Source of the DNA: an uncultured Pseudomonadota bacterium
GTDB taxonomy: Bacteria > Pseudomonadota > Alphaproteobacteria > UBA3830
DNA length: 48,374 nt
NCBI GenBank assembly: GCA_902796155.1
Contig: CADBNZ010000035.1
Span: forward strand, 1 to 48,374
Direction of reading: 5' to 3'
Shown here: piece after piece, positions 1 through 48,374 of the stretch
How the letters are laid out: every line of letters begins with the position of its first letter
Position numbering within the stretch: the first letter of the stretch is position 1
Program-made: the position numbers and the translations under genes
The notes under the pieces: model-generated
Told to the model about the DNA's origin: nothing
Seen by the model: the letters and a program-made list of their open reading frames with translations, nothing else
The model's database searches: none

Positions 1-313
1 CCTTGCTCTTCCCATACGCATTTTAGCTATTAATGCATACTATGCTAACCATACAAGCAGCGGGGAATTGCACCCTTAGAGATTAAATACCCCCAATGCG
101 GTCGAGATTATGCTTTTGATAACGGAGGTGTTTTTTCTTTCTAGCAAGTTACGTATTGATGTATAATCAGATAGATTTAGTCTGAAGCAATCCTCTTAAA
201 TCTGAGGTAATTTTTCACTTTACAGCGACAATGTTTTGGGGGTATTTCTGGGGGTATCTTTTTAAAATTCGTCTTTAAAAACATTGAAATTTGAGTGCAA
301 AACAGCGATAAAA
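1..313. other. Gene-free stretch 3' of tRNA-Lys
   Basis: No convincing protein gene is visible here. The stretch lies immediately downstream of the minus-strand tRNA-Lys. It contains three copies of the nonamer TGGGGGTAT: two direct (237-245 and 249-257) and one inverted (about 87-95). Flanks of tRNA genes are common integration sites, so this may be a worn attachment region, but no integrase is in view. The first 60 bases could be the edge of a gene outside the window; nothing supports that directly. Confidence 0.4.
237..257. repeat. Tandem TGGGGGTAT nonamers beside tRNA-Lys
   Basis: Two copies of TGGGGGTAT start 12 bases apart at 237 and 249, and an inverted copy sits near 87-95. Short direct repeats like these resemble integrase arm sites next to tRNA attachment sites. 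That is inference from position only; they may be chance or part of a decayed gene. Confidence 0.35.
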
Positions 314-389
314 TGGTGGGCAATGCAGGATTCGAACCTGCGACACCCTGATTAAAAGTCAGGTGCTCTACCAACTGAGCTAATTGCCC
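314..389 (-). tRNA. tRNA-Lys (anticodon UUU)
   Basis: A full 76-base cloverleaf is read on the minus strand. The seven-pair acceptor stem GGGCAAT/ATTGCCC is followed by an encoded ACCA end. The T-loop TTCGAAT and the D-arm AGCTCAGTTGGTAGAGC are both present. The anticodon loop is CTTTTAA, giving anticodon UUU, which reads lysine AAA/AAG codons. Confidence 0.97.
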
Positions 390-432
390 ATAGCATGCGA
401 ATGAAAATCTTGCGACAAATCATTGCATGCAT

Positions 433-461
433 AACATAGAGAAAAAAAAACGCTAAAGCAA
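433..461 (-). promoter_or_regulatory. Possible sigma70-type promoter of tRNA-Lys
   Basis: On the minus strand a TTGCTT box (461-456) is followed after 17 bases by TATGTT (438-433). This would place the start about 35-40 bases upstream of the tRNA-Lys 5' end. The spacing is ideal, but both boxes depart from consensus. Confidence 0.3.
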
Positions 462-482
462 GAGCTAATCTATATCAATTTT

Positions 483-1649
483 CTATATTTTCTCAAAAGT
501 CATTGCGACTGCCTCGCCGCCTCCGACGCACAAAGTCGCCAATCCTTTTGAGGCATTCCTGGCTCGCATAGCGTTGAGAAGGGTTACGACAATTCTTGCC
601 CCACTCGCTCCGAGAGGATGTCCAAGAGCGCATGCTCCGCCGAATATGTTCACTTTTTCAGCTGGGATCGAAAACTCTTCAATGGCAGACATGGCAACTA
701 CAGCAAATGCTTCATTGATTTCAAAAACATCTACGTCGCTGATATCCCAATGAGATTTTTGCAAAACCTGTCTAATCGCGCCTACAGGAGCCGTCGCAAA
801 CAGCCTTGGGGCTTGCGAAAATGTGCTTTGCGCCACAATCCTGGCAATCGGAGCCAATCCTAACTCTTTCGCCTTTGCTTCCGTCATTATCATCATTGCT
901 GCTGCGCCGTCTGATATAGAGCTTGCCGAAGCGGCTGTTATTGTGCCGTCTTCCTTAAAGGCCGGTTTCAAATTCGGCATTTTTTCGAGATCTACGGAAA
1001 AAGAAATCTCATCTGCATCAATTATTTTCTCAGTTTTCTTTATTTTTACAGTAACAGGCGTGATTTCATTCTTGAAAGTCCCATCTTCAACCGCTTTTCG
1101 CGCCTTATTAAACGACAATTTCGTGTATTCATCTTGATCTGCACGCGTAAAAGAGTAAGCACTTACCGCATTTTCAGCATATACGCCCATCACACACTGT
1201 TCGTATGCATCGAGCAATCCATCCTTTACCATATGATCGATGATTTTTCCGTCATTGAAACGATATCCGAAGCGAGCTTTTTCCAGCAGGTATGGCGCAT
1301 TAGTCATGCTTTCCATGCCCCCCGCAATTGCTACTTCTGATTCTCCCGCTAAAATGGCGTTTCGTGCAATCATTAGGGCGGCCATTCCTGAACCGCAGAT
1401 TTTATTCACATTAACGCAATTGACTGACACATCCAATCCCGCAGAAAGAGCAACTTGACGGGTCGCAGATTGCCCCAGGCCGGCAGAAAGCACACATCCC
1501 ATATATACCGAATCAACTTTGTCCGAAAGTCCTTGCATGACCTTCCTGACCGCTGCTCTTCCGAGATCAACCGCAGATACAGATTTGAAATTTCCACCGA
1601 AAGCGCCAAGAGGAGTTCTTGCCGCAGAAACAATGACTACAGAATCCAT
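483..1649 (-). CDS. Acetyl-CoA C-acetyltransferase (thiolase)
   Basis: Thiolase family enzyme of about 388 residues, the usual length. It condenses two acetyl-CoA to acetoacetyl-CoA or runs the reverse cleavage in the cytoplasm. The nucleophilic cysteine lies in KICGSGMAAL (about residue 85). The catalytic histidine motif CALGHPLGASGAR lies near residue 340 and the second catalytic cysteine in LCVGGGEAVAM near the end. INEAFAV is the conserved substrate-binding block. I chose the ATG opening MDSVVIVSAARTP because thiolases start this way and AGGG lies 8 bases upstream; the frame is open for ten more codons with no matching motif. The gene stands alone. Whether it serves fatty-acid breakdown or biosynthesis (for example polyhydroxybutyrate) cannot be told here. 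Confidence 0.93.
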   Translation of the reverse strand: MDSVVIVSAARTPLGAFGGNFKSVSAVDLGRAAVRKVMQGLSDKVDSVYMGCVLSAGLGQSATRQVALSAGLDVSVNCVNVNKICGSGMAALMIARNAILAGESEVAIAGGMESMTNAPYLLEKARFGYRFNDGKIIDHMVKDGLLDAYEQCVMGVYAENAVSAYSFTRADQDEYTKLSFNKARKAVEDGTFKNEITPVTVKIKKTEKIIDADEISFSVDLEKMPNLKPAFKEDGTITAASASSISDGAAAMMIMTEAKAKELGLAPIARIVAQSTFSQAPRLFATAPVGAIRQVLQKSHWDISDVDVFEINEAFAVVAMSAIEEFSIPAEKVNIFGGACALGHPLGASGARIVVTLLNAMRARNASKGLATLCVGGGEAVAMTFEKI

Positions 1650-1914
1650 TAATACTACCCTATTACAACAATACAACATACTCTAAAGCTAATATTAGAA
1701 TATTGTTTCAAATAATATCAAGATTTAAATAAGTTTTTGGATAAACAAATCGAAAAAATTGAATAGTTTTTCAGAATAACAGCAAAAATCGCGGATTTTT
1801 TAACATTTATTGGATGATAAAAACAAAAAAATCAGCAAAAAAGTTGCATTTTTTCATAATGGTGCTATATTATTATTGAGTCGTTATTTATATTGGCTGT
1901 TTGGTGAGGGTAAT

Positions 1915-3093
1915 TTGAAGTCAGAAGAATTGTTGAAAAAATCCAGATTATTATGTGGTGGATTGTTCTTTTGTCTCGCCTATCTTCCGGTATTAACGAA
2001 TCATGTTGAAAAGACGGATTTTTCTTCGTTTCTCAGCAAAAATGATGAGCAAAATCCTCTTGATTTATCAATAGAAACAGCAAATACAGCTATTTCAAAC
2101 AAATACTTCGATAATTTCGCTTCAAAATCTTTGAATGGCGAATTTTTGGCTTCTTTGAATGCTATCTCAAATTTAAAAAATTTAGAAAATGGCTCGCCGA
2201 AAACATCGGTAACATCATCAACAGCAGTCGCTCAGAAAAAAGAAGCAGAAGTAATCGCGAAAAAAATTGAGGATTCTGCTCCAAAAAGCGTAAATACCAT
2301 AAACGTTGCTGGTCATACGGGCGCAACTTTGGTGAAAGGACAAATAAAGTCCAGTTTTTACGTCGACGCGCGAAATCTTGGTATTCCGGCGAATGTTATT
2401 GATTCTGTTATAAGGAATCTGTCATCAAAAATCAATTTCAAGCACTCTCTGAAAAAAGGCGACAAATTCGAAGTTATTTACGGCAAAAACAAAGATATGA
2501 TTTACGCACGAATCACAACTAAGCGCACAAGCGTCGCTGCGTATAAGTTTACTAAAGGCCGTGATTCATCGTACTATTTCGAAAACGGCGAAAAATGCAA
2601 CTATTACTCAAGGGGCTCGAGCTTCGGGCAACCTCTTGCGGGTAGGTTGTCGGTATCTGATAAATTCGGCAGGAGAAGACATCCGGTTACAGGGCGTATC
2701 CACAACCATTCAGGAGTCGATTTGCGCGCGCCTTATGGATCGCCGGTTTATGCGATACAGGATGGCATTGTAAAGCGGGCTTCGACATTTGCGGGATATG
2801 GTCGCTGCGTTGACATACAGCACTCGGGCGGATATTCCAGTCGATATGCTCATCTTAGCAGATATGCAGTGCGTTACGGAAGTATTGTAAAGAAGGGACA
2901 GATCATTGGCTACGTGGGACTTAGTGGCGTAACAACAGGACCGCATTTGCATCTTGAACTGGCACGCTATAGTCAGGTAATGAATCCATTCAGCGTGAAA
3001 ATGATTCTTACTCCAAAAGCTGTAGTTCCAAATCGCTTGCAATTCAATTTACTCAAAAAACAAATTAGCAACGCTGTAAGTAGATACAAATAA
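1915..3093 (+). CDS. M23 family (LytM-type) cell-wall metallopeptidase
   Basis: Envelope-anchored peptidase that probably cuts peptidoglycan cross-links or acts as a LytM activator of amidases. A hydrophobic segment near the N-terminus (LLCGGLFFCLAYLPVL) looks like an uncleaved signal anchor. A low-complexity linker follows. Next comes an OapA/LysM-adjacent domain (YVDARNLGIPANVIDSVI, then KKGDKFEVIYG). The C-terminal M23 domain has the zinc ligands in HNHSGVD (about residue 265) and HLHLE (about residue 344), so the site appears intact. The reading frame is open from a TTG at 1810, but that start has no ribosome site. The TTG at 1915 has GGTGAGG about 5-6 bases upstream and gives a normal signal-anchor N-terminus, so I prefer it. 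The start is uncertain; the function call is firm. Confidence 0.9.
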   Translation: MKSEELLKKSRLLCGGLFFCLAYLPVLTNHVEKTDFSSFLSKNDEQNPLDLSIETANTAISNKYFDNFASKSLNGEFLASLNAISNLKNLENGSPKTSVTSSTAVAQKKEAEVIAKKIEDSAPKSVNTINVAGHTGATLVKGQIKSSFYVDARNLGIPANVIDSVIRNLSSKINFKHSLKKGDKFEVIYGKNKDMIYARITTKRTSVAAYKFTKGRDSSYYFENGEKCNYYSRGSSFGQPLAGRLSVSDKFGRRRHPVTGRIHNHSGVDLRAPYGSPVYAIQDGIVKRASTFAGYGRCVDIQHSGGYSSRYAHLSRYAVRYGSIVKKGQIIGYVGLSGVTTGPHLHLELARYSQVMNPFSVKMILTPKAVVPNRLQFNLLKKQISNAVSRYK

Positions 3094-3197
3094 AAATTTG
3101 ATTTCCAATTCTATATAGGCCAATTTTAAGTGAGATAATAGTTAAGAAAGTGGAAAGATTTGGGGAGAATCATCGTTTGATGGGATTATTCTTACTT

Positions 3198-3232
3198 GAT
3201 TCTTCACTCGCTGCGCTCTTTCAGAATGACAC
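3198..3232 (-). repeat. SERSEES-type repeat, long form
   Basis: Read on the minus strand it runs GTCATTCTGAA..GAAGAATC with an extra eight to nine bases (GAGCGCAGC) in the middle. It shares both ends with the copies at 3255-3280 and 3326-3350 and with copies 15 kb away near 18.7-18.9 kb. Confidence 0.75.
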
Positions 3233-3254
3233 ACAGGCGGTAGCGACCTACCGA

Positions 3255-3280
3255 GATTCTTCGCTACGCTCAGAATGACG
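3255..3280 (-). repeat. SERSEES-type repeat, short form
   Basis: The minus strand reads GTCATTCTGAGCGTAGCG followed by AAGAATC. It is the canonical short form and is the same orientation as the copy just before it. Confidence 0.8.
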
Positions 3281-3325
3281 GGGAGAGAGCCAAAGCATAC
3301 AGGATGACAGGAGAAGAAGTATCGT

Positions 3326-3350
3326 GTCATTCTGAACGAAGTGAAGAATC
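3326..3350 (+). repeat. SERSEES-type repeat, short form, inverted
   Basis: The plus strand reads GTCATTCTGAACGAAGTG then AAGAATC. It is inverted relative to the two copies upstream, so a transcript crossing the cluster could fold into a long hairpin. Confidence 0.8.
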
Positions 3351-3522
3351 CAGATTTTTATTGTTGTTTTTGTTTTTTGACATCAGATTATTATTTTTAG
3401 ATCCCCCAACAACCCTATCAAAAATCCGCATAAACCACAAAATCATTGCATTATTACTTTACAGAAAGCAATCCCGGTTTTGTGGGGCAACAATCTTGTT
3501 TTTTTGGATAATACTCAAAAAA

Positions 3523-5076
3523 TCACTTGCGTTTCGATGAAAATCTTGGGCTTATGACGCCAATATCTCTTCCCGAAAATGCAACCTTATCCAGATTGAA
3601 TTTTCCGCCTGAGTATCGGAAGCTTTCCTTCCCTTTCAGCTCATAGAATTGGTCAAATGCCCAATTTTTCGGCAGTTTTTGAGCTATATTGCCGTAATAA
3701 AGCGGTGTCGCATCGCCCACGAAACTAAATGTTGCGTAACCATAATCCGAAACGCTCGTGCAAACCAAGCGATCGCCATAAACTCCAACGCGATATCCTG
3801 CCCTTATCACGATTTTGCTTACTTCGCTGAAATATGGAATGATTCTTTTTGATATTTGCTCTTCCGATGGGTCGCAATCTACTGAAAAATATATGACAGT
3901 TCCTCTTGGAAGCTCCAGTTTTCGTGCCGCAGCAATCGCAATCGCTGCATCTTTTCTTCCTTGTGCTGCCGAAAACGATTTTATGTCATGTCCATCTTCT
4001 TCTTGAAAAATCGGGAATAATCTCAGTCCTGCGGCGCTTATATCGTAAAATTCTTGTTTGCTGATGTATTTCGGCACACGCTTTCCTTTATAGCCTTTTA
4101 TACTGCCAGTTAGATATCGTCCTACATATCTATAACCAGCTGCATATAAAGCTCGCGCTCCATCGGGAGAAAGAGGCAACCAGCAATCGCACGCGAGAGC
4201 AGGACGTCCGGTGTCTCCCGTACTGCACAAAAGCGCCTTGATTGTGCGCATGTTAGCGACTCCCGTCTTTGGCAGTCCCACATATCCTTGAAATTGACGT
4301 ACTGCAGTAACCGTATTTGTATCATAAACACCGTTGACTCTTGCTCTGAAACCATTGGCATACAGAGCGCTTTGTAAAATGTATACCAAACGCCCTTTCA
4401 GACCTGGATAGAGAGTCGGACAGGCCTCTGTTGTCTCATCCCCAAAGCGTTTATCTATTTTTTCGCAACCGATCTCAACTTGAAGCGCACGAATAAGGTT
4501 AAAGTGTGTTCTGTGTGAATATTTTCCGTTAGTAGGAATTATTGCGCAGCGACGCGAATAGTTTCTGTTCAAATATTGCTGTATACGACGCATATTTTCG
4601 TCGCCGTCGTTTGTTCTGATATATTCCCCTCGTCCGACAATTGCAAGCATAAACAGCGGGGTTACTTGGGAATTTTTGATTACATTGCCTCCAAGCGCGT
4701 CTTTTTTAAACTCCATGACCGCTGAAGCTGTGCTTTTATCGAATTTCCCTGAAATAGATCCGACATAATATCCTTTGTACATAAGCGCACATTGAAGCAG
4801 ACTTACGCAATTATTTTTCGTGTCCGTACTGCCGACCTCAAGAATAGGATAGAACGAGTTTTGATCGACAACATCATCTCGCCCTCTTATTCCTGTTTCT
4901 ATGCGCAAAGCATAGGCGAAAAGATCTTCGTTTCGGAGAGAAGTTTTATGACCGTATGTTCTGTTAAGCCAACTAAGAGCCCTGTTTTTGCTCTGTTGCT
5001 GGCATTCCGAGCATGAAAAAATCAGCAGGAATAGGAAAAACAGCGTCTTTTTCAGGATGACTTTTAGCATTCGCAT
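3523..5076 (-). CDS. Secreted lysin-like protein: PG-binding domains plus DUF1906 (GH25-like) domain
   Basis: A 517-residue exported protein. The N-terminus is hydrophobic (KKTLFFLFLLIFSCSE) and may be a lipoprotein signal ending at the cysteine of IFSC, though phenylalanine at that place is atypical. Two clear peptidoglycan-binding-type repeats follow (about 78-140 and 225-295; VNGVYDTNTVTAVRQFQG is diagnostic). A related segment lies between them. The C-terminal half (about 298-510) matches the DUF1906 / Rv2525c-like glycoside-hydrolase-like fold: ACDCWLPLSPDGA, GYRYVGRYL, GTVIYFSVDCDPSEEQI. Family members are linked to cell-wall binding or cleavage, but no activity is proven here. The architecture is more familiar from Gram-positive secreted lysins, so transfer is possible. 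It is the last gene of a minus-strand series after clpP. Confidence 0.82.
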   Translation of the reverse strand: MRMLKVILKKTLFFLFLLIFSCSECQQQSKNRALSWLNRTYGHKTSLRNEDLFAYALRIETGIRGRDDVVDQNSFYPILEVGSTDTKNNCVSLLQCALMYKGYYVGSISGKFDKSTASAVMEFKKDALGGNVIKNSQVTPLFMLAIVGRGEYIRTNDGDENMRRIQQYLNRNYSRRCAIIPTNGKYSHRTHFNLIRALQVEIGCEKIDKRFGDETTEACPTLYPGLKGRLVYILQSALYANGFRARVNGVYDTNTVTAVRQFQGYVGLPKTGVANMRTIKALLCSTGDTGRPALACDCWLPLSPDGARALYAAGYRYVGRYLTGSIKGYKGKRVPKYISKQEFYDISAAGLRLFPIFQEEDGHDIKSFSAAQGRKDAAIAIAAARKLELPRGTVIYFSVDCDPSEEQISKRIIPYFSEVSKIVIRAGYRVGVYGDRLVCTSVSDYGYATFSFVGDATPLYYGNIAQKLPKNWAFDQFYELKGKESFRYSGGKFNLDKVAFSGRDIGVISPRFSSKRK

Positions 5077-5124
5077 ACTTTCATATAATCCTGAGATTTG
5101 AGATATAAATCCCCTAATTTTTTG

Positions 5125-5763
5125 CTATTTATCCGAGCTCTCAGGAACAGCACGCTTCGATATTATCTCATCGATAAGACCAAATTTCTTTGCCTCTTCC
5201 GGAGTCATGAAGTTATCACGTTCCATTGCCTTTTCTATCTCAGCAATAGGACGTCCTGTATGCTTGTGATATATCTCGTTCAATCGAGCTCGCAGGCTAA
5301 GAACCTCTTTCGCATGTATAGCTATATCGCTCGCTTGCCCTTGGAATCCTCCTGAAGGCTGATGAATCATGACGCGAGAGTTTGGCAACGAGAATCGCTT
5401 TCCCTTTGCTCCTGCAGCCAGCAACAACGACCCCATAGATGCTGCTTGTCCCATACAAAGCGTAGTAACCTCAGGCGTAATGTACTGCATTGTATCATAT
5501 ATAGACATACCTGAAGTAACAATGCCTCCAGGTGAATTTATATATAGAAAAATATCCTTTTTCGTATTTTCAGACTCAAGAAAAAGCAACTGAGCGCAAA
5601 CAAGACTCGCTGAAACATCGTTCACTTCCCCCGTAAGAAAGATAATTCGCTCCTTCAAGAGCCTCGAATATATATCGAAGGAACGCTCTCCGCGAGAAGT
5701 TTGCTCAATGACCATAGGTACAAGTGTATTCATTACAAAATCACTGTTTTCTTTGCTGCTCAT
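5125..5763 (-). CDS. clpP: ATP-dependent Clp protease proteolytic subunit
   Basis: Serine protease subunit that forms the double-ring chamber fed by ClpX or ClpA. The length (212 residues) is normal. The catalytic triad is visible: serine in [10 protein letters not shown], histidine in MIHQPSGG, aspartate in [11 protein letters not shown]. The gene follows tig with a gap of about 60 bases, the classic tig-clpP order. The usual third member, clpX, does not follow; a lysin-like gene does, so ClpX must be encoded elsewhere or be missing. Confidence 0.97.
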
Positions 5764-5821
5764 GGTTACTTACTCCAAAACAATATTACAAAAACTTACA
5801 ATAAACAGACACCGACATTAC

Positions 5822-7324
5822 TTACTTTGATTTTGTCGATTTCTTTTTTGCTGCGGACTTTTTCTCAGTAGCCGATTCTGCTTTTGCTTTCTTTTCGGTG
5901 GTAGGTTCCTTCTTTTCCGCTTTCTTGGCTTCTTTTTTCTCGCCCTTTTCGGCTTTTTCAGTCTTTTCTACGGCTTTCTTCGATTTTCCTTTGGAACTTT
6001 CTGCACTCTCTTTGAAGAAATCAAAAGTCTCCTCGTCTAAATCAACAAGTTCTTTCGCAGAGCACTTTTTCTCTTTGGTTTTTATAACACTGAAAAGATA
6101 ATCTATGACTTTTCTCTCCAAAACAGGCCCAACGATGGCATTAAGGGCAGCTCCACGTGAGTACATATCCCAAATTGCCTTTTCATGCCCAGGATACATA
6201 GCCGCGATATTCCGTATTTCCGCTGCAATTTCTTCTTTGGATACGGATATTTTTTGCTCCCTCGACACTTCCGCGACAACAAAACCTAAGCGAACTCGAC
6301 TGGCCGCGATTTTTTTGCATTCTTCCTCAGCTTGCTTGGACATTGTTTGGCCCAATTTGTTCGCTTCTGCAATCAATTGGCGATGAACTTCTTTGTACTC
6401 GACATCGAACATGTTATCAGGAATTTCAAAATTATATAGCTCAGACATTTTCTCCAAAAGATCTCGCTTTAGAACGCTCTTGGACAACTGTTCATAGTGA
6501 GCTTTCGCTCTGGCCTCGGCCCATGCATGCAATTTTTTAAAATCCTCATACCCAAGACTCTTTGCAAACTCATCATCCAGTTCATATTCGGCCGCTTTGG
6601 ATATCTTTTTTATCGTAGCAGAATATTCTATCTTTTTACCTGCGAGATTCTTGTCTTTCAAACCTTTCGGATAGTTGACCACAAAATCAACGACATCACC
6701 GACTTTTTTATCTATAAGAGGCTTCCAAAAATCCTCCATGACATTACGATCGCCAATTACGATATCCAGATTGTTCGCAATGCCATTTTTATTGTTTTTC
6801 AGCTTCATTTTTGCAAGCAAATCAACCGAGACCTTATTCCCGTCCTTTGCTTTCGCTTTTGCTGATTCTTCTACCCAATTTTTGTGATTTTTACGAATTT
6901 CATCGAAGATCGAATCAATTTCCTTCTCCGTTACTTCCGCAACATGCTTAGTCAAAGTAAGGGAAGAAATATCTTTTACATCAACTGTCGGAACAATCTC
7001 AAATTTTAATGAAAATTCTACACCTTTGCTGTCGTCTTTTATAATTCCCGTTGAGAAATCAAATGAAACAGCAAGTTTCTCGTCATTTATAATTTTCTTC
7101 GATGTTGTTGAAATCAAATTCTGAACAGCTTCGGCGCGCACAGAATCGCCATACATACGACGAATTACATCAACAGGAACTTTTCCCGGGCGAAAACCAT
7201 GCATATTAGTTTTTGACGCTCTTTCTTTCAGCTTCTCCACAAAAGCATTTTCAACTTCTTCCGGCGAAACAAGAACCGTGTAATTTCTCTTGAGACCATC
7301 GGATGTTTTATTCAGAATCTTCAT
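5822..7324 (-). CDS. tig: Trigger factor with a lysine-rich C-terminal tail
   Basis: Ribosome-bound chaperone for nascent chains. The N-terminal ribosome-docking domain carries the signature GFRPGKVP (about residues 43-50). It is followed by a PPIase-like middle domain (about 150-250) and the helical chaperone arms to about 430. At 500 residues it is longer than the usual 430-450. The surplus is a tail of about 60 residues made almost wholly of K, E, A, S and T (for example KKAEKKEPTTEKKAKAES). The tail is part of the same frame, and the stop is close to clpP. It may add nucleic-acid or ribosome affinity; that is inference. Confidence 0.95.
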   Translation of the reverse strand: MKILNKTSDGLKRNYTVLVSPEEVENAFVEKLKERASKTNMHGFRPGKVPVDVIRRMYGDSVRAEAVQNLISTTSKKIINDEKLAVSFDFSTGIIKDDSKGVEFSLKFEIVPTVDVKDISSLTLTKHVAEVTEKEIDSIFDEIRKNHKNWVEESAKAKAKDGNKVSVDLLAKMKLKNNKNGIANNLDIVIGDRNVMEDFWKPLIDKKVGDVVDFVVNYPKGLKDKNLAGKKIEYSATIKKISKAAEYELDDEFAKSLGYEDFKKLHAWAEARAKAHYEQLSKSVLKRDLLEKMSELYNFEIPDNMFDVEYKEVHRQLIAEANKLGQTMSKQAEEECKKIAASRVRLGFVVAEVSREQKISVSKEEIAAEIRNIAAMYPGHEKAIWDMYSRGAALNAIVGPVLERKVIDYLFSVIKTKEKKCSAKELVDLDEETFDFFKESAESSKGKSKKAVEKTEKAEKGEKKEAKKAEKKEPTTEKKAKAESATEKKSAAKKKSTKSK

Positions 7325-7371
7325 AATAACTCCTAAACTACTTTAAGGGTATTCCCCCATAAAAACACAGC

Positions 7372-7456
7372 TGGTGCGGGTGAAGGGACTCGAACCCCCA
7401 CGGCGCTAACCACAAGAACCTAAATCTGACGTGTCTACCAATTCCACCACACCCGC
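7372..7456 (-). tRNA. tRNA-Leu (anticodon UAG)
   Basis: An 85-base tRNA with a long variable arm is read on the minus strand. The acceptor stem is GCGGGTG/CACCCGC with an encoded ACCA end. The anticodon loop TTTAGGT gives UAG, reading CUA-type leucine codons. It sits between nusB and tig and may be co-transcribed with them. Confidence 0.96.
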
Positions 7457-7564
7457 TAACAACACTTATGACATGATAACATGCGCTATTAACAGACACT
7501 TATATCATTTATTACGTAAACAAAAAACTACTTTTTGGAATATGATGCTGTCTGCACTCTATTA

Positions 7565-8035
7565 TTACTGTTTTTTCCGTATAAAATCGGCAGCTTTATT
7601 TAATAGACCATTTATGAATGACACCTCAGGAGTATCAAAAAATGCTTTGGCAATTTCTATATATTCGTTGAATATTACATTAGATGGAGTTTCTTTGAAG
7701 CACATTAATTCTGTGATTCCAAGTCGCAAAATGCATTTTGTCACAGGATCAAGCCTGTCCATACTCCAGCTTTTTGATAGGTTTTTGGCGATTATCTGAT
7801 CTGTTTCTGAAAGATTTTTAGTACTCTCATCTAAAAGCCGCTTAAAAAAATCTTTATCCATATCAGAAACAGAAATAGACTCTGTCAGAAATGCTTCAGT
7901 GCATTTTTCTGATTCGCCGAGAACGCTGGCAACGGAGCCATTGCAAAATTCCGATCGATATAAAGTTTGTAATGCGCAAAATCTGGCTACTCCACGCAAT
8001 CCGCTTTTCGCGCGGCGTTTTTTGTTCTCTTCCAT
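7565..8035 (-). CDS. nusB: Transcription antitermination protein NusB
   Basis: All-helical RNA-binding factor that joins NusE(S10) on boxA RNA for rRNA antitermination. At 156 residues the length is typical. Family blocks are present: the basic start RRAKSGLRGVARFCALQTLY, the central region STKNLSETDQIIAKNLSKSW, and the C-terminal LRLGITELMCFKETPSNVIFNEYIEIAKAF (quoted only to locate it; residues about 108-137). It lies 50 bases downstream of glyA on the same strand, so it is probably in the glyA transcript. Confidence 0.93.
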   Translation of the reverse strand: MEENKKRRAKSGLRGVARFCALQTLYRSEFCNGSVASVLGESEKCTEAFLTESISVSDMDKDFFKRLLDESTKNLSETDQIIAKNLSKSWSMDRLDPVTKCILRLGITELMCFKETPSNVIFNEYIEIAKAFFDTPEVSFINGLLNKAADFIRKKQ

Positions 8036-8085
8036 AACAACAATGACCCGTTATAATTTGTAAAATCTATTGTCCAACTAGTTAC

Positions 8086-9354
8086 CTAGCTGTAAAGAGG
8101 AAACGCTTTGCACAACTCCAGTGTCTCGCTCCTTACCTTGGATTTTACGGCATCATATCCATCTTTTCCGTAATTTGAAAGTATTTCGTAAATCAAATCA
8201 GCGATTTTGATAAATTCAGCAGTACGCATCCCCCGAGTTGTCATTGCCGCAGAACCGATTCTGATCCCCGAAGCCTGAGATGGCGGCAATTTATCAAACG
8301 GAATAGCGTTCTTGTTGCAAGTTATTCCTGACTCTTCCAGCTCTGTTTCTGCGATTTTGCCTGTGATAGATAATGCTGTCAAATCGACAATAGATAAATG
8401 GCACTCTGTCCCACCCGAAACGATATTCAGTCCATGTTCTTTAAGACGATTTGCCATTGCTATGGAATTATCCAGAACATTCTTTGCATAAGTCTTGAAC
8501 TCTGGGCGTAATGCTTTTCCAAATGCCACTGCTTTTGCCGCAATAGAATGCATTTGCGGCCCTCCCTGAACACCAGGGAATACAGCACTGTTGATTTTTT
8601 TCGCAAGTTTCTCATCGTTCGTAAGAATAATGCCACCTCGAGGACCTCGCAGTGTTTTATGAGTCGTGGAAGTCACTACATGAGCATATTCCATTGGCGA
8701 CGGATACAGTCCCGCAACAATCAATCCCGCATAATGAGCTACGTCTGCGAATAAATACGCCCCGACCGAATCGGCAATTTCGCGAAATTTTTTAAAATCG
8801 ATTTTTCTTGAATAAGCAGAAGCGCCAGCGATGATTACTTTAGGTTTATGCTCGTGTGCCAATCGCTCAACCTGCTCATAATCAATGCAACCATCGGCAT
8901 TTAGACCATATTCGACTGAATTAAACCACTTCCCCGAAACAGTTGGCTTTGCACCATGCGTAAGATGCCCTCCCATAGCCAATCCCATGCCAAGAATCGT
9001 ATCTCCAGGAACCGCAAGAGCGTACAAAACGGAAACATTCGCTTGAGCCCCCGAATGCGGCTGAACATTCGCAAACTTACAGTTGAACAGCTTGCAAATG
9101 CGCTCTATAGCCAATTTCTCAGCGACATCAACAAAACCGCAACCACCATAGTAGCGTTTATCAGGATAACCTTCGGCATATTTATTGGTCATTACGCAAC
9201 CTATAGCAGCAAGAACTTCTTTTGAAACAAAATTCTCTGAGGCAATTAATTCAATTTGAGTTTGTTGCCTATTTAATTCGTTCTTTATCGCTCCGAATAC
9301 TTCTTTATCTGTAATTTCAGATTCATTTAAAAGATATCCGTTAAATTCTGCCAT
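8086..9354 (-). CDS. glyA: Serine hydroxymethyltransferase
   Basis: PLP enzyme that converts serine and tetrahydrofolate to glycine and methylene-THF, the main entry to one-carbon units. At 422 residues it is full length. The PLP lysine lies in [25 protein letters not shown] and [15 protein letters not shown] are the conserved N-terminal blocks. It starts 16 bases after rpiB and precedes nusB. Functionally it connects with the glycine-responsive symporter locus and with folE/folA elsewhere in the window. Confidence 0.97.
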
Positions 9355-9370
9355 GACTATTGTCTCCCTC

Positions 9371-9838
9371 TTAACACTGTTTTGCGCATTCGTCTATCAA
9401 TGCTAATCGCCGCGCATGCCTTCCGCCTTCGAAATCTGTTTTAAGAAACGCACGAATGCATTGTAATGCAACATCAAAATCGATTATCCGCGCTCCCAAG
9501 ACCAGAACATTCGCATTGTTATGCTTTCTGGACATTATTGCCATTTCCTCATTAAAACACAACGCCGCTCGTATTTGCGAATGCCTATTCGTCGCAATTG
9601 ACATGCCGATTCCTGTGCCACAAATGAGTATTCCGCGATCTTTTTCGGAGGCATTAAGCAAGTTCTCGACTAATTTTTTCGCGAAAATAGGATAATCGCA
9701 CGACTCATCGCTGTTAGTCCCAAGATCAACTAATTCAATTTCGGAATTATTGCCTTTATCGCTATACTCATGCATTTTTTTAATCAGCTCGGATTTTAAT
9801 TGAAATCCGGCATGGTCTGATGCAATAAACAATTTCAT
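9371..9838 (-). CDS. rpiB: Ribose-5-phosphate isomerase B
   Basis: Interconverts ribose-5-phosphate and ribulose-5-phosphate in the pentose phosphate pathway. At 155 residues it is the normal RpiB/LacAB size. The opening [11 protein letters not shown] and the motif [17 protein letters not shown], which contains the catalytic cysteine, are diagnostic. It is tightly packed between lpxK and glyA, the order seen in other alphaproteobacteria. Confidence 0.95.
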
Positions 9839-9845
9839 GAAACCT

Positions 9846-10838
9846 CTATGCCTGTAAATTCAAATGCTGAGCAATCTTTGCCGTATCTTTCCAAACAACC
9901 CTTATAGGCACCACGGATATAAAGTTGTGATATCGTCTTGGTATTCGGCAAAAATCCTTCTCTGTCGTTATCAATTTTGCGTCATGAAGTCTTGCTTCGT
10001 CAAGAAGGTCGACAATATCGTCATCAGAAAATGGGTGATGGTCAGGAAATTCAACTTTATTTATCACATGAAGTTTTTTGTCGATAGAATTAAAGAATTT
10101 CTGCGGATAACCTATGCCACAAAACGCTAAAAACTTGTCCTCAAGATTGAGTTTTGAAAAATCTTCTTCTAAATATCCGACTATTAAAGGGATATCGCTT
10201 GGTATTTGTGCCGTTATCTCATCGATATTTTCGTGTTCGTGCGCCTTTATAATGACTACAGAATCAATATCGCCTTTTATCATATCGAAACTCAGACGAT
10301 TTGGCCCTAGCGGGAATAGTTCGCCATTCCCAAAACCTTGCGTACTATCAACAACAACAATTTTCGCATCCGGCTGCAAGTCTCTTTGAGTCAAACCATC
10401 GTCCAATATCATAAGGCTATGCCCTGATTCTTCGGCCATTTTTGCGCTCTTAACACGATCTTCGCCAACAAAAACGTCCGCATACTTCGACAACATTAAT
10501 GGTTCATCGCCAACGTCTCTGAACGTTTGAATACGTGCGTCTACTTTGAGCGTTTGCTTCGAATCTCTGCCATATCCTCGACTTAAAATTGCCGCCTTGC
10601 GATTTATAGTGCTAAGTACCTCGCATAGAGAGGCAACAACGGGAGTTTTCCCGGATCCCCCTATAGCAATGCCTCCAATCGCAACAACATGAGCGTTTGG
10701 AGTCTTATAATTATAGTCTCTGTTATAGTTTCGTATCGCAAAAAAAGCATAAACTTTGCTTAAAGGTTGTAAAATTCGTCGGGCAACTTCATTAACTGGA
10801 GGTTTTTTGTACCAAAACTTCGGAGCTTTAAAAAACAT
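9846..10838 (-). CDS. lpxK: Tetraacyldisaccharide 4'-kinase
   Basis: Inner-membrane-associated kinase that adds the 4'-phosphate of lipid A. The Walker A-like loop is GGIAIGGSGKTP (about residues 55-66). The family block ILDDGLTQRDL and the GFGNGELFPLGPNRL region follow. At 330 residues it is full length. It is separated by 2 bases from the upstream MFS gene and 7 from rpiB, so the three are co-transcribed. Its presence implies that lipid A is made and that the cell has an outer membrane. Confidence 0.95.
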   Translation of the reverse strand: MFFKAPKFWYKKPPVNEVARRILQPLSKVYAFFAIRNYNRDYNYKTPNAHVVAIGGIAIGGSGKTPVVASLCEVLSTINRKAAILSRGYGRDSKQTLKVDARIQTFRDVGDEPLMLSKYADVFVGEDRVKSAKMAEESGHSLMILDDGLTQRDLQPDAKIVVVDSTQGFGNGELFPLGPNRLSFDMIKGDIDSVVIIKAHEHENIDEITAQIPSDIPLIVGYLEEDFSKLNLEDKFLAFCGIGYPQKFFNSIDKKLHVINKVEFPDHHPFSDDDIVDLLDEARLHDAKLITTEKDFCRIPRRYHNFISVVPIRVVWKDTAKIAQHLNLQA

Positions 10839-10840
10839 AG

Positions 10841-12154
10841 CTAAGCTCCACAGCGACTATTCCTTTTTGCAGGTAATAAAAATCTGAACAAACAAAGGCT
10901 CAATACGCAGAAAGTAATGCTGTACAAGAAAGAATATGTGCTGCCGTATGATGTCCAGATTTTTCCAGCAATAACCGAAGCGATTAGATAAAACGCTCCG
11001 ACTGCGCAATAGTATATGCCAATCGCAGTTCCTCTGAGATGAACATCAACACGTTCCATCAAAACGGATAGAAATAGTCCTTGATTCGCTGTCATCTGTC
11101 CGCCCCACAAAAACGCTCCTAAATAAACCCAAAATATGGAATTAGCAAATATAAATGAAATGTTCGCAAGAATCATCATGAACATGCAAACCTTCATAAA
11201 TTTTTCTTTACCAAATTTATCGGCGTATAAGCCAATAGGGAACGAGCAAAGTATCTGTCCAATGCTTATAAACATACTCACTGAGCTTGCAACGCTGGTT
11301 GCGACAAAACTGTTCGCATAAATCGGAAATAATGCTTCAGTAAAGTGACTGAGCTCAAAAATTACAGCAAGCGCAATCAATTTCCAAAAACGATCATCAA
11401 AGGATTTTAGATACTGTTTCTTAAAAGGATTTTTTATTTTCTTTTCAACACGACCTTTCCCTTGTATTTCTTGTTTTGTTTTGATTTTAGATAGACATAA
11501 AATCGAAATAGCAACCGCAATTGTCGCGCACGCAAAAACTAATCTGTAATTGTTCGAACTTAACCACATTATGGCTATAGCAACACAGGTTCCAAGCAAA
11601 CCTCCGACTGTCTTAAAAGATTTACTGAAACCGAAAGACTGCCCTCGATTGCTTGGGTCGCTTAAATCTGCGATTAATGCATCACGCGGAGTCGCTTGCA
11701 GCCCGTTCCCGATTCTTTCTATAGATTGCGCAATCATAACAACAAGTGGCGACTGCGCAATAGCGAAAAGCGGCTTCATAAATAAAGTTATGACGCATCC
11801 AACATACAAAATAAACTTTCTATTCATGAAATAGTCGCTGATCATTCCTGAAAAGACGCGAGTAACATAGGCGATAAACTCAACTACGCCATCAATAAAT
11901 GCGATTTTTAACTCTGTCGCATGCAGTTCGTTCTTCAAAAACAACCCAAGCTGGCTGTATATCATTGTTGTAGACGCACCAAGGAATAATCCGAACAACG
12001 AAATCGCAAAAATCCCTTTTGGAAGGGAATTAAACACTGATAAATTGAATATTGATAGGAAAGAGAAATTTTGATGAGAGGAAGCTCCTCTATCCTTACT
12101 GTTCTTACGTATACCCCCATTGCTATTAATTTTTTCCATGACAGTAACCATCAA
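10841..12154 (-). CDS. MFS transporter, substrate unknown
   Basis: A 437-residue polytopic inner-membrane protein with about 12 hydrophobic helices. A hydrophilic N-terminal stretch of roughly 35 residues precedes the first helix. The MFS loop region SGMISDYFMNRKFILYVG and the block ATPRDALIADLSDPSNRGQS are typical of general efflux/uptake MFS members. The start may be the first or sixth codon (12154 or 12139). It heads the run to lpxK, rpiB, glyA and nusB. Substrate cannot be inferred from sequence. Confidence 0.85.
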   Translation of the reverse strand: MMVTVMEKINSNGGIRKNSKDRGASSHQNFSFLSIFNLSVFNSLPKGIFAISLFGLFLGASTTMIYSQLGLFLKNELHATELKIAFIDGVVEFIAYVTRVFSGMISDYFMNRKFILYVGCVITLFMKPLFAIAQSPLVVMIAQSIERIGNGLQATPRDALIADLSDPSNRGQSFGFSKSFKTVGGLLGTCVAIAIMWLSSNNYRLVFACATIAVAISILCLSKIKTKQEIQGKGRVEKKIKNPFKKQYLKSFDDRFWKLIALAVIFELSHFTEALFPIYANSFVATSVASSVSMFISIGQILCSFPIGLYADKFGKEKFMKVCMFMMILANISFIFANSIFWVYLGAFLWGGQMTANQGLFLSVLMERVDVHLRGTAIGIYYCAVGAFYLIASVIAGKIWTSYGSTYSFLYSITFCVLSLCLFRFLLPAKRNSRCGA

Positions 12155-12243
12155 AATAGCTTAGAAAGCTTATACTATTTATCATTTTAAATGTCTATAC
12201 TAGATTAACCGTTAATTAACTAGTATTATGGATTTCTCACTTC

Positions 12244-12948
12244 ATGTGGCAGACAAATATTTTTACAAACTTTCCTGAAGCGTTTCCCGGAAATTTAGGA
12301 GTTTCAGTTATAGGAAAGGCTCTTACTCGAGATGAATGGCGTTTAAATATCGTAGATCTCAAGAAATTTCCCGCGAAAAATGATCGAATAGACTCTTACC
12401 CATACGGAGGAGGTGTAGGCATGCTTCTCTCTCCTATCACGTTCGAAAAAGCTTTCAATTCGCTCTCTGAGGACGAAAAAAAATTCAAACGCATATATTG
12501 TTCTCCACGAGGAAGACAAATGTCTCAGGAAGATTTAGCAAAAATCAGCCGATCTTCAGGACTTACAATATTATGCGGAAGATATGAAGGCGTAGATCAG
12601 CGCATATTAGAGGCATACGAATTTGAGGAAATATCCATAGGAGACTTCGTTTTGCTTGGCGGAGAAGTCGCAGCAATGGCAATTATCGAAGGCGTTGTGC
12701 GACTTATTCCCGGAGTTGTCGGAGATAGCGAATCAGTACACGATGATTCTTTTCAGCAAAATCTGCTTGAACACGATCAGTACACAAAACCTGCCATTTT
12801 CAAAAATATTCCCGTTCCTGAAGTTCTCTTATCAGGAAATCATCAGAAAATAAAAAAATTTCGAAGCGATTTGTCGAAAATTATTACAATGAAAAATCGT
12901 CCAGATCTGTGGGCAAAGTATGTAAGTGACAACATAAAGCCAAAATAG
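12244..12948 (+). CDS. trmD: tRNA (guanine-N1)-methyltransferase (m1G37)
   Basis: SPOUT-class methyltransferase that modifies G37 of tRNAs and prevents +1 frameshifting. At 234 residues it is typical. The knot motifs are present: PYGGGVGMLL, LCGRYEGVDQR, and ISIGDFVLLGGEVAAMAI, and the C-terminal TKPAIF block. The usual PYGGGPGM has valine in place of proline. It stands alone rather than in the common rpsP-rimM-trmD-rplS operon. Confidence 0.95.
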   Translation: MWQTNIFTNFPEAFPGNLGVSVIGKALTRDEWRLNIVDLKKFPAKNDRIDSYPYGGGVGMLLSPITFEKAFNSLSEDEKKFKRIYCSPRGRQMSQEDLAKISRSSGLTILCGRYEGVDQRILEAYEFEEISIGDFVLLGGEVAAMAIIEGVVRLIPGVVGDSESVHDDSFQQNLLEHDQYTKPAIFKNIPVPEVLLSGNHQKIKKFRSDLSKIITMKNRPDLWAKYVSDNIKPK

Positions 12949-13154
12949 ATCTATTTAAGAGGCGTTCCAAAGCAAATAACGCAAACCATTATCATCTTCG
13001 GCATTCTTTTTGCATGTTGCGGGGACAAAATTTTTTCAAAAAAAATCGCCAAAATTAATTTTTTATAAAAGTTATTTGTTTAATATGGACAATATAGAGG
13101 TTTTTAAGTGTATTGCATAAGAATGCATGTTTGTTTTTAGAAAGGGTGGTTTTC

Positions 13155-13451
13155 ATGTCTAATAGCGTAGAAGAAACGAAATGTTATTCGGGAGTAAGAT
13201 GCAGAGTTAAGTGGTTTAATCAGTTTAAAGGATACGGATTCGTGGAAATGAAAAATCGTCCAGGTGATGTTTTCTTACACTTTTCCGTCCTTGATCAAGC
13301 CGGAATAAAAAAACTAAACAATGATGACATTATCATTTGCGATATAGATGAAGCCGACCGAGGTCTGAAAGTTACAAAAGTTCTTGAAGTCGCACAACTA
13401 ATAAATACGAAATTTCTGACAGAGAACCTGAAAAAGTTAAGGCTGTTATGA
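13155..13451 (+). CDS. Cold-shock domain protein, first half of a split double-CSD locus
   Basis: A 98-residue protein with one cold-shock domain: RVKWFNQFKGYGFVEM (RNP1 core KGYGFV) and DVFLHFSV (RNP2). I chose the ATG at 13155 because AAAGGGTGG lies just upstream; the open frame upstream has no signal. After KVTKVLEV the frame continues for about 19 residues and stops at a TGA that overlaps the next start (ATGA). Alphaproteobacterial relatives often carry two CSDs in one protein. The untranslated leader includes a small palindrome TGCAT-AAGA-ATGCA (13114-13127). Confidence 0.85.
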   Translation: MSNSVEETKCYSGVRCRVKWFNQFKGYGFVEMKNRPGDVFLHFSVLDQAGIKKLNNDDIIICDIDEADRGLKVTKVLEVAQLINTKFLTENLKKLRLL

Positions 13452-13639
13452 AGTGGTTTAACCCCGCAAAAGGATTTGGATTCGCGCAAATGAAAACAGG
13501 CGAGGATGTATTCATACACGCGAGTTTGCTGAAGAAAAACCGACTGGAATCTATCGAACACGGCCAAACAATAACATTAGTTGTGCGATATACAAACTTT
13601 GGATATGAGGCAATGGATTTGATATTGGACGATAAGTAA
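13448..13639 (+). CDS. Cold-shock domain protein, second half of a split double-CSD locus
   Basis: A 63-residue single CSD beginning MKWFNPAKGFGFAQM (RNP1 KGFGFA), with DVFIHASLL (RNP2). Its start overlaps the stop of the preceding CSD gene by four bases, with AAGG five bases upstream, so coupled translation is plausible. The same frame remains open back to 13388 and reads REPEKVKAVMKWFNP, which looks like the natural linker of a double-CSD protein. This suggests that the two halves were once, or are by -1 frameshifting, a single protein. Confidence 0.75.
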   Translation: MKWFNPAKGFGFAQMKTGEDVFIHASLLKKNRLESIEHGQTITLVVRYTNFGYEAMDLILDDK

Positions 13640-13790
13640 TTTCGGGAATATGATTATACATTGCGAAACAAGATTAGAGACCATCTAAAAGATAATCTCA
13701 AAAGGATTTATGGCCTTATCAAGGATGTTTCGCACTCAAAAAACCTTAAAAAAAGAGGAATTTTCTCCTATTTCATCAATATATCTCACC

Positions 13791-14726
13791 TTAATATATC
13801 GCCCTGTATATCTCTTCAAAGATTTTGAACCTAACATGATATTTTTCAGCGAACAGCGGAATAGCTTTTGCGGCAAATGCTCCTTCTGCCAATGGTCCCT
13901 TCCAGCTGTCTAACGTTCCGCCGTTTGCCAGATGTTCTCCAAATAAGCCATTTCTTGATTGTTCACTTGTGCACGTAAGTATTATGTCGCCAATGCCTCC
14001 CAACTCAAAAAACGTTTCTTTCTTTCCGTCCATCGCAACAGCTAGTGCTGCCATTTCTTCCACACCTTCCACTATGAATTTGGCAATAGCATTATTTCCG
14101 AGTTTCGCGCCACGTTTCATCCCGCATCCTATTGCAAGGATATTTTTGAATGCTCCGGCTATTTGCAGACCGATATAATCGGAAATCGGCTTAATTGTGC
14201 AATTAGATGACGACAAATGCTCAGCAATTTCAGTCGCCATATCCATATTTTTACCGGCCAAATTAACGCCAAAAGGCAATCCGCGAACTACTTCGCTGGC
14301 AAACGAAGGCCCCGAAAAAACGAAAAGCTCGTTATCTAATATATCGCTTACCATTTCGCTAATCAGTCGGGCATTTTCTGTATCAACTCCTTTGGAGCAC
14401 AGAATAACAGGCACTTTTATTTCATTTTGTTTTATTAAGTTGCAAACAGTAATAACAGCACCAACGGGGACGGTAATAAACACAATTTCGGCGTCTTTTA
14501 TGACCGAATAATCCATATCGCAAGAAAGATTAGCACTCAAAGGCGTATTACCTAAAACTTTGCTGATATGCAAGCTGTTTATGTCGTCTTTTATCTCTTC
14601 TGAATCCGTAATAAGGGCTATTTTTTCCGCACAGTCGCTAATGCTTTGAGCAATTGCGGTTCCATAACATCCCGCTCCGATAAAACCGATTTTTTTGTAA
14701 GATTTTTCATAAGAATTACAACTCAT
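13791..14726 (-). CDS. gpsA: NAD(P)-dependent glycerol-3-phosphate dehydrogenase
   Basis: Reduces dihydroxyacetone phosphate to sn-glycerol-3-phosphate for phospholipid synthesis. The Rossmann loop IGFIGAGCYGTAIA replaces the common GAGAWGTALA but keeps the glycines. The blocks LCSKGVD, FSGPSFASEV and the lysine region GAFKNILAIGCGM are present. At 312 residues it is nearly full length, perhaps slightly short at the C-terminus. I chose the ATG opening MSCNSYEKS; the frame is open for 12 more hydrophobic codons that look non-native. It supplies the substrate for PlsY and PgsA encoded elsewhere in the window. Confidence 0.93.
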   Translation of the reverse strand: MSCNSYEKSYKKIGFIGAGCYGTAIAQSISDCAEKIALITDSEEIKDDINSLHISKVLGNTPLSANLSCDMDYSVIKDAEIVFITVPVGAVITVCNLIKQNEIKVPVILCSKGVDTENARLISEMVSDILDNELFVFSGPSFASEVVRGLPFGVNLAGKNMDMATEIAEHLSSSNCTIKPISDYIGLQIAGAFKNILAIGCGMKRGAKLGNNAIAKFIVEGVEEMAALAVAMDGKKETFFELGGIGDIILTCTSEQSRNGLFGEHLANGGTLDSWKGPLAEGAFAAKAIPLFAEKYHVRFKIFEEIYRAIY

Positions 14727-14825
14727 TGTATAACACCAAAACAAAATAAAACAACACAACACTTATATTCTATATAAATATAATTTATACTTCCTTGATG
14801 CTAGTCGTTACAGGTATATGAGTAC

Positions 14826-16673
14826 ATGCATTTATTAAAAAAAATAGCAGATTTTTGTAAAAAAGAGCTCGAATTAGCTCTTGAAGGATTTAAAAGGCTT
14901 CCAGAGACTTTGAAAAAAGACTTTAAAGTTCTGTCTATACCAACAGATTTCTTATCGCATGAACAAGGTGAGCATATTTACAACCTTGCTGCCTTATTGG
15001 TGCCTTATACAGTTGTCTCGTTGCTCATTTATCCGAAGTTTTCGCTGTATCAGTTTTTTCAGGAAATTTTCTCTCTGCTATGCATATACATTGCGATTTT
15101 CTTTTGGTTTATGGATAAAATTTCGCACATTTCAAGATACAGAATAGTTCTTGGTGTTACAGCTTGTGCCATTCCCATAATTTTTTTGAATAATTCATTC
15201 GCTGTTGCTCTGGTAAGCCTTGGTTTTATCGTTTTCGTTGAATTTGTGTGTATCGAATACATGCGAGGATGCACCCTATTTTCCGAAAAAATCCCAGTTT
15301 ACGTTGTTTGTGGAGACACCGTAGAAGCGGAAATGGTAAAAAGCTCTTTGGGAAACGAATATAAGATACTAAAACTCATAATTGCAGATTTCGAGAAAGT
15401 AAAAAAGCTCAGAAAAAAGCTGAATCGTTTCAATATGATTTCATTTTTCCCGTTTCCACGACGGATTCTATATTTTTCCAGGAATCAAGATATAGCAACG
15501 TTGCTCAAACTCGTTGATATTTCTTCAGAATTTTCTATACCGCTATTCGAAATAAAAGAAAACGGTACTAATTTCAGTATTGCCCCCATTTCCATCAAAA
15601 ATTTTGATTCTGTAGAAGTTTTGCCTCAAGAAAAAAACATGCTTGCGGAAACTTTCAAAAATAAAAGCGCGTGGATTTTCTACGATGGTAAAAAGTGCAT
15701 TTTTGATTTAATCTGCGCTCTATCTGAAGCCGCAAATCTTGTCGTATTTTGTATGACCGAACGCTTAATGCGAGAAGTAGAAACAGAATTAGCAAAAAAG
15801 CCTTCTGAAAAAATTCACAAAATAAAGATCGCCGATAAGAATCTTTTTAATTCAACAGATCCTAAACCGGATGTTTTATTTTTCAATATGCCTTTGCTGC
15901 GATTAGACTCAAGCGAAGATAATTTGAAAGAAGCTGTTGCAAAAAATGTTATTGGCACTTCCGAAATAATAGATATAGCTCAAAAGCTGAAAATAAAGTT
16001 CGTGTTTATGCTGTCCACAATGGAAGCATTCGACACAGAAAATTGGATTGGAGCGACGCAAAGATTAGGAGAGCTTGCCGTACAGTGCGCAGGGACAAAA
16101 AAGACGCAGACGAAATTTCGTATAATAAGGCTTCCAAATTGCATTACAGATCCTGCTGGCTTATTCGATGAAATCGTCGAATCGATAATGAATGGACGCA
16201 ATATTGAGACTACAAAAAGTAACATCAACATATATTGCAGTCGTGATGAGATTTTTCATCCTCTTATTAAATTAGTTTCATATACATTAAGAGATTCATA
16301 CATTTTGTCGGACATATATTCCATAATTCCTGCAAATAAATTGAAGAACATCGACAGTATTGTTGATATCGCATGCAAATTGCTTGGTATGAGGATGTAT
16401 AAGGATGTAAAATTCTCGCCTGCTGATCTTGTTATTTCATTGAATGAACATTTGTCCGAAATGCTTGAAGAAACTGATATTGATCCGGCTGTAGTACGTA
16501 CTAGATTTACGGCAACGGCACTAAAATCTCGTGAAGCACCATCATGGACGTTCGAACAGCTGAATAAAATGTCAGCTCGTGACGTGATAGCATCTGTCTT
16601 TCAAGGGCTGAAAGAGAAAGAAAAGACGAAAAACAGCACAACACGTCGTGGCAACAGTACGAATAATAAGTAG
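14826..16673 (+). CDS. Membrane CapD/WbpM-like protein with degenerate dehydratase domain
   Basis: A 615-residue protein laid out like the polysaccharide-biosynthesis CapD/WbpM family. About four membrane helices lie between residues 50 and 150, then a CoA-binding-like domain (PVYVVCGDTVEAEMV, about 160-260), then an SDR-like domain (about 285-560). The segments EAVAKNVIGTSEIIDIAQ and ENWIGATQRLGELAVQ align by eye with the family's EAVKTNVLGT and TNVMGATKRLAE. However the glycine-rich NAD loop is gone (AWIFYDGKKCIFDL stands there), the STDK block reads STMEA, and the family MxxxK pair reads IxxxQ. It therefore looks like an inactive scaffold or a divergent enzyme. It is divergent from gpsA, and an antiporter follows. 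Confidence 0.7.
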   Translation: MHLLKKIADFCKKELELALEGFKRLPETLKKDFKVLSIPTDFLSHEQGEHIYNLAALLVPYTVVSLLIYPKFSLYQFFQEIFSLLCIYIAIFFWFMDKISHISRYRIVLGVTACAIPIIFLNNSFAVALVSLGFIVFVEFVCIEYMRGCTLFSEKIPVYVVCGDTVEAEMVKSSLGNEYKILKLIIADFEKVKKLRKKLNRFNMISFFPFPRRILYFSRNQDIATLLKLVDISSEFSIPLFEIKENGTNFSIAPISIKNFDSVEVLPQEKNMLAETFKNKSAWIFYDGKKCIFDLICALSEAANLVVFCMTERLMREVETELAKKPSEKIHKIKIADKNLFNSTDPKPDVLFFNMPLLRLDSSEDNLKEAVAKNVIGTSEIIDIAQKLKIKFVFMLSTMEAFDTENWIGATQRLGELAVQCAGTKKTQTKFRIIRLPNCITDPAGLFDEIVESIMNGRNIETTKSNINIYCSRDEIFHPLIKLVSYTLRDSYILSDIYSIIPANKLKNIDSIVDIACKLLGMRMYKDVKFSPADLVISLNEHLSEMLEETDIDPAVVRTRFTATALKSREAPSWTFEQLNKMSARDVIASVFQGLKEKEKTKNSTTRRGNSTNNK

Positions 16674-16714
16674 CAAGTAATAGTATTTGAATAATAAATA
16701 GTTTTGAGGAAGAA

Positions 16715-17995
16715 ATGTCAGCCAAGAAAATGGGATTTTGGGCAGTTTTCGCGATAGTATTCGGTAGCCAAATAGGGTCAGGCATATTCATGTTGCCGTC
16801 TGTCCTAGCTCCTTACGGAATGTTCGGAATATATGGATGGTGCTTTGCTGGACTCGGTGCCATTCTGTTGGCATTTATTTTTTCTGAGCTGTGCTCACGA
16901 TATCCGCAAACAGGCGGTCCGCACATATATATAAAGAAAGAGTTCGGAATGATTCCAGCATTCTTTATAGGATGGGCATATTGGCTGGTTTCATGGATAA
17001 GCACATCCGTTGTTATTGTATCAGCTGTAGCTTATTTGAATCCTTTCTTCGATAATCCGTCTTCGAATTTTAATTTAGCGTTGGAAATTGCCCTACTACT
17101 CCTCATAACCGCACTTAACTGCAAGAGCGTAAAATTATCGGGGCAAGTCGAGTTTGCATTAACTCTTTTAAAATTTATTCCTTTTGTTGTGGTGCCGATT
17201 ATACTTCTTCAAAGTTTTGATTCATCTTGTATTGCGATGTCTGAAGAGCTGGCGTCTATTCCTTCACAAAAATTAGCCAGCATGGTGACAATATTGTGTT
17301 TCTGGGGATTCATAGGCGTTGAGTGCGCGACAACTCCGGCTGGTTCTGTTCGAAATCCGGGAAAAACCATACCAAGAGCAATAATTTTAGGGACATGCTC
17401 CGTTGCGCTGGTATATTTCGTGAATAATGCGGCAGTTATGGGAGTTGTTCCAAGCGCGATTTTGGCTCAAAGTACTGCCCCTTTTGTGGACGCCATTAAT
17501 ACTGTCGCAGGAAAAAACGTATCATACTTACTGTCTGCAGTAGCATCTATCGTTTGCATAGGTACACTTAACGCATGGGTTTTAACATCTGCGCAAATAT
17601 CTCTCGGATTGGCTGAAGATAAGCTGCTTCCTGCTTTTTTCGCAACCAAAAATGAAGAAGACTCACCGTATATCAGTGTGCTAATCAGTAGTTTGGGCCT
17701 GATTCCGATATTAATTTTAACGAAACAAGAAAGTTTTTCGGAACAAATCAGCTATATAATTAATTTTTCCGTCATTGTCTTCTTAATTGTGTATATCGCT
17801 TGCTGCTCAGTGTATTTGAAACTCATGCTAAAGGAAAAAAACACCGCAAAAATTTTCATAGGACTTATTTCAATAGCCTTTTGCTTGCTCGCCATAGCAG
17901 ATTCACCGATAAGAGCGATTATTGACTCGACTCTCTTCTTTGTGAGCGGCTGTGCGATTCTTCCTTCCGTCCCATTTATGCGATCTCGAAAATAA
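16715..17995 (+). CDS. APC family amino-acid permease/antiporter (AdiC/PotE-like)
   Basis: A 426-residue inner-membrane protein with about 12 hydrophobic helices. The first helix carries the substrate-binding glycine motif GSQIGSGIFMLP, as in AdiC-type arginine/agmatine antiporters (GxxxGSGxF). ELCSRYPQTGGPHIYIKKEFG is the conserved helix 2-3 region, quoted only in part here: RYPQTGGPHIY. The block GVECATTPAGSVRNPGKTIP matches the helix 6-7 loop. A ribosome site GAGGAAG lies just before the ATG. Intracellular bacteria often use such antiporters for host amino acids; the exact substrate is unknown. Confidence 0.88.
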   Translation: MSAKKMGFWAVFAIVFGSQIGSGIFMLPSVLAPYGMFGIYGWCFAGLGAILLAFIFSELCSRYPQTGGPHIYIKKEFGMIPAFFIGWAYWLVSWISTSVVIVSAVAYLNPFFDNPSSNFNLALEIALLLLITALNCKSVKLSGQVEFALTLLKFIPFVVVPIILLQSFDSSCIAMSEELASIPSQKLASMVTILCFWGFIGVECATTPAGSVRNPGKTIPRAIILGTCSVALVYFVNNAAVMGVVPSAILAQSTAPFVDAINTVAGKNVSYLLSAVASIVCIGTLNAWVLTSAQISLGLAEDKLLPAFFATKNEEDSPYISVLISSLGLIPILILTKQESFSEQISYIINFSVIVFLIVYIACCSVYLKLMLKEKNTAKIFIGLISIAFCLLAIADSPIRAIIDSTLFFVSGCAILPSVPFMRSRK

Positions 17996-18093
17996 AAAAA
18001 ATTTTTCGCAAAAAAATCGCATTGTTAATTCTTTAGTAACTTTAATAGTGTTTACTACAAGTATTGATAATATTTGTTATAGGGAGTTTGAAG

Positions 18094-18261
18094 ATGATAT
18101 CTGCGATATCCAAGTTTTTAAAGAAAAAGTCAAAGGGTGCAACCGCTATCGAATACGCACTTATCGCCAGCTTGATCGCTGTTGTGGCTATTACAGGTAT
18201 GCGCCTTATTGGTAACAAGATTTTGGACCAGTTAAATAACATAGCGAATAACCTGGGTTAA
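18094..18261 (+). CDS. Flp/Fap-type (type IVb) pilin
   Basis: A 55-residue prepilin. A short basic leader (SKFLKKKSKG) is followed by the processing site and the Flp signature GATAIEYALIASLIAV, with the glutamate at +5 after the glycine. It would be cleaved by a TadV-type peptidase and assembled by a Tad machine in the inner membrane. I chose the ATG at 18094 with AGGGAG 9 bases upstream over an earlier start. No tad genes adjoin it, but a TadE-like gene lies at the right edge of the window. Confidence 0.9.
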   Translation: MISAISKFLKKKSKGATAIEYALIASLIAVVAITGMRLIGNKILDQLNNIANNLG

Positions 18262-18700
18262 GGTAGATTTGAATCTGTTGTCTCCCCTCTCCCGCGCTTT
18301 TTTGCTGCAATGCACTATTACTGAGGGGATACGATGTAATAATGCGCATTTACTCTGTGTAATAGCGTATTGCATGCAAAAATAGGGATGTATGGTAACA
18401 GATTCTACTTCTACTTTGTGCTGTTTTATGCTGTATCGGCCTTGTGTTGGTCTATGGAAATTAGTTCTCTACTGCTTTGACGTAACACTGATAAGTGTGT
18501 GGGTATATCCGCATATTAATTAGGCCTACAGTGAATCTATTTATCTGGTTATGATTCTGCTATTGTCTGTCTGTTGCTGCATGGCACATGCATAATGCTC
18601 ATTATGAGCAAACGCGAGTTTTTGGGATTTATCTGCACAGCTTTTAGTGATGGCGGAAGAGTATACATGCAAACTGTCATCCTGCACGGATTATCACTCT

Positions 18701-18725
18701 GTCATCTTGAACGTAGCGAAAGATC
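18701..18725 (+). repeat. SERSEES-type repeat, short form
   Basis: Reads GTCATCTTGAACGTAGCG then AAAGATC, one or two changes from the copies near 3.3 kb. Confidence 0.7.
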
Positions 18726-18762
18726 CAGTTTATCCTTAAAAAGCATTAAAACAATAACCCTG

Positions 18763-18795
18763 GATTCTTCTGTCATTTCATTCCATCAGAATGAC
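18763..18795 (-). repeat. SERSEES-type repeat, diverged long form
   Basis: The minus strand begins GTCATTCTGATGG and ends GAAGAATC, keeping both ends but with a changed middle. It is inverted relative to the copy at 18701. Confidence 0.55.
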
Positions 18796-18876
18796 AAATT
18801 TAGCTATTGTAATAACTTTCGCGCTACCTCTGGGTATGAATGATGGCTTTTCTGATTCTGATCACGACTTCTTCCT

Positions 18877-18910
18877 TCGTCATCCTGAGAGAGCACAGCG
18901 ACCGAAGGAT
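18877..18910 (+). repeat. SERSEES-type repeat, long form
   Basis: Begins GTCATCCTGAGAGAGCACAG and ends CGAAGGATTC. The longer centre matches the long form at 3198-3232 when that is reversed. Confidence 0.65.
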
Positions 18911-18952
18911 TCAGTGGAAAGATCTTCCAAAAACACTTGCCCTCGCCAAAGC

Positions 18953-19870
18953 CTACATTTCGTCGTAGCAGGCTTCCTGTATCAATCGCTCTACTAATTC
19001 TTCAAAAGATATTCCGACAAGCTTTGCTTGCTCAGGCACAAGAGAAAGCGGACTCATGCCAGGCTGGGTATTAAGTTCGAGAACAAACAACTCTTTTGTA
19101 ACATCATTATATCTGAAGTCTGTGCGAGTCACTCCGCGACACTCAAGGAGCGCATGCGTTTTCTCCGCCCAAGCCATGGCTTCTCTGCGAACTTTTTGAG
19201 GAATGTTTGCCGGAAGTTCATGATAAGCAGCTCCATCGGTATATTTATTTTTGTAATCGTAGAAACCCTTTTTCACGACAATATTTGTAACTTCAAGAGC
19301 TCTTCCGTCTAATACTCCAATACTCAACTCCAATCCAGGAATATATTCTGATACGAGGACCTTATCTCCGTATGTCCATTCGACTTTATCCAACTCAGAA
19401 AGCTTATTTATTATGAAAACTCCGCAAGAAGAGCCGCCGTTAATCGGTTTTATAACAAAAGGAAGGGGAAAATCAGGCTTAGCTTTGAAGGCTTCCCAAT
19501 AATATTGGCGGTTTTTAGGTACACGGATACCATTTTGTTGAAAAATCAGCCCCGAAATGTACTTATCCATAGCGACAGAAGAGGCTAAAACACCTGAATG
19601 CGTGTATGGAATCTTTAAAAGATTGAGTATCGCCTGAATATTGCCGTCTTCTCCGCCTGCTCCATGAAGTCCGTTGATTACACAATCTGGATCTTCGGCC
19701 TTTAAAAACGCGAGTAATGCGTATACGTCTCCCGTAAAATCAAATTCGCTTACCTCATACCCAAGAGACCGAGCCGCTTCAGCCATACCGCTTCCACTAA
19801 GCAAAGATATTTCTCTTTCAGTTGAGAAACCGCCTTTTAACACACATGTTTTTTGAAAATCTTTCTTCAT
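18953..19870 (-). CDS. ddl: D-alanine--D-alanine ligase
   Basis: ATP-grasp ligase that joins two D-alanines for the peptidoglycan stem peptide. At 305 residues it is typical. The motifs are GGFSTEREISLLSG (N-terminal), NGLHGAGGEDGNIQ, FVIKPINGGSSCGV (ATP loop) and VLELNTQPGMSPLSLVPEQA (metal-binding end). The usual N-terminal EHEVS reads TEREIS. It is the last gene of murG-murC-murB-ddl; ftsQ, ftsA and ftsZ, which follow in many relatives, are not here. Confidence 0.96.
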   Translation of the reverse strand: MKKDFQKTCVLKGGFSTEREISLLSGSGMAEAARSLGYEVSEFDFTGDVYALLAFLKAEDPDCVINGLHGAGGEDGNIQAILNLLKIPYTHSGVLASSVAMDKYISGLIFQQNGIRVPKNRQYYWEAFKAKPDFPLPFVIKPINGGSSCGVFIINKLSELDKVEWTYGDKVLVSEYIPGLELSIGVLDGRALEVTNIVVKKGFYDYKNKYTDGAAYHELPANIPQKVRREAMAWAEKTHALLECRGVTRTDFRYNDVTKELFVLELNTQPGMSPLSLVPEQAKLVGISFEELVERLIQEACYDEM

Positions 19871-19876
19871 ATCTAC

Positions 19877-20782
19877 CTATTTTCTTCCTAAACGAATAAT
19901 TTCCCACTCAAGTTTTATATTTGATGTTTCAAAAACTTTTTGCACAATCTTTTCCCCAAGAGTTTCTATATCATTTGCTGTGGCATTGGCGTCATTTATG
20001 ATGAAATTGCAATGCTTATCCGATACAGAAGCTCCTCCGACTCTCATCTTATGACATCCGGATTTTTCTATCAATTCCCATGCTTTTTTACCTTGCGGAT
20101 TCTTAAACGTCGAACCGCATGAACGCTTATTTACCGGTTGCGATGACTTTCTTTTCTCAATTATTGAATTAACCTTTTTTGGAATAGAATAATCGACATG
20201 CAATCCGCATTTAAACCAAGCTCTTGTGATGATTAAATCGTCTGGAATGCTCGATTTTCGATATGCAAACTTTATGTTTTTTTTTGTGAACCATTTTATT
20301 TGGCCGGAAGTAGTGACACCTTCAAATTCAACCAGAAAATCGGAAATTTCAGAGCCATAACAGCCCGCATTCATCTTGAGCGCACCGCCAACTGTTCCAG
20401 GAAGTCCCATAAGAAACTCGAGCCCGCCAAGTTCTGCATCCATCGCAAAAGTAGAAAGACGAGTGCAATTTACTCCCGCACCAACTTCCAAAATATCATC
20501 TTCAACATATATTTTCTTGAACGAATCACCCAAAAGAATCACGACACCGGGAATGCCTCCATCGCGTATCAATACATTTGATATAGCACCTAAAATTGTT
20601 ATAGGAATTTCGTCAGGCACATTTCTTAGAAAATACACTAAATCATCGATATCTTCCGGAATAAACAAAGCTTCCGCAGGACCACCAACGCCAAACCAAG
20701 ATTTTTTGCTCAACGGATAATTTTCATGCAGTACACCACGAACGATAGGAAGTGAATCGACAATTGAGTGAGATATTGTCAT
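19877..20782 (-). CDS. murB: UDP-N-acetylenolpyruvoylglucosamine reductase
   Basis: FAD enzyme that reduces the enolpyruvyl group to form UDP-MurNAc. The FAD-binding blocks are TILGAISNVLIRDGGIPGVV (about residues 58-77), AELGGLEFLMGLPGTVGGAL and MNAGCYGSEIS. The catalytic serine lies in RSCGSTFKNP, and the final glutamate in the C-terminal LEWEIIRLG. At 301 residues it is the type I/II length common in alphaproteobacteria. It starts 6 bases after murC and ends 6 bases before ddl. Confidence 0.96.
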   Translation of the reverse strand: MTISHSIVDSLPIVRGVLHENYPLSKKSWFGVGGPAEALFIPEDIDDLVYFLRNVPDEIPITILGAISNVLIRDGGIPGVVILLGDSFKKIYVEDDILEVGAGVNCTRLSTFAMDAELGGLEFLMGLPGTVGGALKMNAGCYGSEISDFLVEFEGVTTSGQIKWFTKKNIKFAYRKSSIPDDLIITRAWFKCGLHVDYSIPKKVNSIIEKRKSSQPVNKRSCGSTFKNPQGKKAWELIEKSGCHKMRVGGASVSDKHCNFIINDANATANDIETLGEKIVQKVFETSNIKLEWEIIRLGRK

Positions 20783-20788
20783 GCCGCT

Positions 20789-22225
20789 TTACCGTTCTGA
20801 ATTATCTGAATTAATGGATTTATCAATTAGCTTTGGAAAGGCATAAGCCCATTGCGTAATATCTCCCGCACCAAGAAATATGACGAAATCTCCCGGACGG
20901 AGCATATCGGAGATTTTTCCCACAAGAGTTTGAACATCTTGAACAAATTCTGCTTTCACAACGCCGTTTTCTTGGACTTTCTTCAACAAAGTAAAATGGT
21001 CGACATCGTTATTTGCCTCTCCTGCAGAATATATAGGAGCGATAAACGCATAGCCACTCAGTTCCATAACCTTTGCGAAATCTCCGAGAAAGTTCTTCAG
21101 CCTAGTATGACGATGAGGTTGCATAACGGCATATATTCTTCCTTTGCATGATGTTCGAGCTGCATTTAAAACCGCGGCAATCTCAACAGGATGGTGTGCA
21201 TAATCATCAATAACAGCAATGCCATTGATTTCAGCAACACGTGTAAAGCGACGTTTTACTCCCATAAACGAACCAAGAGCCAATCTGACATTTTCTTCAG
21301 GAATCCCAAGCTCAATAGCCACCGAAATAGCCGCAAGAGCGTTCTGAACGTTGTGTTTTCCGAACATCGGCAGAGTAATATTCTCCCAACCACGCCTATT
21401 TATTGCATATCGTTTAGCTAATTTATCGGAGAAAACAACGCTAAATTTTGATCCGCTAGGGGAAAGAGACACATCCTTGCAAGAAACATCTGCATTTTCA
21501 GATAAACCATAGGTTATTATGCGGCGATCTATTGTACTGGCAGCGATTTTCGCTACTTCTGGATGATCTATGCACAAAACCGCAACACCATAAAATGGAA
21601 TACTCTCAACAAATTGCGCAAAAAGGTTTCGTAATTCCGAGAAATCCTTAAAATTATCGATATGATCAAAGTCGATATTCGTTACTACTGCAATTGTCGA
21701 CATAAGTTTCGTAAAAGAACCGTCTGATTCGTCCGCTTCAACCACTATCCAATCGCCAGATCCCAATCGTGCATTGCTGTTGTATGCATTAATAACTCCG
21801 CCATTAACAACTGTAGGATCCATTCCCGACTGGTCCAATACAGCTGCAATAAGAGAAGTTGTCGTCGTCTTTCCGTGAGTTCCCGCAATCGCGACAGAAT
21901 CCTTCATTTTCATCAATTCTGCCAGCATTTCCGCCCTTCTCACAACAGGAATATGCAGCTTTCGTGCCTCTAAAATCTCGGGATTATCCTTTGAAATGGC
22001 AGATGAAACCACAACAACCGAAGCTCCGTGCACATTTTTTGCTTCATGCCCGATTGTTACTTTTACCCCTTTACGAGTCAGGCGCGCAATCATGGCGTTT
22101 TCTTTAAGATCGCTACCTGTAACGTTGTATCCTAAATTGAGCAGAATATCCGCTATTCCGCTCATTCCGATTCCGCCAATTCCGACGAAATGCACTACTC
22201 CTGTGTTGGTGAAAATTCTCTTCAC
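20789..22225 (-). CDS. murC: UDP-N-acetylmuramate--L-alanine ligase
   Basis: Adds L-alanine to UDP-MurNAc. The N-terminal Rossmann loop is VHFVGIGGIGMSGIA. The ATP loop is VAIAGTHGKTTTTSLIA. IDDYAHHPVEIAAVL and QPHRHTRL are the C-terminal blocks. I chose the GTG at 22225 (start VKRIFTNTGV) because AGGGG lies about 9 bases upstream and the gene then starts 4 bases after the murG stop; an ATG-less extension of 15 residues into murG is possible but unlikely. At 478 residues it is full length. Confidence 0.96.
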   Translation of the reverse strand: MKRIFTNTGVVHFVGIGGIGMSGIADILLNLGYNVTGSDLKENAMIARLTRKGVKVTIGHEAKNVHGASVVVVSSAISKDNPEILEARKLHIPVVRRAEMLAELMKMKDSVAIAGTHGKTTTTSLIAAVLDQSGMDPTVVNGGVINAYNSNARLGSGDWIVVEADESDGSFTKLMSTIAVVTNIDFDHIDNFKDFSELRNLFAQFVESIPFYGVAVLCIDHPEVAKIAASTIDRRIITYGLSENADVSCKDVSLSPSGSKFSVVFSDKLAKRYAINRRGWENITLPMFGKHNVQNALAAISVAIELGIPEENVRLALGSFMGVKRRFTRVAEINGIAVIDDYAHHPVEIAAVLNAARTSCKGRIYAVMQPHRHTRLKNFLGDFAKVMELSGYAFIAPIYSAGEANNDVDHFTLLKKVQENGVVKAEFVQDVQTLVGKISDMLRPGDFVIFLGAGDITQWAYAFPKLIDKSINSDNSER

Positions 22226-22229
22226 AGCA

Positions 22230-23285
22230 TTACCCCTGTTCAGCCGCACTTTTTTCAACAAAATCCGCAAAAATTTCCGTGGACTTGTCGCCCAGTTCGT
22301 TAATCATATTTGAAGCCGCATCTTTTAGCAATTGTCGATTATTTAAAAGGTTAATAATTATTGATGATAATTCGTGCTCGATATTTTCGTTTTCTTCAAC
22401 AATCCATGCAGCTTTGCGATTTTTATAGCATACTGCGTTGTAATATTGATGATTATCAGAGGCAAGAGGATATGGGATAAGGATTGCGGGACGTCCGAGA
22501 GTCGATAATTCAGCCAAAGTTGACGCTCCAGAACGAGAAATTATCAGCTGTGCGCTCGACATCTCCTCTGCTACATTATGCACGAAATCAAGAAGATGCG
22601 CATTTACACCTATTTTTTTATACGCACTGCGCAAACCATCTATTTTCGCAGAACTAACTTGCTGCACAATATCAATATCCTGCCTCAATTCAGGAGATAT
22701 GAGCGACAAAGCGTTCGGGATAATGAAAGAAAACGAAACCGCACCTTGACTGCCTCCAATTATAACGATTTTTATTCTGTCATCGCACTTGTATTCGGAA
22801 TTTATAGCTTTTACGAACTCTTTTCGCACAGGAGACGGAAGTTGCTGCCATTTTTCATCTATCGCAAATGTAGAAACTTTAAAATCTGCAAAACATGCCA
22901 GAAATTTATTCGCTCTTCCAAGAATGGAATTCTGCTCGTACACAATAATTTTCGAGCCGAACAATTTTCCTATTAAAATCGGAACAATCGTAAACAAACT
23001 GCCGAATCCCACAATTATGTCCGGCCGATTATTCTTCCAAAGGCCGAAAAACTTACGAGCAATGCCGATCAGATCAAAAACCATGCCAAAAATATTTCTG
23101 ATGCTGAAACGAATAGTTTTTACGACGACTTTATCGCCTTCATTTATGGCATTGCAGAAACGATCGCCACGCGTATCTGTTATCATGCTTACGGAATGGC
23201 CGCGCATTTTTAACGATTCAAACAAAGCGCATGCGGGAAACATGTGCCCGCCAGTACCTCCGGAGCATATAGCTATGTTCAACAC
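22230..23285 (-). CDS. murG: UDP-GlcNAc:undecaprenyl-PP-MurNAc-pentapeptide GlcNAc transferase
   Basis: Peripheral inner-membrane glycosyltransferase that makes lipid II. The N-terminal glycine loop CSGGTGGHMFPA, IVVYEQNSILGRANK, VIIGGSQGAVSFS and the C-terminal ISRSGASTLAEL are classical MurG motifs. At 351 residues it is the usual length. The start is GTG at 23285 with GAGG 7 bases upstream. First gene of murG-murC-murB-ddl; ftsW and murD are not adjacent. Confidence 0.96.
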   Translation of the reverse strand: MLNIAICSGGTGGHMFPACALFESLKMRGHSVSMITDTRGDRFCNAINEGDKVVVKTIRFSIRNIFGMVFDLIGIARKFFGLWKNNRPDIIVGFGSLFTIVPILIGKLFGSKIIVYEQNSILGRANKFLACFADFKVSTFAIDEKWQQLPSPVRKEFVKAINSEYKCDDRIKIVIIGGSQGAVSFSFIIPNALSLISPELRQDIDIVQQVSSAKIDGLRSAYKKIGVNAHLLDFVHNVAEEMSSAQLIISRSGASTLAELSTLGRPAILIPYPLASDNHQYYNAVCYKNRKAAWIVEENENIEHELSSIIINLLNNRQLLKDAASNMINELGDKSTEIFADFVEKSAAEQG

Positions 23286-23496
23286 GAGAACCTCATTAAT
23301 TACATAGAATAGGCGTTAATTATTTTACAAACTTTATTAAGAATTAGTTACCAAAAATTACATTTGCGCAAAAAATAATTTTTGGATACCTGATTTAAGT
23401 TGATTTAAACCGCAGTTTATTATATCTTGCAGCAAGATGGTGTTGAAATTGTCGCATAATCTTTGGTTTGCCGCATATCAGCCATCACTTACCTGA

Positions 23497-23572
23497 GTCC
23501 CCATCGTCTAGAGGCCTAGGACATCGCCCTTTCACGGCGACAACACGAGTTCGAATCTCGTTGGGGACGCCA
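23497..23572 (+). tRNA. tRNA-Glu (anticodon UUC)
   Basis: A 76-base cloverleaf. The acceptor arm is GTCCCCA/TGGGGAC with an encoded GCCA end. The D-arm TCGTCTAGAGG..AGGACA, anticodon loop CTTTCAC (anticodon TTC) and T-loop TTCGAAT are all present. Confidence 0.97.
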
Positions 23573-23600
23573 AGTCTGCTTTTTTGTTAATTCTGTTTCC

Positions 23601-24968
23601 TTATTTTTTATTATTCGACAGCGATTGTTTTGTTTCTTTAATTATCTCTTTTCGCAAAGCAATTAACGCGACAATATTCGGGATGGCCATTAATCCGATA
23701 ACGATATCCGCCACTATAAATGCTGTTTTTATGTTCAAGAAAGGTCCGATGACGACAAAAAACATAAACAACATCCTATATGGTGTTATAGCTTTGGTGT
23801 TAAAAACGTACTGTACGCATTTCTCTCCGTAGTAGTTCCATCCGATTATTGTTGTAAACGCAAAAAACAGGATACTGATATTAACAATATGCTTTCCTAA
23901 TGCCGGAACATGCAATCCTGCTCCAAAGGCGTGTGCGGTCAACAATGTTTCAGGAATAGTGCAGGTATGGCTTAATATTTGCGTTTCTTCCGCAGTTGTA
24001 ACCAGCACAAGTCCTGTTATTAAGCATATTATTATCGAGAGAAACGCTCCAATCATGCATATCAATCCTTGCTCTGTCGGATGTCTGACTTTTGCTGCGG
24101 CAGAAGCTATAGCTGCACTTCCCAGTCCTGCTTCGTGACAAAATACTCCTCGACTCATTCCGATTTGTATAGTGTGGATAATGCAAGCTCCGATTCCACC
24201 TCCAACCATAGCTTGAGGAGCAAAGGCTTCATGAATAATCAAATATAAGGCATGCGGAATAGCGTCTATTCTAAGGAAAAGTATAATAATAGCTACTCCT
24301 ATGTAAAATATACTCATGATAGGAACGACTTTTTCCGCTATTTCCGCAATCCTGTGAATCCCTCCGAAAATTACCATCGCAACAATAGCGGCAAGCACAA
24401 CCGAGGTTACATAAGTTGGTATTCCGAATGATGTAGCTGCCGCATTTATCGAGTTCGTTTGCGCCAGTGTTCCTATTCCTATAAGTGCGACTCCGACTCC
24501 GAAAATGGCGAACATTTTCGCTAATAATTTACTTCCTAATCCTTTTTCTATGTAATACATTGGTCCCCCGGCTATTTTTTTATCGCTTCCGATGATGCGA
24601 TACTTTATAGCCAAAAATCCTTCGCAATACTTTGTAGCCAAACTGAAAAAAGAGGATAAGATCAGCCAAAATAGCGTGCCTACTCCTCCTACTGAAATTG
24701 CAACAGCGATTCCAACAATGTTTCCTGTTCCCAAAGTTGCGGATAAAGCCGTACATAACGATGCAAAATTCGATATGTCTCCCATTATACTGATATTTTC
24801 AGATCGTTTTTTGGAGTTGAGAATGTACCCAAACGCTCTTTTTATATGGCGGATCTGTACAAATTTTAATTTGAATGAAAAATAAACTCCAACGCCGAAA
24901 AGAGCGATTAATAAAGGCAGACTCCAAACAAAATCGCAAATTGATTTAACAAAATTTTCCATATTCAT
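23601..24968 (-). CDS. AGCS sodium:alanine/glycine symporter, downstream copy
   Basis: A 455-residue Na+/amino-acid symporter of the AGCS (AgcS/DagA) family with about 11 membrane helices. Family blocks: ATLGTGNIVGIAVAIS, KIAGGPMYYIEKGLG, SRGVFCHEAGLGSAAIA. It is the second of two tandem genes and is closely similar over its whole length to the upstream copy. Its start overlaps the stop of the upstream copy by 23 bases. Both lie downstream of a glycine riboswitch, which supports glycine (and probably alanine) as the substrate. The start is the ATG at 24968 or the one two codons later. Confidence 0.93.
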   Translation of the reverse strand: MNMENFVKSICDFVWSLPLLIALFGVGVYFSFKLKFVQIRHIKRAFGYILNSKKRSENISIMGDISNFASLCTALSATLGTGNIVGIAVAISVGGVGTLFWLILSSFFSLATKYCEGFLAIKYRIIGSDKKIAGGPMYYIEKGLGSKLLAKMFAIFGVGVALIGIGTLAQTNSINAAATSFGIPTYVTSVVLAAIVAMVIFGGIHRIAEIAEKVVPIMSIFYIGVAIIILFLRIDAIPHALYLIIHEAFAPQAMVGGGIGACIIHTIQIGMSRGVFCHEAGLGSAAIASAAAKVRHPTEQGLICMIGAFLSIIICLITGLVLVTTAEETQILSHTCTIPETLLTAHAFGAGLHVPALGKHIVNISILFFAFTTIIGWNYYGEKCVQYVFNTKAITPYRMLFMFFVVIGPFLNIKTAFIVADIVIGLMAIPNIVALIALRKEIIKETKQSLSNNKK

Positions 24969-26355
24969 CGTTATTCTCCGACATAATTGAGTCTATAACG
25001 AGTGTTTTATTCGTTTCCTCGATTATTTCTCTTCTCAGGGCAATTATCGCGATAATATTCGGAATAGCCATTAAGCCGATTACAATATCCGCTAAAATAA
25101 ATGCTGTTTTTATGTTCAAAAAAGGTCCGACAACGACAAAGAATATATATAATACTTTGTACGGCATTATTGCTTTTGTACTGAAAGCATATTGCACGCA
25201 TTTTTCTCCGTAGTAATTCCAACCGATTATGCTCGTGAATGCGAAAAACAATATGCTGGTGTTAACAATATGATTTCCTAATTGAGGAAGATGTAATCCT
25301 AATCCAAAAGCGTGCGCAGTTAATAGTGTCTCTGGAATGTTATAACCGCGACTTAATATTTGCGTTTCTTCCGCAGTTGTAATCAAAACAAGTCCTGTTA
25401 TTAAGCATATAACAATCGAAAGAAACGCTCCAATCATGCATATTAATCCTTGCTCTGTCGGATTTTTGACTTTTGCTGCAGCTGAAGCTATAGCCGCACT
25501 TCCTAGCCCCGCTTCGTGGCAAAATATTCCGCGACTCACTCCGATTTGAATCGTATGTATAATGCAGGCACCAATTCCTCCTCCAACTACAGCTTGAGGA
25601 GCAAATGCTTCGTGAACAATCAAATATAAGGCATTAGGAATAGTCTCTATTTTCAGAGCCAGTATAATGATAGCAGCTCCTATATAAAGTACACTCATAA
25701 TAGGAACGACTTTTTCTGCTATTTCAGCAATTCTGTGAATCCCTCCGAAAGTTACCATCGCAACGATAACAGTGAGCACAATCGAAGTTACGTAAATTGG
25801 TACTCCGAATGATGTTGCAGCAGCTGCTATAGAATTAGTTTGCACTAACGTTCCTGTTCCTACTAGAGCGACTATTGCTCCGAGAACGGCAAACATTTTC
25901 GCTAATAATTTGCTTCCCAAGCCCTTTTCTATGTAATACATTGGTCCTCCGGCCATTTTTTTGTCGCTTCTGATGATGCGATATTTGATGGCCAGAAGCC
26001 CTTCGCAATATTTTGTGGCTAAACTGAAAAATGACGATACAATTAACCAAAATAACGTTCCGGCTCCTCCAACAGAAACAGCAACGGCTATCCCAACGAT
26101 ATTTCCCGTGCCCAATGTAGCGGCCAATGCTGTGCACAACGATGCAAAATTCGATATGTCTCCTATTATGCTGCCATTTTCGGCTAGTTTTTTGGAATTA
26201 AGAATATGCCTGCATGCTCTTTTGGCGTGACGAATTTGTAAAAAATCTAACTTAAACGAGAAATAAACTCCGACACCAAAAAGAGCGATTAATAAAGGAA
26301 AACTCCAAATAAAATCGCAAATTACTTTAGCAATATTTTCTATATCCATATCCAT
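24946..26355 (-). CDS. AGCS sodium:alanine/glycine symporter, upstream copy
   Basis: A 469-residue AGCS symporter, paralogue of the next gene, with the same blocks (ATLGTGNIVGIAVAVS, KMAGGPMYYIEKGLG, SRGIFCHEAGLGSAAIA). It is the first gene after the glycine riboswitch. Its C-terminus is about 14 residues longer than that of its neighbour. These extra residues (IMSENNDEYGKFC) are encoded by the duplicated ribosome-binding leader of the downstream copy, so the original stop seems to have been lost at the duplication joint. The GGAG of TCGGAGAAT upstream of the ATG is a good ribosome site. Confidence 0.94.
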   Translation of the reverse strand: MDMDIENIAKVICDFIWSFPLLIALFGVGVYFSFKLDFLQIRHAKRACRHILNSKKLAENGSIIGDISNFASLCTALAATLGTGNIVGIAVAVSVGGAGTLFWLIVSSFFSLATKYCEGLLAIKYRIIRSDKKMAGGPMYYIEKGLGSKLLAKMFAVLGAIVALVGTGTLVQTNSIAAAATSFGVPIYVTSIVLTVIVAMVTFGGIHRIAEIAEKVVPIMSVLYIGAAIIILALKIETIPNALYLIVHEAFAPQAVVGGGIGACIIHTIQIGVSRGIFCHEAGLGSAAIASAAAKVKNPTEQGLICMIGAFLSIVICLITGLVLITTAEETQILSRGYNIPETLLTAHAFGLGLHLPQLGNHIVNTSILFFAFTSIIGWNYYGEKCVQYAFSTKAIMPYKVLYIFFVVVGPFLNIKTAFILADIVIGLMAIPNIIAIIALRREIIEETNKTLVIDSIMSENNDEYGKFC

Positions 26356-26458
26356 CGCAATTCTCCGACATAACCATATCCGACATAACCATAATTAATG
26401 GGAGAACTCGATTGATATCGCTAATGGAAAACGTAGTATTTAAGATTCTTTCTAACAT
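26327..26458 (-). other. Possible 43-codon leader reading frame before the symporters
   Basis: On the minus strand an ATG at 26458 opens 43 codons (MLERILNTTFSISD..) that end inside the first symporter gene, overlapping its start by 29 bases. A GAAGG sequence lies 8-9 bases upstream. Its last codons (MSENCDGYGYRKYC) parallel the tail of the upstream symporter where it runs into the downstream one. It may be translated and coupled, or be just the footprint of the leader. No function is recognised. Confidence 0.3.
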
Positions 26459-26530
26459 AGCCTAATCCTTCGTGTTTTTACCTAAAAGTGTTCGATTCAA
26501 ATGAATCTTGCTTTTACGGTGCTCAAAACG

Positions 26531-26627
26531 AGTCTCTCCAAAGTCTTGTCCAGCAACGATACTTTTGCCTGAGATTTTTAACCCTTCGGCGGATCAATCA
26601 AGATTTCCCTTTATGACCTCTCTCCCG
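26531..26627 (-). promoter_or_regulatory. Glycine riboswitch (single gcvT-type aptamer)
   Basis: The minus strand shows, in the right order, the conserved parts of a glycine aptamer: CGGGAGAG at the 5' side, GCCGAAGGGTTAAAAA, TCTCAGGCAAAA, then TTGCTGGACAAGACT and the closing GGAGAGAC. The closing GGAGAG can pair with an upstream CTCT-type partner only weakly, as in many gcvT aptamers. One aptamer is seen rather than a tandem. It lies about 175 bases upstream of two AGCS symporters, a known target class. After it, a small hairpin (GATTCATTTGAATC, about 26493-26506) and the downstream leader may form the switch. Whether it turns expression on or off is not decided by the sequence. Confidence 0.88.
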
Positions 26628-26650
26628 ATGCCTTCATCCAATTTTGCGGT

Positions 26651-26679
26651 ATTCTATAATCGATGGGCGTATTAGTCAA
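26651..26679 (-). promoter_or_regulatory. Sigma70-type promoter of the riboswitch-symporter operon
   Basis: The minus strand has TTGACT (26679-26674), a 17-base spacer and TAGAAT (26656-26651). Each box is five of six to consensus. The start would be about 26644, just upstream of the glycine aptamer. The remainder up to rlmN (26680-26992) is A/T-rich, and I see nothing further in it. Confidence 0.75.
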
Positions 26680-26992
26680 TAGATTAATTTTTTTGTAACC
26701 TGTTAAAAGAATATTTGCTCAATCTTTACAAAAAAGAAGGAAGTGGAAAAAGAAATCATAGTTTTTTCTCATTAAATTCTGTTATACCGTTTTCTGATTT
26801 CACCATATATATACATTATATTAAAGATGCAGGTAAATAATGATAAGATACTTTTAATATTTGTAATTTTATAATATTTCTTTAGAGAAAAAAAACAAAA
26901 GCGCAATAAAGAAATATAAATTACTTCCCGATGATGAATAATATTGTGATAGTATACAATCCGATTTTTGTTAAAGAAATATAGTAAAATAT

Positions 26993-28036
26993 ATGCGGAT
27001 TAAATCTATTCTTGGTTTGCCTTTTGATGTTTTAAAATATGAGTTTGTCGAAAAGGGCTTTTCGGTACTCGATGCCAAGCGGGTTTATCCGTGGATTCAT
27101 CCGAAGTTGGCGCAAACTTTTGAGGAAATGTCAGATGTCCCCAAGCAAGTCAGAGAAAGGCTGCCAGATTTCTTTTCGTTAGGTCGGCCGATATGTAAGA
27201 TTTTGCAAGAGTCATCTGATGTAACATCGAAAGCTCTTCTTGAGTTTGAAGATGGTAATTGCGTTGAGACGGTTTTTATTCCGGATGAAAAAAGAAACAC
27301 GATTTGCGTATCGTCTCAAGTCGGTTGTCCTATAGGTTGTCGTTTCTGTAATACCGGAACGCAGCAATTTTGTCGCAATCTAACTTCATCTGAAATAATG
27401 GCGCAAATTATTTTTTGGATGGAGCGCCAGAAAAAATTAAATGCTGCTCCAATTACAAATATAGTTTTTATGGGAATGGGGGAGCCTCTTTTGAATTCTC
27501 AGAATTTGTTTGCGGTATTGAAAATTTTGTTAAATGTAAAAACGTATAATTTCTCGCGAAACAAAATTACGGTTTCAACTTCGGGAATTGTCGATAATTC
27601 CATTATAGAGCTTGCAAAATTCGGAGTAAAACTTGCCGTTTCTCTTCATGCTCCTAACGATAAAAAAAGATCGGCGCTCATGCCTATAAACAATAAATAT
27701 AAAATTTCCGATGTGCTAGATGCCGCACTGAATTATTATAAAGCAAGCAATACAAGTCACGTTACTTTTGAGTATTTATTGTTGGATGGGATAAATGATT
27801 CAGATGACGATGCTTTTGAACTTTCAAAGTTACTCAGAAAATTTGGAGCGCATGCAAGAGTTAATTTGATTATGTTTAATAGTTGGAATGGCTCGAAATT
27901 TATGGGAGTTTCGAATGAAAAAGCGAACCATTTCTCAAAAATTTTGCTTGCGAGAGGCATAAGAACGATTATAAGAAAATCTCGTGGCCGTGATATTTTT
28001 GCAGCTTGCGGTCAGTTAAAGAGCGAAGAAAAATGA
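26993..28036 (+). CDS. rlmN: 23S rRNA/tRNA adenine-C2 methyltransferase RlmN
   Basis: Radical-SAM enzyme that methylates A2503 of 23S rRNA and A37 of some tRNAs. The cluster cysteines lie in QVGCPIGCRFCNTG (CxxxCxxC). FMGMGEPLLN and VSTSGIV are family blocks, and the resolving cysteine is in FAACGQL near the C-terminus. At 347 residues it is normal. No strong ribosome site precedes the ATG. It is divergent from the symporter operon and heads a run with folE and folA. Confidence 0.95.
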   Translation: MRIKSILGLPFDVLKYEFVEKGFSVLDAKRVYPWIHPKLAQTFEEMSDVPKQVRERLPDFFSLGRPICKILQESSDVTSKALLEFEDGNCVETVFIPDEKRNTICVSSQVGCPIGCRFCNTGTQQFCRNLTSSEIMAQIIFWMERQKKLNAAPITNIVFMGMGEPLLNSQNLFAVLKILLNVKTYNFSRNKITVSTSGIVDNSIIELAKFGVKLAVSLHAPNDKKRSALMPINNKYKISDVLDAALNYYKASNTSHVTFEYLLLDGINDSDDDAFELSKLLRKFGAHARVNLIMFNSWNGSKFMGVSNEKANHFSKILLARGIRTIIRKSRGRDIFAACGQLKSEEK

Positions 28037-28114
28037 CATCTGATTAAAGTAAATCGTGTGTTATTTTTTTGCTAACAAAATATATACTTGCAGAAAATAG
28101 CTTCGGAGATAACG

Positions 28115-28657
28115 ATGATCGAAGAAAAAAATATTGAAGATCTTTTGAAAAGTATAGATCCGGATTTTGAGCGATTAAAAAAAACTCCGAAACGTTTTGC
28201 ACGAGCTTGTGAGGAATTTTTTTCCGGTTACTCTAAAAATGCGGAAGAGATTTCAAAGGGAGCGATTTTTGATTCTGATATGAATCAAATGGTTATCTTG
28301 AAAAAAATTCCATTTGAATCTCATTGTGAACATCATTTGGTTCCGATAGTAGGTGAAGCGAGTGTCGGATATATTCCGAATAAAAAAATTCTCGGAGCCA
28401 GCAAATTGGCGCGAATTGTTGATATTTTCGCTTGCCGTTTGCAGCTGCAAGAGCGTCTTACAATTCAAATAGCGAATGCGGTACATAATATCATTTCACC
28501 ATTGGGAGTTGCCGTTTATATTGAAGCTGAACATTTTTGCATATCTAAACGCGGAGTAAAAAAAGACGGCTCGAAACTCGTAACAAAATATTTTATCGGA
28601 AATATAAAAGATGATTACAATCTGCGAGCTGAATTTTTGGCAGAAATTAAAGGATGA
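28115..28657 (+). CDS. folE: GTP cyclohydrolase I
   Basis: Converts GTP to dihydroneopterin triphosphate, the first step of folate (and queuosine-type pterin) synthesis. The zinc ligands are the cysteine and histidine of SHCEHHLVP and the cysteine of [29 protein letters not shown] is the substrate pocket. I chose the ATG at 28115 ([11 protein letters not shown]) with CGGAG 7 bases upstream; the frame is open from a TTG at 28088. At 180 residues it is slightly short but complete. It overlaps folA by 47 bases. Confidence 0.95.
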
Positions 28658-29120
28658 TAATTGCAAAAAATTAATTGCGCTTGTTGATGCGGATTTCGGT
28701 GTTTCAAAAAATGAAAATATTCCATGGACTTTTGATGACGATCTGAAATTTTTTAAAGAAGTAACGCAAAATTTCGCTATTATTATGGGAAGAAAAACTT
28801 TTTTTTCTATTCCAAATGCTCCTCTAAAAAATAGAATAAATTGCGTAATTTCGCGAACAATAAAAAAACTTGATGGCGCGCTTGTTTTTAATTCGCTTGA
28901 GATGGCTTTGGAAGAATACAAAAACGCATGGATAATCGGTGGGGCGGAAATTTATAACTATGCTCTGAAAAATAATTTGGTAGATTATGCTGTTATAACC
29001 CAAATTCATAAATCATTTGGAGCGGATAAATTTATTGAACAATCATTATTGAAATCATTTAAAAAACAAAAATTATTTACAGCAGAAAATTACGATATTA
29101 CCAGCTATCTCCGAGCTTGA
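28611..29120 (+). CDS. folA: Dihydrofolate reductase
   Basis: NADPH enzyme that makes tetrahydrofolate. Motifs: [18 protein letters not shown] (N-terminal substrate region), the acidic catalytic residue in [24 protein letters not shown], and [15 protein letters not shown]. The only standard start in frame is the ATG at 28611, inside folE. It gives about 17 residues in front of the usual N-terminus and a 47-base overlap; a non-standard start further in is possible. It converges with the secretion-like operon end 29098, overlapping it by 23 bases. Confidence 0.93.
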
Positions 29121-29835
29121 TTTTTTCAATTTTTCCATCTTTTTCTATAAAAATCGCTCTTTCAATGATGTCTTTTATTTCATATTCATCGATAATATCT
29201 CCGATACATTTCCATTCGTCATCTACATATACTTTTGTTTTATCTATAATTCCTCGCAAAAAGTGTTTTTTCTCGTCATCATCTTTAGGAAATAATTGCA
29301 AACGACTTGCGTAAAATTTTTTTCTTTTTTCTGGTTCAATATTTATTGATTTGTCGAGATATTTATATTCGAATAAACGGCATTTCAGATAAGTTATGAA
29401 ATTTCGCTTATCTTTTTTTACGATTTTTATATTATCAAAAATAATGTTTGTTATATAAGTTTTGCAAAAAACGATATATATCTTGTTCTCGTTCTGTGGA
29501 AAAATATATTTCTATATCCGATTCTTTAAATAATTTTTGATCATTTTCTTTGCTTTTAAATTTCACTTTTTTTATGTGTGTTTTCTTCGAAATGCGAGCA
29601 AGAGTTTTTTTGATACTTTGATTTTTTTTTTAATTACGTCTTCTTTTGTTTTGCTAAAGTTGAATTTTGTATTATGGATCTTGTTGAATAATTTTGTAAA
29701 TTCAATCTGTTTTTCTGTAATTTGCTTTTTTTCATTTTCCAAATTACAAATTTCATTTCTTTTTGCTAAACACAAGAGCATCAATATAATTAAGATTACA
29801 GAAAATACGCAGATATTTATTTTATTTTTATGCAT
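29098..29835 (-). pseudogene. GspM/PilO-like + GspC/PilP-like reading frame, broken by two frameshifts
   Basis: Three minus-strand frames form one continuous protein-like sequence of about 245 residues. Frame one (29835 to about 29605) has one membrane helix (INICVFSVILIILMLLCLA) and a coiled coil. Frame two (about 29605-29455) reads HIKKVKFKSKENDQ and STEREQDIYRFLQNLY. Frame three (about 29455-29098) reads ITNIIFDNIKIVKKDKR and ends in an LRGIIDKTKVYVDDEWKCIG type domain resembling the PilP/GspC periplasmic repeat. The first break lies at the A-runs (T10 at 29622-29631 or T7 at 29605-29611), the second at the tatata tract 29452-29457. It follows the L-like gene with an overlap. Assignment to M/O and C/P families is by fold-like pattern, not by strong identity. 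Possibly two fused genes. Confidence 0.6.
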
Positions 29836-31034
29836 ATTTCTACACCGTATTTTGTTTCCTCTGAATCGTCGAGATCTTCATATTCGTTTTCTCTTAAATC
29901 GATTCTTTTTATTTCTATACTCTTCATTTTTTTTAATAGATAAAATTGTTGCTCATTAACTGAACATATTATTTTCGCAATATCTTTTTCAATGGATATT
30001 TTTTCAGCCTTTTGCTTGTTCAATATTTTCGCAATTTTTTCAATTAAACAGATCGGATTTTGCATTTGTTGAGATATTTCTGTGAATTTGCGAATTTCAT
30101 CTATATTTTTGCAGTTAATTCTTGCGGAAAAAGTTCGTGATTTATCTCTTACAAAAATGTTTAGTTTATCTTTTTCAATTTCTATTGAATTTTTCAAACG
30201 AGCAGTTTCATCATATAAATAACACAGAAGAATAAAGCAAATAAACGAACAAACGGCCAGAAATGTAAGAATTTCATTATGATAATCGCAAAAAAATTTC
30301 TTTATATAATTGTCTTTTGAAAATTGCGGTTTAATTTTTTTATCATTTGCGATTAATTCAACAAGAGTTGTTTCTATATCACTTTTTGTTAGAAATGGAT
30401 TGATGATATTTACATTTTCTATATACAAATCATCTACAAAAGATATAATTTTTATATCGTCTTTTAAGCCTTCTCTTGTTAAAAATCGTATTGTTTCGAT
30501 AACTTTTCTTTCTGTTTCATTTAGATCGGAAAATAGCCTTGAATAGACAATTCCATTGCCTATTCCTGCTACTATTTTTACGCCACTGGATTTGTGTTCC
30601 GCAACATAAAGCCACCAAGTCGTGTCATTAATTTCGATTACGGATTTACATAATTTATATATCGCATGTTCTATCAAAAATATTTCTTTTTTTATTATTT
30701 TTTGAAACAGACTTTTATCATTGATTACACATGTTTGAATATAAAAATTATCTTTGGATAATAACGAAAATTTTTCTTTATTTATGAGATGCGCGATTTC
30801 ATTTTCAGCTAAAATCTTCTTTTTGCATTGTAAACTTTTCAATGCGTTATATATGTTTGAGTTTTTTAAATAATCTAATGAAAAATCGACACAACTTCTA
30901 TCTAAAATTATTTGATTTGTATTTTTATGATATGTTTCGAAAAATTCATCATAGCTTACGAAAATAGACGGGACTATTTCCGATTCGGAAGGAAAAAGTT
31001 TTACGTTTTTTTCTCCGATTAATGCGAGCATCAT
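29817..31034 (-). CDS. GspL / PilM-PilN-like inner-membrane assembly protein
   Basis: A 405-residue intact frame. The N-terminal ~250 residues are cytoplasmic, with WWLYVAEHKSSGVKIVAG resembling the actin-like domain of GspL/PilM-type proteins. One membrane helix follows (EILTFLAVCSFICFILLCYLY, about 255-276; only part quoted). A coiled coil and an alpha/beta periplasmic domain (about 300-405) resemble PilN. This would recruit the ATPase to the inner-membrane platform. The ATG overlaps the preceding gspF stop as ATGA, so they are translationally linked. The sequence is very rich in K, I and N. The function call rests on position, layout and weak motifs. Confidence 0.6.
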   Translation of the reverse strand: MMLALIGEKNVKLFPSESEIVPSIFVSYDEFFETYHKNTNQIILDRSCVDFSLDYLKNSNIYNALKSLQCKKKILAENEIAHLINKEKFSLLSKDNFYIQTCVINDKSLFQKIIKKEIFLIEHAIYKLCKSVIEINDTTWWLYVAEHKSSGVKIVAGIGNGIVYSRLFSDLNETERKVIETIRFLTREGLKDDIKIISFVDDLYIENVNIINPFLTKSDIETTLVELIANDKKIKPQFSKDNYIKKFFCDYHNEILTFLAVCSFICFILLCYLYDETARLKNSIEIEKDKLNIFVRDKSRTFSARINCKNIDEIRKFTEISQQMQNPICLIEKIAKILNKQKAEKISIEKDIAKIICSVNEQQFYLLKKMKSIEIKRIDLRENEYEDLDDSEETKYGVEICIKIK

Positions 31035-32206
31035 GCACCTGCGATTTCAACATAACTGTAAATCGGGAAAAATAGCCTGCAAATAATTAATACAAAAATC
31101 ATTCCCGTAAAAAGAGTTAATCCAACACTTAAAAATTGTCCCAGCGATTTTATATCCAGAATTATTTCTTCATATTGATGATTGCTCATATGAGCAAAAC
31201 TTGAAGATAAATCATTACTTTCTTCTCCGATTCCTATTGCGGATATAACAGAAGCAGAAATAAACTTCATTTCTGAAAATGATTCAGAAATTGAATATCC
31301 TTCAACAATTTTTTCTCGTACTTCCAAAAGTTCGTTTTTTATGTTTTTTATTTTTATGGCCGAAATTGCTATATCCATTGCTTCTATAAAATCCAATTTC
31401 GCGTCTAACGCTATATGATTTTACAAAGCTGCCAAAAATTTGTTTTTATTATTAATGAACCGATTTTCGGAATTTTTAAAACTAATCCCATAATAAAAAA
31501 TCGACATTTTTCACTTACTATACACAGTAAAATAATAGAAAAGATAAAAGGCAAAAAACAAATGAAACATTGGAAAATTAATGGAAGATAATCGATAACA
31601 AATTGTGTAATTAATGGGATTTCATTTGCTCCGAAATTTTGAACTAATGATGATATCTGCGGACCAAGTAACGTGATACTAAAAACCAATACAAAAATAG
31701 CGATGCATGCCAAGAAAACAGGATAGGCGATAGCTCTTTTTATATTATTTTTCCATTCGGACTGCAGTTTTAAAAATTTTAAAATGTTAGCAATAATATC
31801 AGAAATTTTTCCTGTTTGTTCCGCTGATTTTAGCAAGCCGATTATAACGGAATCGAAAATTTTATCGCATTTTTCGAACGCTTCTCCAAGTGAAGAGCCG
31901 TTTCTTAAATCGATTAAAATCGCGGCCAATGAAGATTTTAATATTTTGCTCCCGTGGAGTTCTAAGAAAGATTCTATTGCTTCATTTATTTTTACTTTGC
32001 ATTTTAGTTGCAAATCTATATGCAGAAAAAATCAATAAATCTTCAATGCTGACTTTTTTATTTGATATAGATATCGGAGTTATTTTTAAAGGGCAGTTTT
32101 TTCGTGAATGTATAGATTCATATGCGGCTTTATAGTTTTCAGCAAATATCGAGCCTGAAATTTTTTCTCCGCTGTCAGATAGGGCTTCGTATTTATATAA
32201 AAGCAT
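31031..32206 (-). pseudogene. gspF: GspF/PilC-like membrane platform protein, broken by two frameshifts
   Basis: Three consecutive frames together encode a full GspF of about 395 residues. Part one (32206-31982): LLYKYEALSDSGEKISGSI, the GspF opening. Part two (about 31990-31411): SLGEAFEKCDKIFDSVIIG and LLKSAEQTGKISDII, then helices IAYPVFLACIAIFVLVFSI. Part three (about 31411-31031): IGIGEESNDLSSSF and the last helix MIFVLIICRLFFPIY. The first shift is at a five-A run (31989-31993) where loss of one A restores the frame. The second is at a tatat tract (31412-31416) where loss of AT restores it. It overlaps gspE by 14 bases. Either a pseudogene, a slippage-rescued gene, or assembly error. 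Confidence 0.8.
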
Positions 32207-33689
32207 TGCCGAAGACCCTTTCTATTTCTTTTTTATTTGTAAGGTTATTGTCAATCGCTTTTTTGGCGGATTGTGTGAATGTTTGCGTTGGTAAGCAAGT
32301 TGTTACATCGTTTGTTAAAAGCAAATTTTGTTTTAATTGATCAGGAAAAGACATATATTCGGTTACAGGAAATCGCCCGGAATGACCGTTTGTGTATCTC
32401 ACCAGTCGTTGCGAAAATATTCCGAGCAACGAAGGCATGAAATCGGATAATTTTAACCCCAAATCAACGAGTCGCCTTAATGCATCGCTTGGCGTTGACG
32501 CATGCAATGTCGCTAACACAAGTCGTCCTGTCAATGAAGCGCGGATTGCTGTTGCTGCGGTTTCCTCATCCCTTATTTCGCCGACCAACATTACATCCGG
32601 GTCATGGCGCAAAATCGCTTTTATGCCATCGGCAAACGACATTAATCCATCTTCTTTCAGTTCTAATTGTCTAATGCCTTCTATTTGATATTCAATCGGA
32701 TCTTCTAATGTAATAATGTTTATATAAGGTGATTTTATTTTGTTCACCAATGAATAAAGTGTTGTGGTTTTTCCAGATCCGGTTGGACCGACTATAAGAA
32801 AAATACCATACGGATGCGAGATAATATTTTTTAGCCACAAAAAATCTTTTTTCGCGAATCCCAGTTCTACTAAGTTTTTTATTCCGCTGCTTAGATCAAA
32901 AATTCTTATGGTGATATTTTCTCCGAAAGAACCACAAACGGTAGCGACTCTTAAATCGATTGTTTTCCCTGCTAGATATATTCTCGCGTGTCCGTTTTGT
33001 GCTCTGCGATTTTCGGTTATATCCATTTTTGAGATTATTTTTATTTTTGATTTTATTCGACTCCACGAATCAAAATTAATTCGGGTTATTTCTTTCAGGA
33101 TTCCATCTATTCGGAAACGTACTCCAACGAAATTTTCGGAAGGTTCGAAATGAATATCGCTCGCTTTTGCTTCAATCGCTTCGAAAATAATTTTGTTTAA
33201 TAAAAATAGAGGATCATTTTTTACATTATCATCGGAATTGCATTTTATTAATTCCAAAAACCGCAAAATTTCACTTTCTTTGGCTACGAAAAATTCTACT
33301 TTTTTATCTTTGCATGCGGAAATAATTTTATCGATATTTCTTATATTGCCCGGATCGGATATAGCGACTTTTACGATGTAATTATCCGAATAAAAAGGGA
33401 CAGAAAGAGTTGAAATTGCGATTTCTTTATCTAATAAATCGAGTGTATCTTGCGGAATATACAAAAATTCCATTTTTACGGGTTTTATTGAATAAATTTC
33501 GGACAAAACCAGCACTAAATCATCTTCGCTTATGAAACCTAATTTTACGGCAAGCTGGCCAAACAGATAGTTATTGTCTTTTTTCTGCGCACGCAAAACC
33601 ATTCCAACTTGCTCTTTTGTAAGCAAATTTTTATCTATGAAAACATCACCGATACTTTTAAACAAATAACCACTAGGTAACATATGCAC
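32193..33689 (-). CDS. gspE: GspE/PilB-type secretion or pilus assembly ATPase
   Basis: A 498-residue hexameric traffic ATPase. The N-terminal domain (about 1-150) is GSPII_E-N-like (GQLAVKLGFISEDDLVLVL). The catalytic domain has SDIHFEPSENFVGVRFRIDG, Walker A VGPTGSGKTTTLYSL, the Asp box TLEDPIEYQIEGIRQ, Walker B DVMLVGEIRDEETA and the His box LATLHASTP. The C-terminal tetracysteine zinc loop of most GspE/PilB proteins is missing: QRLVRYTNGHSGRFPVTE runs straight on. The start is GTG at 33689 with AGGAG 6 bases before it, or the ATG two codons later. It is the first gene of the operon and follows topA by 80 bases. Confidence 0.93.
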   Translation of the reverse strand: MHMLPSGYLFKSIGDVFIDKNLLTKEQVGMVLRAQKKDNNYLFGQLAVKLGFISEDDLVLVLSEIYSIKPVKMEFLYIPQDTLDLLDKEIAISTLSVPFYSDNYIVKVAISDPGNIRNIDKIISACKDKKVEFFVAKESEILRFLELIKCNSDDNVKNDPLFLLNKIIFEAIEAKASDIHFEPSENFVGVRFRIDGILKEITRINFDSWSRIKSKIKIISKMDITENRRAQNGHARIYLAGKTIDLRVATVCGSFGENITIRIFDLSSGIKNLVELGFAKKDFLWLKNIISHPYGIFLIVGPTGSGKTTTLYSLVNKIKSPYINIITLEDPIEYQIEGIRQLELKEDGLMSFADGIKAILRHDPDVMLVGEIRDEETAATAIRASLTGRLVLATLHASTPSDALRRLVDLGLKLSDFMPSLLGIFSQRLVRYTNGHSGRFPVTEYMSFPDQLKQNLLLTNDVTTCLPTQTFTQSAKKAIDNNLTNKKEIERVFGNAFI

Positions 33690-33768
33690 AGACCTCTCCT
33701 CTGTACATTTTACGTTTCAAAAGGTAAGAGAATTATTAAATGTACGAAAATGAAGTGAAAAATTTTTT

Positions 33769-36150
33769 TTATTTATCTTTCGTTTTTTTCAATGTTATGA
33801 GTTTTATTGCGTCTTCTAAAGTCATGTTCATGAAAAGATCATTGTCCTTTATGGATGTAAACTTTCCTTTGAACAGAACATACGGGCCATATCTGCCAAT
33901 TCCGACTGTAACATCTTCGCCGTCATGCTGGCCGATGATTTTCGGAAGATTAAGTAACCAACTGGCAGCTTTCAGATCGATATTTTTCGGATCCAGAAAT
34001 CTTGGAATCGAAGCGCGAACAGGTTTCTCTTTTTCTGTTTTCTTTTTTCCTTTTGCTGCTGGCTGTTGCGCGTCTACTTTTTCTGTATCTTTTTGAAGAT
34101 ACAAACCATATGGTCCTTTACGAATTGTAATTTTCGAATTATCGACAGGATCCATTCCGATAGTTTTCGGATATTCGGAGACTTCTTCGGTAATCTCTGC
34201 TGAAGATTCGGAAACATCGGTGTTAATATCCAATTTCCTCACATATTTGCACTCGGGATAATGCGAGCAGCCTATAAATGAACCGAATCGACCGATCTTT
34301 AGGCTTAATTCGCCGCTTTTACATTCAGGACATGTGCGATCGACTTCACCATTTTCATTTGTTTTAAATAAAATTGTTTTCATTGATTCATTGAGTCGAT
34401 CAATCACATCTGAGACAGTTACGTCTTTTGTTTGTTCTACGTTATTGTGAAAACCATTCCAAAAATCATTGAGAACATCGAGTTTCGATTTTTTTCCATT
34501 TGAAACATCATCGAGAGACTGTTCCATATCTGCGGTAAAGCCATACTCCAAATATTTCATGAAGAAATTTGTTAAAAATGAAGTAACTAGTCGACCGCGA
34601 ATTTCAGGAACAAAGTATTTCTTCTCCAGTTTCACATATCCACGATCTTGCAAAACTTGCAGAATAGTTGCATAGGTAGATGGACGACCGATTCCCAATT
34701 CCTCAAGTTTTTTTACAAGGCTTGCTTCGGAAAATCTTGGCGGAGGTGTAGTAAAATGTTGTAAAGAATCAAGATTATCGAGTTTTGTCGTTTCATCTTT
34801 CGCCAGAGTAGGTAAATATCCTTCTTCGTCTTCATCTTTTTCTGAATTGTTCGTGTCATCTTTACCTTCCGAATATACTTTCAGAAAGCTTTCAAATTTT
34901 AAAGTGTTTTCTGTGGCTCTGAAAATATTTCCGGCATTTGTTGTACTGGAAATGTCAACTTGAACTTGATCGAATTCGGCAGATGACATTTGTGAAGCGA
35001 CTGCCCTTTTCCAAATCAACGTATATAACTTCAGCAAATCGTTATCGATTTTTCCTGCGATGGATTCCGGAATTATACTTGCATCAATTGGACGTATAGC
35101 TTCATGAGCTTCTTGTGCGTTTTTTACTTTTGTTTGATAGAAACGTGGTTTTTCTGGAATAAAATTACTCCCATATTTGTCGGATATTACGTTTCGAATT
35201 GTTTCGATCGCTTCATTAGAAAGATTCACGCTGTCGGTTCTCATGTATGTAATTAGTGCGCGCGTTTCTTTTCCTATACTTACTCCTTCATATAATTTTT
35301 GCGCTACTTGCATGGTTTTTTTTGCGCTGAAACCGAGCTTGCGAGATGCTTCTTGCTGCAAAGTCGATGTAATAAAGGCGGGAGCAGGATTGCGTTTTAC
35401 CGTTTTTTTATTGAGCGATGAAACGAAATATTTTTGTTCTAATAAATTATCTCGTACCGATTCTGCTTGCTCAGCGTTTTTTATGGAAAATTTCTCTAAT
35501 TTCTTTCCTTCAAAAGTGATTAATTTTGCTTTGAAGATTTTCTTTTCTTTGTTCTCGAATTTCGCTTCAACCGTCCAAAATTCTTCTGCTTTAAATGCCT
35601 CGATTTCTGCTTCTCGTTCCACGACGATTCTTAGAGCAACCGATTGGACTCGTCCTGCCGACTTACTTCCTGGAAGTTTTCTCCACAAAATAGGCGATAG
35701 TGTAAAACCGACCAGATAATCGAGTGCACGTCGAGCCAAATACGAATCAACCAGGCGGCCATCTATATCACGCGGAGCTTCAATCGCTTTTAAAATTGCG
35801 TTTTTTGTAATCTCATGAAAAACAATTCTTCTGAAAGGTACCTTCAAACTATGTTTATCATTAAGTACTTCTTTTATATGCCACGAAATAGCTTCTCCTT
35901 CGCGATCAGGGTCGGTGGCGAGAAGTAGTTCATCGCAAGATTTCAGCTGTTGCGCTATGTCTTTTACGCATTTTTTGCCTCGGTCACTTATTTCCCAAAC
36001 CATAGAAAAATTTTCTTCCGGCTTAACGCTTCCGTTTTTCGATAAAAGGTCGCGAATATGACCATAGCTAGCCAGAACTTTGTAATCTGAACCAAGATAT
36101 TTTCCTATTGTTTTGGCTTTCGCAGGAGACTCTACAATAACTAAACGCAT
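33769..36150 (-). CDS. topA: DNA topoisomerase I
   Basis: Type IA topoisomerase that relaxes negative supercoils. TOPRIM motif RLVIVESPAKAKTI and LLATDPDREGEAISWHI; the active tyrosine in ALITYMRTDSVNLS; and HEAIRPIDASI. The C-terminus has one zinc-finger domain (CPECKSGELSLKIGRFGSF, ending CSHYPECKY) and two zinc-less topoisomerase C-terminal repeats (RKGPYGLYLQ, GIGRYGPYVLFKGKF). I chose the ATG giving MRLVIVES with GAGG 9 bases upstream; it starts 12 bases after the dprA stop. About 793 residues, normal for alphaproteobacteria. Confidence 0.96.
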   Translation of the reverse strand: MRLVIVESPAKAKTIGKYLGSDYKVLASYGHIRDLLSKNGSVKPEENFSMVWEISDRGKKCVKDIAQQLKSCDELLLATDPDREGEAISWHIKEVLNDKHSLKVPFRRIVFHEITKNAILKAIEAPRDIDGRLVDSYLARRALDYLVGFTLSPILWRKLPGSKSAGRVQSVALRIVVEREAEIEAFKAEEFWTVEAKFENKEKKIFKAKLITFEGKKLEKFSIKNAEQAESVRDNLLEQKYFVSSLNKKTVKRNPAPAFITSTLQQEASRKLGFSAKKTMQVAQKLYEGVSIGKETRALITYMRTDSVNLSNEAIETIRNVISDKYGSNFIPEKPRFYQTKVKNAQEAHEAIRPIDASIIPESIAGKIDNDLLKLYTLIWKRAVASQMSSAEFDQVQVDISSTTNAGNIFRATENTLKFESFLKVYSEGKDDTNNSEKDEDEEGYLPTLAKDETTKLDNLDSLQHFTTPPPRFSEASLVKKLEELGIGRPSTYATILQVLQDRGYVKLEKKYFVPEIRGRLVTSFLTNFFMKYLEYGFTADMEQSLDDVSNGKKSKLDVLNDFWNGFHNNVEQTKDVTVSDVIDRLNESMKTILFKTNENGEVDRTCPECKSGELSLKIGRFGSFIGCSHYPECKYVRKLDINTDVSESSAEITEEVSEYPKTIGMDPVDNSKITIRKGPYGLYLQKDTEKVDAQQPAAKGKKKTEKEKPVRASIPRFLDPKNIDLKAASWLLNLPKIIGQHDGEDVTVGIGRYGPYVLFKGKFTSIKDNDLFMNMTLEDAIKLITLKKTKDK

Positions 36151-36161
36151 AAAAGACATCC

Positions 36162-37202
36162 TCAATTTCGGGAATCTGGTGTCAGACAGACGCGCTGCCC
36201 ATGTACTCGAGCTATTTTACCTGACAATTCCAGCTCAAGCAACGCTGTTAACACCTCCCGAGGGGATACTTTAATAGATGAAATTAATTTGTCAATAGTT
36301 ATTGGAACTAAACTTAACGCTTCTAAAATTGTGTTGCGCGTTTTTTCTAGATCTTGCTCAGAAATTTTCGCATTGTAAGGCTCTTTTTCTTCAAAAAGGT
36401 GTGATTGGTGTATGATTTTTCGTCCTTCAAGGGCATCTAATACATCCTGCGCATTTTGAATAAGCGTTGCGCCTTCTTTGAGAAGAGAATTACAGCCGAT
36501 ACTTCTTGGATCCATAGGAAATCCGGGAACAGCAAAAACTTCTCTGTTGTATTCGAGGGCGAATTTCGCCGTTATTAAAGAGCCTGAATTTGCAGCTGCT
36601 TCTACGACAACAGTTCCATAACTCATTCCAGCAATAATGCGATTGCGTCGTGGAAATAATTGCGCTTGCGGAGATGTGCCATACGGTGTTTCTGTAAAGA
36701 TTGCGCCTTTTTCAGCAATTTGCTTATACAATTTCGAATTTTCCTGCGGATAAACTATGTCAATTCCTCCTGCGAGGATAGCAATAGTTCCTGATTCGAG
36801 ACTTCCTTGATGTGCAGAGGTATCTATGCCACGAGCCAATCCGGAAACGATAACGACGTCATTTTTTCCGAGTTTTTCAGCAAGAGAAAGACAGAATTTA
36901 TTTGCGTGAATCGATGAATTTCGAGAACCAACAATGGAAATCATATTTTTTTTGTAAAATTCCATGGTTCGTTCTTTATTTCCAAAAAAAGTCAGAACAG
37001 GTAGAGGATCCGGTATATTACGGAGCAGAGGAGGGTAGAGTTCATCTTCAAGAAAGACCATTCTTGCGCCGAATTTTTTCAATTTTTTGAGTTCTTCAAA
37101 AACTTCGTCTTCGCTTCGTAATTCGATTTTTTTTAGTGCAGATTTGGATAATACCGGAATTGCGTGCAGGGCTTCAATTCCGCTGCCATACAGCTGAATC
37201 AT
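36162..37202 (-). CDS. dprA: DNA processing protein DprA/Smf
   Basis: RecA loader on incoming single-stranded DNA during natural transformation; also kept in non-competent bacteria. The Rossmann-like DprA domain shows ISIVGSRNSS, VSGLARGIDTSAHQGSL, ILAGGIDIVYPQENS, and IIAGMSYGTVVVEAA. A C-terminal winged-helix (DML1-like) domain covers about residues 285-340. At 346 residues it is normal. It precedes topA closely, the conserved alphaproteobacterial pair. With the pilus-like operon just downstream, a role in DNA uptake is conceivable. Confidence 0.94.
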   Translation of the reverse strand: MIQLYGSGIEALHAIPVLSKSALKKIELRSEDEVFEELKKLKKFGARMVFLEDELYPPLLRNIPDPLPVLTFFGNKERTMEFYKKNMISIVGSRNSSIHANKFCLSLAEKLGKNDVVIVSGLARGIDTSAHQGSLESGTIAILAGGIDIVYPQENSKLYKQIAEKGAIFTETPYGTSPQAQLFPRRNRIIAGMSYGTVVVEAAANSGSLITAKFALEYNREVFAVPGFPMDPRSIGCNSLLKEGATLIQNAQDVLDALEGRKIIHQSHLFEEKEPYNAKISEQDLEKTRNTILEALSLVPITIDKLISSIKVSPREVLTALLELELSGKIARVHGQRVCLTPDSRN

Positions 37203-37292
37203 ATTCCAAAAGGTCGTGACACCTATTGAACCGCTTCTGAGAATTCATAAACGTGCTAATTTTTCTTGCTTCGTTAAATCCACAACAAACAA

Positions 37293-37327
37293 TCCCATTA
37301 CTAAAGCAAATAATCTCAGTAATAGGG
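37293..37327 (-). terminator. Hairpin after plsY
   Basis: Read on the minus strand, CCTATTACT is followed by a 15-base loop and AGTAATGGG, then ATTGTTTGTTG. It lies 10 bases downstream of plsY and between it and dprA. The T-tract is imperfect, so termination may be partial. Confidence 0.5.
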
Positions 37328-37337
37328 AAATCTGATT

Positions 37338-37931
37338 TTAGAACTTTAGCTCCTCATTACTGAGCAGGCGTTTTATGTTTTCATGATGTTTCGCAACTAT
37401 GAAAACCGCTAGTATAATTAAAACACAAAGTTGGTTAAAAAATTCCAAATGCTTGAGATGTCTTATATATGCGAATACTCCACAACTCAGAGCAATGCTA
37501 CTAAGGCAGGCGATCGATGAAATTCTGCATATAAAAAACACGCAAAGCCATATTATCGCGGTTATTAGGCAAGTATGAATGTCTAGGGCACAGAGCGATC
37601 CGAAATAAGCCGCAACTCCTTTTCCTCCCTTAAATTTCAGCCAGATAGGGAACATATGCCCTATCGCAGGAGCAGCCAGGATTAGCATATTTGTATATTC
37701 ACAATCTGTTTTCAGAAAGTAACAAGGCAGAAAGGCTTTTGAAAAATCCAGAAACAATGTTAGTGCTCCGAGTAATTTTCCTTGAGTTCGCAAAACATTT
37801 GTCGCTCCGATATTTTTCGAGCCTAATTCCTGCAATTTCCCGTTTCCGAATAGATTGGATAGAATTAAACCAAAAGGTATAGATCCTGCAAGATAAGCGA
37901 TTAGTGGATACAAAAAATATGATGTTGTCAT
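37338..37931 (-). CDS. plsY: Acyl-phosphate:glycerol-3-phosphate acyltransferase
   Basis: Integral membrane enzyme that acylates glycerol-3-phosphate (from GpsA) with acyl-phosphate. Three PlsY motifs are visible: AGSIPFGLIL, GSKNIGATNVLRTQG and KFKGGKGVAAYFG. At 197 residues with about five helices it is typical. The start overlaps the rlmB stop by 4 bases, so they are coupled. Confidence 0.96.
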   Translation of the reverse strand: MTTSYFLYPLIAYLAGSIPFGLILSNLFGNGKLQELGSKNIGATNVLRTQGKLLGALTLFLDFSKAFLPCYFLKTDCEYTNMLILAAPAIGHMFPIWLKFKGGKGVAAYFGSLCALDIHTCLITAIIWLCVFFICRISSIACLSSIALSCGVFAYIRHLKHLEFFNQLCVLIILAVFIVAKHHENIKRLLSNEELKF

Positions 37932-38704
37932 TGCTGTTTTCCTTTCATTCTTTGTTTGCTGCTTTCATATAATGTAACTGTTGCCGCTTGCGCTGCATTC
38001 AGAGTGGTAAACGTACTTGGTCCAGGTAATTGTGCAACGAAATCGCAGGCTTCCTTACTCAGACGACGCAATCCAGTGCCCTCATTTCCTATAATAAATA
38101 TAAATTTACCACATAAATCTGTTTCATCGAGCCTTTTTTCAGCTCTTTCATCCAACCCTATTGACCAAAAACCGTGTTTTTTCAGAATATTAATCGACTG
38201 AACAAGATTTATTACTCTAATTAACGGAACAAATTCAAGTGTTCCCGAGGCAGCTTTTGCTATGGCCGGTGTTATTTCCGGGCTGTGATCTTCCGTTATA
38301 ACAACTGCACGCGCTCCAAATACTGCCGCTGCTCGCAAAATGCTGCCGATATTCTGCGGATCTGCCACTTGATCCAGGAAAATAAAGGGACGATCATCGG
38401 TTTCGTCTTGTAATAATTCTTCCAAAGATATTTCCGGCTGTTTCCTTACTAAAACAGCGCATCCTTGATGAGTAGCTTCTTGTCCGAACAATGTATGAAA
38501 GTAGTTTTTATCAACAAGTTCAGGTGATGGTGTATTTTTAGAAGTTTCGGTTATTTCTTGTAAGAAGTTCTTATTTGATTCAAGCAAAATAAATCTAAGG
38601 ATCTCTCTCTTTGGATTTAAAAGAGCAGCTTTTGTGGCATGTTTTCCGTAAATCCACATAACATCTTTTGTTAATGCTCTTTTCCCAAACTTTTTTCTGT
38701 TCAT
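37928..38704 (-). CDS. rlmB: SpoU-family rRNA 2'-O-methyltransferase (RlmB-like)
   Basis: SPOUT methyltransferase, likely methylating the ribose of G2251 in 23S rRNA. The N-terminal substrate domain (IYGKHATKAALLN, about 19-31) is followed by the SpoU motifs QVADPQNIGSILRAAAVFGA, FIIGNEGTGLRRL and FTTLNAAQAATVTLYESS. The last differs from the common LNVSVAAGI form but keeps the asparagine. At 258 residues it is normal. RlmB is the most likely member; TrmH-like paralogues cannot be ruled out. Confidence 0.85.
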   Translation of the reverse strand: MNRKKFGKRALTKDVMWIYGKHATKAALLNPKREILRFILLESNKNFLQEITETSKNTPSPELVDKNYFHTLFGQEATHQGCAVLVRKQPEISLEELLQDETDDRPFIFLDQVADPQNIGSILRAAAVFGARAVVITEDHSPEITPAIAKAASGTLEFVPLIRVINLVQSINILKKHGFWSIGLDERAEKRLDETDLCGKFIFIIGNEGTGLRRLSKEACDFVAQLPGPSTFTTLNAAQAATVTLYESSKQRMKGKQQ

Positions 38705-38725
38705 TTGTGTCTACATCAAAACAAT

Positions 38726-38758
38726 AAAAAACCGCAGCGAAAGGATACTGCGGTTTTT
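38726..38758 (-). terminator. Rho-independent terminator after the XRE regulator
   Basis: A perfect stem of 11 pairs, AAAAACCGCAG with CTGCGGTTTTT around a 10-base loop. It ends in T-runs on both strands, so it can act in either direction. It lies 38 bases past the regulator stop and before rlmB on the same strand, so the two genes are separate units. Confidence 0.88.
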
Positions 38759-38795
38759 GGTTAATTACAAAGAATTATCTTTGATATAATCGAAA

Positions 38796-39557
38796 TTAAA
38801 GATCGAAAACGGAATATCCGACGACTTTGTAAAGTCCGTTCAAAGAACGACGATCAACTTCGATCAAATTTCCGCTCTTTCCGGCTTTCAAAGATTCAAC
38901 CTCAGAAAGATCACACAATTGCAATGATGTCGGAGTAATGCTCCAAACTTTCTTCAAAAGAACCTCGTTACCTTTGATGATAACAACTGTAGATTCTGGT
39001 GACAAAGACGCATTCGGATCCAAATACAATGTTGATGACTCACTGAAATGCGGTTTGAAAGCTTCATTCGCTTTAACTGCGATTACGGCCTCGTTATCAC
39101 CTAACTCAACAGGACGCTGTTTCCACTCAACAGGAGAAACCGGTCTTACAGCAAGACCTTCACTGCCATCTGCGGATTGCGCAATTTCGTTAAGTTGCAT
39201 ACCTCTGTGACCGACAAGCATTTCCGCTCTGCGAGCTTTATTGAACTCAATAGGAGTGATGACACTGCTGTCATGTGTAACTTCTTGTAAAAGCTCAGCC
39301 GGGCTGCAAGAAAACGCATGAGACAATCTACGAATTAAATCTGTATTTAAGCGTCTTGAACCAGACTCTAATCTGGACAGGTATGAAATAGAAATACTTG
39401 TGATATCAGAGAGTGTTTCCAAAGTATAACCGCTTCTCTTGCGCAAATACTTCAAATGAGTCATTGGAGCATCTTTTCTTTTTCTTCCCACTCTTTCTCT
39501 CTCTATATTTTCTCTATAATCAAAATCTTTCATTGGACTTAAACTCTGTCTTGCCAT
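38796..39557 (-). CDS. XRE-family regulator with S24/LexA-like C-terminal domain
   Basis: A 253-residue repressor-like protein. A basic N-terminal extension of about 30 residues (ENIERERVGRKRKDAP) precedes an HTH_3 domain (about 33-92): YTLETLSDITSISISYLSRLE is the recognition part, quoted here as SISYLSRLESGSRRL. The C-terminal half (about 150-253) has the strand pattern of S24/CI-type domains (LYLDPNASLSPESTVVII, YKVVGYSVF) but no clear Ser-Lys cleavage pair was found. It has its own terminator and a long A/T-rich upstream region, fitting a self-regulated single gene. Targets unknown. Confidence 0.85.
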   Translation of the reverse strand: MARQSLSPMKDFDYRENIERERVGRKRKDAPMTHLKYLRKRSGYTLETLSDITSISISYLSRLESGSRRLNTDLIRRLSHAFSCSPAELLQEVTHDSSVITPIEFNKARRAEMLVGHRGMQLNEIAQSADGSEGLAVRPVSPVEWKQRPVELGDNEAVIAVKANEAFKPHFSESSTLYLDPNASLSPESTVVIIKGNEVLLKKVWSITPTSLQLCDLSEVESLKAGKSGNLIEVDRRSLNGLYKVVGYSVFDL

Positions 39558-39855
39558 GACTATACCTTCCTTTTCTATATACTATTTGCTTATAATATAC
39601 CACACGACAAAATAAAGTTCAATAACAAAAATAAAAAATATTTTAAAATTTTCTTTTTTTATAATTAATCGTTTGAGAAATAAGGATAAAATCGATTTTT
39701 TCGTCATAAACGCTCCTCTTGCAAAAGTATCTCAGTTTTTACATAATATGTATGTAGTTTTTGTGTTGAAGTATTCGTGTTTTTAGTTGTTATAGCGTTT
39801 GAGTAATCAATATTACTTAGGGTTATTAACTACAACAGGTTGGAACGTGATTTCG

Positions 39856-40350
39856 ATGAAAAACAATAAGTTAGACACAAAAAATACAGGTCAATTGTGT
39901 AAAATACACAATGGCAACAACAATTCCAAAGAAAAATTGCATTTATCTACTCTCAGGAATCAAAAATTCATAAAAACGTATCACCCCCTTAAGCAAAAAA
40001 AAGTAAAGTTGCGAAAATTGAAGTTCGTTTCGGGAACAGCCGAAGTAAGCGCTATTAACTCTCATTCAGAGATTGAACCAGAAGAGAAATGGAGTAATAG
40101 TAGTAGTGTGCTGTCAAAAAAATACAGAGTTATGCCTCTTGATTATTCTTCGTCAACAGAATGGGCAGATGAAAATACTGTTATAACGTGGCTTATTTCA
40201 ATAGGAGTGGACATAAAACAGATTTCTTCGACGCAATATTTTTTAAAAAATCGCGTTTGCTTATTTAATAATGTACTGATTTTTGCAAACAGAAAGAGGG
40301 TAGAAATGGGGCTGAAACCGTTTTATATCAGTAGCATTTTGGAGTTTTAG
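39856..40350 (+). CDS. Unrecognised protein, basic N-terminal half
   Basis: I do not recognise this protein. From the ATG it is 164 residues; the same frame is open to a TTG at 39799 and a GTG at 39847 is also possible with AGG before it. The first 70 residues are strongly basic and polar (TYHPLKQKKVKLRKLKF), suggesting disorder or nucleic-acid contact. The last 60 look folded (ENTVITWLISIGVDIKQIS, then NNVLIFANRKRVEMGLKP). There is no signal peptide or membrane helix. It lies divergently from the XRE regulator across about 300 bases, so it could be regulated by it; that is inference. Confidence 0.55.
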   Translation: MKNNKLDTKNTGQLCKIHNGNNNSKEKLHLSTLRNQKFIKTYHPLKQKKVKLRKLKFVSGTAEVSAINSHSEIEPEEKWSNSSSVLSKKYRVMPLDYSSSTEWADENTVITWLISIGVDIKQISSTQYFLKNRVCLFNNVLIFANRKRVEMGLKPFYISSILEF

Positions 40351-40362
40351 CGACTGATTCTC

Positions 40363-41679
40363 CTATATTCTTATCTTTTCTCGTTCGAGAAGCTGCTTAA
40401 AATATTGCGCTTTCTTTATATAAGAGGCTTCTGTTTTTTTATCCATCAATTGAAGGCTGTTTTTCAGTAATTCATACGCCATATGATAATTTTGAAGCAA
40501 TATTTGTTCTTGAGCCAGCATGAAAAACGATAATCCCTGTCGCCCTTTCTGACCATACGCATTTGCCAGAAGTCTGAAAATTTCGGGATTGAATCGATCC
40601 TCATATTTTGCGGTTTCCAATATTTTTATTGCGGAATCTGCTTGTTTTTCCTGCACTAGAGCCTGTGCGTAGTCTACTTTAATTAAAACGTGTGATTTCG
40701 GGCTATATATTTGCTTATAATATTTGATTGCTTCGGATGGATTTCCGCTTTCACTCAGCATTTGTGCAAGAGTTTCTTTGTAATACACATCTTTTGGCTT
40801 TCTTGCGACTATTTTTTTCAAAATTTCTATTGCTTCTTTCGATTTGCCTTTTCTGTGCAAATAAATGGCTTTTGGATAGTCTTCTTGCGGGATTTGTTCA
40901 AATAATCCGCTATTTCCGACATAAGATTTTAATTTTTCGGTTATTCGTTTGTATTTTTCAACCAATTCAGGGGTGCATTTTTTGGATTTTCCGTTTGTTT
41001 TTTGTCTTTTTTGGAGGGCAGAAATTCTGTCTATTGATTTCGGGTGCGTTCTCACATACGTAGGAAGACTCGCGGCACCACCAATGATTTCCATTCTTTC
41101 GAAAACCTCAAAAACTTCGATCATCGCTTGCGTATCGTATCCCATTTTTTCCAAATACGAGGCTCCGAGAGCATCTGCCGCAAGCTCTTGTTCTCTTGAA
41201 AAACGCAGGAAAAGTCGTTCATCGGTCATCGCGTACCCGAGCAAAACGGCCAGTGCCTCTTCTGATCCTGTAGCAAGTCCTCCCAGCATTCCGGCCAGCA
41301 TTGCCATAAGGAAATTTGAGCTGCTGTTTTGAAGTCGGCTAACCATACTGTCTATGTGACCAGCAGCAAGGTGACCGGTTTCATGGCTTAATACAGCAAT
41401 CAAATTAAGAGGATTTTTGAATTTCATCATAAGACCAGATGTCACAAAAACATATCCGTTTCCTATGGTGAAAGCATTTATGGAATCTGAATGAACGACG
41501 TATACTTTCGCACTTTTTTTTCGCAGACCAGCAACATCGAATATTTTTTGAACAATTTCTGTTAATGTTTCTTCGATTTCCGCATCTCGAATAATAGTTA
41601 TATCTTCTTCTGCTTTTATTTGAGAAAAAGAGAAACTAACGCAAATAATAATGAGAAAAATTCTAACGAAGTTCTTCAT
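40363..41679 (-). CDS. M48-family zinc metalloprotease with TPR-like repeats (BepA/YfgC-like)
   Basis: Periplasmic metalloprotease probably involved in outer-membrane protein quality control, working near BamA-type assembly (compare bamD in this window). A signal peptide (KNFVRIFLIIICVSFSF, cut near QIKA/EED) is followed by an M48 domain with HETGH in AVLSHETGHLAAGH (about residues 115-128) and the downstream glutamate in REQELAADALGASYL. The C-terminal 180 residues are TPR-like repeats (KAIYLHRKGKSKEAIEIL, SGNPSEAIKYYKQIY). I chose the ATG at 41679 with GGAG upstream; the longer frame enters hdaA. Overlaps hdaA by 17 bases. Confidence 0.9.
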   Translation of the reverse strand: MKNFVRIFLIIICVSFSFSQIKAEEDITIIRDAEIEETLTEIVQKIFDVAGLRKKSAKVYVVHSDSINAFTIGNGYVFVTSGLMMKFKNPLNLIAVLSHETGHLAAGHIDSMVSRLQNSSSNFLMAMLAGMLGGLATGSEEALAVLLGYAMTDERLFLRFSREQELAADALGASYLEKMGYDTQAMIEVFEVFERMEIIGGAASLPTYVRTHPKSIDRISALQKRQKTNGKSKKCTPELVEKYKRITEKLKSYVGNSGLFEQIPQEDYPKAIYLHRKGKSKEAIEILKKIVARKPKDVYYKETLAQMLSESGNPSEAIKYYKQIYSPKSHVLIKVDYAQALVQEKQADSAIKILETAKYEDRFNPEIFRLLANAYGQKGRQGLSFFMLAQEQILLQNYHMAYELLKNSLQLMDKKTEASYIKKAQYFKQLLEREKIRI

Positions 41680-42367
41680 TTTTCTCCGTATTTTTCTCTG
41701 TGCCGATATATTTTTTAACAAAAGGAATCGTGATTGATTTTTGCTTTTGCAGTGCAAGTTTGTCCAGCATTTTTAAAGTAGCTGAAAACGTAGGTACATC
41801 CCGCTTTATATGATCCAGTATATAGCTTAAAATTTCATCGGTAATATTTATTCCGAAATCTTTCGAAATTTTTTTTGCTATTTTCAAAAGTAAATCATCA
41901 TCTGGATTTTTTATATTTATTGCGGGAAGTGTTAGCAGTCGAGATCTTAAATCTCTCAATTTAATATTCCACATAGAAGGAGCAGTTCGGCTGATTAATA
42001 AAAAGAAATGATTTTTTTCTCTGCATATATTAAAGAAATCGAACATCCAATTATCAATATTGATATCAGTATTTGTTAGGTCATCGAAATTATCGATCAC
42101 GAAATTACAATTTGCGTCGAACAAGTTGCGAGGAGGTTCGTTAAATGCGGCTTGTAATATGTAGATTGCGTTTGCAGCTTGAGCCCACAAACCGGCAATA
42201 TGTGTTTTTCCGACTTTCGGCGCTCCGTATATAATGACGCCATTGCTATGCCACGATTTTGGCCAACAGGAAAGACAAGCAACAGCTTCGCGATTTTCTT
42301 CGCTCTCTATGAAGTCGTTCCAATTTAAATTTTCAACTTGATGAAAACTGAAAATTTCTTGAATCAT
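41663..42367 (-). CDS. hdaA: DnaA-paralogue regulator (Hda/HdaA-like)
   Basis: AAA+ protein related to the DnaA ATPase core, expected to work with the beta clamp to inactivate DnaA-ATP. Walker A is YGAPKVGKTHIA (about residues 45-56), Walker B is FVIDNFDDL, sensor 1 LLISRTAP, and the arginine-finger box RDLRSRLLTLPAI. No DnaA DNA-binding domain is present. The start (MIQEIFSFHQVENL) has AGGAA upstream and is inside the short gap to the PerM-like gene. A 234-residue product is normal. The clamp-binding peptide near the N-terminus is not obvious. Order PerM-hdaA is alphaproteobacterial. Confidence 0.88.
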   Translation of the reverse strand: MIQEIFSFHQVENLNWNDFIESEENREAVACLSCWPKSWHSNGVIIYGAPKVGKTHIAGLWAQAANAIYILQAAFNEPPRNLFDANCNFVIDNFDDLTNTDINIDNWMFDFFNICREKNHFFLLISRTAPSMWNIKLRDLRSRLLTLPAINIKNPDDDLLLKIAKKISKDFGINITDEILSYILDHIKRDVPTFSATLKMLDKLALQKQKSITIPFVKKYIGTEKNTEKNEELR

Positions 42368-42384
42368 TTTCCTATATAATCCGA

Positions 42385-43446
42385 TTAATATTGTTGCTTG
42401 TATGTTTGCGTCGCTTTGAATTTGTGTATTGCGTAACTGCATAAACTACGAATTACTGCGGCTGAAGGGATAGCAATAAGAACTCCAATTATGCCTTTCA
42501 ATTCGACTCCTGCAAAAAATGAAAAAAGTATCCATAGGGGATGTAGTCCCGTTTTTTTTCCAACAAAATGCGGATATAAAATATATCCCTCAATAAATTG
42601 TCCGATAAAATATATCGCGACTATCAAATAGAATTTGCTTAACGTCATTACAGGTATGGATACAAAAATCACCAAAAAACAGGAAAATAGACAGCCTATA
42701 AATGGAATAAACGAAAATAATCCTGAAGCTATGGCTAAATACATACTGTTATCAACTGAAACAAATTGCAGTGTCGCGGCGTAATATGCGAATAATGTAA
42801 ATACAATATAGAACTGCCAGTAAAGGAAGTTTCTTACGGTTCTTCTGATAATATGTGATACTTCTAAAAGTGTGCGACGTTGCTGAATTGGTACGCAATT
42901 GAAAATGAAATCGGACATTCGATTCCAATCTTTCAAAAAATAAAATAATGAGATAGGCATTATTATGAAGAATGAGAAGAAGTGAGTAATTTCTTTTCCT
43001 TTTGATGCGACGCCTTCAATTATTGAAGCCAGAACGTACACTTTTTGGTCTAAAAATTTCTGAATTTCCGCTTTTACGTTTGCGATATCAGTTTCGCTTA
43101 TGTTTATAAAAGAAAATGTATCATTCATAAACGATATAAAAAGAGAATAATATTCAGGGATTTTTCCGTTGATGAAGATTATATATTCGCGAATGTGTGG
43201 AAGAAGAACAACAGCTCCTAATATAAAAATCAGCACAGTTCCAACGGCAAATATAAGACTTAGCAATGATCTGTTGATATATTTATATTTCGATAGAAAA
43301 CTTATGAGTGGAGCGAAAATATAAGCCAGTATAAATCCACAAATGAACGGGAAACATACGTCAGAAAATAACGTAAAAAATGCGAAAAATGATACAAGGA
43401 CACAAAACCAAAAAATAAATTTGTTATTTACGTGTGCATATTGCAT
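42385..43446 (-). CDS. AI-2E/PerM family membrane protein
   Basis: A 353-residue inner-membrane protein with seven or eight helices. Family signs: the N-terminal double helix (FIFWFCVLVSFFAFFTLF), the central cytoplasmic/periplasmic segment (about 110-160), FYFLKDWNRMSDFIFNCVP, and the C-terminal HPLWILFSFFAGVELKG and GVLIAIPSAAVIRSL. Members are proposed permeases (sodium/proton or signal export), but the role is unsettled. It overlaps pgsA by 23 bases and precedes hdaA by 17. Confidence 0.88.
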   Translation of the reverse strand: MQYAHVNNKFIFWFCVLVSFFAFFTLFSDVCFPFICGFILAYIFAPLISFLSKYKYINRSLLSLIFAVGTVLIFILGAVVLLPHIREYIIFINGKIPEYYSLFISFMNDTFSFINISETDIANVKAEIQKFLDQKVYVLASIIEGVASKGKEITHFFSFFIIMPISLFYFLKDWNRMSDFIFNCVPIQQRRTLLEVSHIIRRTVRNFLYWQFYIVFTLFAYYAATLQFVSVDNSMYLAIASGLFSFIPFIGCLFSCFLVIFVSIPVMTLSKFYLIVAIYFIGQFIEGYILYPHFVGKKTGLHPLWILFSFFAGVELKGIIGVLIAIPSAAVIRSLCSYAIHKFKATQTYKQQY

Positions 43447-43993
43447 TTTTTATCCAGTAATAATTTCGTACGTATTCCACGGCGGAAAAAATAGTTGATA
43501 CTCCTACCACAAGCGCGCAACCATATAATATTATTGATGGTACATCTATTGAGAAACTCCAACAAGCTAAAATTATTATCACGTATATCAATTGTATTGT
43601 TGTATTAAGCTTGCTGGAAAAAAGCGGTTTAAATTCCAGGTGAATTGATAAGAATTTGCATAAACATACGACCAATAAAATGGCTATATCTCTGAAAATG
43701 ACAATTGCGCTCAATATTGGGGGGATTACTTCAAGCCATCCGAGCACAAAATAAGATGTAATCATGAGACATTTGTCTGCCAGAGGGTCGAGTATACTAC
43801 CGAAAACGGATTCGACTTTTAAAAAGCGCGCGATACGTCCGTCCAAAAAATCCGTTATTGCTGCTATAACGAAAGCGACAAAAGCGATATCGATTTCTTT
43901 GTGGAGTATATAGAAGGCAAAAACGGCAGTTAAGATGATTCTTGATAAAGAAATAAGGTTTGGTACAAATGAAAGATTTTTACATTTGCACAT
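43424..43993 (-). CDS. pgsA: CDP-alcohol phosphatidyltransferase, likely PgsA
   Basis: Membrane enzyme that makes phosphatidylglycerol-phosphate from CDP-diacylglycerol and glycerol-3-phosphate. The complete CDP-alcohol motif is visible: DFLDGRIARFLKVESVFGSI then LDPLADK, which gives DxxDGxxAR..GxxxDxxxD with all acidic residues. The N-terminal PNLISLSRIILT is the usual PgsA opening. I chose the ATG at 43993 (MCKCKNLSF); an earlier frame runs into the DUF2066 gene. About 189 residues. It could be another CDP-alcohol transferase, but length and start favour PgsA. Confidence 0.88.
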   Translation of the reverse strand: MCKCKNLSFVPNLISLSRIILTAVFAFYILHKEIDIAFVAFVIAAITDFLDGRIARFLKVESVFGSILDPLADKCLMITSYFVLGWLEVIPPILSAIVIFRDIAILLVVCLCKFLSIHLEFKPLFSSKLNTTIQLIYVIIILACWSFSIDVPSIILYGCALVVGVSTIFSAVEYVRNYYWIKNAICTRK

Positions 43994-44537
43994 ACCTAAT
44001 GCCCAATTTGTTAAATTCTCCGATATCAAAGTCTTTTATAGTTAAGATTACCCGTTCGGAAGAAAATCTTTCAACGACGCAGTCCAATTTATTGGAGTTT
44101 TTTATGAAATCATCAGTGTAAATTGCGATTTTGGTATTTGAGGCCGGTTTTTTCTCAGTTTTGTAAGGTATTCCATGTTTATTTAACAGATCTGCGACTT
44201 TGCTTTCATCAAAACGATATGTAACTTCACATATATATGTTGATTCGGAATGTTTTTCATTTTCTATAGAGCAATCGTAAACGCAGTCACTGATTTCTTT
44301 TTCAGAAAAATGCGGAAGTGTTTCAGATATTTCCAAACGATTTTTTAGAAGGTCTGCAAAGGCTTTTCGCATAGCTATAGACAGCGCTTGTTCTTTCGCC
44401 AATAAAGAATTTTTGCTTTGCTGTTTCATCTCTATGCTGTCTGTTGCTAAAATTCCGCTCTCGTCTGCGAAAGAAAAGTCACTTCTAATTAAATAAAGTG
44501 CAAAAGCAAACGCAAAGACGAAAACGGAATGTTTCAT
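43980..44537 (-). CDS. Exported DUF2066-like protein
   Basis: A 185-residue exported protein. A signal peptide (KHSVFVFAFAFALYLIRSDFSFA) with a likely SFA/DES cut is followed by a mixed domain. The order AKEQALSIAMRKAFADLL, ISDCVYDCSIENEK, TYRFDESKVADLLNKHGIPY resembles DUF2066 proteins found before pgsA/PerM/hdaA in alphaproteobacteria. The function is unknown. It may be shorter than usual at the C-terminus. It overlaps pgsA by 14 bases. Confidence 0.65.
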   Translation of the reverse strand: MKHSVFVFAFAFALYLIRSDFSFADESGILATDSIEMKQQSKNSLLAKEQALSIAMRKAFADLLKNRLEISETLPHFSEKEISDCVYDCSIENEKHSESTYICEVTYRFDESKVADLLNKHGIPYKTEKKPASNTKIAIYTDDFIKNSNKLDCVVERFSSERVILTIKDFDIGEFNKLGIRYVQM

Positions 44538-44558
44538 TATTACTCTATATTGTAATTA

Positions 44559-44981
44559 TTATTCTACGATTTCTAATCCACTGAAAAAAAACGCGATTTC
44601 GATTGCGGCGTTTTCTACACTGTCAGAACCATGTACGGCATTGTGCTCAATACTTTCGCCAAAGTCTCTGCGAATGGTTCCTATATCGGCATTGGCTGGG
44701 TTTGTCGCTCCCATAATCGTTCGGTTTTTTGCAACAGCATCTTCTCCGCTTAAAACCTGTGCAATAATCGGTCCTGAAGACATAAATTCGCACAAACTTT
44801 CGTAAAATGCTTTATCACTATGGACTTTATAAAAGTTTTCCGCTTGAGATCTTGTTAAATGCAATCTTTTCTGCGCGACTATCTTTAATCCAGCTTGCTC
44901 GAAACGTGAATTAATGCTGCCTGTAACATTTTTTGCGACAGCATCCGGCTTTATTAAAGAAAGTGTTTTTTGAACTGACAT
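44559..44981 (-). CDS. ndk: Nucleoside diphosphate kinase
   Basis: Transfers the gamma-phosphate between nucleotides. At 140 residues it is typical. The active histidine lies in [43 protein letters not shown] and RRDFGESI are family blocks. It starts 9 bases after the holC stop with a ribosome site (AGGAG) in the gap, so the two are co-transcribed. Confidence 0.97.
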
Positions 44982-44990
44982 AATTATCTC

Positions 44991-45434
44991 CTAACTCAAC
45001 TTTTCCCAACCTTTTGGCGATTGTTTCCAGTAGTTTACATTTTTTCCGTTATCTTTCAAGCTGCGATATATTTTTTCAATTTCATCTACTTTGGAAATAT
45101 CTTCGAAAATCAGCATTATTTTCTCAAAATTTTTATATTCCTTATTCGTTAAATCGAAAGTATCAACCAACACCAAAATAGACGCGTTGTTCGGATTTTT
45201 AAACACATCGGTAAAATATATCGGCTGTTGATCTTCAAAACCCATTCGTTTATCTCCATGCGGAATGAATGCGTTGGTGGAATACGTCCACAAAGTTTTG
45301 TTTATTATGTCTACTCGCTCCGTAATCGGACTGAAAAAAACCGCCCGACTTCCAGATAGAAATATTTTCTCCAAGAGCTTTACTGCCGCTCCAGCTAAAT
45401 TTCCCGAAATCGATTGATATATCGCAAATTCCAT
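44991..45434 (-). CDS. holC: DNA polymerase III chi subunit
   Basis: Clamp-loader accessory that links the replisome to SSB. At 147 residues it is normal for alphaproteobacteria. Signature pieces: FIPHGDKRMGFEDQQPIYFT, ASILVLVDTF, and the C-terminal VNYWKQSPKGWEKL. Together with ndk it starts the minus-strand run. It is divergent from dut across 143 bases. Confidence 0.9.
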   Translation of the reverse strand: MEFAIYQSISGNLAGAAVKLLEKIFLSGSRAVFFSPITERVDIINKTLWTYSTNAFIPHGDKRMGFEDQQPIYFTDVFKNPNNASILVLVDTFDLTNKEYKNFEKIMLIFEDISKVDEIEKIYRSLKDNGKNVNYWKQSPKGWEKLS

Positions 45435-45577
45435 TTTATCTCCCGATTAACTACTGCATTTTATCTTCATACTTTACTATATTTTACGCAAAGAAAATCG
45501 TTAATAAAAGGCGGCTCTTGATTTGGTAAGGTCTTTCAGTAAGAATGTAGCGAGTAAATAAGTAAGTTGCAGTAAAT

Positions 45578-46027
45578 ATGGATACTATTATCAAAATAAA
45601 GTTTTTTGAACACGGCAAAGATTTCGAAATGCCTCACTATATGACTGAAGGAAGTGCGGGAGTGGATTTGCGAGCAGCAGTAGACGAAAATATCATATTG
45701 AAACCGATGGAACGGCGCTTAATTCCTACCGGATTTGCAATGGCTCTTCCGAAAAATTTCGAAGCCCAAATCCGTCCTCGTTCCGGATTAGCCTATAAAA
45801 ACGGGATAACCGTATTAAATTCGCCGGGAACTATCGACAGCGATTACCGAGGCGAAGTAAAAGTTTTGCTCATTAATCTTGGAAGTGAAGATTTTGTAAT
45901 CGAAAGAGGGGCTCGAATAGCTCAAATGATTATTCAAAAATATGAAAAAGCGGCATTTGCGGTAGTTGATGAATTAGACGAGACAGATCGTTCATCTGGC
46001 GGATATGGTTCGACAGGTGTAAAATAG
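45578..46027 (+). CDS. dut: Deoxyuridine 5'-triphosphate nucleotidohydrolase
   Basis: Trimeric dUTPase that keeps uracil out of DNA and supplies dUMP. At 149 residues all five motifs are visible: [42 protein letters not shown] and [10 protein letters not shown]. There is no clear ribosome site before the ATG. It precedes bamD by 36 bases. Confidence 0.97.
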
Positions 46028-46063
46028 ATATGAAATAATAATCAAGTTTTAGGAGATAAATTA

Positions 46064-46810
46064 ATGCGTTTGCGTAGCAGTTTTTTCTTATTATTTGCGC
46101 TTCTTGCGGGCTGTGCTTCGGAGAAAGAGAGCCTGAAAAATACCAACGCGGATCGTTTGTTTGCGAAAGGCAATATGCTACTCAAGCACGAGGATTATTC
46201 AGAGGCGGCGGAGGCCTTCAACCAAGTTGAATCGCTGTTTCCTTATTCCTCAAAGGCTCCTGTAAGCCAGATTCTTGCGGCGTACAGTAATTTTCTTGCG
46301 GCAAATTATATGGATGCCACAAGGGAGCTGGATATTTTTATGCGATACCATTCATCTCACCAATTAATGCCATATGCCCTATATCTGCGTGCTATGTGTA
46401 TATATATGCAGGTCGCATCAGTGGGGCGTGACGCAAGAATAGCTCAAGACGCTAAGCAGGCATTCATTGAACTTGTAAACAGATTTCCTGATTCAATTTA
46501 CTATGAAGACAGTATGAGAAAAATATATGTTCTTGATGGGATTCTTGCGGCGCATGAAATGTTAATTGGGAGATTTTACCAGCAGAAATCAAACTCTTTG
46601 TCTGCTATTGGGAGATATAATTTTGTCGTTAGTCGTTTTGGACACACAAATCAAGCTCCGGAGGCATATTATAGAATAGTTGAATGCTGTCTGCAGGAAG
46701 GGCTACAGCAGGAAGCAGAAGGTGCATACAGCGCCTTAAAAAGCAAATTCCCGAATGATAAGTGGAAAGAGAAAGCAGACTCTTTAATGACAACAAAAAA
46801 TCACGGCTAA
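46064..46810 (+). CDS. bamD: Outer-membrane assembly lipoprotein BamD
   Basis: Essential lipoprotein of the BAM complex that inserts outer-membrane proteins. A lipobox LLAGC ends the signal peptide at about residue 17. Five TPR units follow: KHEDYSEAAEAFNQVESLFP (about 37-56), ANYMDATRELDIFMRYH, and so on to AEGAYSALKSKFPNDKWKEK. The length of 248 residues is normal. A strong AGGAG lies 9 bases before the ATG. Confidence 0.94.
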   Translation: MRLRSSFFLLFALLAGCASEKESLKNTNADRLFAKGNMLLKHEDYSEAAEAFNQVESLFPYSSKAPVSQILAAYSNFLAANYMDATRELDIFMRYHSSHQLMPYALYLRAMCIYMQVASVGRDARIAQDAKQAFIELVNRFPDSIYYEDSMRKIYVLDGILAAHEMLIGRFYQQKSNSLSAIGRYNFVVSRFGHTNQAPEAYYRIVECCLQEGLQQEAEGAYSALKSKFPNDKWKEKADSLMTTKNHG

Positions 46811-46876
46811 GAAAAAGTAGGAAAATATTTTTTTGTTTATTTTTGGATTTTAATTTTTTTGTAAGGAAGTTTTGAT

Positions 46877-47059
46877 ATGAATATAGGCGTAAGTGAAAGT
46901 GAAGAAGAATATTTTTCGATAGAGGATATTATCGTGTCATATTCAAACATAGAAATTACGCATGTAAATGATAATAAAGCGCCTGTTGAAGTCATAGCTA
47001 AGAAAGCGATTATATGGTTGCTTTTGGCAAGCATGATTGCAGGGATATTTTTTATTTAA
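46877..47059 (+). CDS. Small tail-anchored protein, unrecognised
   Basis: A 60-residue protein I do not recognise. The first 40 residues are acidic and polar (SESEEEYFSIEDIIVSYS). The last 18 form a single hydrophobic helix (IIWLLLASMIAGIFFI) preceded by lysines, so it is probably inserted with its N-terminus in the cytoplasm. GTAAGGAAG precedes the ATG at good spacing, which argues that it is real. It lies between bamD and rimI. Confidence 0.6.
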   Translation: MNIGVSESEEEYFSIEDIIVSYSNIEITHVNDNKAPVEVIAKKAIIWLLLASMIAGIFFI

Positions 47060-47075
47060 TTTTTTACGATTTTAT

Positions 47076-47568
47076 ATGATTTTTTTGAGAAATATATCAG
47101 TAGGCGACAATATCGTTCTCGCAAAGATTCATCGAGCAAGTTTTTCTGATGGATGGAGCGAAAGCAGTTTTCAAAATATGCTTATGGACCCGACTTTTTC
47201 GGATTTATCGTTGGACATGAAAAAATGGGCAAAAGCAAGATTGCGGTTTTATCCTTTGCCGAAGAATTTTAGAGGAAATTGAGATTATCACACTTTGCGT
47301 GCTACCTGAACACAGAAGATTTGGCCTCGGAAAACTGCTTATTATCGAAACAATTAAGCAGGCAGGACTGCTTTTGAAGCAAGAATCTGATTATTTGGAA
47401 TCTATAAAAATTTTTTTGGAAGTCGCTGAAAATAATGTGACTGCTATTCATTTATACAGCGCTTTTGGATTTGAAAAAATCTCAAGACGATCGCAATATT
47501 ATCGCACACCAAACGGAAATATCGATGCGCATATTATGGTGCTTAAAGTCTGCGATGAACAAGGGTAG
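47076..47568 (+). pseudogene. rimI: Ribosomal protein S18 alanine N-acetyltransferase (RimI-like), one frameshift
   Basis: GNAT acetyltransferase split over two frames. The first part (47076-47282) has IHRASFSDGWSESSFQNML. The second part, read in another frame from about 47226, has CGFILCRRILEEIEI, TLCVLPEHRRFGLGKLLI (acetyl-CoA loop), LEVAENNVTAIHLYSAFGF and RRSQYYRTPNGNIDAHIM. Together they form one RimI of about 163 residues. Loss of one A from the six-A run 47220-47225 restores a single frame. No ribosome site is seen before the ATG at 47076, so the start is uncertain. Confidence 0.78.
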
Positions 47569-47601
47569 ACGCAGATTGTTTTTGGGGAAATAAGGCGAAT
47601 T

Positions 47602-48300
47602 TTATTCATTTTTAGCGGGAAATAACCCCGGTTTTGGAGTGAATACTATTCGGTAAGTGAAAAAGTTGTTAGTCATGCCATCTATGCTTTTGTATGTTTT
47701 CGGAGTTAGTATGAAAAATCCCAATTGGCTTTTTTTGAAGGAGTTATTAATTTTTCTGTAACAACATTCTACGCAAACTCGTTCGTCGCCATCCTTCTCA
47801 CAAACCAAATCTGGGCTTTTTGCTTCTACGTATGCTGGTGTTCTTGTTGTTACAGAGCCGCAATTTCTATTTGTTTCCATAGGTGAAGTACCCGCACTAG
47901 TAGTTGCATAACAGTCTTGATGTTGATAACTATTACTGTTAATTCGTTTTACCCACACATAACTTACAGCATAATAAAGTCCAAATGACCATGGATTGCA
48001 CATAGACTTTGTATGAAAAAAATTCAAGCAACTCGCCCATGCTATTCTTCCGAAATCATCCTTGGTTAAGGTCTTATCTGATCTGTTGTTTGCAACTTGC
48101 TGAATCATACTTGCGGCAAGATACGTAGACATTTTTACTTTATTTTTCAGTTCATAAAATCGGTAATGATCGTTTACAAGGAATAAAAGGGTAATACAAA
48201 TAGGGATAGAAAATGCAAACTCAATTAAAATACCGCCCCTGTGGCGTTTGTGAAGGCGTAAAAGCCTGTGTAAGAGGGCGAATCCTCTCCCATATTTCAA
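47602..48300 (-). CDS. TadE-like pilus assembly protein
   Basis: A protein of at least 232 residues. A basic N-terminus (RLLRLHKRHRGG) leads into one TadE-type membrane segment, GGILIEFAFSIPICITLLFL, with the conserved glutamate that marks a pseudopilin-like processing site. A cysteine-rich periplasmic part follows (NRNCGS, CEKDGDERVCVECC). No usual start codon with a ribosome site is seen: a TTG at 48300 is possible, but the frame stays open without a stop to the right edge (48374), so the gene may begin outside the window. It fits a Tad system together with the Flp pilin near 18 kb. Confidence 0.75.
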   Translation of the reverse strand: MKYGRGFALLHRLLRLHKRHRGGILIEFAFSIPICITLLFLVNDHYRFYELKNKVKMSTYLAASMIQQVANNRSDKTLTKDDFGRIAWASCLNFFHTKSMCNPWSFGLYYAVSYVWVKRINSNSYQHQDCYATTSAGTSPMETNRNCGSVTTRTPAYVEAKSPDLVCEKDGDERVCVECCYRKINNSFKKSQLGFFILTPKTYKSIDGMTNNFFTYRIVFTPKPGLFPAKNE

Positions 48301-48374
48301 TGAGAAGGAATTTGGGGAGTTTCTGAAAAATTTTGATAGCTTTAAAGGAAACCCACTTACGAAATTAGCCTTGA

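Follow-up and report, generated by a model that had tools for sequence, protein, structure and literature searches.

What kind of glycine riboswitch lies ahead of two AGCS amino-acid symporter genes on the minus strand of this DNA (the window, 48,374 nucleotides analysed at full length), and how would glycine act through it on these genes? A sequence-only reading had proposed a single aptamer with a short, simple expression platform, behind a strong promoter of its own. The riboswitch itself was borne out: all the conserved blocks named by that reading were found on the minus strand, and a comparison of the window with Rfam gave a significant RF00504 match on this strand at 26637-26547, scoring 48.4 bits against a cut-off of 32 over the full model (1-94; E 5.6e-7 over the window). 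This is the sole match above cut-off in the source genome, which is 1.07 Mb long and 79% complete and has Holosporaceae relatives (among the matches listed, the best 80 of 575); the putative host-dependence of the cell fits such a genome and such relatives. The two genes 3' of the riboswitch are AGCS symporters, as had been proposed, and the last 23 nt of AGCS1 overlap the start of AGCS2. The same DNA carries the glyA that had been noted, a serine hydroxymethyltransferase gene at 8086-9354. The association of glycine riboswitches with AGCS genes had been described as established, in agreement with the AGCS case reported in S. pyogenes (PMC5829553). Elsewhere in the window, a protein encoded at 3523-5076 has NCBIfam matches (spore_SleB and other peptidoglycan-hydrolase names), all below their cut-offs. 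The features of this part of the locus are as follows, the conserved blocks being read from the sequence.

26651..26679 (-), sigma-70-like promoter site TTGACT-17-TAGAAT, 10/12 consensus positions matched
26633..26641 (-), leader TTGGATGAA, 5' half of a presumed leader-linker kink-turn (P0), by eye
26547..26637 (-), glycine aptamer 1, intact, beginning with the conserved block CGGGAGAG
26590-26583 (-), conserved block GCCGAAGG
26573-26562 (-), conserved block CTCAGGCAAAAG
26546..26551 (-), linker GGACAA, 3' half of the presumed P0 kink-turn, by eye
within 26543-26533 (-), conserved block GGAGAGA
24946..26355 (-), AGCS amino-acid symporter 1 (AGCS1), TIGR00835 429.6 bits, cut-off 272.65
23601..24968 (-), AGCS amino-acid symporter 2 (AGCS2), TIGR00835 422.8 bits, same cut-off

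A block resembling TTGGATGAA, with one- or two-base variants, occurs in 9/9 leaders, and so does the GGACAA block (both by eye). As for the promoter, the motif is a good match to the consensus, but a strong promoter is not borne out: when the sequence upstream was shuffled base by base (not by dinucleotides), 42/1000 shuffles equalled the match, and the region 26300-26950 is not enriched in promoter-like sites, with 3 found against 3.2 expected from dinucleotide shuffles.

The second aptamer

The claim that only one aptamer is present did not survive closer analysis. A second homologous aptamer lies directly 3' of the first.

26466..26545 (-), aptamer 2, degenerate (ghost-like)
26539..26543 (-), 5' strand of its P1, CUUUG, forming a duplex with 26472-26468 (-4.8 kcal/mol)
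26468..26472 (-), 3' strand of its P1, CGAAG, overlapping the Shine-Dalgarno of a leader ORF

R1, a covariance model of the second aptamers in eight relatives from the family, made with the window excluded, ranked it first in the window, with 53.2 bits and E 1.6e-10; aptamer 1 came second, at 26.9 bits. The tandem family RF03166, searched at a relaxed threshold, spans 26641-26466 end to end with 65.9 bits (E 1.1e-13), which misses its cut-off of 110, a score that none of the 40 family genomes reaches, and RF00504 at its own cut-off does not report aptamer 2 in the window scan. GGAGAGA, previously assigned to the aptamer that begins with CGGGAGAG, instead starts aptamer 2, and the small hairpin at 26493-26506, previously taken for a simple platform, sits in the P3 arm of aptamer 2. 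Because the hairpin belongs to aptamer 2, the combination of a lone aptamer and a small hairpin platform is ruled out. In place of the short platform stands a decayed aptamer, and the P1 of this aptamer shares bases with the leader ORF's ribosome-binding site.

The decay is asymmetric. Among the positions that do not vary across the eight relatives (a ninth, G061, with a weak match of 24.1 bits, was left out), aptamer 1 keeps 44/44 and aptamer 2 keeps 41/51 (Fisher p 0.0015). The ten lost positions lie mostly in the conserved core, GAAGG / CTCTCAGG, where GAAGGAG has become GTAAAAG and CTCTC has become CTTTT, and in the joining GGACAG region; a UAAAAG/CUUUUA stem replaces the canonical P3 with its internal loop (by eye, on the predicted fold). 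P1 can still form 5/5 pairs, despite two bases of its 3' strand that differ from those of the relatives. The element has two homologous aptamers in direct succession that do not both retain a binding core, and is best read, from its sequence, as a tandem-descended glycine riboswitch with an intact aptamer 1 and a 3' aptamer 2 decayed to a ghost that keeps P1, a layout like that of type-1 singletons.

The relatives put this arrangement in context. RF03166 matched at E 0.01 or better in 10/40 family genomes, the window's included (G061 being the weak match among them), and an AGCS match was found in 16/40; the RNA precedes an AGCS gene in nine of these 16, and aptamer 2 is canonical in all eight relatives. 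Further afield, in Rfam scans that covered 20 and 19 chosen loci, RF00504 precedes AGCS at 15/17 scanned AGCS loci (Clostridia, Photobacterium, Shewanella and others). R1 found nothing at the searched loci of six AGCS-bearing family genomes that have no RNA match (G001, G008, G010, G012, G014 and G020); over 11 loci it gave 2 matches, both in L134 of G032. No riboswitch was found in G033, which has the AGCS pair nearest to that of the window, but this is uninformative because the contig (L029) ends 51 nt before the AGCS start. Some riboswitches of the family show peculiarities of their own. The P2 arm of aptamer 2 has large inserts in G009 (L116, 1585-1770) and G002 (L117, 1296-1524), where aptamer 2 is 184 nt and 228 nt long respectively; in G060, G019 and G034 it measures 78-81 nt. 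The AGCS gene of G034 (G034:C61) has one internal TAG and the AGCS match of G032 (G032:C33) spans only 48 residues; the riboswitches of both genomes look intact.

Compared with known classes, the element shares with tandem glycine riboswitches (the RF00504 pair; RF03166, glycine-GGAnGA) its two aptamers and a downstream AGCS gene, the layout of the eight relatives, but the core of its aptamer 2 is largely lost and its RF03166 score is below cut-off. Type-1 singletons are described as an intact aptamer followed by a 3' ghost aptamer in which P1 is conserved (PMC6944388; PMC9481103). By sequence the window's element likewise has an intact aptamer 1 and a degenerate 3' partner with P1; it differs in its large ghost, with P2 and a P3 arm, and in its place before transporters, rare in print (PMC6944388). 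Since 93% of the type-1 singletons of that survey regulate glycine cleavage genes and 90% of the type-2 singletons regulate transporters (PMC6944388), the position of this type-1-like switch, ahead of transporters, runs counter to the survey's trend. In B. subtilis, mutating the pocket of the second aptamer is reported to have left regulation unharmed (PMC5666159), so a half-decayed switch is plausibly functional. This is a real glycine riboswitch of a known type, and its decayed aptamer 2 before transporters, together with the intervening leader ORF, makes it a modest variant.

The leader ORF and the expression platform

Between the ghost aptamer and AGCS1 lies a short reading frame.

26466..26470 (-), Shine-Dalgarno AAGGA of the leader ORF, 7 nt 5' of its ATG
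26327..26458 (-), leader ORF (uORF), 43 codons, putatively translated
26346..26420 (-), predicted hairpin (-23.8 kcal/mol) that buries the Shine-Dalgarno of AGCS1 (26366-26363) together with part of its start codon

The Shine-Dalgarno that adjoins ghost P1 serves this leader ORF, not AGCS1, and P1 covers three of its five bases. From its ATG at 26458 the leader ORF extends into AGCS1, which it crosses in another frame, and the last base of its stop codon, 26327, is base 29 of AGCS1; an overlapping frame behind its own Shine-Dalgarno is also the arrangement of the ppe2 type. AGCS1 has its own Shine-Dalgarno, GGAG, 7 nt 5' of its ATG, and the hairpin that buries it, situated within the leader ORF, was equalled in only 4/200 shuffles (z -2.06). 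A relay from the leader ORF to AGCS by translational coupling is therefore plausible. At L029, from goat caecum, the same overlapping frame is seen as far as the contig reaches; its Shine-Dalgarno hairpin is shorter and 24/200 shuffles did as well, which makes it weak evidence. There is no sign of a conserved leader peptide, because the frame stays open by chance in 375/5000 shuffles and 5/7 of the codons changed between the window and L029 are non-synonymous (by eye). The leader ORF of the window contains a perfect 15-nt tandem duplication (26364-26393), absent from L029, that keeps the frame.

The origin of this frame was sought in the transporters themselves. Its start corresponds in position to that of AGCS in G019 and G034, and its peptide, ...ISDINRVLPLI..., can be set beside ...ISRIIWGWPLI.... 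Its likeness to AGCS N-termini was equalled in 511/20000 shuffles by profile score (80 different sequences of 108 found, leaving out the window and L029 pairs) and, in pairwise comparisons, in 427/5000 for the best score and 30/5000 for the mean score; these shuffle tests are weak, and we do not claim the leader ORF as a relic of an older AGCS N-terminus. Nor do we claim a relic of an AGCS C-terminus, although the end of the leader ORF resembles the end of AGCS1 (0/5000 shuffles): the likeness is accounted for by an identical stretch of 14 nt that precedes each of the two AGCS starts, together with the overlap with the starts of paralogous genes.

No intrinsic terminator or terminator-like site was found in 26300-26950, which makes translational control likelier. 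The relatives point the same way. In two of the eight (G019 and G034) the 3' strand of P1 is continuous with AGCS's own Shine-Dalgarno; in the remaining six a later stretch, such as TTATCCTCC, can pair with the 3' region of P1 (GAGGATAA) or with the Shine-Dalgarno (GGAGGA), the first pairing becoming GAGGACAA with TTGTCCTC in G025 and the alternative pairing being imperfect in G062 and G060 (all by eye). Both layouts hide the Shine-Dalgarno once P1 forms, so repression by glycine is predicted, and glycine is reported to repress an AGCS gene in S. pyogenes (PMC5829553).

Thermodynamic predictions were less telling. The free-energy fold of the window's leader did not recover the P1 helices of the aptamers, and this leader has no excess of stability over its shuffles (z +0.92). 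Forcing ghost P1 costs 0.7 kcal/mol in a short transcript and 3.9 in a long one. The leader-ORF Shine-Dalgarno is not clearly open when P1 is absent, for AGGAUU/AAUCUU, a weak hairpin of -3.3 kcal/mol, masks it too, and its bases are unpaired with values of 0.07-0.55 in the long transcript. In accessibility runs the Shine-Dalgarno closed clearly, as predicted, in G032 only (0.50 to 0.17); it fell slightly in G009 (0.27 to 0.17) and stayed about the same elsewhere or rose, as in G034, G019 and the window, where the bases held paired include or adjoin the Shine-Dalgarno and where, for the window, the site scored was ATTAGG, not AAGGA. With no clear switching in these partition-function runs except in G032, we infer the sign of regulation from the layouts.

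Origin of the transporter pair and glycine metabolism

The riboswitch and the genes beneath it may not share their history. In a tree of 95 of 114 AGCS sequences (after removal of exact duplicates, of four loci and of rows shorter than 380 residues; one row, L138, sits astray on a very long branch), the window's pair clusters with that of L029 and with Verrucomicrobiota pairs (L030 and L031), with support 100, and stands apart from the riboswitch-bearing AGCS of Holosporaceae. The locus scan found no Rfam riboswitch beside L030 or L031. This grouping suggests that the genes under the riboswitch were exchanged; because the Verrucomicrobiota pairs come from MAGs, it points either to horizontal exchange between gut lineages or to binning errors.

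The glycine cleavage genes gcvT and gcvH are missing in 40/40 family genomes, the window's included, in a search that was positive in 10/14 control genomes. Their absence throughout the family implies that the riboswitch serves uptake there. Glycine riboswitches persist in nine AGCS-bearing family genomes despite this loss.

How glycine may reach the transporters

We regard translational OFF control, relayed to the transporters through translational coupling, as the most likely mode of action; its sign and the coupling are our interpretation of the computed overlaps of P1 with the Shine-Dalgarno and of the leader ORF with AGCS1. In its full form, where aptamer 1 senses glycine, ghost P1 gates the leader ORF and the AGCS pair is turned off through coupling, we judge it to stand evenly between right and wrong. 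Glycine would be bound by aptamer 1, which would dock onto the ghost that keeps P1, P2 and the P3 arm. Docking would stabilize ghost P1 (26543-26539 with 26472-26468) and cover part of the Shine-Dalgarno of the leader ORF. At high glycine the leader ORF would go untranslated, the hairpin would stay shut over the ribosome-binding site of AGCS1, and both AGCS1 and AGCS2 would be off. At low glycine the leader ORF would be translated, the ribosome would open the hairpin, and both transporters would be made by translational coupling.

Several other explanations compete with this OFF relay. The leader ORF could be idle, with glycine acting on the Shine-Dalgarno of AGCS1, on RNA stability or on an unseen termination signal; this is possible, if doubtful. 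AGCS1 does have its own GGAG, an open leader frame is not unusual by the shuffles above, and glycine is reported to have lowered transcript stability in S. pyogenes (PMC5829553), but that GGAG lies about 100 nt past the aptamers in a hairpin of its own, no pairing between it and the aptamers was found, and the region lacks a recognizable terminator. Alternatively, the element may still work as an ordinary tandem riboswitch, its diverged aptamer 2 binding glycine and acting together with the first. The 53.2-bit match and the P1, P2 and P3 stem (UAAAAG with CUUUUA) that can still form speak for it, yet the loss of 10/51 invariant positions, concentrated in the core, and the silence of RF00504 on aptamer 2 make it unlikely.

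We find it equally improbable that the riboswitch is a decaying relic with no regulatory role left, in which the decay began with aptamer 2 and other transporter genes took the place of the original pair. The decay of aptamer 2, the small genome and the placing of the AGCS pair with those of Verrucomicrobiota rather than with the riboswitch-bearing Holosporaceae genes would fit such a relic, but aptamer 1 keeps every invariant position, the promoter-like site is kept and ghost P1 can still form all of its pairs. Slightly less probable still is an ON switch, in which P1 stabilized by glycine would disrupt the downstream hairpin AGGAUU/AAUCUU and raise expression. This hairpin and P1 do have bases in common, and the tandem gcvT switch of B. 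subtilis is described as glycine-induced (PMC5666159); against this, P1 itself covers most of the Shine-Dalgarno, the hairpin is weak, and for an uptake system repression by its own substrate is the expected sign.

The OFF relay by way of the leader ORF has precedents with other ligands. In M. tuberculosis, PPE2 needs translation of the leader uPPE2 under a B12 riboswitch, and this coupling was shown by experiment (PMC11260477). That system likewise has a short ORF overlapping the next gene and is an OFF switch; it belongs to another ligand class and its stop/start overlap is AUGA, whereas in the window the stop codon of the leader ORF occupies bases 27-29 of AGCS1 and coupling is proposed from sequence. 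Synthetic ribo-attenuators combine a riboswitch with a short ORF and with a hairpin that masks the ribosome-binding site of the next gene until translation opens it (PMC5496857). The same parts are present here, the hairpin by prediction; the engineered constructs have a TAATG stop/start overlap and were built on the addA and btuB riboswitches (PMC5496857). Tentatively, the locus may be a natural glycine 'ribo-attenuator', in which, after decay of aptamer 2 to a ghost and replacement of the transporters by a pair from another lineage, the old riboswitch would have stayed in control and one aptamer would drive three coupled reading frames; it is just as tentative that translation of the leader ORF would open the ribosome-binding site of the new genes. 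Among titles of the open-licence literature we found no glycine riboswitch described as acting via a leader ORF, and in that literature no paper on a glycine riboswitch in Holospora, both of which are weak evidence.

Overall, the locus offers a tandem riboswitch in which the core of one aptamer is gone, and its eight intact relatives allow the two states to be compared; the decayed aptamer is the second one, before a transporter, contrary to the trend published for singletons (PMC6944388). If the relay through the leader ORF is true, it would be a natural case of a design found for one B12 riboswitch and in engineered constructs, and it would explain how a riboswitch keeps control over a replaced gene. 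For the family, it means a glycine switch retained for uptake alone in genomes that lack the two glycine cleavage genes tested.

Follow-up and report, generated by a model that had tools for sequence, protein, structure and literature searches.

An operon on the minus strand of the small genome of an alphaproteobacterial gut bacterium, running from position 33689 to position 29098 of the DNA analysed here, encodes an assembly ATPase and an inner-membrane platform protein together with further proteins of less obvious kind, and raises the question of which machine it builds and whether that machine is whole. The stretch analysed (the window) is 48,374 nucleotides long and lies on contig C35 (CADBNZ010000035.1) of a MAG of 1.07 Mb that is 79% complete (GCA_902796155.1). 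A preliminary description of the window had seen in the operon five tightly packed functions (E, F, L/MN-like, M/O-like and C/P-like) of a possibly reduced or divergent system. ORF analysis of the window upholds the compactness and the overlaps, which amount to 14 bases between E and F, 4 between F and L and 19 between L and X, but the five functions come down to four genes in the order E-F-L-X, two of which (F and X) are broken in the present copy:

29098..29835, minus strand: X, a fusion of a PilO-like domain with an HR domain of GspC/GspB/PilP type; two frameshifts (predicted structure of the X protein of the relative G005)
29817..31034, minus strand: L, a GspL-type protein of 405 aa; intact (predicted structure and Foldseek)
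31031..32206, minus strand: F, a GspF/PilC-type inner-membrane platform; two frameshifts (T2SSF on two fragments)
32193..33689, minus strand: E, a GspE/PilB-type assembly ATPase with an MshEN N-terminal domain; intact (Pfam T2SSE and MshEN)
33769..36165, minus strand: topA, a neighbour outside the machine
36162..37202, minus strand: dprA, a neighbour, intact (NCBIfam TIGR00732, 220 bits against a cut-off of 191)

Identity of the four proteins

E and F are the two members of the operon that family models detect. E matches the Pfam families T2SSE (E=1.5e-89) and MshEN (1.7e-8) and is 94% identical to its counterpart in G005, one of the closest relatives; the start used in relatives is the ATG at 33683. 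The NCBIfam models for PilB (330 bits) and GspE (329 bits) tie, both under their cut-offs, and the assignment of a subtype through ATPase scores therefore failed. F is matched by T2SSF on two of its fragments (9.6e-17 and 1.7e-13, Pfam), and its best score is with GspF (149 bits). The preliminary description had remarked that the ATPase lacks the tetracysteine zinc loop, and a motif check confirms that CxxC...CxxC is absent from E. This loss is lineage-wide: the motif is absent from all sampled members of the groups f1, f3 and f4 and from G051, whereas f2 and the other Alphaproteobacteria examined have it. Its loss was also considered as a sign of decay and rejected, being common to all sampled f1 and f3 members.

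The identification of L and X needed structure, because searches of Pfam, NCBIfam and PDB sequences, with single proteins or with family profiles, gave nothing usable. Profile searches for GspE/F/L/M/C and PilM-P, which had been suggested at the outset, thus recovered E and F and left L and X invisible to Pfam and NCBIfam, and the structure predictions suggested alongside them gave folds of GspL type and of PilO plus HR type. AlphaFold2 models L (pLDDT 88.3) as an actin-like cytoplasmic domain of PilM type followed by a transmembrane helix (about 252-290) and a PilN/GspL-type periplasmic domain (about 303-403), and Foldseek matches the model to the cytoplasmic domain of GspL (8e-8, 4pht), to EpsL (1.7e-7, 1yf5) and to PilM (3.6e-7, 5eou). 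As modelled, L is a GspL-type protein with PilM-like and PilN-like parts in one chain, which bears out the earlier impression that it joins the two. GspL always unites PilM- and PilN-type parts, so this combination, being the standard GspL layout, is ordinary.

X is a single protein of 246 aa in G005, and the model of this intact protein (pLDDT 83.3) places a ferredoxin-like domain (74-158) and a beta domain (193-241) after a long N-terminal helix. Foldseek matches the PilO part to PilO in a T4aP model (1e-4, 3jc8_Oa) and to PilO (2.3e-3, 2rjz), and the HR part to the HR domain of GspC (probability 1.00, TMt 0.64, 3oss) and to GspB (probability 1.00, TMt 0.51, 4wfw); the predicted structure has the HR domain only, PDZ being absent. 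Judged by this model, X unites a PilO-like domain with an HR domain of GspC/GspB (PilP) type. The domain guesses made for the M/O-like and C/P-like frames were right, but these are not separate parts, since they belong to one protein that two frameshifts have split.

The origin of X can be approached through distant small-genome Alphaproteobacteria, which carry a split operon, E-F-L-O-P, with separate O and P. The split operon is complete in G050, G051, G174 and G259; G058 has E-F-O-P and an unlabelled ORF of 418 aa in the L position (its O and P were recovered by profiles from which G058 sequences had been left out), and partial sets occur in G194 (F-L-O-P), G219 (E-F-L-O), and G252 and G291 (L-O). 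L matches the L proteins of the distant genomes (probability 88%, E=2.8e-6), and the profile of the separate O proteins aligns with the PilO part of X (probability 97%, E=1e-10). The HR part matches P at the expected position, weakly (probability 14%, E=0.002), so that the equation of HR with P, weak by sequence, draws mainly on structure and gene order. On these grounds X is a lineage-specific fusion of separate O and P proteins. Both f1 and members of f3 (G043, G038) have it, and no report of an O-P fusion was found in the literature searched, the coverage of which was partial. In the ATPase tree, where support is modest and many forks are open, the order groups with G050, G058, G047 and G051 and not with other alphaproteobacterial ATPases.

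Conservation of the operon and the frame breaks in F and X

Among the 61 genomes searched, E is found in 55 and L in 38, and the intact, overlapping E-F-L-X arrangement is present in all 31 related loci that are sufficiently complete (the G006 contig, truncated and with a stop inside L, stands outside this count). That these four genes recur in one order, with overlaps, in every such locus puts the operon beyond chance. The relatives with names comprise Holosporaceae MAGs of the termite-gut type, a red deer MAG and one MAG labelled alphaproteobacterial, and those with termite-type isolate codes would come from termite hosts. Relative to G005, dN/dS is 0.03 for E, 0.07 for F, 0.11 for L and 0.18 for X, and on the branch leading to the window nonsynonymous changes in F or X are not in excess. 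A general decay of the operon was accordingly rejected, given the intact loci of the 31 relatives and the absence of relaxed dN/dS on the window branch.

Within the operon of the present genome the damage is confined to two genes. F, intact in G005 with 393 aa, is distributed here over three frames (31982-32206, 31411-32031 and 31031-31420) by, relative to G005, a deletion of 2 nt near 32026-32031 and one of 4 nt near 31418-31420, breaks that had been missed in the preliminary description. X is likewise distributed over 29572-29835, 29435-29629 and 29098-29511, by an insertion of 2 nt in the A10 run at 29622-29631 and a deletion of 5 nt near 29459-29464. In each gene the indels return to the starting frame, the middle stretch lying in another frame with intervening stops.

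These four frameshifts may be errors of assembly or sequencing, the operon being intact in the living cell, a possible though less likely explanation that concerns the broken copy only and not the identity of the machine. In its favour are the lack of relaxed selection in F and X on the branch of the window and the other frame breaks of the MAG, in cpaF, the prepilin peptidase, a VgrG-like gene and a GNAT gene, all of them 1-nt deletions in or beside base runs; frame breaks were flagged in these four genes and in F among 43 compared orthologues (the break in X, although present, was not flagged by the orthologue script). However, the indels of F and X, at -2, -4, +2 and -5, are unlike the 1-nt breaks elsewhere, and E and L have no indel relative to G005. 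Assembly error is possible for the 1-nt breaks elsewhere and less so for the multi-base indels, and F and X are probably a pair of very recent pseudogenes. If dead, they died very recently, because their dN/dS is low and the window branch bears no nonsynonymous excess.

The remaining parts and a possible role in DNA uptake

The preliminary description had noted that no secretin or pseudopilin is nearby. This is true within the window, which has no PilQ/GspD-type secretin and no GspG-type pilin, but a secretin and two pilins are present elsewhere in the genome, on contig C34, and the genome-wide search for gspD/G/H and tad genes that it had proposed brought to light an MshL-like secretin, two pilins and a Tad locus. 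The best family of the C34 secretin is MshL (172 bits, below the cut-off of 250); the pilin directly after it matches N_methyl, the model of the N-terminal GFxxxE methylation motif, over cut-off (7.3e-6), and a second, weaker pilin lies beside the first. Relative to G005, dN/dS is 0.02 for the secretin and 0.04 for the first pilin. The Tad locus, on C16, has the only detected prepilin peptidase (A24), its own secretin and CpaF, and the peptidase is frame-broken near its C-terminus in comparison with G005. A TadE-like pseudopilin at the end of the window was weighed as a partner of the operon but assigned to the Tad side instead.

With the secretin, the pilins and the Tad peptidase added to the operon, the genome very probably encodes a minimal type IV filament machine in two loci that is nearly complete. 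The two loci are linked by co-occurrence only, and we infer that they act as one machine, with the Tad peptidase serving both. By analogy with PilB/PilC/PilMNOP and GspE/F/L/M/C, a hexamer of E would hydrolyse ATP and drive F, which would insert mature pilins into the base of the filament; L would couple E to the periplasm and X would bridge the platform to the secretin. The pilins of C34, probably processed by the sole prepilin peptidase detected, would form the filament, which would exit through the MshL-like secretin of the second locus. Neither this genome nor any other genome searched in the order gave a match over cut-off to the retraction ATPase PilT, and the filament may therefore be capable of extension only, or E may work both ways.

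Such a filament may serve in DNA uptake or in contact with surfaces or hosts. The position of the operon after dprA-topA, from which a role in DNA uptake had been imagined, is confirmed, and the presence of DprA and ComEC lends that role some substance; the adjacency of dprA itself is no evidence, because among the loci read the neighbourhood occurs only in G005 and G004, that is, in the closest relatives, and no functional weight was given to the dprA-topA link. That the machine is a competence pilus, whose filament would bind extracellular DNA and pull it through the secretin to ComEC, with DprA protecting it inside, is a reading to which we give a nearly even chance. ComEC (on C56) and DprA are both intact in this very reduced genome, and almost all relatives with genomes of 0.7-1.3 Mb retain ComEC. 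However, ComEC is present also in members of the class without an E-type ATPase and in f2 genomes, with their reduced E/F/L/X set, so that its co-occurrence with the operon is uninformative. The lack of a PilT match over cut-off in the order and the unconserved dprA neighbourhood also tell against competence, as does the absence from the order of any match over cut-off to a ComEA-like helix-hairpin-helix protein (HHH_3).

Comparison with known systems

DNA uptake and a role in contact or adhesion are about equally plausible, and it is the MSH pilus that gives the latter a concrete form. The MSH model has mshA, E, G, L and M as mandatory genes, and MSH loci lack a peptidase of their own and co-occur with T2SS, T4aP or Tad (PMC6668835). 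The present system resembles them in the MshEN-type N-terminus of its ATPase, in a prepilin peptidase that would be borrowed, here from Tad, and perhaps in its secretin, which is closest to MshL but at 172 bits stays below the cut-off of 250. Together with the gut- and rumen-associated relatives and the Tad system in the same genome, these likenesses make it conceivable that the pilus acts on host or prey cells much as MSHA pili are used, a proposal that we advance tentatively. The MSH system, however, is almost always encoded at a single locus (PMC6668835), whereas two loci are involved here, PilO and HR are fused, and L is one protein of GspL type.

The T4aP (PilB/PilC/PilMNOP/PilQ) offers counterparts for the ATPase, the platform, PilM/N, PilO, the HR domain (PilP), the secretin and the pilins. 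Unlike it, the present system has no PilT/PilU, unites PilM with PilN (in L) and PilO with HR (in X) and has lost the tetracysteine motif.

The T2SS (GspC-O) is approached from another side, since L has the layout of GspL, X combines a GspM-like part with an HR domain like that of GspC or GspB, and F scores best with GspF (149 bits). A reduced T2SS that secretes protein is nevertheless improbable, and a full T2SS unlikely. Neither locus has the GspH-K set or a PDZ-bearing GspC, and only two pilins accompany the secretin, in agreement with the relatives (the MAG itself being 79% complete); the secretin is nearer to MshL than to GspD, and the tree, with modest support, sets E apart from the T2SS-type ATPases found in other Alphaproteobacteria. 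The preliminary description had named, as the finding that would speak against an unusual system, relatives in which these proteins form a complete and ordinary T2SS, and half of this was found: the relatives carry the proteins intact and have a secretin and pilins, but they lack the full GspC-M set. What had been called a reduced or divergent system proves to be a type IV filament apparatus, compact and divergent, most of the points that seemed unusual having resolved.

The comparison extends to the pili recorded in related bacteria. Type IV pili have been called patchy in Rickettsiales (PMC10847448), and Holosporales reportedly have mostly incomplete type IV pili along with T6SS, and some of them Tad (PMC9992710). 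Named relatives of the present genome are filed as Holosporaceae MAGs, and pilus parts, T6SS and Tad recur here, but in contrast to those incomplete pili the alignment proteins are present, although Pfam and NCBIfam do not detect them. Because L, O, P and X escape the usual models, the incompleteness of pili in Holosporales may be an effect of detection; standard annotation would miss such proteins, and pilus calls may need revision. We lean, by a little, towards a wider view, in which a complete type IV filament machine is widespread and hidden in small-genome Alphaproteobacteria associated with hosts or guts, its L, O and P, or the O-P fusion X, escaping the family models so that the pili are recorded as incomplete; in the order studied here, a four-gene inner-membrane module would work with a distant locus for secretin and pilins and with a peptidase that also serves Tad. 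As a parts list for a diderm filament machine this is very small and useful for structural work, the PilO-HR fusion being a natural single-chain link of PilO/PilP type, and it should aid in asking how these reduced symbionts acquire DNA or make contact with other cells. Set against the known systems, the operon belongs to a familiar type of machine, as a compact and divergent variant with one lineage-specific fusion, and in the present copy F and X are probably newly broken.

Glycine riboswitch and E ATPases standing apart

A glycine riboswitch aptamer is located upstream of a tandem pair of sodium:alanine symporter-type genes in the window:
26547-26637 (-), glycine riboswitch aptamer
24946-26355 and 23601-24968, symporter-type genes

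In f2, the family of relatives with a reduced type IV filament gene set, the E ATPase is found without adjoining F (platform), L (GspL-type) or X (PilO-HR fusion) genes at loci L068, L069 and L070 (genomes G042, G040 and G037). In G042, it adjoins a fusion of prepilin peptidase and alpha/beta hydrolase (Abhydrolase_2).

Frame breaks in the source genome

Several genes of the source genome, G000, are disrupted relative to its closest relative, G005:
Window 47037-47565 (+), GNAT acetyltransferase
L092 (contig C16) 7737-9097, cpaF
L092 13960-14640, prepilin peptidase
L092 15844-17999, VgrG-like gene

Two 1-nt homopolymer deletions break the GNAT frame, and each C16 gene bears a single 1-nt frame break; these three breaks stem either from faulty assembly or from surface systems having recently decayed.

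The TadE/TadF-like pilin family

A large dispersed paralogue family of TadE/TadF-like pilins includes:
Window 47602-48300 (-)
Contig C34 14180-14866
Further members on C15, C42, C41, C8 and other G000 contigs

Matching places, some of them fragments, number 15 in G000 (1.07 Mb), 33 in G005 and 52 in G008, and just 0-4 per genome in the other genus and family members searched. Alignment revealed a variable middle between conserved ends; at a loose E-value limit of 1, 13 of the 25 aligned paralogues matched Pfam TadE and 14 matched TadF. By analogy, they could possibly act as interchangeable Tad pilus tips, the proposed parallel being the Kil/Tad pili of Myxococcus, whose tips are interchangeable (PMC12075869).
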